34,943 nucleotides of DNA, taken from NCBI GenBank assembly GCA_003242085.1, contig QBML01000044.1, forward strand, positions 1-34,943. The letters run 5' to 3'. Numbering within the stretch: position 1 is the first letter of the stretch; each line of letters begins with the position of its first letter. Origin of the DNA: Pseudanabaena frigida (GTDB lineage Bacteria > Cyanobacteriota > Cyanobacteriia > Pseudanabaenales > Pseudanabaenaceae). The notes beneath the pieces were generated by a model, which was not told the DNA's origin, ran no database searches, and worked only from the letters and a program-made list of their open reading frames with translations. Below, one piece after another: positions 1-34,943 of the stretch. The position numbers were made by a program, and so were the translations under genes.

Positions 1-48
1 TAAAAAGTTCGATAATCACATTGCTATGATTTGGCTTTTTGTCCATCA

Positions 49-300
49 CTACAATACTCTCATCCAATCTATGATTCTTATCATTCCCTCTTGATCACTA
101 CCATTAATTGCACCGAAGTCTCCCTTATGCCAATCTAAGATCCATTTAAAATTCTTTTCTTTACCTGTCAAATCTAGGATTTGATAAATGATGCCTGTAA
201 TAGTGGTAAGCAATAGAGGCAACAACATAATTGGAGCAAGAAAGCGATGAAGATGACGAATATATTTAAAATATTGGCTGCGTTTTTTGGTGGTTTCCAT
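49..300 (-). CDS. Short PepSY-associated membrane protein, C-terminus altered
   Basis: An 83-residue protein resembling the small cyanobacterial PepSY-TM proteins: a His-Arg-Phe-Leu-Ala-Pro motif near residue 18, one hydrophobic helix (about 22-42) and the family's 'WHKGDFG' motif after it. The ATG at 300 is chosen because AAGGA lies 8 bases upstream; a TTG at 339 in the same frame has no such site. Relatives normally continue with a second membrane helix after the GDFG motif. Here the frame runs into an unrelated charged tail and stops, so the gene is probably truncated. A new frame opening at the window edge (reading MDKKPNHSNV on the minus strand) may belong to whatever interrupted it. The family is fairly clear; function is unknown. 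Confidence 0.6.
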   Translation of the reverse strand: METTKKRSQYFKYIRHLHRFLAPIMLLPLLLTTITGIIYQILDLTGKEKNFKWILDWHKGDFGAINGSDQEGMIRIIDWMRVL

Positions 301-393
301 AGATAATTTCCTTAATATATCTTTCCTATAAAAATCCAAGAAGAGTTGAGAGAGTTACACCTTGTGGGGACAACGCTCTCAAATCTTACAAAG

Positions 394-1686
394 CTATACT
401 CCAGAACATCTCTGGAAAAGCTCATCAGATATCCATTCGAGCGTTCCCTTAAAGTTGCGGGCTAGTGTGGGTAGCAACTCAATATAGGCAGCTTGGCGAA
501 TTAAATGTCCGAGGTGACCTTGTACTTCGTAGCGATCGAAGAGTTCTGCTACACTTTCATTCAACCCTAATTTCATGAGTGTTCTTCTCATCTCAATTTC
601 TGCGTCAATGGGAGAATGACCTTCAGATAGGGCTTGTAAATTATGGGCGATCGCCGCTCCTTGCTGATAGGCGACTTGAGCCGTTAAAGGTAAAGGATGC
701 TCCATCACCGCACAATCCCCACCTGCAAACACTTCTGGGAAATCAAGCAATTCTAGGGTATTTGTTAGCTTCAGTCGTCCATGGGGATCGCGCCCCCCTT
801 CAGGAATCGATAATGCATCTATGAGAGGGTTTGTGGCGATTCCCGTCGTCCAAATAATCGTCGCGGCAGTAATCTCTTCTACGAGATCGTTTCGTTTAAT
901 CACAATAATATTCTGGCGTACTTCAATTACTGCCGTTTCAAGCATAACTTCTATGATTACCGATCGCTTTTGTAATGCAACTTCAGCCGTTTGCCGTAAG
1001 CGATCGCGATCACCTTTGAGAATCTTTTTACCCCGTTGAATGATTACTACACGAATATCGCTAATTTCACCACCGAGAGAGTCATACCAGTCAGGTAATA
1101 GATCCGCTAAGGTTGCAGTTAACTCAACTCCAGTTCGACCCGCACCTAGGATTGCAAAGGTCAATAAAGTCTTTTTTTGCTGTAATTCTTCACTTTGAGT
1201 GGCTCGTTGCAAACAATCTCTTAGCTGTTTACCTAAGGCGATCGCATCTTCGATAGTCGAAAAAGGCAAAGTATATTCTTTGGCTCCTTTAACACCGCAG
1301 TAACCGACTACACCACCGAGCGATAACACTAGATTGCTGTAGGTGTAATGCAATCCAGAGGCTAAGCGAACCTGTCGCTGTTGTAAGTCAATCGATTGCA
1401 CTTCATCTCGAATGAAGGTGATTCCACTCTTATGCAAAAGAGAGTCATAACGGTGACTGATAAACTGCATGTTCATCTCACCACTAAGAACCTCATACAA
1501 TAGAGGCTTAAATATAAAACTCCATTCGCGATCGATCAGAATTGTGGGAGTTGTATAATGCTGACGACTTAAATGTAATGCCGTGAATAAGCCTGTAAAT
1601 CCTCCACCCAAAATTAAAGTTGGCAGAGTCTCAGAAGTAAGTAATTTTTGAGAGATTTCTAATGTTCCGTCTAATACATTGGACAT
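394..1686 (-). CDS. ndh: Type II NADH dehydrogenase (NDH-2), FAD-dependent
   Basis: A single-subunit NAD(P)H:quinone oxidoreductase that would pass electrons to plastoquinone at the membrane surface without pumping protons. Two Rossmann motifs are visible, ILGGGFTG near residue 25 (FAD) and ILGAGRTG near 179 (NADH). They are followed by the family's 'IWTTGI' segment and 'VFAGGDCA' near 319-326, which contacts FAD. Length (430 aa) is normal. Two in-frame ATGs lie close together; the one at 1686 sits 7 bases after AGGAG, whereas the ATG at 1692 is too near that site, so the shorter form is preferred. It could alternatively be a related carotenoid- or sulfide-type FAD reductase, but the motif spacing suits NDH-2. 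Confidence 0.85.
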   Translation of the reverse strand: MSNVLDGTLEISQKLLTSETLPTLILGGGFTGLFTALHLSRQHYTTPTILIDREWSFIFKPLLYEVLSGEMNMQFISHRYDSLLHKSGITFIRDEVQSIDLQQRQVRLASGLHYTYSNLVLSLGGVVGYCGVKGAKEYTLPFSTIEDAIALGKQLRDCLQRATQSEELQQKKTLLTFAILGAGRTGVELTATLADLLPDWYDSLGGEISDIRVVIIQRGKKILKGDRDRLRQTAEVALQKRSVIIEVMLETAVIEVRQNIIVIKRNDLVEEITAATIIWTTGIATNPLIDALSIPEGGRDPHGRLKLTNTLELLDFPEVFAGGDCAVMEHPLPLTAQVAYQQGAAIAHNLQALSEGHSPIDAEIEMRRTLMKLGLNESVAELFDRYEVQGHLGHLIRQAAYIELLPTLARNFKGTLEWISDELFQRCSGV

Positions 1687-1753
1687 ATTCATTCTCCTTA
1701 TGACAGAAACTTATGGATTAGGCGATCGCTTGACTACGGTCAAATTTCTTACT

Positions 1754-2314
1754 CTAATTTGAAATAGTCAGCTTATCGCCTGAATGTAGAGTTAGCATCC
1801 AAATCCCATCAAACAAAAGATTAATTCCAATTAGAGTGCCAATTAGCCAAACGGCACTGAGCGGAGTGCTAGACCAAACAAAAATACCGAAAATAATGCC
1901 CATAAGTCCACTTGCAAGCATCCATCCCCAGTTAGTTGATAGCCAGCGCATTTGTAAAGCAAGCGATACCTGAATCATCCCTTGCAGGAAAATAGTAACG
2001 CCCAACACGATCGTGAAAGCAAATGCTCCTTCGAGTGGATCGATCGTTACGAAAATTCCAGAAAAGAGATATAAAAAGCCGAGAATCATTTTCCAAGCGA
2101 TTTTCCCTGCACTTCCAGACTGAAATGCATAAGCGATTTGAGCAATTCCAGCAAAGATGAATATCCAACCGAATAGAACGGTTGAAGCGATGGTAGCAAA
2201 GAAGGGAAATGCGATCGCAATAACACCCAACACGATCGTTACAATAGCGATCGCGGTCACCCATCGAGAGCCAATAACTTGCTCATCAGTATCGTCGTAT
2301 TCGGTAACGCTCAT
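1754..2314 (-). CDS. HdeD family membrane protein (DUF308)
   Basis: A 186-residue polytopic membrane protein. After a short acidic N-terminus there are about six hydrophobic helices arranged as repeated DUF308 pairs, with the typical 'VLGVIAIAFP' in the first helix and 'GIFVTIDPLEG' between helices 3 and 4. HdeD is an acid-stress membrane protein in enterics; cyanobacterial copies are usually annotated only as HdeD-like stress proteins. The gene stands alone between NDH-2 and a 3' hairpin. Its neighbours downstream on the chromosome are stress genes, which fits the name, but the molecular activity is not known. Confidence 0.85.
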   Translation of the reverse strand: MSVTEYDDTDEQVIGSRWVTAIAIVTIVLGVIAIAFPFFATIASTVLFGWIFIFAGIAQIAYAFQSGSAGKIAWKMILGFLYLFSGIFVTIDPLEGAFAFTIVLGVTIFLQGMIQVSLALQMRWLSTNWGWMLASGLMGIIFGIFVWSSTPLSAVWLIGTLIGINLLFDGIWMLTLHSGDKLTISN

Positions 2315-2370
2315 GTTGTTTCTCTCTCGAATGGATTATTCTAAAATTCGGTAGTGTTAAGGGCTTTGCA

Positions 2371-2401
2371 GTTAGAGGCAGCGCTTTGCGCTGCCTCTAA
2401 C
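2371..2401 (-). repeat. 3' hairpin after BON gene 1
   Basis: Perfect 14-bp inverted repeat (GTTAGAGGCAGCGC and its complement) with a TTT loop. It lies one base beyond the stop codon of the BON gene at 2403-3092. It has no clear U-tract, so it is either a processing/stability hairpin or a weak terminator. Confidence 0.7.
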
Positions 2402-2402
2402 A

Positions 2403-3092
2403 TTACGATTCAAATCTAAACCACTCCACCTTGAGCTGATTGTCTACAGAATGCACCCCTGGAGCACGCCAAGCAACCCGCTCGGCTTCATCTAGCTCGG
2501 CATAGTTGCGAACCTTGCCATGAAGCGTCACATTGTTCCCAGTGGTTTCAACACGGATCTTGTTCGCATCTAACAATGCATTACGTTTGAAGGCATCTCT
2601 AATATCACTGGTAATGTCGGTCGCTTTCAACCTAGACTTGACCGCGATCAGATTAGACACTCCTTTAACACCTGAAAGGTTATACAGGAAGTTTTCAGCA
2701 GAACTCTTTAGGTATTGCCACTCGACCTCGCCTTCAAGGGTGATCCAAGCATCGCTAACCGTTACCTTGATAGTTCCTCTAGGAATTGAGGTGAACCAGT
2801 CGATATGGTGCGCGGCAGCCGTAGCGATGTCTCCGTCTGTGTGAAGCGAAGAATTCGGTAACTTGATTACGATGTCATCGGCGATCGCCTTTACGCCAGA
2901 AACTCGTCTAGTCGCTTGCACGGCTTGCCATTTCTCGTTAGAGCTAGTTGCATAGCCATTGAGTGTCACTGTTCCATCTTTGACTAAAACACCGATGTCT
3001 GTGACCTTTATACTCGGCTCATATTGGAGTTCAGCAAGCACATCAGTCTTGAGATCTGTGTCAGTTTTTTGGACAGATAGAAGTGTAGTCAT
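2403..3092 (-). CDS. Triple-BON-domain stress protein, copy 1 (OsmY-like)
   Basis: A 229-residue protein made of three consecutive BON repeats (roughly residues 10-77, 83-150 and 155-225). Each has the D-G-x-V-T-L-x-G or equivalent strand and a Gly-Val-turn ('VSGVKAIAD', 'LSGVKGVSN', 'APGVHSVDN'). BON domains bind phospholipid or envelope surfaces; OsmY is the osmotically induced periplasmic example. No signal peptide is visible, so the location is uncertain. A close paralogue lies at 4205-4891, and the two flank a DUF5335/coiled-coil pair. The recurrent upstream element is at 3167-3216, 75 bases ahead of the ATG, and a strong hairpin follows the stop. Good evidence for the domain, none for a specific partner. 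Confidence 0.9.
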   Translation of the reverse strand: MTTLLSVQKTDTDLKTDVLAELQYEPSIKVTDIGVLVKDGTVTLNGYATSSNEKWQAVQATRRVSGVKAIADDIVIKLPNSSLHTDGDIATAAAHHIDWFTSIPRGTIKVTVSDAWITLEGEVEWQYLKSSAENFLYNLSGVKGVSNLIAVKSRLKATDITSDIRDAFKRNALLDANKIRVETTGNNVTLHGKVRNYAELDEAERVAWRAPGVHSVDNQLKVEWFRFES

Positions 3093-3166
3093 TTGTTTCT
3101 CTTAACGTTATACAGGATTTGTTTACGAGAACTAGCATCCCATCTCAATGTTTGAGATCGCGTATC

Positions 3167-3216
3167 AGTAGCGTATACATCGAATACATTGATTGAAATA
3201 ACGAATAAATCTTCAT
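3167..3216 (-). promoter_or_regulatory. Recurrent upstream element, site I (BON1)
   Basis: On the minus strand it reads GAAGATTTAT, then CAATCAATGTATTCG, then ATGTATACGC. It matches the other copies of the element after allowing one single-base indel in the spacer. It begins 75 bases upstream of the ATG of BON gene 1. The role as promoter or operator is inferred from recurrence and position. Confidence 0.55.
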
Positions 3217-3232
3217 AGGGATTGATATCTCT

Positions 3233-3604
3233 CTATGTAGATATACTCGCGATCGTTGCTTCCAGTTTGATCAGCGTTTTTCTCCCATTAGCGTCTTCAA
3301 TCTGGATCGCAACAATTTCACTATTTGAATTCTCACCAGTTAAAATTTCCTTTGGTGAATCGATTGTGTGACCATAGTTCATCTCATCTTTGCCCACTTC
3401 GATCGCCAAGTTATCACCCTTATCTGGTCGATCGTAAATTATCGCCAACAAAGGTGCATTTTTAATCAATGATTCATCGCCAAGTTCTGAATCAATAATC
3501 TCGATCTCAATATGTCGCCCAAGATGATCGCCTGAAAACTGGTCGAAAAACTTACCCCATTGCTCTTGAGGGATAGATTTGCTGAGGGCAATTGTATTCG
3601 TCAT
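3233..3604 (-). CDS. DUF5335 family protein, copy 1
   Basis: A soluble protein of 123 residues. Recognisable features are 'IPQEQWGKFFDQFS' near the start, 'HIEIEIIDSELGDE' and a central segment 'PLLAIIYDRPDKGDNL', all shared with the paralogue at 12192-12545. Function of the family is unknown; members occur beside BON, CsbD and similar stress genes. I prefer the ATG at 3604 over an in-frame GTG at 3616 because the homology between the two copies starts at that point. It lies 45 bases after the coiled-coil gene on the same strand and is probably co-transcribed with it. Compared with copy 2 it carries a few extra residues at the C-terminus. Confidence 0.75.
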   Translation of the reverse strand: MTNTIALSKSIPQEQWGKFFDQFSGDHLGRHIEIEIIDSELGDESLIKNAPLLAIIYDRPDKGDNLAIEVGKDEMNYGHTIDSPKEILTGENSNSEIVAIQIEDANGRKTLIKLEATIASIST

Positions 3605-3649
3605 AGGATTTCTCACTCACAGTAAAAAACTAGCAAATTAGATGAGGTT

Positions 3650-4069
3650 CTATGTGTTTTTTGCCGCAGATTCAGCATCTAGGCGGGCAGCGATCGCTGT
3701 CAAAGTTGCTTCTTCAGCTTCTTCTATTGTTGCAATAGACAAAGCGATCGCAGTAGCAGCATAGTCTTCAGCTTTTTCAGCCCGATGTTCGAGTTTTTTC
3801 ACTTTCCGACTTGACTTCCATTCTTCGACATCCGACTTCAACTCAGACTCCTTTTCCTCAAATTGAGTTTTGAGCTTGGCGCGGTATTCGTCGAATTCCT
3901 GTTTTTTGGAGTTGAGTGTTGCTTTCGCCTCGTCAAGCTTAGATTGAATCTCATCTTGAGTTTTTTTCGGCACAGATTGAAGGCTGTCTCTTAGCGATTT
4001 CACGCGCTCTTCAACCGCTTCCAAATTGTCATGCAGCTTTTTAGTGAAGTTGTCAACTGTAGTACTCAT
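3650..4069 (-). CDS. Charged coiled-coil protein, intact copy
   Basis: A 139-residue, very polar protein rich in Lys, Glu and Ala. Residues about 10-105 form a continuous predicted coiled coil with heptad-like spacing, followed by an Ala-rich helix ending in 'EEATLTAIAARLDAES'. I know no function; similar proteins are annotated as hypothetical. The ATG at 4069 has AAGGA 7 bases upstream; an earlier ATG at 4090 lies directly before that ribosome site and is unlikely to be used. Downstream is the DUF5335 gene. A broken second copy of this gene lies at 12958-13145, also next to a DUF5335 gene, so the pair forms a module. Confidence 0.75.
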   Translation of the reverse strand: MSTTVDNFTKKLHDNLEAVEERVKSLRDSLQSVPKKTQDEIQSKLDEAKATLNSKKQEFDEYRAKLKTQFEEKESELKSDVEEWKSSRKVKKLEHRAEKAEDYAATAIALSIATIEEAEEATLTAIAARLDAESAAKNT

Positions 4070-4151
4070 AGTCATTTCCTTATTGATCATTAATCGAGTC
4101 TTTCTAAATTGGGAAATTGCTTAACTAGAATTGATAAAGCATCTTTCTGTT

Positions 4152-4206
4152 AGAGTATTGAATGAGATAAATGGTGCGAAGCACTATTTATCTCATTCAA
4201 TGCTCT
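4152..4206 (-). repeat. Long hairpin at the 3' end of BON gene 2
   Basis: Two 26-base arms (4152-4177 and 4181-4206) complementary except for two positions, with a GAA loop. The right arm overlaps the stop codon of BON gene 2. The GTGC-GAA-GCAC tip recurs in other palindromes of the window. Likely a REP-like element or a 3' processing hairpin; there is no U-run. Confidence 0.7.
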
Positions 4207-4891
4207 AAGTGTTGTAACCAAACCACTGCACGGATAGCTGATTATCTACTGTTAGTACACCCGAGGCAGCCCAAACTGCTCGTTCTGCTTCTTCCAACTC
4301 GGCATAGTTGCGAACCTTGCCCTTTAGTGTCACCTTGCTGCCAGCAACATCGATTTGAATCTTATTGGCATCAAGCATGGCACTGCGCTTGAATGCTGCT
4401 TTAATATCCGTAGCAACTTCTGTTACCGATAATCTAGGTTTGATCGAGATCTCATTAGTCACTCCTTTAACACCTGACAAATGATGCAGGAAATGTCCTG
4501 CGGCAGTCTTTAGATATTGCCAATCCACCTCGCCATCGAGAGTAATCCAACCATTCCGAACTGTTACTTTTACAGACCCACGAGGAATAGTCGTGAACCA
4601 GTCAATGTGATGGATTGCGGCAGCAGCAATGTCTGAGTCAGTATTGATAAATGATTCGGAAAGCTTGATTTCAATGTCATCAGCGATCGCTTTTACGCCA
4701 ACAACTCGTTTAGTTGCCCGAACAGCCTCCCATTTCTCAGCAGCGCTAGTAGCGTAGCCATTGAGTGTCACGGTTCCATTTTTTACCAAGACACCAATAT
4801 CGGTAACCTTTACACTCGGCTCATATTTGAGTTCAGAAAGCACATCAGTTTTGATTTCAGTATCAGTCTTTTCTGCAATAAGAGTTGGCAT
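4205..4891 (-). CDS. Triple-BON-domain stress protein, copy 2
   Basis: A 228-residue paralogue of the protein at 2403-3092, with the same three BON repeats and long blocks of identity (for example 'VTDIGVLVK', 'HHIDWFT', 'KVRNYAEL'). Differences cluster between the repeats and at the domain 2/3 junction. No signal peptide is seen. The two copies enclose the coiled-coil and DUF5335 genes, so a local duplication is the simplest explanation. The recurrent upstream element is present at 4964-5011, 73 bases from the ATG, almost the same distance as in copy 1, so both promoter and gene were copied or kept. Presumed envelope/osmotic stress role; no direct evidence. Confidence 0.9.
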   Translation of the reverse strand: MPTLIAEKTDTEIKTDVLSELKYEPSVKVTDIGVLVKNGTVTLNGYATSAAEKWEAVRATKRVVGVKAIADDIEIKLSESFINTDSDIAAAAIHHIDWFTTIPRGSVKVTVRNGWITLDGEVDWQYLKTAAGHFLHHLSGVKGVTNEISIKPRLSVTEVATDIKAAFKRSAMLDANKIQIDVAGSKVTLKGKVRNYAELEEAERAVWAASGVLTVDNQLSVQWFGYNT

Positions 4892-4963
4892 ATTGTTCTT
4901 CGTAACGTTTTAATTCGTATACGTTAACTAGCATCTCATCGTAAGGTTTAAGATCATGTACAT

Positions 4964-5011
4964 GTACCGTATAAACTGAATGGATTGTACGCAATAGATT
5001 CAATTCTTTAC
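4964..5011 (-). promoter_or_regulatory. Recurrent upstream element, site H (BON2)
   Basis: Minus strand: GTAAAG, 18 bases, ACAATCCATTCAGTTTATAC. Aligns without gaps to sites A-G over 46 columns and lies 73 bases before the BON2 ATG. Function inferred. Confidence 0.6.
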
Positions 5012-5090
5012 GCGCTTAAAAGAGAGTGGTGGCGCGAAGCACTACCAATTTTCGAGAATAGTTGTTTACCAATTATCTTGGCAGTTTTTT

Positions 5091-5135
5091 TGCGAATCGC
5101 CATTACTGTAACCATTACAGTAATGGCGATTCGCA
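5091..5135. repeat. 21-bp perfect hairpin
   Basis: Arms 5091-5111 and 5115-5135 are perfectly complementary with a CCA loop. It follows the stop codon of the channel gene (minus strand). The bases just below it are T-rich on the plus strand, so the minus-strand transcript would have A rather than U after the stem, which argues against a classical terminator for the channel gene. Confidence 0.7.
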
Positions 5136-5142
5136 TGATAAG

Positions 5143-5961
5143 TTAGCGATCTAAATCGCGTTTAACAAGGGCTTGAATCTCAATTCGTAACGCGGAAACT
5201 TCCATTTGTAAGGCTTGAATTGATTTTGTACCTGCAAGTTCAGCTTCATCATTCTCGGCATCCTGACCGACAAAGAATGTTGCCAGCATAGCAGTCGCGT
5301 AACCACATACAGCGATCGCATATAAAGCTAATAAAAAACATAGTACTCTCCCTTCCGCAGTCTTTGGAAAGTAATCCGAGCCGATTGTAGTCATTACCAT
5401 TGCTGTCCACCATAGCGCTGCACCATAGTCTGTAATGCCAATATTGCCATCAGGAAGCTTACGCTCAAAGGCATAAATTCCTGCTGCACCAGCTAAAGCT
5501 ACAATTATAGTTAAAGCCAACACATACTTAAACCCACGCCGCTCCACACTTGCAGCCAGCAATCGCATTCCTCTATTTGTTCTGGTCATGATTCCCAATA
5601 ACTGTAGCCCGCGCACCGCATGGACGGACTGTAAAGACTGAATAAATCCCACAATCCGAAAGGTTCGCAATGCAGGAATGAGCAATGACAAGGCAATTAA
5701 CCAGTTATATCTTAGATAAGCGAGTTTGTGAGGGGCAAGGAAAAACTTAATGACAAAATCGACAATAAAAGCAATCCATATCGTTATGCCGATCGCTTCT
5801 AATAGTGGATTTAATCCCCAAACTAGTTCAACGATAAATAGTCCTAACCATACAAAGCTAAGCACCAGCATTGGTATTTCCAGCCAATTTTCCCACTGTT
5901 GGAGTACTTCACTTCGCTCTTGAGCTAACGTTGGTTCTGACGAGGGGTTTAAATATCTCAT
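5143..5961 (-). CDS. Ion channel of the voltage-gated superfamily with unusual filter
   Basis: A 272-residue membrane protein with the six-helix plan of the ion-transport superfamily. A polar N-terminus is followed by helices from about residue 30. An S4-like stretch with Arg at about 99, 102 and 117 comes next, then a pore region 'ALWWTAMVMTTIGSDYFP' (about 181-198) and a last helix near 208-232. The C-terminus (about 240-270) looks like a short coiled coil, often a tetramerisation region. Potassium channels carry T-x-G-Y-G in the filter; here it is T-I-G-S-D-Y, so potassium selectivity cannot be assumed. The S4 charge pattern is weak, so gating may not be by voltage. Single gene, no operon partner visible. 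Confidence 0.8.
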   Translation of the reverse strand: MRYLNPSSEPTLAQERSEVLQQWENWLEIPMLVLSFVWLGLFIVELVWGLNPLLEAIGITIWIAFIVDFVIKFFLAPHKLAYLRYNWLIALSLLIPALRTFRIVGFIQSLQSVHAVRGLQLLGIMTRTNRGMRLLAASVERRGFKYVLALTIIVALAGAAGIYAFERKLPDGNIGITDYGAALWWTAMVMTTIGSDYFPKTAEGRVLCFLLALYAIAVCGYATAMLATFFVGQDAENDEAELAGTKSIQALQMEVSALRIEIQALVKRDLDR

Positions 5962-6009
5962 AGCTGGTTTGATGAATAGGAAACTATTTAGACTTCTAGT
6001 TAGCTATTT

Positions 6010-6555
6010 TTAGAGCTTGTCGAAAGTTAGCCAATCTTGAATATTTTCAGTTTTCAGAACCGACTCAGCGTGAGTGATTTCAGTATCAGTTCCTTCGATC
6101 GCTATTAGATAATTTCCATGCGCTAAAAGATTGCTGTAGTACTTAGCTTGTTCTTCTGAAATACCTGCACCGATCGCACCTCCTAGTAACCCACCCGACA
6201 AAGTCCCATAGAATGCTCCTGTTGCCATGCCCACTAATAAGACAGCACCTCCACCAGCGGGAAATGCTAGGGTTGAGAGCCCTGCAACTACACCACCGAC
6301 AACGCTTCCTAAAACTCCAGCATCTAAAGCGCTATGTCCGATTTGAGTGCTCGTGCGATCGCGGGCAAACTGTTCCTGAGACTTTATGGTTGGTTCTGTT
6401 GAGCCTCCTAAAGTTGTGTCTATTGAATTGAGATGTTCAACCACCACCGAAACTTTACTCATGGGAAATTTAGCCTTTTTGAGTTGAGCGATCGCAGACT
6501 CAACATGTGGGCGATCGGGAAACGTACCGATTGCATTTTTATGTTTTAACGCCAT
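6010..6555 (-). CDS. General-stress-protein-17M-like protein with glycine-zipper region
   Basis: A 181-residue protein. The N-terminal 60 residues ('AIGTFPDRPHVESAIAQLKK') resemble the GSP17M fold found in general stress proteins. A central stretch (about 85-140) is rich in Gly and Ala and hydrophobic, like a glycine zipper that could insert in a membrane. The C-terminal part ('HGNYLIAIEGTDTEI') resembles the closing ferredoxin-like strand of the same domain. Start at the ATG of 6555 is supported by AAGGA 8 bases upstream. The gene begins one base after the stop of the upstream Pelota-like gene, so the two are almost certainly co-transcribed and perhaps translationally coupled. Confidence 0.7.
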   Translation of the reverse strand: MALKHKNAIGTFPDRPHVESAIAQLKKAKFPMSKVSVVVEHLNSIDTTLGGSTEPTIKSQEQFARDRTSTQIGHSALDAGVLGSVVGGVVAGLSTLAFPAGGGAVLLVGMATGAFYGTLSGGLLGGAIGAGISEEQAKYYSNLLAHGNYLIAIEGTDTEITHAESVLKTENIQDWLTFDKL

Positions 6556-6556
6556 C

Positions 6557-6964
6557 CTAGTTTTCCTTAAATTGTTCTCTAATCTTTGCTGCGATCTGAT
6601 GGTCTGACATCTTGTCAACTGTCTCAATACCTACAATACTTCCAGCAAGATTCTTTCGCTCAAGACGTTCTTTTAGTTCGTTTTTTGCTGTACTTGGTCC
6701 AAATATCAGAATAGAATCAGCATCTCCAATACTTTCTATGACAGCATCATAGTAAATATTAAGATGTTCAGTCAGAATTCTCTGTCCGCGATCGTCTGCT
6801 GGCACTTGAATTGCTTCATACTTACCCTTAAAAGGTGAATCCCCAGAACGGCGTGGCTGTTTCTCAACTTCCGATCTTATTTCTTTTGTTTCTTCACTCT
6901 TTTCCTTAACAGACACGACAATAGCTTTTCTATGGTCAATCCATAGTCCTACCTTTGTATTCAT
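6557..6964 (-). CDS. Pelota/eRF1 domain-3-like small protein
   Basis: A 135-residue soluble protein starting 'MNTKVGLWIDHRKAIVV'. The middle and end read 'ILIFGPSTAKNELKERL' and 'VDKMSDHQIAAKIREQF', a pattern I associate with stand-alone bacterial proteins related to domain 3 of archaeal Pelota/eRF1, sometimes named translational machinery protein. That would suggest a ribosome-related or RNA-binding role, but this is from family resemblance only. It is the first gene of a two-gene unit with the GSP17M-like gene one base downstream. Confidence in the gene is high; confidence in the relationship is moderate. Confidence 0.6.
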   Translation of the reverse strand: MNTKVGLWIDHRKAIVVSVKEKSEETKEIRSEVEKQPRRSGDSPFKGKYEAIQVPADDRGQRILTEHLNIYYDAVIESIGDADSILIFGPSTAKNELKERLERKNLAGSIVGIETVDKMSDHQIAAKIREQFKEN

Positions 6965-7162
6965 TAGTTTCTCTTTTTTTCTTAAATTTCAGCTAACTAT
7001 TACTTGAGTTGGTAGTGCCAAAGAAGTAATTTTTTTTGAGTAATGAAATGTCATACTCTTCAGAGCACTTCATCACTGCTCTGGGACAAACCTTGAGTTG
7101 ACTTCTTGTAAGTAAAACCCATACATAGATGTCCTAAATTATTTGTGAAAATCTTTGGCTTC

Positions 7163-7206
7163 GACTTCGCTCAGCCAACAATTATTACTGTTGGCTGAGC
7201 GAAGTC
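7163..7206. repeat. Hairpin in a 404-base gene-free gap
   Basis: 18-base perfect arms (7163-7180 and 7189-7206) with an 8-base AT-rich loop, extended outward by imperfect pairing to about 7150-7222. The core GGCTGAGCGAAG is typical of dispersed cyanobacterial repeats. Apart from this hairpin I see nothing coding in 6965-7368. Confidence 0.7.
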
Positions 7207-7368
7207 TTGAGCTTGCCGAAGATGCTAAGCCTCACACATCTCATTTAGGATCGCTATGTTTATTCTTCTATATTCTTTTGATAAGAAAGATTGAAAGAAT
7301 AAAGTTTATTTAGAAAGATCTTGAAATTTTAGTTGGAATAAGCTGCCATAGAAGCTAGGATGAGTTGT

Positions 7369-7671
7369 TTAAATAGGTTTAATATCCCATCCAGTTAATT
7401 CGTCAACCGAAAAAATTTGACCAACTGTAATTGCTTGCATCCCTCTCTCTCTCATTTGCTCAATCTGCCTATTTCCGCGATCGTTTACCTCAGTAATTCT
7501 AAAAACTACTTTGTTTGCATTTTCAAGGACTACTCCTTCAAAGGAGATGTTGGTATCTAATGTTCCGATTGGATCGGGATGGGCGGGGGACTGAGGGAAT
7601 TCAGCACCTTTACAAATCTTTCCAATGATTTTCCCGTCCAATTCAAACTTGTCTTGGGTATTATTTTTCAT
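7369..7671 (-). CDS. Unknown 100-residue protein
   Basis: I do not recognise a family. The protein is soluble, with a plausible beta-rich composition: residues 10-55 alternate charged and hydrophobic residues ('FELDGKIIGKICKG'), followed by 'VVFRITEVNDRGNRQIEQM' and a C-terminal segment ending 'ELTGWDIKPI'. There is one cysteine and no membrane segment. The ATG at 7671 follows an A-rich leader with the weak ribosome site AGAAAACC. It stands alone between a hairpin-bearing gap and an lmo0937-type membrane peptide gene on the same strand. Normal codon use argues for a real gene. Confidence 0.55.
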   Translation of the reverse strand: MKNNTQDKFELDGKIIGKICKGAEFPQSPAHPDPIGTLDTNISFEGVVLENANKVVFRITEVNDRGNRQIEQMRERGMQAITVGQIFSVDELTGWDIKPI

Positions 7672-7703
7672 AGGTTTTCTGAAGTTTATACAAGAATAAA
7701 TAT

Positions 7704-7856
7704 TTAAACACTTCGTCCTATAAACAAGTTGTAGACAATTCCAATTACGGCTAAGACTAAGAGTAAGTGGATTAATCCACCACCAATGTTAATAGAGAAT
7801 CCTAATACCCAAAGGATAATAAGTACACCAACGCCAGTCCAGACTAGATTCAACAT
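7704..7856 (-). CDS. lmo0937/DUF5670-type micro-membrane protein
   Basis: A 50-residue protein read from an ATG preceded by AGGAG. It starts 'MLNLVWTGVGVLIILWVLG', continues with a short Gly-rich turn and a second hydrophobic helix 'LIHLLLVLAVIGIVYNLF', and ends in Gly-Arg-Ser-Val. This is the pattern of the lmo0937 family: two short helices joined by a Gly-Gly turn. These proteins accompany CsbD, DUF5335 and similar stress genes in many bacteria; their action is unknown but they are presumed to sit in the inner membrane. The gene is easy to miss because of its size. Confidence 0.8.
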   Translation of the reverse strand: MLNLVWTGVGVLIILWVLGFSINIGGGLIHLLLVLAVIGIVYNLFIGRSV

Positions 7857-7908
7857 GATCTCCTCTTCTATTTAAGTGATTTACAAATGAACATGGATAG
7901 CTCTAAAT

Positions 7909-8190
7909 TTATAAAGCATTAATCTTTTTAGCTAACTCAATATCTAGATTACTTATGCCATCTACATCATGGGTAGCCAGATCGATTACTACGCGGTTGT
8001 AGACATTAAAAAGTTCGGGATGATGATCCATTTTGTCAGACGCAAATGCTACTTTAGTCATAAATCCAAAGGCATCAACAAAGCTATCAAACTTGAAAGC
8101 TCTATTTAACTTTCCGTCAACTACTTTCCATTCAGGTAGTTTGGCGATCTCAGTCGTAATCTCTTTGTCCGTCATCTTTTCTTTAAGCAT
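7909..8190 (-). CDS. phhB: Pterin-4a-carbinolamine dehydratase
   Basis: A 93-residue protein of the PCD/DCoH family, which dehydrates 4a-hydroxytetrahydropterin. The catalytic signature 'DKMDHHPELFNVYN' is at about residues 52-65 (His56, His57) with the third catalytic His in 'ATHD' near 74. The usual 'HD-x-G-G-(I/L)-(T/S)' is present as 'HDVDGIS', so one Gly is replaced by Asp. Length is standard. Cyanobacteria often carry two PCD-like proteins, one of which has been linked to RuBisCO assembly or carboxysomes; this copy looks like the classical pterin enzyme. No operon is evident. Confidence 0.9.
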   Translation of the reverse strand: MLKEKMTDKEITTEIAKLPEWKVVDGKLNRAFKFDSFVDAFGFMTKVAFASDKMDHHPELFNVYNRVVIDLATHDVDGISNLDIELAKKINAL

Positions 8191-8318
8191 AAAAATAATT
8201 AAGGCTAGTTTTTTGGTTTATTGAAGCAAAGTTGAAAATGTTTTTATGGATTGATTCCGTCTGCATTACAAGATCTGGTAGATGAAATCCAAACGTTCAT
8301 TAAAAGTAAAGTAGCTCT

Positions 8319-8397
8319 AAAGATGGCAGGATTATAGGTCTAGGATAGTCGGCACTATGCACTCTCCTAGACCCATGATCGCTACCAAAAGCATACT
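8319..8397 (+). repeat. Hairpin repeat 'GATGGCAGGA', copy 1
   Basis: Begins AAAGATGGCAGGATTATA and ends GATCGCTACCAAAAG. It contains a perfect 9-bp stem GGTCTAGGA (8337-8345) / TCCTAGACC (8365-8373). Similar to copies at 8820-8892, 12589-12676 and, inverted, 9968-10041. Lies in the gap between the pterin dehydratase and CsbD genes. Confidence 0.65.
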
Positions 8398-8430
8398 TCC
8401 AATGAACGCTTGATATTTTTTGTTTAGCTA

Positions 8431-8613
8431 CTAATCCGTAGCTTTTTTGACTTCATCTTTAACATCTTCGGCAGCATGACGAACTTTTGCTTCCACCTGT
8501 TTTGCCTTACCTTCTGCTTGAGTCTTAGGATCTCCGGTGAGATCGCCTACTGCTTCTTGGACTTTACCTTCAACGTTTTTGGCGGTTGCCTTAGCTCTAT
8601 TTTCTAAACTCAT
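8431..8613 (-). CDS. CsbD family stress protein
   Basis: A 60-residue hydrophilic protein starting 'MSLENRAKATAKNVEGKVQE' and continuing with the family's 'AVGDLTGDPKTQAEGKAKQ' core, then a Lys/Glu-rich helical tail. CsbD is a sigma-B-dependent general stress protein in Bacillus; its function is unknown. The ATG at 8613 is supported by GGAG 8 bases upstream. A longer frame to 8688 adds residues with no family similarity and is not used. The recurrent upstream element is at 8703-8748, 90 bases before the ATG, so the gene is probably under the shared stress control proposed here. Confidence 0.9.
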   Translation of the reverse strand: MSLENRAKATAKNVEGKVQEAVGDLTGDPKTQAEGKAKQVEAKVRHAAEDVKDEVKKATD

Positions 8614-8702
8614 GATGCAAGCTCCATATTGAAATTGAGAACTGAATAGAATAACTAGAACTGAATTAGCTCTAGCTTCTAACATCACTTTGGCAGGCGG
8701 TT

Positions 8703-8748
8703 GTTTTATTTCTTGAATGAATTGATTGAATATGACATAAAACTTAAC
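8703..8748 (-). promoter_or_regulatory. Recurrent upstream element, site A (CsbD)
   Basis: Minus strand: GTTAAGTTTT, 8 bases, TTCAATCAATTCATTCAAG, AAATAAAAC. Aligns without gaps to the other sites and starts 90 bases before the CsbD ATG. Best representative of subclass 1. Function inferred from recurrence. Confidence 0.65.
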
Positions 8749-8766
8749 GGAAGATATAATCTTCCA

Positions 8767-8800
8767 TTACTTACAAGAGTCTTCAACCTCTTGTAAGTAA
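8767..8800. repeat. 13-bp hairpin upstream of CsbD
   Basis: Perfect arms TTACTTACAAGAG (8767-8779) and its complement (8788-8800), 8-base loop. Lies in the 510-base gap upstream of CsbD, between the upstream element and repeat copy 2. Confidence 0.6.
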
Positions 8801-8819
8801 CTTTTACACTCCATAAATT

Positions 8820-8892
8820 AAAGATGGCAGGACTTTAGAGTTAGGATTGGCGTTATGAAGCGCTGCCCATTCTAGCTTCTTGATCGCTACCG
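8820..8892 (+). repeat. Hairpin repeat 'GATGGCAGGA', copy 2
   Basis: Starts AAAGATGGCAGGACTTTAG and ends TTGATCGCTACCGAA, matching copy 1 at both ends. The middle can fold as TTAGGATTGG against CCCATTCTAG with G-U pairs. Confidence 0.65.
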
Positions 8893-8980
8893 AATGATTT
8901 AAGATTGATATGTGTGAGATTAATTGAAACTTTAGTCGCTGCACATATTCAGAATAAACGGTTGCAAAACAGAAAAATAG

Positions 8981-9048
8981 AGGTAGGGGTAGTGCCCCTA
9001 TGCCTACCCTGTGGGGATCTGGGCAACCACGAGGGGCTTGCCCCTACC
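8981..9048. repeat. GTAGGGGC-type dispersed palindrome
   Basis: Begins GGTAGGGG (8982-8989) and ends CCCCTACC (9041-9048), with the internal runs GTGCCCCTA and GAGGGGCTTGCCCC. This GGGCAACCAC...GGGG...CCCCTAC style is common between cyanobacterial genes. I see no coding sequence in the whole gap 8614-9123. Confidence 0.6.
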
Positions 9049-9123
9049 AATAGCATCTTTCAACAATGCTAAGCTTTATTAACAACTAGAAGCTAGGTTG
9101 AAATCTATACGAATGGGTAAGAA

Positions 9124-9939
9124 TTAAGTGTAATCTTTATCTGCAATGACTTCTGGAAAATCGCGAGCAAATTTTTCCTCGTAGTTAGGGTCTTGAGTAC
9201 CAAGGATTTTGTCCCAGAAAGTGAAATACAGACCGTAATGTAGGGTGTATTTAAGATGATGAATTGAATGATGGGCAGGTCCAATAAACCACTTACCTAA
9301 CCAATGATGTGGAAATGATATAGGAAATCGATCGATCCCTAAATGGTTCAATACAGCCCAGATTGTCATCGTCGTTAGTACTGCAATTAAGGTGATGAAA
9401 TGCAGTGGAATGATAAAGACAATCCCTACTAAAAAGAGAGAGCTAACGATCGCTTCTAGCGGATCGAAAGCAAAGGAAGTCCAAGGAGTAGGATACCGAG
9501 AACGGTGATGTCCTTTATGTAACCAGTGAAAAAGTGATGGATGGTGAAACAAGCGATGGGTAAAATAGAAATAGGCATCTTGCAAGATCAGCACTGACAA
9601 GTAACTCACACCTAAATACCACAGTCCATATTGTTGAGGATTACTATAGATACGTGTAAGATTGCTACTATAGGCCGATACGATCAAAGCTGAAGCGATC
9701 GCAAATATTGCTGCCGAAAACACAGAAAGCTTGATATCCTTTTGGATTGATTGCCAGGATGGAATCTGTTTTTGGTGTTGTATCTCTAAAGACTGACGTA
9801 AGGGTGAGTAAAAGAACAGATATGTCCCCCCCGCCACAAGAAAATATCTGGCGAGAATAATCCCAAAAAATGCAATCCCATAAAATCCAAATGAATGATC
9901 TAGCAATTTGAACTCCGTATCTTTGTACTTTGCATTCAC
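9124..9939 (-). CDS. Sterol desaturase / fatty acid hydroxylase superfamily membrane protein
   Basis: A 271-residue integral membrane di-iron enzyme. The histidine clusters of the family are all present: 'HRLFHH' (128-133), 'HKGHH' (141-145), a single His at about 199 and 'HHSIHH' (223-228). They sit between hydrophobic helices at about 20-45, 70-92, 105-125 and 160-195. The family hydroxylates or desaturates lipids and sterol-like molecules; in a cyanobacterium the likely substrate is a fatty acid, carotenoid or hopanoid, which the sequence cannot decide. The start is a GTG at 9939 because no ATG gives the complete first helix. It is a single gene with no partner. Confidence 0.85.
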   Translation of the reverse strand: MNAKYKDTEFKLLDHSFGFYGIAFFGIILARYFLVAGGTYLFFYSPLRQSLEIQHQKQIPSWQSIQKDIKLSVFSAAIFAIASALIVSAYSSNLTRIYSNPQQYGLWYLGVSYLSVLILQDAYFYFTHRLFHHPSLFHWLHKGHHRSRYPTPWTSFAFDPLEAIVSSLFLVGIVFIIPLHFITLIAVLTTMTIWAVLNHLGIDRFPISFPHHWLGKWFIGPAHHSIHHLKYTLHYGLYFTFWDKILGTQDPNYEEKFARDFPEVIADKDYT

Positions 9940-9967
9940 GCTCTATGACAGCAATTTGCGATTAAAG

Positions 9968-10041
9968 TCTCCCATAGCAATCTGGAGAGATAGGCGATGT
10001 GAAGCACTGCCAATCCAACCCTCTAAATCATGCCATCTTTA
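9968..10041 (-). repeat. Hairpin repeat 'GATGGCAGGA', copy 4 (inverted)
   Basis: On the minus strand it reads AAAGATGGCATGATTTAGAG, GGTTGGATTGGCAG and GAGATTGCTATGGG-like ends, a diverged inverted copy of the repeats at 8319, 8820 and 12589. Confidence 0.5.
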
Positions 10042-10169
10042 GAACCACTAAATTCCCTGACATTTTTGTTAGAAGTAAGTATCTAGGAATACCTGAAACT
10101 ACAGATTTTGAGGTTCTATATTTAACTTCACCTAGATAATCACAGTCTGCTTGGGATTTATGTAGTACG

Positions 10170-10216
10170 AGAAATTTTTTAAAAGTGTTGCTTCGCAACA
10201 CCTTCAAAAAATTTCT
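10170..10216. repeat. REP-like palindrome, AAATTTTTT type, copy 1
   Basis: Arms 10170-10191 and 10195-10216 with a TTC loop and three mismatches. Closely related to the palindrome at 12005-12059. Together with hairpin repeat copy 4 it accounts for the gap 9940-10305; the short frame crossing it looks non-coding. Confidence 0.7.
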
Positions 10217-10305
10217 TGGGTTTTGAGAAAGTGCAAAGCGCTGTACTACCAATATTCAATAAAAAAGATGGTATTCCAACCAATATAGAGTACAAGATGC
10301 TGTAT

Positions 10306-10722
10306 TCACACTCTATTATAAAAAATGAATCTGACTAGTGAAATCAAAAGATAACTTAGAATTGCATAAGCAATAATCGCAATGACAATATTCACATCAA
10401 ATATATTTGCTCCACCATCTGAAGTAGGGCTAATGAATAAAGTAGAAAATGGAGCAATAAACGGTGCTGATAGGTTATTGATAAACCGAGCAAATTCGTT
10501 CTGTGTATTTGCACCAAACAAACGTAATACAAACCTTAGCATCAACAATATTTCTATAATTCCTCCAAGCCAATAAATACTATTAACTATCCAATAATAA
10601 GTATTGCTACGCTGAGCCTTGCCTAAACGACCTTCTTCTTGTTGAAGGCGGAATTTCTCTTCATCCTGTCTAAGATCCTGTCGTCTTTCTTGATTGCTTT
10701 CATTGCGCTGATTATCATTCAT
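10306..10722 (-). CDS. YggT family membrane protein with charged N-terminal extension
   Basis: A 138-residue protein. Residues 1-37 are extremely polar (Asn, Arg, Glu, Gln, Asp), an extension not found in most YggT proteins. Two membrane helices follow at about 44-70 and 108-135. Between them is the YggT signature 'LRFVLRLFGAN' and 'LSAPFIAPFSTLF', a loop thought to lie at the membrane surface. YggT proteins have been implicated in osmotic or ion homeostasis and, in chloroplast/cyanobacterial relatives, in thylakoid organisation. The gene has its own copy of the recurrent upstream element 71 bases before the ATG, linking it to the CsbD and BON genes. Confidence 0.85.
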   Translation of the reverse strand: MNDNQRNESNQERRQDLRQDEEKFRLQQEEGRLGKAQRSNTYYWIVNSIYWLGGIIEILLMLRFVLRLFGANTQNEFARFINNLSAPFIAPFSTLFISPTSDGGANIFDVNIVIAIIAYAILSYLLISLVRFIFYNRV

Positions 10723-10792
10723 ATTGAGATCGCTGAATTTTTTGGTAGAGCTAAATAACTATTCGCTTTTAGCCCTACGGTGACAGATAGTT

Positions 10793-10838
10793 GTCTGATT
10801 TCCTGTATGAATTGATTAAACTAGATACAAAACTTTAC
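10793..10838 (-). promoter_or_regulatory. Recurrent upstream element, site B (YggT)
   Basis: Minus strand: GTAAAGTTTT, 9 bases, TTAATCAATTCATACAGG, AAATCAGAC. Starts 71 bases before the YggT ATG and ends directly at the stop codon of the next gene upstream, so it is confined to the intergenic space. Confidence 0.65.
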
Positions 10839-11843
10839 CTAATCTAACTTCACTACCATCTTGCCAATATTTTTTCCTTCAAATAGTCCGATGAATGCGC
10901 TTACAGCTTTATCGATTCCTACTACCACTGTCTCCTTATTTTTAAGTTTACCTGCTCTAAAATAGCCACCTACTTCCTTCTCAAATTCTCCCTGACGATC
11001 TAGCCAATCGCCAACGATTAGACCTTTCATTGTCAGCCGCTTAGTAATTATATTAAATAAATTAGAGGGGCCTGTTTTTGGTGTCTCTTCATTGTATCCA
11101 GAGATACCACCACAAGCGATAATTCTTCCATGTACGCGTAATACTGAGAGCGCTGCTTCAAGAGTTTCACCGCCAACATTATCGAAATATACATCAATGC
11201 CATCTGGAACTTCTTGATTTAATTGTTTGAGAATAGGAGCATCTTTATAATTGAAGGCGATATCAAATCCACATTCTTCCTTTAAAAACTTGACCTTTTC
11301 TGTTGAGCCAGCTGCACCGATCGTGCGGCATCCGCGTAATTTAGCGAGTTGTCCCGCCATATTTCCCACTGCACCTGCTGCTCCCGAAATAAAAATTGTG
11401 TCACTCGATTTGACATCTACTAAATTTAACCCAGCCCAAGCAGTCATGCCTGTCATGCCGAGTGCACCGAGATAAACAGAAAGCGGTTGGATATCACTGC
11501 TGACTAGATATAAATCTTTTGGCGTAGCGATGAAGTATTCCCGCCAACCAAGTCTAGAGGTAACAATATCGCCCTGCTTAAATTCCTTAGCACGCGACTC
11601 AATAACTTCTCCAACTGCCCCGCCATCAAGGGGTTTACCTAACTGAAATGATGGAACATAGGACTTCCCTTCATTCATGCGACCACGCATGTATGGATCG
11701 ACTGACATGTAGAGGTTGCGAACAAGTATTTGCTGTTCTTGAATTGGCTCTAGTTCAATCTGGGCGATCGCAAAATTAGCACTGGTAGGAAGTCCTATAG
11801 GGCGTGAGATCAGTCGAATCTCATAACTCATCACATTTGTCAT
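10839..11843 (-). CDS. NADP-dependent oxidoreductase, CurA/leukotriene B4 dehydrogenase type
   Basis: A 334-residue medium-chain reductase without zinc ligands. The N-terminal substrate domain holds 'NLYMSVDPYMRGRM' (about 43-56), the family's hallmark. The Rossmann domain shows 'GAAGAVGNMAGQLAKL' (about 154-169) for NADP, followed by 'YFDNVGGETLEAAL'. Such enzymes reduce the carbon-carbon double bond of reactive enones and alkenals, so a role in detoxifying lipid peroxidation products suits the neighbourhood. The ATG at 11843 is used; another at 11831 is possible. A 19-bp hairpin sits just upstream (11887-11939) and could be in its leader. Confidence 0.88.
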   Translation of the reverse strand: MTNVMSYEIRLISRPIGLPTSANFAIAQIELEPIQEQQILVRNLYMSVDPYMRGRMNEGKSYVPSFQLGKPLDGGAVGEVIESRAKEFKQGDIVTSRLGWREYFIATPKDLYLVSSDIQPLSVYLGALGMTGMTAWAGLNLVDVKSSDTIFISGAAGAVGNMAGQLAKLRGCRTIGAAGSTEKVKFLKEECGFDIAFNYKDAPILKQLNQEVPDGIDVYFDNVGGETLEAALSVLRVHGRIIACGGISGYNEETPKTGPSNLFNIITKRLTMKGLIVGDWLDRQGEFEKEVGGYFRAGKLKNKETVVVGIDKAVSAFIGLFEGKNIGKMVVKLD

Positions 11844-11886
11844 AATTTTTGTCTTTTAGTTCGACTTACTTGTTAATCTTCCATAG

Positions 11887-11939
11887 AAGTTGTAAAAGTT
11901 TTTGATTTACCGTTAACAAGTCAAAAACTTTTACAACTT
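11887..11939. repeat. 19-bp hairpin upstream of the oxidoreductase
   Basis: Perfect arms 11887-11905 and 11921-11939 around a 15-base loop. It lies 44 bases upstream of the oxidoreductase ATG, so it may be an mRNA leader structure or operator, or a dispersed palindrome. Confidence 0.6.
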
Positions 11940-12004
11940 AAAAACTGTTTAAGAACTCTATAACATATAGAATTTCGAATACAGTCTATTTAGGCTTTAT
12001 GTAT

Positions 12005-12059
12005 CCCAAGAAATTTTTTAAAAGCGTTGTTTTGTAACGCTTTTAAAAAATTTCTTGGG
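12005..12059. repeat. REP-like palindrome, AAATTTTTT type, copy 2
   Basis: Perfect 24-base arms (12005-12028, 12036-12059) starting CCCAAGAAATTTTTT, loop GTTTTGT. Shares sequence with 10170-10216 and the outer CCCAAGAA motif with 13349-13397. With the 11887 hairpin it is what the gap 11844-12191 holds, plus a weak stem near 12070-12090. Confidence 0.75.
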
Positions 12060-12191
12060 CTTTGTACTATAGAATTTCTTTTAAATTCTAGAAATCTAGG
12101 CTCCTAAATCTCTCAATTCAGGAGGCTTAAATCTAGTTTTCTCATAATTGAGGGGTTAGGGGACAATAACTACAATTATGAAAATGGATTT

Positions 12192-12545
12192 TTAGCGCGG
12201 TTCGAGTTTAACTAGTGTTTTTCTACCTGCTGCGCTAGCAATACACATTGCGATAATTTCTCCATTTGAGTTCTGCCCTGTAGAGACTTCAGTGGGTGAT
12301 TCAATTGTGTGACCATAGGTCATTTGCTCCTTGCCCACTTCGATTTGCAAATTATCCCCTTTTCCAGGGCGATCGTAAATCATTGCTAGTAGAGGAGCGT
12401 TCTTAATTAATTCTCGATCTCCAAGTTCTGGATCCATATTTTCAATCGAAATATGTCTTCCAAGATTACCAATTGAGAAACGATCGAAGAATTCACCCCA
12501 TTTTTCAACTGGTACAGATACGTTCAAGTCAATTTTATTCATCAT
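12192..12545 (-). CDS. DUF5335 family protein, copy 2
   Basis: A 117-residue paralogue of the protein at 3233-3604. The same landmarks are present: 'VPVEKWGEFFDRFS', 'MDPELGDRELIKNAPLLA' and 'YDRPGKGDNLQIEVGKEQM'. No membrane segment or signal peptide. The ATG at 12545 follows AGGAA by 9 bases; a second ATG is adjacent. Upstream are an NblA-like gene and then the ruins of a coiled-coil gene, so the order coiled coil then DUF5335 seen at 3.2-4.1 kb is repeated here with an insertion. Function unknown. Confidence 0.78.
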   Translation of the reverse strand: MMNKIDLNVSVPVEKWGEFFDRFSIGNLGRHISIENMDPELGDRELIKNAPLLAMIYDRPGKGDNLQIEVGKEQMTYGHTIESPTEVSTGQNSNGEIIAMCIASAAGRKTLVKLEPR

Positions 12546-12588
12546 GATGATTTCCTATAAAAAATACTGAAAATACTAAAAGCAATCC

Positions 12589-12676
12589 TAAAATGGTGGC
12601 GTTAAGGATAGCGAGATTTTAGAGCTAGGATTGGAGGCTTGTAGAGCTGCCTATCCTAGCTTCTTGTGCACTACCC
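12589..12676 (+). repeat. Hairpin repeat 'GATGGCAGGA', copy 3
   Basis: Starts CTAAAATGGTGGCG and contains a perfect 9-bp stem AGCTAGGAT (12623-12631) / ATCCTAGCT (12653-12661). The stem differs from copy 1 on both sides while keeping pairing. Fills the space between DUF5335 copy 2 and the NblA-like gene. Confidence 0.6.
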
Positions 12677-12723
12677 AAAAAATAAATATAGAAACAGTTG
12701 GTAATTAAGAAAGAACAAGTAAG

Positions 12724-12897
12724 CTATCTTTCCATAAAACCATCTTGCTTAATAAGCATGGTAAACATAGTTTGCTGTCCTAAGTAAAGTAGATGTAAAT
12801 CAATAAGCAATTGTTTAGCGTTATTGATGTCGATATTTTCTACCTGTTGACAAAACAAGGCGTGGGTAAATTGTTTTTCAAAATCTAAATCATTCAT
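12724..12897 (-). CDS. NblA-like small protein
   Basis: A 57-residue protein, 'MNDLDFEKQFTHALFCQQV' at the start, then 'NNAKQLLIDLHLLYLG' and 'MFTMLIKQDGF' at the end. The layout (aromatic/Glu-Gln-Phe start, an Ala-x-x-Leu-Leu-x-x-Leu helix, then Met-(Y/F)-x-x-(L/F)-(L/I)-Lys) matches NblA, the adaptor that directs phycobilisomes to Clp protease during nutrient or light stress. The usual C-terminal Trp-Gly is replaced by Gly-Phe, so it is a divergent member or a look-alike. The ATG is preceded by AGGA at about 9 bases. It lies inside the second coiled-coil/DUF5335 module. Confidence 0.5.
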   Translation of the reverse strand: MNDLDFEKQFTHALFCQQVENIDINNAKQLLIDLHLLYLGQQTMFTMLIKQDGFMER

Positions 12898-12957
12898 TTG
12901 TTTTAATCCTCATAATTTGCTGTAAAGCGCAAAATTGGCAAGGAATTAAGCTACGAA

Positions 12958-13145
12958 CTAGTGTGGATTATCAACGTTAAAAAGCCAAGATTTACGAGTA
13001 GATTCTGCACTGAGTCTGCTGCAAATTGCTGTTAAGGTTACTTCTTCCATCTTTAATACTCTTCTTGAAAGATTTTAAGCTATCCTCAACAACTTCTAGA
13101 TAATTTAGAATTTGTTGAGTGAAGTTATACAACTGTCGTATTCAT
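12958..13145 (-). pseudogene. Decayed paralogue of the coiled-coil gene at 3650-4069
   Basis: The minus strand from the ATG at 13145 reads Met-Asn-Thr-Thr-Val, matching the intact start Met-Ser-Thr-Thr-Val. After a small indel it continues 'FTQQILNYLEVVEDSLKSF', matching 'FTKKLHDNLEAVEERVKSL'. After a second frame change it reads 'EEVTLTAICSRLSAES', matching 'EEATLTAIAARLDAES' near the intact C-terminus, and ends in a foreign tail. The middle two thirds of the gene are missing. So this is a wreck with two frameshifts and a large internal deletion. It still has the recurrent upstream element 70 bases before its ATG. The last frame alone could yield a 30-residue peptide from an internal ATG at 13050. 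Confidence 0.75.
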
Positions 13146-13214
13146 TATGCTTACTTTTAATTCCGTTGAGTTTCTAAGATCAGTTTGGCATCACACTGTT
13201 TTATATAGCGTTTA

Positions 13215-13263
13215 AACATTGTATAAATTGGATGGATTGTCTTAGAACTACATAAGTCCTTAC
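13215..13263 (-). promoter_or_regulatory. Recurrent upstream element, site G (decayed coiled-coil gene)
   Basis: Minus strand: GTAAGGACTTAT, 11 bases, ACAATCCATCCAATTTATAC. Aligns without gaps to site F (19151-19200), including flanking bases, though the genes are unrelated. It lies 70 bases before the pseudogene's original ATG. Confidence 0.65.
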
Positions 13264-13348
13264 AATTTATGTGGAAAGAGGATATTCGTTTTGAAATTAG
13301 ATAGCGATCTAGGGAAATGAATATATAGCTGCCACCAAGTGTATTAGT

Positions 13349-13397
13349 ACAACCCAAGAAGAGAATGGCGCTAAGCGCCATTCTCTTCTTGGGTTGT
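13349..13397. repeat. 24-bp perfect REP-like palindrome
   Basis: Arms 13349-13372 and 13374-13397 beginning ACAACCCAAGAAGAG, with a GCGC-rich tip. The outer CCCAAGAAG motif is shared with palindromes at 12005, 14182 and 18032. It lies 44 bases beyond the 3' end of the DUF1345 gene. Confidence 0.75.
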
Positions 13398-13440
13398 ATT
13401 TTGTCCTAACGCGAGTGGCTACAGCTATAAATAGATATCG

Positions 13441-14142
13441 CTACTGAATTAGTCCAGCAATAATATTTATACTCATCGCAACAATAGCAGTATTGAAGAA
13501 AAAGGACAGAATACTATGGAACAAAGATAATCGCCTTAGCGATCGCGAGGTAATCTGCACATCGGAAACTTGGCTAGTCATACCAATTACAAATGAGAAA
13601 TACAAGAAATCCCAATAGTCTGGCTCGATGTCTTCAGGGAAATCCAGTCCACCCGCTTTGAGATCGCTTTGAGTTTGATGATCTTGGTAATATTCGTGAG
13701 CATAATGCATCGCAAAAATTGTGTGAACGAGTAACCACGAACCAACAATTGTGACCACAGCGAGAATTACATGGGAAATTACAATATTTACCTCTTGTCC
13801 TTTTGCTTCTCGCAAGATAAAGGCGATCGCTAATGTACTGGCACAAGCTGCTGCTGTAATCAGACTCAAGATTACCAAACGTCCTTCATCTTCACTTTGA
13901 GCATTGTGGCGCATTGTCTTTGGCTTTGCTTGCAACATTAACGACCAAGTTGCTACTAAAAAGCTAATCATTCCCGTATTCCATATACAGAGAATACGGG
14001 TAGACAAGCTAAACCAAGATGGTAGTAAAACCGATACGATCGAAGCAAATAGTATCGATAGAATTAAGCGCGATCGCACTCTCCATCGATGCGAAAGTTT
14101 GCCTTTGACCAAATTTTGAGTAGATTTTTGAGGTAAGTTCAT
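13441..14142 (-). CDS. DUF1345 family membrane protein
   Basis: A 233-residue protein with five predicted helices (about 25-45, 52-70, 90-110, 121-145 and 208-230). The family's diagnostic segments are clear: 'VHTIFAMHYAHEYY', 'GLDFPEDIEPDYWDFLYFS' and 'MTSQVSDVQI'. Function of the family is unknown; the acidic/aromatic loop is reminiscent of an ion-conducting pore region, but that is only an impression. The gene stands alone between palindromes that also bracket the efflux operon, so it is probably transcribed separately. Confidence 0.85.
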   Translation of the reverse strand: MNLPQKSTQNLVKGKLSHRWRVRSRLILSILFASIVSVLLPSWFSLSTRILCIWNTGMISFLVATWSLMLQAKPKTMRHNAQSEDEGRLVILSLITAAACASTLAIAFILREAKGQEVNIVISHVILAVVTIVGSWLLVHTIFAMHYAHEYYQDHQTQSDLKAGGLDFPEDIEPDYWDFLYFSFVIGMTSQVSDVQITSRSLRRLSLFHSILSFFFNTAIVAMSINIIAGLIQ

Positions 14143-14181
14143 AATTGAAGGTTTGCTTTAAAAATTAAAACGTACTAGAAC

Positions 14182-14238
14182 CTAAACCCAGAAGATGAGT
14201 TGCGGCGCGAAGCGCCGCAACTCATCTTCTGGGTTTAG
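14182..14238. repeat. 27-bp perfect REP-like palindrome
   Basis: Arms 14182-14208 and 14212-14238, GAA loop, arm starting CTAAACCCAGAAGATGAG. It lies 8 bases after the stop of the efflux transporter gene (minus strand) and 40 bases upstream of DUF1345. No U-tract. A near-identical arm occurs at 18056-18075, so the two bracket the efflux operon. Confidence 0.8.
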
Positions 14239-14245
14239 ATTTGCC

Positions 14246-15844
14246 CTAATGCGCCATAGGTACTTTTGCACCAGCTTTACCTTTACCCAAAAACAATAAT
14301 AGAGGCAGCGAACAGAGAAAGACAATTCCCACAAAGTGAAAGACATCGGCATAGGATAGAACTGCTGCTTGCTGATTTACTAATCTCTCAAGACTAGTAA
14401 GTGCTTGTTGATGGGCAGTTGTGACATCCGAGCCACCACTTTGAAATGCTCCAGTCAGTAGATCGACCCGTTCATTAGTCGCTAAATTGTAAGGGCTAAT
14501 CTTTGCTAGTAAAACTGATTTGTGGAAAGCTTCGCGTTGAGCTAATAGTGTTGAAAGAACCGCAATCCCAATGCTACCACCAAGCTGACGAGTCAAATTA
14601 TAGAATCCTGAACCTGATGAAATTGCTTCTTTAGGAATAGAGCCTAAAGTTGCCAAACTTAGAGGTAGAAACATTAGCACCGTTGTTGCGCCGCGCCAGA
14701 TTAAAGGCATGAATAACTCGTCTGTTCCAGTTTGCGGCGTAATCGTGGCTAATTGATTCATCACTAAAGTCGTGCCGATCGCACCACAGGCAATTAATAG
14801 TCGAGGATCGACTTTATTGGAGAGTTTTCCCAAGAGAATCATCACAATTGCCGATGCCAATGCTCCAGGAGCCAGTAATAAACCTGTCTGGGTTGCCGTA
14901 AATCCCAGCACACTCTGTGTAAAGAGTGGTACTGCAAATAATGCGCCATAGAGTCCCATGCCGAGAATTCCTGAATAAAGACTACCCGCCGCTAAGGAGC
15001 GATAACGCAAAATCCGCAGATCTACAGCTGGCGCTTTAGTATTTAGTTCGCGATAGATAAAGAGAACTAATCCCACCACTGCCAACAATGCCAAAGTCGT
15101 AATAAATCCCGATGAAAACCAATCGTCCTGTTCCCCTTCTTCTAAAAAAGTCTGCAAACTGCCAACGGCAACAACTAAAAGTCCAATTCCCCACCAGTCA
15201 ACTTTTTGTTTTACCTGTTGTTTGGTACTGCGATTCTTCGGCAAAAACAACAATGCCATGGCGATCGCAAGGATGCCAATAGGTAAATTGATAAAGAAAA
15301 TCCATCGCCAACCTAAGCTGTCGGTTAAAAATCCACCTAACGTAGGTCCAATAGCTGGCCCCGCAATCACCCCTACTCCAAATACAGCTTGAGCTACGCC
15401 TTGTTCTGCGGGTGGGAAGGTCTCAAATAAGATTGCTTGGGCTTTTGCCAATAGTCCACCACCGCATAGTCCTTGGATGATGCGGCTAATCACCAACATC
15501 GGTAAATTCACCGCAAAGCCACATAAAACTGAGGCGATCGTAAATCCCACCATTGAGAAGACAAAGTAAGTTTTTTTGCCAAAGTAATCGCCTAGCCAAG
15601 CTGATAGGGGAATGAGAATAACATTGGCGATCGCATATCCTGTAATCACCCAACCAATCTCACTGATCGTCGCCCCTAAACTTGATTGCATATCTTTAAG
15701 AGCGACGTTGACAATACTGGTGTCAATAACTTCGAGAATTGCACCAAGGGAAACTGTAAAAGCGATCGCCCATTTCAATGGACCTTGAATGTATCCATTC
15801 TGACTATCGGTCGTGCTAGATAAGTTATGAGATTTTGTAGCCAT
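14246..15844 (-). CDS. emrB: DHA2-family multidrug efflux transporter (EmrB-like)
   Basis: A 532-residue, 14-helix major facilitator of the DHA2 drug:proton antiporter group. Visible motifs are 'LGDYFGKKTYF' (motif A, about 84-94), the motif C region 'AGPAIGPTLGGFLTDSLGW' (about 160-178) and 'WRWIFFINLPIGI'. It would pump hydrophobic drugs with an EmrA-type adaptor and an outer-membrane TolC protein, not encoded here. It is the last gene of a three-gene unit: 17 bases after the HlyD gene, preceded by tetR. The carboxyl end is followed by a large palindrome. Regulation by the TetR repressor at 17297 is very likely. Confidence 0.92.
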   Translation of the reverse strand: MATKSHNLSSTTDSQNGYIQGPLKWAIAFTVSLGAILEVIDTSIVNVALKDMQSSLGATISEIGWVITGYAIANVILIPLSAWLGDYFGKKTYFVFSMVGFTIASVLCGFAVNLPMLVISRIIQGLCGGGLLAKAQAILFETFPPAEQGVAQAVFGVGVIAGPAIGPTLGGFLTDSLGWRWIFFINLPIGILAIAMALLFLPKNRSTKQQVKQKVDWWGIGLLVVAVGSLQTFLEEGEQDDWFSSGFITTLALLAVVGLVLFIYRELNTKAPAVDLRILRYRSLAAGSLYSGILGMGLYGALFAVPLFTQSVLGFTATQTGLLLAPGALASAIVMILLGKLSNKVDPRLLIACGAIGTTLVMNQLATITPQTGTDELFMPLIWRGATTVLMFLPLSLATLGSIPKEAISSGSGFYNLTRQLGGSIGIAVLSTLLAQREAFHKSVLLAKISPYNLATNERVDLLTGAFQSGGSDVTTAHQQALTSLERLVNQQAAVLSYADVFHFVGIVFLCSLPLLLFLGKGKAGAKVPMAH

Positions 15845-15861
15845 ATTGACTTGTGAGCTGA

Positions 15862-17289
15862 TTAATGATTACTTTCATTGGTGCTGGTTTCAGTGCTTAC
15901 CGTGACTTTAACGCTCAATCCTGCCCGTAGTTTGTGCTGCGGATCGGCATCGGGACCGAAGGCTAAACGCACGGGTAGCCATTGCACGACTTTGTTATAG
16001 TTGCCCGTAGCATTGTCGGGAGGTAGCAGTGCAAAACTCGCTCCCGTTGCAGGACTAATCCCTTCTACGGTGGCTCGAAATACTTCCCCAGGATAGGCAT
16101 CTACTTCGATTTCGGCGGGTTGACCAAGGCGTAAGTTTTGTAGCGAAGTCTCTTTAAAGTTGGCTTCAACATACACTTCTTCAGTTTGCAGTGGGACGAC
16201 AGCCATCAGAGCTTGTCCAGCCTGAACTTTTTGACCCACTTGCGCCGTCAGCTTCCCGACGTAGCCACTCACAGGCGCTTTGATCGCAGTGTACTCAAGT
16301 TGCTTTTTGGCGAGAGCAATTTCCACATTGGCTTGATCTACTTGTGCTTGAGCAATTTGCTTTTGATCTTGCTGCACCAACACATTCTGCTCGGCAACAT
16401 CAGTTTGGGCTGCTTGACCTTTGGTTACCTCAGCTTCTGCTTCGGCTTTTTGGAGTTGGGCTTGGGCATTGCTCATCTCTGCTTGGGACTGCTCGACGAT
16501 TCTATTGGTCGCAGCTAGATTTGCTAGATCGTTCTCATAGGCAGCCTTCGCCGATTCAGCCTGTTGTGCTGAGACCGCACCACTTTGGTATAGAGATGTA
16601 TATCGGCGATAATCTGCTTGAGTTTTCTCCACTTCAGTTTGGGCTTGGGCAACCTTGGCGCGATTGACAGCGATCGCCGATTCTGCCTGACTAATATTTG
16701 CCCGTGCGGCATTGATTGAAGACTGACTAACAGCCAATTGAGCCTGAGATTGCTGCACCTGTGTTGTATGGGTCTGGCTAGTTAGCTGCACAGTATCCGA
16801 TGCACTTAATAATAGAGCTTTGGCGGCTTGTAGCTTAGCTTGAGCCTGTTGCAGATTTAGAGACAAGTCCTGATTTTCTAGAATAATCAAGGGTTGTCCA
16901 GCTTTTACATAGTCACCATCTTTTACTAGAACTTGCTGAACGGTCGCCGAGATTTTGCAGGAAATTGGTGAAAGATGACCCTGAATTTGAGCGTTCTCAG
17001 TACTAATATGGGTTTTCTGAAATTGCCACCAATTCCATCCCCCTACAGTACTAATCCCCAACGCGATCGCACCAGCGAGGAAGAATAAGTTTCGCCTAGT
17101 GGAAGAATGCGATTGAGAATGTCCAATTCGATCTTTTTCTAAGTCAGAGACAACATCTAATCCTATTTCATCTTCAGGAATAGCTTTTTCTACTTCCGTC
17201 AGCTCTGCAGACTTCTGGTTATTTCTCTGGTCTATAGCGGTATTCGATTGAGATTCAATGCTTGATTGAGGATATTTAATTCTTTTCAT
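15862..17289 (-). CDS. emrA: HlyD/EmrA-type membrane fusion protein
   Basis: A 475-residue periplasmic adaptor. A cytoplasmic charged N-terminus of about 68 residues is longer than usual. It is followed by one membrane helix (about 69-90), the first half of the lipoyl domain ('ISATVQQVLVKDGDYVKAG'), and a long Ala/Gln-rich coiled-coil hairpin (about 135-330). The second lipoyl half ('IKAPVSGYVGKLTAQVGQ') and beta-barrel end the protein. It links the DHA2 transporter to an outer-membrane channel. The ATG at 17289 is 7 bases after the tetR stop, and the transporter begins 17 bases downstream, so all three form one operon. The extended hairpin suggests reach across a thick periplasm. Confidence 0.92.
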   Translation of the reverse strand: MKRIKYPQSSIESQSNTAIDQRNNQKSAELTEVEKAIPEDEIGLDVVSDLEKDRIGHSQSHSSTRRNLFFLAGAIALGISTVGGWNWWQFQKTHISTENAQIQGHLSPISCKISATVQQVLVKDGDYVKAGQPLIILENQDLSLNLQQAQAKLQAAKALLLSASDTVQLTSQTHTTQVQQSQAQLAVSQSSINAARANISQAESAIAVNRAKVAQAQTEVEKTQADYRRYTSLYQSGAVSAQQAESAKAAYENDLANLAATNRIVEQSQAEMSNAQAQLQKAEAEAEVTKGQAAQTDVAEQNVLVQQDQKQIAQAQVDQANVEIALAKKQLEYTAIKAPVSGYVGKLTAQVGQKVQAGQALMAVVPLQTEEVYVEANFKETSLQNLRLGQPAEIEVDAYPGEVFRATVEGISPATGASFALLPPDNATGNYNKVVQWLPVRLAFGPDADPQHKLRAGLSVKVTVSTETSTNESNH

Positions 17290-17296
17290 TTGTTTT

Positions 17297-17935
17297 CTAG
17301 TTGATACGGTTTGACAAAGAATCTGAAGTTATTACTAAAGGACTAATTCCACGTACAAATAGATCGACACAGCCTTCAAGATATTGCTCTTGACTATAGC
17401 CACGTGAGATTGGAGAAATATGATGACGCAACATCCCCGAAAGCAACATTCCCGTGAACGAATCGATCGCGAGAGCCAGATCGACATCAGAGCGCACAAT
17501 TCCTTTCGTCACACCATTTCTTAAGTAAGCAATTAGTTTGTCGCGGAGCGGGATCAGTGCTTCCTGTGTAACTCGTAATGCTTCTTCGGGGTGACGCTTA
17601 GCTTCGCCAATAAACATCCGTACTAACGCTTCATGTTGTTCAAGATGGTTGCGGTAGATCTCTCCATAATGAAGAAGATCGAGTCGCAAATCCTGCGTCC
17701 ATTCGTCCTGATTGTCTAGAGCTTCAGCTTGCAAAGCCGTAATGTAATGCACTACGGCCTTTAGCAATTGCTCTTTGCTCTGGAAATGACGAAATAAAGT
17801 TATTTCGTTTACCCCCGCCATTCTGGCGATCTCACGAGTCGTTGCTCCAGCTATTCCTGCTGTGGCAAACACCTCGACTGCGGTTTTAAGCAAGCGATCG
17901 CGTGTTTTGGTGGGACTGCGTTTTGATTTTTCCAC
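17297..17935 (-). CDS. TetR-family repressor of the efflux operon
   Basis: A 212-residue regulator with a canonical TetR helix-turn-helix ('TTREIARMAGVNEITLFRHF', about 32-51) and an all-helical ligand domain behind it. The start is a GTG at 17935 with no Shine-Dalgarno; moving inward would remove the first DNA-binding helix. A 36-bp palindrome (17938-17973) covers the region directly upstream and would overlap promoter and ribosome entry, so autorepression of the whole tetR-emrA-emrB transcript is expected. The inducer cannot be guessed. Confidence 0.9.
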   Translation of the reverse strand: MEKSKRSPTKTRDRLLKTAVEVFATAGIAGATTREIARMAGVNEITLFRHFQSKEQLLKAVVHYITALQAEALDNQDEWTQDLRLDLLHYGEIYRNHLEQHEALVRMFIGEAKRHPEEALRVTQEALIPLRDKLIAYLRNGVTKGIVRSDVDLALAIDSFTGMLLSGMLRHHISPISRGYSQEQYLEGCVDLFVRGISPLVITSDSLSNRIN

Positions 17936-17937
17936 AA

Positions 17938-17973
17938 CTATAATAATGTAAGTACCTACTTACATTATTATAG
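17938..17973. promoter_or_regulatory. Palindromic operator of the tetR-emrAB operon
   Basis: Perfect inverted repeat: 17-base arms CTATAATAATGTAAGTA and its complement around a central CC. It begins 3 bases upstream of the tetR GTG. Size and symmetry fit one or two TetR dimers; the TACTTACATTAT arm resembles AcrR/QacR-like operators in style. Strong structural evidence, binding inferred. Confidence 0.8.
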
Positions 17974-18031
17974 TCTAAATAATTTAGCACAATATACATA
18001 TAGATATAGCCAAATAAGTTAAGACATAAAA

Positions 18032-18076
18032 CCCAGAAGAGAGTTGCGGCGCTTCGCGCCGCTACTCATCTTTTGG
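18032..18076. repeat. REP-like palindrome, related to 14182-14238
   Basis: Arms 18032-18052 and 18056-18075 with a TTC loop. The right arm differs from that at 14212-14238 by two bases and the left arm by one deletion, so this is a degenerate copy. It lies in the gap between tetR and the diguanylate cyclase. Confidence 0.7.
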
Positions 18077-18130
18077 CTAGCTATCTCTTGCGTTGCTATA
18101 TGCTCAATTGCAAAAAATGGTTGCGAGCAT

Positions 18131-19048
18131 TTATTCATCAGCAGGACTACCTAAAATAGAATCTTCAAACAGCATAACTCTCTGATCTGTTCCTTTCGAT
18201 CTATACATGGCTCTATCAACCTGTTTAAAAAGGAGCTCAGCCGTTTCTCCATCTCTAGGACATATGGCAATACCAATAGTGGCATTTATAGAAATAACAA
18301 TTCCATCAAAATCACATTCCTTAGCAACTTGATCGGCCATCTTTTTGGCAAGGCTCACCACATCGGCTTCTAGCTTGACATTAAATAAGACGCATATAAA
18401 TTCGTCACCTCCCCATCGACTCACCATATCTTCATCGCGAACAAAAGCTTGTAAACGTTTTGCTACAGTGATCAGCACGCGATCGCCAATATCGTGACCG
18501 TAAGTGTCATTAATATTCTTAAATTTATCTAGGTCGATAAACATGACCGCCAGCTTCCAACCATATCGTCTGGCTTGGCTTAATCCATGATCGAGACGCT
18601 GTTCGAGTAACAAACGATTTGGAAGTCCTGTTAGTGAGTCATGTAGTGCGATATGTAATGCATCTTTCTCTTTTGCTTGGGATCTTGATAAATCGGCACG
18701 TACTTCAATTAAGTCACTCTTCGTTTGTTTCAATTCTGATTCAATATCGATTCTTTCAGCCACTTGCTTAGCAAGTTCCGTATTAACCTGATGTAAATCC
18801 TCCGCAGCTTTGGAAACCTTTTGCTCAGCCTCTTCGTTTTGAGCAATCACCTCTTCGATAGTTGGAAATGGAGGAATGACTTTATCATCATTTTTGAGGA
18901 CTGCATTTACCACACTAAGTTGATCTGCTGCTCTCTCTACATGTTCTTTGATCTCTTCGCTTTGATCGAGGACAAGCTTAAGAGGAATGTCTTTAGCGCC
19001 TACTACTTCATCCAAAGCAATTGCATCTTCTGTAATTTTTTTGTCCAT
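18131..19048 (-). CDS. Soluble diguanylate cyclase (GGDEF) with coiled-coil N-terminus
   Basis: A 305-residue enzyme that makes cyclic di-GMP from two GTP. The C-terminal domain (about 130-300) is complete: 'HDSLTGLPNRL', the metal site 'FIDLDKFK', 'GGDEF' at about 213-217 and the inhibitory I-site Arg-Asp-Glu-Asp five residues upstream. It is therefore probably active and feedback inhibited. The N-terminal 125 residues have no PAS, GAF or receiver domain, only heptad-patterned helices (about 30-60 and 70-125), so dimerisation may be constitutive and control may be transcriptional. I choose the ATG at 19048 over the upstream in-frame GTG at 19060. The recurrent upstream element is 103 bases before it. 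Confidence 0.92.
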   Translation of the reverse strand: MDKKITEDAIALDEVVGAKDIPLKLVLDQSEEIKEHVERAADQLSVVNAVLKNDDKVIPPFPTIEEVIAQNEEAEQKVSKAAEDLHQVNTELAKQVAERIDIESELKQTKSDLIEVRADLSRSQAKEKDALHIALHDSLTGLPNRLLLEQRLDHGLSQARRYGWKLAVMFIDLDKFKNINDTYGHDIGDRVLITVAKRLQAFVRDEDMVSRWGGDEFICVLFNVKLEADVVSLAKKMADQVAKECDFDGIVISINATIGIAICPRDGETAELLFKQVDRAMYRSKGTDQRVMLFEDSILGSPADE

Positions 19049-19150
19049 ATTATTTTCCACACTAATAAAATTAAAGTGGATCTTTTGAGATGCTTGCTGT
19101 AGCTCATCCTCGAGTATTATCCTGTCATTTTGTTGTTTAAGATCGTATTT

Positions 19151-19200
19151 GAGTAATGTATAAATTGAATGACTTGTATGAAAACACGATAAATCTTTAC
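19151..19200 (-). promoter_or_regulatory. Recurrent upstream element, site F (diguanylate cyclase)
   Basis: Minus strand: GTAAAGATTTAT, 11 bases, ACAAGTCATTCAATTTATAC. Matches site G over some 60 aligned bases with about 43 identities, and site A in the shared core. It is 103 bases before the ATG. Confidence 0.65.
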
Positions 19201-19236
19201 AATGAAAATAATTAGCGCCGCCAATTATTTCTTAAG

Positions 19237-19509
19237 TTACTGGATTTTTGACACAATCATACTAATGAGAACCAGTAAACCTAATGCTCTCCGAAAGTAA
19301 TTAACACCTTGAAATAATTCTTCCCAAGCCCAAGTAAATAAAGAACCAAAAGCGATCGCGTCCAAGCCTATGTTAATTTTGCCAGTTGTAACAATTAGCT
19401 TTAATAAACTAGCTATACTCCAGACAATTAGAGGTAAGTTCGGCATCTGAGCGATGACAATTTTACCTTCACTATCCCGAAATATTTTATCAAGCAATGT
19501 ATTTTCCAT
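19237..19509 (-). CDS. Small membrane protein of unknown function (ENTLLDKIF type)
   Basis: A 90-residue protein beginning 'MENTLLDKIFRDSEGKIVI', followed by three hydrophobic segments (about 26-45, 48-62 and 72-88). The motif 'ITTGKINIGLDAIAFGSLF'-like region and 'WAWEELFQGVNYFRR' are distinctive and look conserved, but I know no function. The ATG at 19509 is preferred because a truncated second copy at 26.5 kb also begins at this motif; a TTG at 19560 would add a basic leader. It follows the gene at 19609 by 99 bases on the same strand and may end that operon. Confidence 0.65.
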   Translation of the reverse strand: MENTLLDKIFRDSEGKIVIAQMPNLPLIVWSIASLLKLIVTTGKINIGLDAIAFGSLFTWAWEELFQGVNYFRRALGLLVLISMIVSKIQ

Positions 19510-19608
19510 AGTTTTTTGTGTACGGCTGATTTTCTTTAACACTTTATTTTCTTTGTACAAGCTCTGGCAAGCCTACAATCTCTTTAGAATATTATATTGT
19601 CCATTATC

Positions 19609-20226
19609 TTAGTGATAGCCATTGAGCGATAATAGGTAAGCAATACAAAGGCTTAACAGCACAGTAAGAAAAAGATTTTTTTGATCGTAAAAATTGATTG
19701 CATCAGGATTAATGGGAGCAATATATTTTAAATTAGCCCTCACATAGCATTCTCCTAAGTCATAAAAAGTCAGAGGTTTGACGGGATAAGCTAACTCCTC
19801 TCTTGTACCGATTACCCGTAACCAAGGAAAGCCACGACTGTCTAAAGAAATGGCATCATCGGCTGAGGTATGGGGATTGGGGACTCGACCCATCGCAGTT
19901 TTGTTAAAAACAGCCGTAAGAATAGCACCTCTCTGAATGCGCGATCTTATCTCTCCATTCGGGGTGTACCGACAATTTACAGTACCTCCATTCGCTTCAG
20001 ATTCTACAGACTGAATAATTAACCACTTTTGAACAGCATAAAAGCCACGGTTTCCTTGTAGAAATATGCTGCTAAAGTCTCCGCTAAGATCGGGTTTTGG
20101 CACATTGGCAGATTGCGCGATCGCCTTATTTTCAAAAATGAGTAAAGAGAAAATAATTTCTACTAACAAAATTGTTAGTTTATCTAAATTTAGTTTTACA
20201 CTCTCCCTTTTGTTATTCATGTGCAT
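19609..20226 (-). CDS. Secreted or membrane-anchored protein of unknown function
   Basis: About 205 residues. A signal-like segment (about 18-35, then Ala-Ile-Ala-Gln-Ser-Ala) suggests export. A central part with 'VNCRYTPNGEIRSRIQRGA' and 'PWLRVIG' resembles SH3-like extracellular modules in style, and a hydrophobic segment near the C-terminus ('FLTVLLSLCIAYLLSL') could anchor it. I do not recognise the family. The ATG at 20226 or 20220 overlaps the end of the upstream gene (20213-20701), which favours translational coupling; the exact start is unsettled. It is third in a cluster headed by the DUF6544 gene. Confidence 0.6.
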   Translation of the reverse strand: MHMNNKRESVKLNLDKLTILLVEIIFSLLIFENKAIAQSANVPKPDLSGDFSSIFLQGNRGFYAVQKWLIIQSVESEANGGTVNCRYTPNGEIRSRIQRGAILTAVFNKTAMGRVPNPHTSADDAISLDSRGFPWLRVIGTREELAYPVKPLTFYDLGECYVRANLKYIAPINPDAINFYDQKNLFLTVLLSLCIAYLLSLNGYH

Positions 20227-20701
20227 TGAGGCGACTTCTATATTGTAAATAGAAAAGATCGACAATCATCAGAAATGTAGGCGCAGCAAGCCATAACCAA
20301 AAACCAAGTAATAATTTAGTTAATAGAATTTGACTATCAGGACTACTGCCATTTGGCAAAGCAAACCAATATGCGGATATTGTTCCTAGAAATCCAACAA
20401 TAATTGCGGTAATAGTAAAAGCTATAGAGAACTGATATTTCTTCTTTACAAAAAATACACAGGAAAGCCAATAAAGTGGATTTGCTAACCAGCCGATCGC
20501 AGGTATTTGGAGAAATAACAATCCGAGTACGCCCCAAGCAGTAACTTCAATCCCTTTCATATTAACCATGACACCTGAGTATGATGTCTTGAAATTGACG
20601 ATCTCAAAGGCAAGAGCGGGCAAAATTAATCCCATTATATATAGCGACAAAGATACTCCTAATAGAAATAAACGGCGCTTAAAAAAAGGTGTTTTTTTCA
20701 T
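20213..20701 (-). CDS. Four-helix membrane protein of unknown function
   Basis: A 162-residue protein with a basic N-terminus, a first helix at about 10-30, then helices near 52-72, 88-110 and 128-148. The stretch between helices 1 and 2 ('FKTSYSGVMVNMKGIEVTA') is the likely outside loop. No catalytic motif or known domain is visible. It starts 3 bases after the DUF6544 gene and overlaps the next gene by a few bases, so the cluster is tightly co-transcribed. Function unknown; probably acts with its secreted neighbour. Confidence 0.65.
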   Translation of the reverse strand: MKKTPFFKRRLFLLGVSLSLYIMGLILPALAFEIVNFKTSYSGVMVNMKGIEVTAWGVLGLLFLQIPAIGWLANPLYWLSCVFFVKKKYQFSIAFTITAIIVGFLGTISAYWFALPNGSSPDSQILLTKLLLGFWLWLAAPTFLMIVDLFYLQYRSRLNAHE

Positions 20702-20704
20702 GGT

Positions 20705-21649
20705 TCAAGATGCAAACTCATAATTAATCTTTGTAGTTTTTCCTATGAAGTACAGACGAAGCCCTTCTAGATGCTCCCATCCCACTTCACCTTCTAAGGG
20801 AATCCGCATTCCATTATGAGTTGCATATTCTCTAAAATTACCTACCCAAGGCATAAACACCAACTTGTCACCAACTACGCTATGACAACGAGCCTCGGCA
20901 CGCATACTGGTGATTAACCCCTCAGCATCAAACTGAAACACGACCGAGGCGGTGGTTTTGCCATCAGTTAAAGTGGCGCGGCTAGAATGCTGATTGATCG
21001 ATTCCCAGACCACCCCCTGACTAGGTAACAGCGATGTCGGATACCAAATCGCTTCCGCAAGAAAGCGTAATAATTCGCCTTGGTTCAATTGAGGAGTATT
21101 GTGCATTTTCGCAACCGCGAAAAGACCGAGTATTGAGGCTTGCAGATCGCCTTCTCCTAGCAGATAGGTATCATGGACAAATACATTTATGAATGGAAAC
21201 ATCTGGATTTTTGCATTCCAGTCAAAGCCTAGTCTTTTCGTGACCACAAGTTGGGTAGCGGTAAACTTATGCCATTTATGCTCTGTTTCATTCATGTGAA
21301 ACTGTCCTGTCTGAGAGAGTTCAACTTTTGAGATGAGCGCCTGTCCATCCTGAAGCACAGTCTTAAAATATCGCTGTACAGGCTCTGGCAAGTCTACAAT
21401 CTCTTTTGGATCATAGTTTTTTGGTTGAATCGGTTGTTGTCCATTTGTCATTTTGACTCGTAATTTATCAGTGGCAGACTGCCAGCGATCGCGTCCGTAC
21501 ACAAGAACAATCGCCAACAAAGCTACGATCAAGACGATAATAATGACTATTGGTGGTAATTTCAACGAATAGCTCATAAATAAGCCTAAGCTTAAGCTAA
21601 ATCCAGCTAGTATGAGGATTACAAATCGCCATGTTTGGATAAGTATCAT
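20705..21649 (-). CDS. DUF6544/DUF6920-type protein with a borrowed N-terminal helix
   Basis: A 314-residue protein: two N-terminal helices (about 5-25 and 32-50), then a soluble domain with 'LPEPVQRYFKTVL', 'NVFVHDTYLLGEG' and 'MPWVGNFREYATHNGMRIP'. That domain is found in many bacteria with no known activity; it looks like a lipid- or small-molecule-binding beta fold. The first 22 residues ('TWRFVILILAGFSLSLG') are strikingly like the start of the DUF1772 gene at 26639-27124, as if the N-terminus came from such a gene. It is first in a cluster with the two following membrane/secreted genes. Recurrent upstream element 37 bases ahead. Confidence 0.7.
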   Translation of the reverse strand: MILIQTWRFVILILAGFSLSLGLFMSYSLKLPPIVIIIVLIVALLAIVLVYGRDRWQSATDKLRVKMTNGQQPIQPKNYDPKEIVDLPEPVQRYFKTVLQDGQALISKVELSQTGQFHMNETEHKWHKFTATQLVVTKRLGFDWNAKIQMFPFINVFVHDTYLLGEGDLQASILGLFAVAKMHNTPQLNQGELLRFLAEAIWYPTSLLPSQGVVWESINQHSSRATLTDGKTTASVVFQFDAEGLITSMRAEARCHSVVGDKLVFMPWVGNFREYATHNGMRIPLEGEVGWEHLEGLRLYFIGKTTKINYEFAS

Positions 21650-21685
21650 TTATTTATATAAATATCTGAACTATGACTGGCGATC

Positions 21686-21731
21686 GCTTGATTTTGCGGA
21701 TGAGTTGATTGAATACGCTACAAAATTTAAC
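21686..21731 (-). promoter_or_regulatory. Recurrent upstream element, site C (DUF6544 cluster)
   Basis: Minus strand: GTTAAATTTTGTA, 5 bases, ATTCAATCAACTCATCC, then AAAATCAAGC. It starts 37 bases before the DUF6544 ATG. The orphan antitoxin gene lies on the other side (plus strand, 21860), so control in that direction is not excluded. Confidence 0.6.
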
Positions 21732-21859
21732 TGAATGGTTCTGAAATTAAATAACTCGTTAATTTGTTCTGTTAATTTATTTTAATGTAGTACATAACTT
21801 TTGCCTATACCTCAAAAATATATCGAAATTATCGATTATCACTAAAAGAGAAAACAACT

Positions 21860-22174
21860 ATGGCAAGACCTGCAATTCACGCTGGCGAAATCTTAGCAGA
21901 TGAACTAGAAGAACTTGGAATTAGTGCATCAGAACTAGCGCGATCGCTCCATATACCCACAAATCGGATTACGCAAATTCTCAAAGGGCAAAGAGGTATC
22001 ACGGCTGACACTGCATTACGTCTAGGACGATGGTTTGGCACTGGTGCAGAACTATGGCTTAATTTGCAAAAAGCCTATGAGTTACGCCTAGCAGAGGATT
22101 TGGCGGGAGAAGAAATTCAAAAAACAATTCAACCTCGTTCATCTATAAACAATCAGAAGTTAGTTCAAGTTTAG
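21860..22174 (+). CDS. higA: HigA/VapI-family antitoxin, orphan
   Basis: A 104-residue helix-turn-helix protein: 'IHAGEILADELEELGISASE' at the start, the recognition helix around 'IPTNRITQILKGQRGIT' (about 36-52) and the typical 'WFGTGAELWLNLQKAYELR'. HigA antitoxins neutralise the RelE-like mRNase HigB and repress their own promoter. No higB is visible either upstream (21650-21859 has no frame) or downstream, so the toxin has been lost or the protein has become a plain regulator. The ribosome site is weak (AGAG). It is one of only two plus-strand genes, which suggests independent arrival. Confidence 0.88.
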   Translation: MARPAIHAGEILADELEELGISASELARSLHIPTNRITQILKGQRGITADTALRLGRWFGTGAELWLNLQKAYELRLAEDLAGEEIQKTIQPRSSINNQKLVQV

Positions 22175-22256
22175 ATAGATAAATTTGGGGTATTGGGAAT
22201 GCGATCGCTGTTTGATTCTTGTAAAGTGGCGATCGCTCATCGTTTTTTATATCAGA

Positions 22257-22853
22257 TCAAATGAAAGGATTCTTTGGGAAATAGTGAATTCTAATTGCCC
22301 TAGCCGTCCCTGCTGCCTGAGGCTCCGCAGCTCCACTCCTGATAGCTTTTTCCGCCCATACTTTCCTGATTTCCGCTTCTCGTTCGAGCGTGAGTTCTTC
22401 CCAATCCCGAAGGTCGTTAAGGCAGCTATCAAGTTTTTCAAGGGGAAAGAAAAAGTCTTCCTCCCATGGGTCGGGATGCCCACTAACAGTATCCCAACCT
22501 TCCGCATTTCCATCAAGAAACCTCACCAGTTTTCCCTCTTTCCAATGCTGGCAATCGATGTGATCATCAAACATGATGAAGGCGAAAGCTTCTCCAAAAT
22601 TGATCGACAATTCAGGGAGAATCCCTGTTTGAGGAACAGTAAGGGGATCGTCGGTTTTTTCACGACTCGGAAGCCATCTCGGAGCATGACTTGTTCTCCC
22701 ATACTCCTCTACGACAGCAAAGGAATTTTCAGGTGAAACAACAATTTTTTTGGAATCTCTTCCATTATAATTTTTTGTCTGAAGCCAATCCTGAAGACGA
22801 TCGACACAATCAGACTTCAAAGGAACGAAAATAGCTCCTAATGTTTCCACCAT
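22257..22853 (-). CDS. Unknown soluble protein, acidic and tryptophan-rich
   Basis: A 198-residue soluble protein that I do not recognise. The middle holds 'INFGEAFAFIMFDDHIDCQH' and 'WDTVSGHPDPWEEDFFFP', and the C-terminal third is helical and charged ('DLRDWEELTLEREAEIRK'). The last 25 residues (Ala/Gly-rich, then basic) look unlike the rest and may be a changed end. An overlapping plus-strand frame (22185-22736) has a composition typical of a shadow and is rejected. No ribosome site is obvious for the ATG at 22853. Located next to antitoxin pieces in an accessory stretch; possibly an immunity-type protein, but that is speculation. Confidence 0.55.
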   Translation of the reverse strand: MVETLGAIFVPLKSDCVDRLQDWLQTKNYNGRDSKKIVVSPENSFAVVEEYGRTSHAPRWLPSREKTDDPLTVPQTGILPELSINFGEAFAFIMFDDHIDCQHWKEGKLVRFLDGNAEGWDTVSGHPDPWEEDFFFPLEKLDSCLNDLRDWEELTLEREAEIRKVWAEKAIRSGAAEPQAAGTARAIRIHYFPKNPFI

Positions 22854-22900
22854 AAGAGTTCTAGTCGCTTAATATTATAGTCGAGAAGCAAATTTAAATG

Positions 22901-23020
22901 TTAGCTTATCATATTTTGTCTACCCCAATCTTGACGATCGCACCACATTCCAATGAAAGGATCGTTTACTAATTTTGCTTGCCTAATCTTTGCCAAAACA
23001 GACAACTTCAATGGGCGCAT
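22901..23020 (-). pseudogene. Probable C-terminal remnant of a small antitoxin
   Basis: A 39-residue frame whose core reads 'VNDPFIGMWCDRQDWG'. This resembles the C-terminal end of many cyanobacterial AbrB/PHD-type antitoxins, which read roughly D-P-F-I-G-M-W-x-D-R followed by acidic residues and Trp-Val-Arg. The Trp-Val-Arg end is missing and there is no DNA-binding part upstream, so it is a scrap rather than a working gene. Similarity is from memory of the motif only. Confidence 0.4.
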
Positions 23021-23026
23021 CGGATA

Positions 23027-23407
23027 TTATGATTTTGCGTTACGGGCATATGCCTTCCACGTTATCAAAGAACCAATTGCAAATAGGATACTTTCAACAA
23101 TCATGAAAAGGAGTGAACTCGTGTTACCAGTTGCCTGTCGGTAGAAATTAGCAGCGAACATTCGGAACAGTCCGAGCGCCAGCAAGAACCAGCCACAGAG
23201 CGTAATCAACAAAGTCCAATCACGTTGCCATAGGTTATGCGATCGCACAATCGCCAAACCCGCGACGAACATGAGAACTCCAGAGAGATAGACGACTGGT
23301 GGGATCTGTTCGTCGTAGAGATACGGTTGAATAAGCGGAAACTCTGAAGCAATCATTACCATCAGGGTTGGTCCCAGCAGTTCTCCTATACGCATCGAGT
23401 TCGTCAT
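23027..23407 (-). CDS. Four-helix membrane protein of unknown function
   Basis: A 126-residue membrane protein. Helices at about 10-22, 35-55, 65-85 and 97-118, with the conserved-looking stretches 'SHNLWQRDWTLLITLCGW' and 'RMFAANFYRQA'. It resembles small uncharacterised membrane proteins of about this size seen in proteobacteria and cyanobacteria; no function is known to me. The ATG at 23407 follows AGAGAGGTG at a workable distance. Neighbours are gene fragments on both sides, so it probably has its own promoter. Confidence 0.65.
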   Translation of the reverse strand: MTNSMRIGELLGPTLMVMIASEFPLIQPYLYDEQIPPVVYLSGVLMFVAGLAIVRSHNLWQRDWTLLITLCGWFLLALGLFRMFAANFYRQATGNTSSLLFMIVESILFAIGSLITWKAYARNAKS

Positions 23408-23443
23408 GCAACACCTCTCTATATTGATACTAAAAAACTATAT

Positions 23444-23629
23444 TTATCCAGAGTTTCTGTTCCCCATAACTAAGTCGCGGAGAAATTGGGTAAGTTCGCT
23501 ATTATCTGAGACAAACAGATTGATTGTAATGGAAAAATGAGGATTAATAGCTTCATAAGATTTGTCTGCACCTCGTCGATCCTAAGTTGCGACTATAAAA
23601 TGATTCTCTAATTCATCATTACTCATCAT
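23444..23629 (-). pseudogene. Small gene interrupted by an in-frame TAG
   Basis: One continuous frame of 62 codons from ATG at 23629 to TAA at 23444, broken only by a TAG at codon 16 (23582-23584). After the TAG it reads 'SYEAINPHFSITINLFVSDN' and 'ELTQFLRDLVMGNRNSG', which has the look of a real protein (alternating strand, then amphipathic helix). I do not recognise it. Either a point mutation killed the gene, the base call is wrong, or the stop is read through. Confidence 0.45.
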
Positions 23630-23674
23630 AATAAATCCACATTAGCTTCAGATGGCTAATAGATATAATTTAAT

Positions 23675-24337
23675 CTAGCGTTTCCTAATCGATCCCATGC
23701 CTTTCACAGATTCTTTAACTTGAGGAGAGCCGATATATTCGATCGATCCTAAACCTGATACAGATGCATCTAACGTCTCACTAGCATTGACTACAACACT
23801 CCCCATACTTTTATTGCGAACTGTAACCTGCTTTGCTTTTAACTCCTCGCCATTAAAGCTTCCGACTCCAGAAAGAGTTATATCTAATACATCAACATTT
23901 CCTGCGATCGCAACGCTACCCAATCCATCTAGCAAAACCGACAAGCTTTTACCTTGAATATCTTTGACTTCAATACTGCCAACTCCATTGATATCTAAGT
24001 GCTCCAAGCTCTTAACTTCCACAATGAACTCAATAGGCTGGGTCGGATTAATGCTCAACTTATTGAGATTGCTGATATACAGTGTTTGTCCAGATACATG
24101 CCCTTCCAAAATTGGCAGGATGTTATCCTCGGCGATAATTTTCAGCGATTCTTTGTCAGTCTGTTGGATTTTTAGCTTACCCACAGATTTAAAAGAAATT
24201 GATGAGAATGTCGTCACTTCTCTCGATTCGGCTTTGATAATTCCCGAACCTCCTGTTCCACCCAGATTAAAAATGCAGCCTGTGAACATACCCAAAACTG
24301 CCAAACATAAAGTCAAACGGAATAGCTTCGATTTCAT
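23675..24337 (-). CDS. Lipoprotein with GIN domain (DUF2807)
   Basis: A 220-residue lipoprotein: signal peptide with lipobox ending 'LGMFTGC' (Cys21), then a GIN/DUF2807 domain built of short repeating beta strands. The repeats are obvious as 'NGVGSIEVK', 'DGLGSVAIA', 'SGVGSFNGE' and 'SGLGSIEYI', each about 20 residues apart, forming a parallel beta-helix-like stack. GIN proteins are surface or periplasmic and have been linked to adhesion, without a proven activity. The ATG at 24337 begins the signal peptide. It is probably a single gene. Confidence 0.88.
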   Translation of the reverse strand: MKSKLFRLTLCLAVLGMFTGCIFNLGGTGGSGIIKAESREVTTFSSISFKSVGKLKIQQTDKESLKIIAEDNILPILEGHVSGQTLYISNLNKLSINPTQPIEFIVEVKSLEHLDINGVGSIEVKDIQGKSLSVLLDGLGSVAIAGNVDVLDITLSGVGSFNGEELKAKQVTVRNKSMGSVVVNASETLDASVSGLGSIEYIGSPQVKESVKGMGSIRKR

Positions 24338-24396
24338 TATGTTATCTCCATTAGTTTAATTGGAACTCAAATAAACAGACTTCATCTGCGGCAAAG

Positions 24397-25233
24397 TTAG
24401 GCATATCTATAGCGAGATAATGTCTTTGTTCTCCATAGAAAGACAACAATACCTGCGGCGATCGCAATTATTGAATAGTGAATATCAGGATAGTCAACCA
24501 ATGGATTGTGTATTCCATCCCTTGGGAACAAAGGTCTTCCTACATTCAACAAAGTATGAAATAGGATGCAAGCAAATAAACTTTTGTCTGTGTTGTTGTA
24601 AATCCAAACAATCAAAACTCTGACAGCAACTGTACCGAGAGTTGCCCAAGCTATCCAAGTTAGATTGTGTCCCTGTTGAATTATTGACGGGTAATGCCAT
24701 ACTGCCCAAGGTATACCCATAAGGATACTTGCCGATAATGCGCCAAACCGTTCTTGCATAGGTTCAATGGCATAACCCATATAGCCAGTTTCTTCCGCTA
24801 CCGCTCCGATAAAAAATAAACCAAAAAGAACAGGGATAGAAAAAAATGGAATGTAAAAATTGATTGGAAGTGGTAATCCTATGAGGTGGATTATTATGTA
24901 TATAAATAAATACATTAGAAATGGCAGCAAAGCGATCGGTACATACCATATCTTTTGTGTAATTCTTGAAAAGTCTAAAATTCTCTTAAATAGTTTGTTA
25001 ATACCAATAAATCCTTCCTCTTTGTAAATAAGAATGCTGGCAGCAATCAATGGCGTAAATGCAGCTAATATGTCTGTTATAGGAATATCTAACGGTAGCC
25101 CTTTTACATCAATTCTTGTTTCGATCATCCATAAAGGGATAGAAAACCCATAAATAAGTAGAAAGAATTTTAATGGTGAGCGGTTTTCTAGTTTGCGGTC
25201 GTTCATAATTGTTGTTAGCCACTTTTGATTCAT
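24397..25233 (-). CDS. CPBP family intramembrane metalloprotease
   Basis: A 278-residue membrane protein of the CAAX-protease/bacteriocin-processing (ABI) family. Motif 1 is 'EETGYMGYA' (about 148-156), motif 2 'WAVWHYPS' (about 178-185) and motif 3 'LFHTLLN' (about 232-238), giving the Glu-Glu, His and His/Asn residues for the active site. The Arg usually found after EE-x-x-x is replaced, as in the 'EETGY' subgroup. Two possible starts (25233 and 25206) cannot be separated. Nine bases upstream of the first start a MITE-like element begins, which must have displaced or supplied the promoter. Confidence 0.85.
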   Translation of the reverse strand: MNQKWLTTIMNDRKLENRSPLKFFLLIYGFSIPLWMIETRIDVKGLPLDIPITDILAAFTPLIAASILIYKEEGFIGINKLFKRILDFSRITQKIWYVPIALLPFLMYLFIYIIIHLIGLPLPINFYIPFFSIPVLFGLFFIGAVAEETGYMGYAIEPMQERFGALSASILMGIPWAVWHYPSIIQQGHNLTWIAWATLGTVAVRVLIVWIYNNTDKSLFACILFHTLLNVGRPLFPRDGIHNPLVDYPDIHYSIIAIAAGIVVFLWRTKTLSRYRYA

Positions 25234-25241
25234 ATTTCTTA

Positions 25242-25377
25242 CTGATGTTACGTGGAACTATCACTCCATCAGGCTATCGTGTACAGAGCAGGGGCGGGTT
25301 TAGTTGATAATTCTGGGCTAAAGCAAGATCTATATGCTAAACCCGCCCCTACTTTAGAAACTTCCACGTAACATCAG
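25242..25377. mobile_element. MITE-like non-coding element with terminal inverted repeats
   Basis: A 136-bp element. The ends CTGATGTTACGTGGAA (25242-25257) and its complement (25362-25377) form a perfect 16-base terminal repeat. A second inverted repeat is nested inside: AGGGGCGGGTTTAG (25290-25303) and its complement (25337-25350). Direct repeats TTCTTA flank it at 25236-25241 and 25378-25383, as expected of a 6-bp target duplication. There is no coding capacity. It sits between the CPBP gene's start and the nitroreductase stop codon, which lies within the right-hand direct repeat. Confidence 0.7.
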
Positions 25378-25380
25378 TTC

Positions 25381-26514
25381 TTAGTTGTAGACATTTGTTG
25401 ATAAACGAATAAACCAATTAACGGGACGGCGTAGTGAAACTGGTTCTGGGTAATTCTTTAAATATCCAGTTCGCAAAATAAATTGAATGTTTTCACTGAT
25501 TCCAACTGCTTGATTTAGTATTTGCCTCGTTGATGGTTCTTCTAATATCTGAGTCATCGGATGAATGGCAATATTCTTTTCTCGTACTTTAAGAAAAAGC
25601 CGTTGCATTCTGCGACCAGTTTCTAGCAATGTCGCTACTGAGTTATCGCTACTAGTGATGAGAATCCAACCTGCTGATTCCGATACCTGCTGTTTGACTT
25701 TATCAAGCCCCACTTCTCGAAAATCCTTTTTCATCACATTATCCTTGTTGTAAAAATTCCGTACTATCCAACCAGAAAACCCTTCAATTTCCATGCTTGC
25801 GGTTGTCAGACCGTCGCGGTACCTATCAGCATCCTTAGTGGAAAATCTAATCCAGTTAGCTAGCTCCTGCTGTGCGGGATCTCGATATGTTTGTATGCGA
25901 TTGGCGACTATGGTTTGTTCGCTGATAAATTGACCTTCTTTGCTAATAGCAGGGAGATAGTGAATAAACTCTGGTTCTGAATTAATCAGATATTGGCGAT
26001 CTTCTGTTTTTAGCTCCTCATTTAAAAAATTAGACCGCACAGTGCGGCGAGTTCTGATTTTTGAAATGTCAAATGGATTTTTTGATTCAATTTTATTTAA
26101 TCTTACTTGAACTACCTGCTCGTCCTGATTGGTCTTGGCAAGTAAAGTCCAGTGGCAGATATAACCAAAAGAGCTAGCAGCATATTCCAGATTTTGAATA
26201 AACGCTCCAATTGATAAAATCGTTTCTCGCTGAGTTGGGTCAACTGCTGATAGCCATTTACTTTTATCGTTGCCGACAATCCAGTTATAGGGTTCGATAT
26301 ATTGGACAAACCAAGGCTGGGTATTGTGCCCACTTGGCGCGAGAGATGCGAGATGTAGAATCGCGTTTTCATCCAGTTTGAAAGTTGCGTTGTTAGAGTT
26401 TATCAATTTCAGATCCTTCCTTAAAAGATTACTTTTATCGCTTAATAAATAACTTGTAACTACAGTGGCAATGATTGAACCGCCAGCAATACCGATAAAT
26501 TTTGTTCTATTCAT
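25381..26514 (-). CDS. Acg-like nitroreductase family protein
   Basis: A 377-residue protein with an N-terminal hydrophobic segment (about 6-24), probably a membrane anchor or signal. An FMN-binding nitroreductase fold follows: 'LASLAPSGHNTQPW' (about 55-68) is the clearest motif, matching Acg-type proteins, and 'SAGWILITSS' and 'GRRMQRLFLKV' follow in the second half. Acg proteins bind flavin but often lack classical nitroreductase activity. The gene starts within the tail of a gene remnant (26528-26638) and ends at the target duplication of the MITE. Confidence 0.82.
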   Translation of the reverse strand: MNRTKFIGIAGGSIIATVVTSYLLSDKSNLLRKDLKLINSNNATFKLDENAILHLASLAPSGHNTQPWFVQYIEPYNWIVGNDKSKWLSAVDPTQRETILSIGAFIQNLEYAASSFGYICHWTLLAKTNQDEQVVQVRLNKIESKNPFDISKIRTRRTVRSNFLNEELKTEDRQYLINSEPEFIHYLPAISKEGQFISEQTIVANRIQTYRDPAQQELANWIRFSTKDADRYRDGLTTASMEIEGFSGWIVRNFYNKDNVMKKDFREVGLDKVKQQVSESAGWILITSSDNSVATLLETGRRMQRLFLKVREKNIAIHPMTQILEEPSTRQILNQAVGISENIQFILRTGYLKNYPEPVSLRRPVNWFIRLSTNVYN

Positions 26515-26527
26515 AAGTTAGTTTCCG

Positions 26528-26638
26528 ATCTAATGAACTAGCTAAAATCCAAACGATGAGAGGCAAGTTCGTTACCTGTGCTAGAACAACCGTACCTTCG
26601 CGATCGCGAAACATCTCGATCGAGTAATGTGTCTCTTA
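26528..26638 (-). pseudogene. Truncated, frameshifted copy of the 90-residue membrane gene at 19237
   Basis: One minus-strand frame reads Thr-Leu-Leu-Asp-Arg and, after a frame change, the next reads 'MFRDREGTVVLAQVTNLP' and 'LIVWILASSL'. These match 'ENTLLDKIFRDSEG', 'IAQMPNLP' and 'LIVWSIASLL' at the start of the intact gene. The rest of the gene is gone and the frame then enters the start of the nitroreductase gene. So this is the 5' third of a lost paralogue. It begins at the stop codon of the DUF1772 gene. Confidence 0.7.
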
Positions 26639-27124
26639 TTACATCTCTCTCTTTTCTGTTGTTTTTACAAGTACAGAAATTACAAGGAAACTTAGTCCCA
26701 TAATTTTTATAAGGGCATTTGCTGCGTGGGCATATTCCCATCGATCGCGATACTGCATCCAATTTGCTGGAATGGGAGTCGTTAACCATTTAGCAAATTC
26801 CGCATTCATGGGCGCGATAAATATAATCCAACTCACAAATGCGATCGCTAAGAGTATCGCTCCGCCCAATGTCCAGTAGAATGTTGAACCATATTTGCGA
26901 ACTAGAAATACGAGAATAATTGCGGTCAAAATAGCGGCAATTTCAAAGACTGCACCGACTGTACCAAACAATCGATAAACATTTTCAATGACCGTCACTC
27001 TGATCCAAAGTTGCTGATCAAACTGCATTCTTTGCGGTAATTCTAACAAATGCGTCATCGACAAACTAAGACTAAACGCAGCCAGCATAAGCGTAATGAA
27101 TCGCCAAACTCGGATAAATGTCAT
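26639..27124 (-). CDS. DUF1772-type membrane protein
   Basis: A 161-residue four-helix membrane protein: helices at about 8-28, 52-75, 83-103 and 132-152, with 'APMNAEFAKWLTTPIPANW' and 'RDRWEYAHAANALI' in between, typical of the DUF1772 (anthrone-oxygenase-like) family. Activity in bacteria is unproven. The first 20 residues ('RVWRFITLMLAAFSLSLS') match the start of the DUF6544 gene at 20705-21649. The stop codon is directly followed by the remnant of the ENTLLDKIF-type gene, suggesting an ancestral DUF1772 to ENTLLDKIF gene order. Confidence 0.8.
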   Translation of the reverse strand: MTFIRVWRFITLMLAAFSLSLSMTHLLELPQRMQFDQQLWIRVTVIENVYRLFGTVGAVFEIAAILTAIILVFLVRKYGSTFYWTLGGAILLAIAFVSWIIFIAPMNAEFAKWLTTPIPANWMQYRDRWEYAHAANALIKIMGLSFLVISVLVKTTEKREM

Positions 27125-27178
27125 TTTGCTTTGTCTGATATAAAATTATTTGAGACTGCGATCGCTTGCGAAGCAAGT

Positions 27179-27583
27179 TTATAGATGCCGAGTTTCAATC
27201 GGGGTCGATTGCCAGTTGTTGTTGCGTCCATCGGAATAGGCGATCGGTGCATTAATGAGTTCTTCTGGACTGATGTTATCAAGGCAGGCTAGATTAACAC
27301 CAACGTAGTCACCCCCCATAACCTCTATATATCCTCTCTCAAACGATCTCACACCGCAATGCTTGCAAAAAAGTTTGTGAATACTTTTAGTCCCAAATTG
27401 ATAGTCGGTTAGCTCAGATTCTCCAGCAAGAAGACGAAAAGCGTTCGGCTTCACAATTGCACGCCACCATCTGGTCTTAGTACAAATTGAACAATTGCAT
27501 TTACCTGTGCCATTACTCAGATCGATGTCAGCTTCAAAAACAACTTTGCCGCAGTGGCAGCTACCTTTGTATGTCTTGTTCAT
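27179..27583 (-). CDS. GFA family zinc-binding protein
   Basis: A 134-residue protein of the glutathione-dependent formaldehyde-activating (GFA/CENP-V) fold. The zinc-binding Cys pattern is complete: 'CHCG' (9-12), Cys29, Cys31, Cys34 and 'CKHCG' (73-77). Bacterial members are poorly characterised; a formaldehyde role is established only for some. The ATG at 27583 is followed by the expected 'KGSCHCGKV' start. It lies 30 bases after the SnoaL-like gene on the same strand and may be co-transcribed with it. Confidence 0.88.
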
Positions 27584-27613
27584 AAGTTAATCTTTCTTTT
27601 TACTAGGAAAGTT

Positions 27614-28417
27614 TTACGGCTTGAGATTAATCGACGCTTTGCCTGTCTCTGGATCGAACGGTACTGATTGATGCTCATGCACAATCGTCCACTTGCCATC
27701 AATCTTATCAAAGCAAACAGTTGCTCGTACCCACATTTCGACTCTCCCTCCATCTGTTAATGTTCCGTTTACACGATAGAGATAATGGCAAAAAGCTACG
27801 TTTTCACTCGTTGTGATGTTCAGGTCTTGAATTTCACAGTCGATCGAGCTTTGGAACGAAGAAAGCCACCTTTCAACTCGTTCTCTAATCATATCCACTC
27901 CTATACGGTGCAGTGGATTTATGACATCGAACGACAAAATATTCGGCGCGTAGTTGGATAAAAGCGCGTTAACATTCTTATCTCGCACTGCTTGAACGCG
28001 CTCATCGATTATCGTGCTGATTGCAGGTTCACTCTTTTTTTCTTCATCTACACTTTGAGTTTCTTCTCCAAAGTAGACTTGAACTTCCTTAAGCTTGCCT
28101 TCCTCGAATCTAAACCATTCTGTGTTCCGGAACTTTTTACCTGCTTTAGTTTCACATTCATAACGCACGAAGGCTTCGTTGCCATTTTCAAAAAGCTTCT
28201 CGATTTGAAAAGTGCTAATGGTTTCACTGTTCGGCCAGCATCTCTTGAAATACTCTGTTCGATCGATGCGATCGTCGAGCGGACTTGTAAAAGTAAAGTC
28301 ATCACTCAGCAAATCTTCAATCATCTGCCGATCTTTTAATTCATAAGCAGAAAAGCACCTTCGAGCAAGATCTGAGACGCTTATTCGATCATTTGCTTTG
28401 CCATTTTCAGTTGTCAT
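27614..28417 (-). CDS. Double SnoaL-like (NTF2-fold) protein
   Basis: A 267-residue protein with two NTF2-fold domains in tandem. Domain 1 (about 12-115) has 'ELKDRQMIEDLLSDDFTFTS' and 'RTEYFKRCWPN'; domain 2 (about 130-262) has 'VQAVRDKNVNALLSNYAPNI' and 'FCHYLYRVNGTLTDGG'. Such folds hold small-molecule ligands or act as isomerases, dehydratases or binding proteins; no catalytic residues stand out. The ATG at 28417 follows GGAG at a good distance. Domain duplication within one chain is uncommon in this family and may be a fusion of two single-domain proteins. Confidence 0.8.
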   Translation of the reverse strand: MTTENGKANDRISVSDLARRCFSAYELKDRQMIEDLLSDDFTFTSPLDDRIDRTEYFKRCWPNSETISTFQIEKLFENGNEAFVRYECETKAGKKFRNTEWFRFEEGKLKEVQVYFGEETQSVDEEKKSEPAISTIIDERVQAVRDKNVNALLSNYAPNILSFDVINPLHRIGVDMIRERVERWLSSFQSSIDCEIQDLNITTSENVAFCHYLYRVNGTLTDGGRVEMWVRATVCFDKIDGKWTIVHEHQSVPFDPETGKASINLKP

Positions 28418-28522
28418 AATTGCTCCTATATCTAATTTGATGCTTTAACTAAACGTATGGCGTTGGCGTAGCCTCTCATGAAAGAGATTTGCCTCATTTG
28501 TTAAGCGATCGCCGCCTATCAA

Positions 28523-29092
28523 CTATTTCAGATATGTGTTGAACACAATCCCGCAGTTGTAGGATTGCGAACGATTTAGTTTCAAACTTAAAGTTTTATC
28601 TTCCAATTTGCCGAATAACGTCATTCCATGACCGATCGCTGTTGGGTTGTTGAAAAAATTGTATTCGTCAATCAGATTTTCCTTAATCAAAGACGATACA
28701 AAGTCCGCGCCGCCATAGACGAGAATGTCTTTACCTGTCTGATTTTTGAGGCGATTCACTTCTTCTACAAGATCGCCTTTTGCCAGCACCGTATTTGCCC
28801 AAGGAGATTCGTCGAGTGTTTTTGTAAAAACAACTTTCGGGGTGTCAACCATTTTTTTGGCGAACTCATATTCGGGGCTTTCAGGATTTTCCACTGCTTT
28901 TGTCCAGTAGTTGACGAATTCATCGGTCATTTTTCTGCCCATTAAGATAATGTCAGATGAATCAATTAATTCGTTTACGCAGTTATTCACCTCATCGTCC
29001 CAATCTTCCAACTTCATCCAGTCCAATTCACCGTTCGGTCTTGCCACAAAACTGTCAACAGTTATGTTCATTTGCAATTTTACTTTTCTCAT
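28523..29092 (-). CDS. Dihydrofolate-reductase-like (RibD C-terminal) protein
   Basis: A 189-residue protein of the RibD C-terminal/DHFR-like family, common as stand-alone genes. The signature start 'MRKVKLQMNITVDSFVARP' is present, with 'ILMGRKMTDEFVNYW' and the NADPH-site region 'DILVYGGADFVSSLIKENL'. These proteins probably reduce a small substrate with NADPH; the substrate is unknown. They often appear near SnoaL/SRPBCC-type genes, as here. The gene is not obviously in an operon with the double SnoaL gene, 105 bases downstream. Confidence 0.87.
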   Translation of the reverse strand: MRKVKLQMNITVDSFVARPNGELDWMKLEDWDDEVNNCVNELIDSSDIILMGRKMTDEFVNYWTKAVENPESPEYEFAKKMVDTPKVVFTKTLDESPWANTVLAKGDLVEEVNRLKNQTGKDILVYGGADFVSSLIKENLIDEYNFFNNPTAIGHGMTLFGKLEDKTLSLKLNRSQSYNCGIVFNTYLK

Positions 29093-29145
29093 TTGAATTC
29101 CTCTAGGCTTAAGTGAACGTTTTAGTTAAGCGTGGTGTGATCTCA

Positions 29146-29259
29146 TTACAGCCTTGTTGCAAGTTCCTCTAGGTAAGCTCGTAGCGATCGCGGCTCACGT
29201 CCGAGAATGGCACGGAGAGTTAGCGAGTTTCCTATGCTGGGGTAACGTTCCGCTTTCAA
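29146..29259 (-). pseudogene. C-terminal remnant of an NmrA-like reductase
   Basis: A 37-residue open frame ending at TAA (29146-29148) reads 'SIGNSLTLRAILGREPRSLR' and then 'AYLEELATRL'. This is the style of the C-terminus of NmrA/SDR-type NAD(P)-binding proteins (x-x-(I/V)-L-G-R-x-P-R-S-(L/F)). There is no upstream part, so the gene was deleted except for its end. The rest of the gap 29093-29350 shows nothing recognisable. Confidence 0.45.
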
Positions 29260-29350
29260 TCATCGATTGCATGGTGTTGTATTTATAAAGAAAAGAATAC
29301 TGGACGTAAAATCGTATACGGTAACCCAATTGCACGGATATGTTCTTTAA

Positions 29351-29611
29351 TTAACGATCGACAGCCGAAGCAGAATCTAATTCCCAGCGATCGCGATCGC
29401 GCTTTAGGAGCATTTCTTCGGTATCAATGGGAGTATTATCATCTACCACAATTCCCACCGCTTCCGCCAATTCTTCCGTGTCGTTTTGACTAGGAACTGC
29501 GGTGCTACCGCCAACGGCTTCATCACCATTCACTTCTGCTCGATAGGCATCATTCTCAGCGTCGTCAGCTGAATCTGCACCTGATAATATATTTGATAGT
29601 TGGTCTTGCAT
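29351..29611 (-). CDS. DUF6335 family protein
   Basis: An 86-residue acidic soluble protein. The family pattern is visible: 'GDEAVGGSTAVPSQNDTEE' in the middle and 'LLKRDRDRWELD' near the C-terminus. The family seems almost restricted to cyanobacteria and its role is unknown. The acidic, low-complexity N-terminus suggests disorder. The recurrent upstream element is 66 bases before the ATG, which ties this gene to the other stress genes, although DUF6335 has not to my knowledge been linked to a common regulator. Confidence 0.8.
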   Translation of the reverse strand: MQDQLSNILSGADSADDAENDAYRAEVNGDEAVGGSTAVPSQNDTEELAEAVGIVVDDNTPIDTEEMLLKRDRDRWELDSASAVDR

Positions 29612-29676
29612 ATATAATCTCCTTTGAATTTAAATATTTATTTGCGATCGCCGCATCAGTACGCTTGCAGAACTAC

Positions 29677-29722
29677 GATTGATCTAAGGTGCGAATTGGT
29701 TGAGTACAGTACAAAACTTATC
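29677..29722 (-). promoter_or_regulatory. Recurrent upstream element, site D (DUF6335)
   Basis: Minus strand: GATAAGTTTTGTACTGTA, CTCAACCAATTCGCACC. Ungapped match to sites A-C, weaker at the 3' end. It starts 66 bases before the DUF6335 ATG; the phosphoglycerate mutase gene begins 67 bases away on the other strand. Confidence 0.55.
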
Positions 29723-29788
29723 TATCCTTCTTCACCATTAAGGGGAGCTATCATTTAGGTAATGAATTACAAGTAATGGTAAAAAATA

Positions 29789-30487
29789 ATGTCTCAACTT
29801 ATTTTGGTTAGGCATGGACAGAGCCTTTGGAATGCCCTCAACAAATTTACGGGATGGGTAGATGTCCCTCTGAGTGAGCGTGGTCGGGCGGAGGCAACGA
29901 TCGCCTCTTGTCGGCTTAGTGGTTATCGCGTAAATATCTGTTTTACCAGCAAATTAATTCGGGCGATCGAGACAGCAACGATTTGTCTTACAGAACGCGA
30001 TGATATCTGTGGTGGCAAAATTCCAATTATTAAGCATGAACAATCCGACCGAGATTGGAATGGCTGGGATAGTTACGATGGAAACCCAGATGAAGAGCTA
30101 CCTATTTTTACAAATGCAGCCCTTGATGAGCGGTTTTATGGTGAATTGCAGGGCTTAAATAAAGCCGAAACTGCGCTCAAGTACGGTAGCGAAAAGGTGC
30201 ATGAGTGGCGCAGGTCTTACAGCGTTCGACCACCTGGTGGAGAAAGTTTAGAGGATACGCAAAAGCGAGTGATTGCTTATTTCAAAGTCCGCATTTTGCC
30301 ACATTTACTTCAAGGCGAAAACGTTCTCATTGCTGCCCATGGCAACTCTTTACGTTCCATCATCATGATGCTCGATCGCCTTAGTCCAGAAGAAGTGACA
30401 GCCTTAGAACTAGCAACGGGTGTCCCGATTGTGTATGACCTTGATGTATCTGGAGAAGCGATCGGCAAAAAGATTCTAAATGATTGA
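29789..30487 (+). CDS. gpmA: 2,3-bisphosphoglycerate-dependent phosphoglycerate mutase
   Basis: A 232-residue histidine phosphatase-fold enzyme that interconverts 3- and 2-phosphoglycerate in glycolysis. The catalytic 'RHGQS' is at residues 8-12 (His9), 'ERFYGELQGLNK' is at about 114-125 and the second catalytic His is in 'HGNSLR' at 184. The ERxYG-L-Q-G-x-N-K motif and length distinguish it from the smaller phosphatases. Residues 60-105 ('CLTERDDICGG' onward) are less conserved than usual. The start ATG at 29789 gives the standard N-terminus. The 3' end is 13 bases from the convergent GST gene. Confidence 0.9.
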   Translation: MSQLILVRHGQSLWNALNKFTGWVDVPLSERGRAEATIASCRLSGYRVNICFTSKLIRAIETATICLTERDDICGGKIPIIKHEQSDRDWNGWDSYDGNPDEELPIFTNAALDERFYGELQGLNKAETALKYGSEKVHEWRRSYSVRPPGGESLEDTQKRVIAYFKVRILPHLLQGENVLIAAHGNSLRSIIMMLDRLSPEEVTALELATGVPIVYDLDVSGEAIGKKILND

Positions 30488-30500
30488 CATCATTTAATAC

Positions 30501-31187
30501 TCAACTCAAAAGATTGTATGTACCACCGCGCTCTAATGCTTTCTTGTATGCAGGACGGCTATGAATGCGATTCAAGAATGCCATAAGATTTGGACGACTT
30601 GAGTTCAGTCCAGCCCTTGCTACTGCTGCCTCCAGCGGGAAACTGATTTGGATATCGGCTGCGGTAAATTCATTGCCAGCAAACCACGTGCTTTTTCCAA
30701 TCTCCGCCTCCATGTAATCTAGGTGTTGTGCGATCTGAGGTTCAATAAATGAGCTTTTGACGCGATTTGCGATTGACCGAGCGATCGGGCGCACAAAAAA
30801 GAGCATTGGACTCTTCTCGATTTGATCGAAGATAAGCTTCAGTAATAGCGGTGGCATCGCAGAACCTTCTGCGTAATGCAACCAGTAGGTGTAACGCAGA
30901 TGTTCTGGTGTACCTAGAGCAGGTCTCAAGCGTCCGTTGCCGTAGTGCCCGACTAGATACTCGATAATGGCTCCAGATTCAGCAAGAGTCAGTTTGCCAT
31001 CAGTAATCACAGGTGATTTGCCCAGTGGATGTACCTCCCGCAGAGATGCGGGAGCCAGCATAGTTTTTGGGTCGCGTTCGTAGCGCTTGATCTCGTATGG
31101 GAGTTCGAGTTCCTCTAGCAGCCAAAGCACCCGTTGAGAACGAGAGTTGTTTAAATGGTGAACGGTGATCATGAAATTTTTACTCAT
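30501..31187 (-). CDS. Glutathione S-transferase
   Basis: A 228-residue GST. The N-terminal thioredoxin-like domain has 'NNSRSQRVLWLLEELELPY' (with the Ser-Arg near the active site), the cis-Pro region 'GKSPVITDG' and 'LAESGAIIEYL', which binds the glutathione gamma-glutamyl part. The C-terminal helical domain ends with 'FTAADIQISFPLEAA', the N-capping motif. Fungal/bacterial type; substrate unknown, presumably detoxification. The ATG at 31187 overlaps the stop of the upstream gene in ATGA, so the pair is translationally coupled. A later Met (MITVHH) is possible as start. Confidence 0.9.
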   Translation of the reverse strand: MSKNFMITVHHLNNSRSQRVLWLLEELELPYEIKRYERDPKTMLAPASLREVHPLGKSPVITDGKLTLAESGAIIEYLVGHYGNGRLRPALGTPEHLRYTYWLHYAEGSAMPPLLLKLIFDQIEKSPMLFFVRPIARSIANRVKSSFIEPQIAQHLDYMEAEIGKSTWFAGNEFTAADIQISFPLEAAVARAGLNSSRPNLMAFLNRIHSRPAYKKALERGGTYNLLS

Positions 31188-31531
31188 TTGGTTGAAGCAG
31201 GTTGACAGGTCACAACTCCTTCTTTTTGAGCGTTTGCATCAGGTTTATTACCCATCGCCCGAATCTTCATGATTGGTTGATATCCAGGATAGCAACGCAC
31301 TAAAACCGTATCACTATCGCGAGTTATGTATAGAACACTAATGGGCTTGCCTTGCAAAATAGCAGTTTCGAGAAAAGGAGGTGTAGCGGCAGTTGCGATC
31401 GATTCAGTTTGAGGAGTAGTTACTGAATCGGATAGAATAGCCTTCGCTCCTAGCGGTTGCAAGTAGAGCATTAAGAATGTCGTAGCGATCGCCAATATTG
31501 CCACAAATAACTTAGAAGATAGTTTAAACAT
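31184..31531 (-). CDS. Secreted small protein of unknown function
   Basis: A 115-residue protein with a clear signal peptide (basic Lys residues, hydrophobic core at about 9-25, cleavage probably after Ala-Lys-Ala). The mature part is about 85 residues with two Cys ('VRCYPGYQP' and 'VVTCQPA') that could form a disulfide, and a Thr/Ala-rich linker. I do not recognise the family. Its coupling with a GST gene (ATGA overlap) is odd because the GST is cytoplasmic; maybe both serve the same redox stress. Confidence 0.6.
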   Translation of the reverse strand: MFKLSSKLFVAILAIATTFLMLYLQPLGAKAILSDSVTTPQTESIATAATPPFLETAILQGKPISVLYITRDSDTVLVRCYPGYQPIMKIRAMGNKPDANAQKEGVVTCQPASTK

Positions 31532-31633
31532 TACCTAACCTTTTTCCTTGTGAGTTCTGATTAATTATCTTAGCGATCGCTACTTTTAGAATAGCTTCTT
31601 AAGTATGAGTTATGCCCAAACTCTCTGGAAGCC

Positions 31634-31682
31634 AATAATTAGGTTAAAAGTATTAGTAAATAACCCTTTTAACCTAATTATT
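31634..31682. terminator. 17-bp hairpin downstream of dps
   Basis: Perfect arms AATAATTAGGTTAAAAG (31634-31650) and complement (31666-31682), 15-base loop, 9 bases beyond the dps stop codon. It lacks the U-tract of a classical terminator but is placed where one is expected. Confidence 0.55.
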
Positions 31683-31690
31683 CTAGGTTG

Positions 31691-32227
31691 CTAAACTCCT
31701 ACCATCTTCTTGTTCATCTCTGGTTTTGCACCATTAGATTCCACGGCTTCTCCTTCAATGAAAGAACGTAGCATCCATGAGATTTGTTCGTGCTGCTCCA
31801 TCAAACCTGTGAGAAAATCTGCGGTTCCATCATCTTTAAACTTATTGCTACAATGCTCAATGTGTTCGCGCAAATTCCGCACAATTTGTTCGTGATCTTC
31901 TAGCAATTGTGACACCATTCCAGTTGCAGTGGGGATTTTGCCAGCATGTTCTTTGAGGGAACAGATTTTCAGAAATCCTTCCATCGTTCCCACAGGATAG
32001 CCACCCAATGTCCTGATCCGTTCGGCAATCGCATCAACATTGATGGTGAGAGCTTCATAATGAGCTTGCCAAAGCTTATGCAAGGTCATGAACTGTGGAC
32101 CCACTACATCCCAATGATATTTTTTAGTCTTGACCAACAGCAGATAGCTATCTGCCAAATCGCTGTTGAGTAGGTCGATCGCGCCTTGGCGTTGGGTATC
32201 GGTTAGTCCAATATTAATTGTCTTCAT
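31691..32227 (-). CDS. dps: Dps-family ferritin-like DNA-protection protein
   Basis: A 178-residue Dps protein that oxidises and stores iron, and in many bacteria protects DNA from peroxide. Ferroxidase-centre residues are in place: 'KYHWDVVGPQFMTLHKLW' gives His38 and His50, and 'VDAIAERIRTLGG' gives Asp65 and Glu69. The ATG at 32227 is preceded by AAGGA. The C-terminal tail after the last helix ('VESNGAKPEMNKKMVGV') is short and basic, perhaps for DNA contact. Single gene followed by a hairpin. The recurrent element is not seen upstream, so it may answer to a different regulator. Confidence 0.93.
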   Translation of the reverse strand: MKTINIGLTDTQRQGAIDLLNSDLADSYLLLVKTKKYHWDVVGPQFMTLHKLWQAHYEALTINVDAIAERIRTLGGYPVGTMEGFLKICSLKEHAGKIPTATGMVSQLLEDHEQIVRNLREHIEHCSNKFKDDGTADFLTGLMEQHEQISWMLRSFIEGEAVESNGAKPEMNKKMVGV

Positions 32228-32341
32228 AATAAATTTCCTTGAATTATTGTAATGAGGGAATCGTTGTCTCAATCGCTTTCATTTTGCCTAATTGCCTGAA
32301 AAACAAGTAGCAAAATGAATGCTGTTTGCGCTAATGGGAGA

Positions 32342-32539
32342 TTAAACTGGTTCCATTAAGGGAACATTGGTTGCTGCCGCATCTTCTGGCTCAAAGTCAG
32401 ACTTTGGGGTTCCACATGTAGGGCAAACCCAGTCATCGGGCAAAGCTCCAAAGGGAGTACCAGCTTCAATGCCTGAGTCTGGATCGCCGACTGCGGGATC
32501 GTAGACATATCCACAGGTTTTACAGATATACTTTTGCAT
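32342..32539 (-). CDS. rub: Rubredoxin
   Basis: A 65-residue electron carrier. The one-iron site is formed by 'CKTCG' (Cys6, Cys9) and 'CPTCG' (Cys39, Cys42), with the typical aromatic 'YVYDPAVGD' and 'WVCP'. A 15-residue Ala/acidic tail follows the usual end. The ATG at 32539 gives the standard start. Cyanobacterial rubredoxins often carry a membrane helix and act in photosystem assembly; this one has none, so it is a soluble rubredoxin. It lies close to an FAD-Rieske oxidoreductase on the same strand (95 bases), so they could be redox partners. Confidence 0.93.
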
Positions 32540-32579
32540 TTTTGACTTCAAATCCCTAAATATAAAAATTGTTTTAGAA

Positions 32580-32618
32580 GAGCATAATGAGCAACGCAAT
32601 ACGCCGCACATTATGCTC
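32580..32618. repeat. 10-bp hairpin between FAD-Rieske and rubredoxin genes
   Basis: GAGCATAATG (32580-32589) and its complement (32609-32618), loop of 19 bases with a GC-rich tip. It lies 16 bases after the stop of the FAD-Rieske gene. Confidence 0.5.
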
Positions 32619-32633
32619 ACCACCAAGGTGAAT

Positions 32634-34148
32634 TTAGCTAACGACTTGCTCCAAGTCCTTGATAGCAGGTCCTTGAATCACTTTACCGTCGCAGCTAAAT
32701 CTTGCACCGTGGCAAGCGCAATCCCAACTTTTCTCAGCGTTGTTCCAACTGACAATACAAGCTAGATGAGTGCATGTCGCCGAGACAGCATGGACAGTTC
32801 CCTGCTCATCTCGATAAGCAGCAACCTTCTCATTATCGATGGTCAGTAGTTTCCCTTCACCTTTAGCCACTTCGCTAAAGGAAGAAGACAATAAACCTTT
32901 GAAGCGATCGCCGATCCAGTGAGTTATCACATTAGCTTCTTGTTTGACCGATTCCACTGTTACAAATGGAGTCACTCGCAGTGAATCATACAACTCGGTA
33001 TAGGGATTATCTTTTCCGAGAATTAAGTCAGAGAGAATCATTGCGGACATAGTTCCCTTCGACATGCCCCAGAGGCTAAATCCCGTGGCAACATAAATAT
33101 GTTTGTTAAAAGGAGTCAAGTTACCAATGTAGGGAAGCTTGTCAAACGATACCATGTCTTGGTTTGACCAACGGTACGCAAAGGTATCAATACCAAAGCG
33201 ATCGCGAGCATAGGATTCTAATTTTTGATACCGTTCTTCAGTATTAGAATCTGTGCCAACTTTATGCCCTTCACCACCAACTAATAGGAGTAGTCCATCC
33301 TCATAGGGCGTGGTACGAATCGAATGAGAAGATTCGCCACTGCCAATATACATACCTACGGGAGCGTTCGAGGGAGCGATTTTTGCACCCACGATGTAGG
33401 AGCGTTCGGGATAGGTTTTGGCGAAGAAAAGTCCTAGGTTTAGAATCGGTAGATTAGTTGCAACAATTACATCGTGGGCAGTAATTACGCCCAAATCAGT
33501 AACAACGTAACAAGAATCACCCTCATCAACTTTCTGAACTCTGGTGTTCTCAAATAGATAGCTACCATCACCAGTAATATTTTTAGCAAGATGTAGCAAA
33601 TATTTGCGAACATGAAACTGAGCTTGGTTGTCAAGCTTGATCGCTCCAGCGATCGCAAATGGCAGTGATGTTTCTGTAACAAAAGTCGCGGGAAGTCCTA
33701 ATTTAAGAGCGGCTTGCACTTCATCTTTAATTTGATCTAGCTCACTATCTGGCTCAGCAAATGTATAGGAACTTTGACGACTAAAATCACAATCAATCTG
33801 ATCTTCTGAGACAAAAGTTGCCACTTGCTCAACTCCAGCTAGATTTGATTCTGCATAAAGTTTTGCTTTTTGCTGTCCAATTTGCTTAATTAAATCAGCA
33901 TAAATCAATTGGTGTAATGCTGTAACTTTAGCAGTTGTATGTCCGCTCACACCTGCGGCAACTTGTCTAGACTCGATCACCGCGACGGTTTTTCCAGCCC
34001 GTTTTAGCAATGTTGCTGCGGTCAGTCCGACAATACCGCCACCAATAATCGCCACATCCACTGTGACCCTATTTTCAAGTGATGGATAGGTGATTGTAGG
34101 GGTAGAATCAATCCAAAAGGAGGCATGTTTCCCAGATAGATTTTTCAT
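32634..34148 (-). CDS. FAD-dependent oxidoreductase fused to a Rieske iron-sulfur domain
   Basis: A 504-residue fusion of a DAO-type FAD domain and a C-terminal Rieske [2Fe-2S] domain. The FAD-binding motif '[18 protein letters not shown]' starts near residue 30. The Rieske ligands are 'CTHLAC' (Cys459, His461) and 'CACH' (Cys477, His480), with the extra Cys pair (Cys464, Cys479) that commonly forms a disulfide. The architecture matches YhfW-type proteins of Bacillus; substrate unknown, probably an amine or sugar acid. The gene has the recurrent upstream element 113 bases before its ATG and is followed by a soluble rubredoxin, suggesting a short redox chain. Start at 34148 is the first ATG of the frame. 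Confidence 0.9.
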
Positions 34149-34260
34149 GGCGAATTAAAAGCTGATGCGTAAAAGTGCTGTGCAAAGTCCATCGAATATT
34201 TTCCTAATTTAATATTTAGAATTGGAAAGTATTCCTTTACATTAACTATCACAAGTCAGT

Positions 34261-34306
34261 GTTCTATTTCTTGGATGAGTTGGTTGATTATGAAATAAAT
34301 TGTAAT
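34261..34306 (-). promoter_or_regulatory. Recurrent upstream element, site E (FAD-Rieske)
   Basis: Minus strand: ATTACAATTTATTTCAT, AATCAACCAACTCATCC, AAGAAATAGAAC. Aligns without gaps with site A, particularly at the 3' half. Starts 113 bases before the ATG. The IS1-family transposase frame ends 34 bases further upstream, so the element survived next to an insertion. Confidence 0.6.
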
Positions 34307-34339
34307 GAAAGAAAGGGCATTGCACAAAAGAAAGATGAA

Positions 34340-34943
34340 TCAAGAAAATGAAGGAATCGATTTGTACTTAAGATAGTGAATTAACAAACAAATTGAATAC
34401 CTCAACATTTCTGCCGATTTTGAATAACATAAAGTTTTTCTGTGCAATCTGGCTAAATAATGTCTGAGTCTAGTATTTTCACCCTCAACTCTAGTCATGT
34501 AGGTTTTGCTGATAATTTGATCCTCCGAGTTGATAAAGATTTTATAGACGCAGTAACCATCAGTAACCCAGAAATAGCATTGCCAAACTTTAATCAATGT
34601 CCACAGAGGTTCAAAGGTTTGACTACTCCTATCTCCTAGAGTCCAAGCCAATATGCCTTGGCTAAAATGATTTACCGCAGTCCATAGCCAAATCAAGTTT
34701 TTTTTGACCCAACAAAAGTCTGGAGTTCATCTAATTCACCAACATCAGGAATAGTTTCAATGGGGGGATGTTCTGGTAATTGCTTTGCTGCGTCCTTAAC
34801 CCATTTGATGACTGAGTTATGACTAACATCGGTACATCTCTCAATTTGTCTAAATCCCATGCCATTACAGTACATTTTTAGACATATTTTCTTGACATCT
34901 TGGGAATATCCAAGCACTGAGTAGTTATCAATGAACTGACGAC
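34340..34943 (-). mobile_element. IS1-family insertion sequence, incomplete at the window edge
   Basis: The 3' part of an IS1-family element, defined by its transposase. The 5' end lies beyond the window, and the terminal inverted repeat on the 34.3-kb side cannot be placed with certainty; it should lie between about 34307 and 34340. Confidence 0.75.
34340..34943 (-). CDS. IS1-family transposase, two frames joined by -1 frameshift, partial
   Basis: Two overlapping frames make one IS1 transposase. The first (open to the window edge, ending at 34693) reads 'RQFIDNYS' then 'CLKMYCNGMGFRQIER', the helix-turn-helix arm, and 'ELDELQTFVGSKK'. The second (to 34340) starts 'LIWLWTAVNHFSQGILAW', the catalytic continuation. 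The junction is a run of eight A on the minus strand (A-AAA-AAC at the end), where a -1 slip turns the Thr-stop end of frame 1 into Asn-Leu-Ile-Trp. That is the way IS1 normally expresses its transposase, so the element may be functional. The zinc-finger N-terminus lies outside the window. Confidence 0.8.

Follow-up and report, generated by a model that had tools for sequence, protein, structure and literature searches.

The closest described relatives of the locus reported here come from a mycobacterium and from a cyanobacterium. In Mycobacterium leprae, dead genes are preceded by promoter-like sequences that can be aligned with those of their live homologues, and the pseudogenes that are transcribed form operon-like runs containing few terminators (PMC2753549). 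In Nostoc punctiforme, the J-box of SigJ is a short extended -10 sequence, GGGaAtacT (PMC6495340), and an alkane-overproducing strain has CsbD, BON and PRC-barrel proteins raised together, with a common regulator, SigB2, suggested for the CsbD genes (PMC7660261).

The window analysed here is the entire contig C38, 34,943 bases, of the 5.4-Mb genome of Pseudanabaena frigida. An upstream element, site G, stands in it ahead of the remains of a coiled-coil gene, and the order along the minus strand is DUF1345, palindromic repeat, site G, remnant, NblA-like gene, hairpin repeat, DUF5335. The features of this locus, followed by those of a second run that carries the remnant's intact paralogue, are these:

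13441-14142, minus strand: DUF1345 gene, the syntenic marker that precedes the element here and in lw0831, G020 and ULC068bin1
13348-13398, no strand assigned: perfect palindrome with 25-nt arms between DUF1345 and site G, from a repeat family common in the genus
13220-13263, minus strand: site G, the 44-nt core of the upstream element, sub-type II (from profile scores and identity between orthologues)
13190-13219, minus strand: the 30 nt directly downstream of the site G core, less well conserved (from ungapped identity)
12958-13145, minus strand: coiled-coil gene remnant, its ends kept, its middle lost and its frame broken (from matches to the intact paralogue)
12724-12897, minus strand: NblA-like gene, 57 aa, intact (Pfam PF04485)
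12602-12692, no strand assigned: repeat with a hairpin between the NblA-like gene and DUF5335, with no T-run after it (from repeat search and folding)
12192-12545, minus strand: DUF5335 gene (copy b), 117 aa, intact (Pfam PF17269, E = 1.4e-14)
4205-4891, minus strand: BON-domain gene, heading the run BON - coiled-coil - DUF5335a
3650-4090, minus strand: intact coiled-coil paralogue of the remnant, 146 aa
3233-3616, minus strand: DUF5335 copy a, following the intact coiled-coil paralogue

A search of Rfam over the window gave 0 matches at gathering score. Of the 22 other same-genus genomes searched, at least 18 contain relatives of the palindrome at 13348-13398; it and 14179-14241 are both long near-perfect palindromes.

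The intact element that the earlier note had placed 70 bases upstream of a dead gene is indeed present. Site G lies 74 nt from the old ATG (13145) and scores 16.9 bits in the window under model R1 (E = 2.1e-4, the next window match having E = 0.12), with a genome-wide E of 0.036. R1 was built from the eight window sites other than site G, among nine obtained by iterating a window profile of six seed sites; since site G was itself one of the seeds used in collecting those eight, the hold-out is not fully independent. Under R1, site G scores lowest of the nine window sites, and it is a member of the second sub-type. An R1 scan at E<=10 with filters off found no second element between 12545 and 13215.

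The remnant (13145-12958, minus strand) matches the intact coiled-coil gene at 3650-4090 in two pieces, one per end, in a search of the masked window. Among the matches listed, the N-terminal piece is 65.5% identical over 116 nt (E = 2e-6) and the C-terminal piece 66% identical over 86 nt (E = 0.005), the latter also matching as protein with 13 of 20 residues identical (E = 1.7e-4). Judged from the match ends, about 250 nt net are absent between the two pieces; a one-base frameshift lies near the start, and the C-terminal piece is in a different frame. The two-piece match, the frame breaks and the loss between them agree with the earlier description of two frameshifts and an internal deletion. 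Homology is recognisable to about 12988, while 12958 is the end of that frame. This structure rests on local matches, global alignments of the remnant being poor for the C-terminal part, and a whole-genome protein search with the intact gene at E<=1 returned the intact copy and one match at E = 0.34, with the remnant absent.

Five loci with a type II element in this place, a small number, were defined by a DNA search of relatives, alignment and comparison of named loci. (A search of genome contigs with DUF1345 gave 25 loci, and one with DUF5335 found no relative; Pseudanabaena biceps O153, in which a type I element and YGGT come after DUF1345, is excluded from the orthologues of site G.) Two of the five retain an open coiled-coil gene, arranged as element - coiled-coil - DUF5335 in G020 and as element - coiled-coil - YGGT - fatty-acid hydroxylase in ULC068bin1. 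The gene is open over 138 codons in both, with a GTG start in ULC068bin1, and dN/dS between them is 0.28. The coiled-coil gene is dead in the other three: the window has element - remnant (N and C ends) - NblA-like - DUF5335, lw0831 has element - remnant (N end, with a stop inside) - NblA-like, and G009 has element - remnant (middle, residues 68-109, E = 1.4e-4) with DUF5335 directly behind this short remnant. The different pieces left in the three dead loci suggest that the gene was lost, or at least eroded, independently in each. The G009 contig begins 175 nt before the element match and its DUF1345 is on another contig, so that orthology there is judged from the element together with the coiled-coil remnant and DUF5335. 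The lw0831 contig stops just past the NblA-like gene, and the sole DUF5335 match in lw0831, 67% identical, is elsewhere.

The element is retained in all three of the dead loci found, at the strength of the live-gene copies. Under a sub-type II model, the dead-gene loci score 32.5 bits (window), 35.6 (G009) and 47.5 (lw0831), and the live-gene loci 37.0 (G020) and 29.8 (ULC068bin1), within a leave-one-out range of 28.4-48.7 bits for the training sites; the best unlisted place in the seven sequences scanned reaches 25.0. The 15 training sites were chosen by eye and include no orthologue of site G; several of them are BON sites orthologous to one another, and the BON gene behind one (L104 4197) has been lost. 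The 44-nt core is 70-82% identical with no indel in all ten pairs of the five loci (75-80% between dead loci, 82% between the live ones, 70-80% in mixed pairs). Over the 30 nt that follow (13190-13219), ungapped identity with the window is 80% for lw0831, 67% for G009, 60% for G020 and 43% for ULC068bin1. The 57-nt upstream flank is 23-26% identical ungapped, with gapped z of 0.5-2.2, in the three of ten pairs where 57 nt are available. Neighbouring genes in these genomes differ by a dS of 0.6-1.7, by a simple count whose high values are near saturation, and the conservation of the element is not separable into the time before and the time after the gene's death.

The earlier note had offered very recent decay as one way to account for an intact element before a dead gene; on such a view, erosion would not yet have reached an element that is now without use. 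Both coiled-coil ends can still be recognised in the window, as this would lead one to expect, but the middle is gone and what remains is only about 66% identical to the paralogue; G009 and lw0831, moreover, are likewise dead, with other pieces left, and the elements there are equally strong. Because synonymous divergence is large, and with three differing wrecks that all keep the element, we consider this explanation improbable. Retention across repeated loss of the coiled-coil gene points to use rather than leftover. Such use could in principle lie in the remnant region itself, as a functional non-coding RNA or a leader peptide transcribed from site G, and the window and lw0831 remnants do still align (67%, z = 7.1). 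Against this, different pieces are kept in the three dead loci, the first remnant frame runs for 6 codons in the window and for 28 in lw0831, no coiled-coil start was found in the G009 remnant, and the leader from element to old start is not clearly conserved (z at most 2.3 in three window pairs, 2.9 for G020 and ULC068bin1). A function of this kind seems very improbable indeed.

From the sequences compared, site G has probably been retained as a promoter element that still drives downstream genes after loss of the coiled-coil gene. It would belong, as promoter element, to a small stress operon that has lost its leading gene, the coiled-coil one, and selection would keep it for the surviving genes downstream: NblA-like and DUF5335 in the window, DUF5335 in G009 and NblA-like in lw0831. 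Transcription would start at site G and would answer to stress, and the transcript would run through NblA-like and DUF5335, with the remnant inside a long 5' leader.

The genes that would benefit are both under purifying selection, with dN/dS of 0.13 for NblA-like (window against lw0831) and, for DUF5335, of 0.07 (window and G009), 0.14 (window and G020) and 0.22 (G009 and G020). The NblA-like gene matches PF04485 with E = 8.2e-6 and 26.6 bits, for a cut-off of 25; Pfam gives this family the name NblA, and its function is to trigger phycobilisome degradation. Another NblA copy in this genome, at G000:C8:18794, is 60% identical to the diverged one at 12724-12897, which is placed among stress genes.

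The gap between NblA-like and DUF5335 is 178 nt, long for an operon, and contains the hairpin repeat, which has 10 matches in the genome, itself included, and folds better than shuffled sequences (z = -2.6). In the window this intergenic repeat occurs at 12602-12692, 8818-8908 and 8318-8351, without an Rfam match; it is not seen in the aligned G020 and G009 sequences. It could halt or slow transcription and so uncouple DUF5335 from site G. A scan between site G and DUF5335 found no terminator-like site, the hairpin repeat not being listed as one, so that a single transcript is permitted and nothing further. Even in G020 a single transcript is not assured, since a long palindrome lies there between element and coiled-coil start.

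The hairpin repeat also lends some weight to an arrangement in which NblA-like and DUF5335 have promoters of their own and site G drives only a short transcript, useless or regulatory, since it separates one gene from the other. Sigma-70-like matches (9 of 12 positions, minus strand) do occur at 12941-12912, just ahead of NblA-like, and at 12645-12616 and 12561-12532, ahead of or at the DUF5335 start, and in G008 and lw0831 (contig C84) DUF5335 has its own element and is preceded by a coiled-coil gene with a separate one. The seven sigma-70-like matches in the region, however, are within chance (5.0 +/- 2.0 expected from shuffles), the gap holds no second element, and independent promoters would leave the retention of site G in three dead-gene loci unexplained. 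We therefore regard this arrangement as unlikely. The proposal that the element is kept for the downstream genes, put forward in the earlier note, is thus favoured by retention across the five loci, with its two halves on unequal footing: for NblA-like it is probable that site G has been kept, and for DUF5335 in this genome somewhat less so, because the hairpin repeat lies before that gene.

Elsewhere in the genus, a DUF5335 match at E<=1e-10 is found in 12 loci of 11 genomes, 15 of the 26 genomes searched having none. In 11 of these 12 loci, the three site G loci with DUF5335 included, the gene is directly behind an element or in an element-headed run. The element is directly ahead in four (G010, G038, G008 and lw0831, the G008 copy having a stop in the match), and seven belong to element-headed runs (both window copies, G020, G009, G016, G004 and G012). 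The twelfth locus, G013, is rearranged. There (L104 4197-4330, 6566-6715) a type II element still stands with a BON start codon but no BON body; what comes next is a gene similar to the window's oxidoreductase, and pieces of BON are found about 2.3 kb off, beyond other genes. G013 may be a second case of an element outliving its gene.

Site G belongs to a family of elements about 60 nt long, a conserved span greater than a core promoter needs, that stands ahead of small, largely stress-type genes. The iterated profile places nine sites in the window, all on the minus strand; besides site G these are:

34263-34306, minus strand: element ahead of the FAD/Rieske oxidoreductase gene
29679-29722, minus strand: element ahead of the DUF6335 gene
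21688-21731, minus strand: element, sub-type I, ahead of the DUF6920 gene
19157-19200, minus strand: element, sub-type II, ahead of the GGDEF gene
10795-10838, minus strand: element, sub-type I, ahead of YGGT
8705-8748, minus strand: element, sub-type I, ahead of CsbD
4968-5011, minus strand: element, sub-type II, ahead of the run BON - coiled-coil - DUF5335a
3172-3215, minus strand: element, sub-type II, ahead of the second BON gene (2403-3092)

For seven of the nine sites the next coding start is 32-107 nt downstream; that of CsbD is about 85 nt downstream if the start MSLENRAK is taken. The type I consensus is aTTACGtTTTGTATCGTAtTCAATCAATTCATTCAngAAATCAAaCA, continuing to CTGTCA, and that of type II, to which site G belongs, is TGTAAAGATTTAT, then ten or eleven bases, then TACAATCCATTCAATTTATAC. 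For these consensuses 68 sites were picked from 83 matches within retrieved loci, of which 63 (49 type I, 14 type II) were kept after passing a similarity cut; sites that carry an inserted unit do not line up with the others in this set. That unit, an extra 9 nt resembling CAATCAATT, is seen inside some type I elements (L093 8252-8311, L100 8392-8454, L100 14229-14282 and L102 2572-2625).

With R1 at E<=0.01, this genome has 18 sites, and at least one site is found in 21 of 22 other same-genus genomes. Sites in this genome are clustered, with nine in C38 and several within the opening 30 kb of C13 and 18 kb of C15, as if one stress-gene region had been broken by repeats. Among 145 genomes sampled evenly across the class, 21 have an R1 match at E<=1e-4, nine in the genus and 12 outside it; two genus genomes and two of the same family in this sample have no match at that threshold. 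Outside the genus, the gene behind the site resembles the window's CsbD in L083 and the window's gene at 6557-6964 in L170 and L172; the other sites have a different gene behind them, or none by a simple rule, and the L082 site was not relocated. Genes downstream of sites in other genomes, the oxidoreductase in G013 included, are named by resemblance.

Two other identities for the element were considered and rejected. Its frames looked peptide-like by eye, as from a coding origin, but it has no three-base periodicity (phase permutation p = 0.21 for the 49 type I sites and 0.81 for the 14 type II sites), and several sites contain in-frame stops. A palindromic operator fares no better: a perfect dyad occurs in one site only (L069) and is not general, with a mean pairing of 3.7 of 7 in type I.

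A promoter that outlives the first gene of its operon is ordinary evolution, an already-known phenomenon of which this locus is a clean example; what began as one intact promoter before one dead gene has become a replicated case, with three different wrecks behind the same kept element. The element family itself, a long and unnamed upstream sequence that small, mostly stress-type genes share in Pseudanabaena and in some other cyanobacteria, may be of greater interest. Tentatively, and with more doubt than conviction, we suggest that it is an undescribed promoter family defining a cyanobacterial general-stress regulon, in which the lasting unit would be the promoter rather than the gene, and the genes behind it die, are exchanged or are added. 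If so, the element would bring newcomers such as the NblA paralogue here, and even phycobilisome breakdown, under general-stress control; should the NblA-like gene be under the element, these strains would couple the turnover of their phycobilisomes to general stress.

By title and abstract in the open-licence text of PubMed Central, no earlier description of the element was found. Like the SigJ regulon, the genes of this family are a cyanobacterial set defined by a common upstream sequence (PMC6495340). The J-box as given there was considered as the same element and rejected: GGGaAtacT is absent, by reading, from the type I and type II consensuses, and the conserved stretch here is of about 60 nt. 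PMC13131328 gave no motif that would argue for or against the element as an OrrA target. The stress genes of the Nostoc punctiforme strain overlap the content of the window in CsbD and BON; the word "motif" is absent from the text of that paper (PMC7660261). The likeness to Mycobacterium leprae is that promoters persist before pseudogenes, as at site G. In the account of M. leprae, however, the promoters are treated as a cause of pseudogene transcription, which is silenced at translation (PMC2753549). The element of site G, by contrast, persists in three lineages where the genes that come after it are alive, an indication of selection for those downstream genes.
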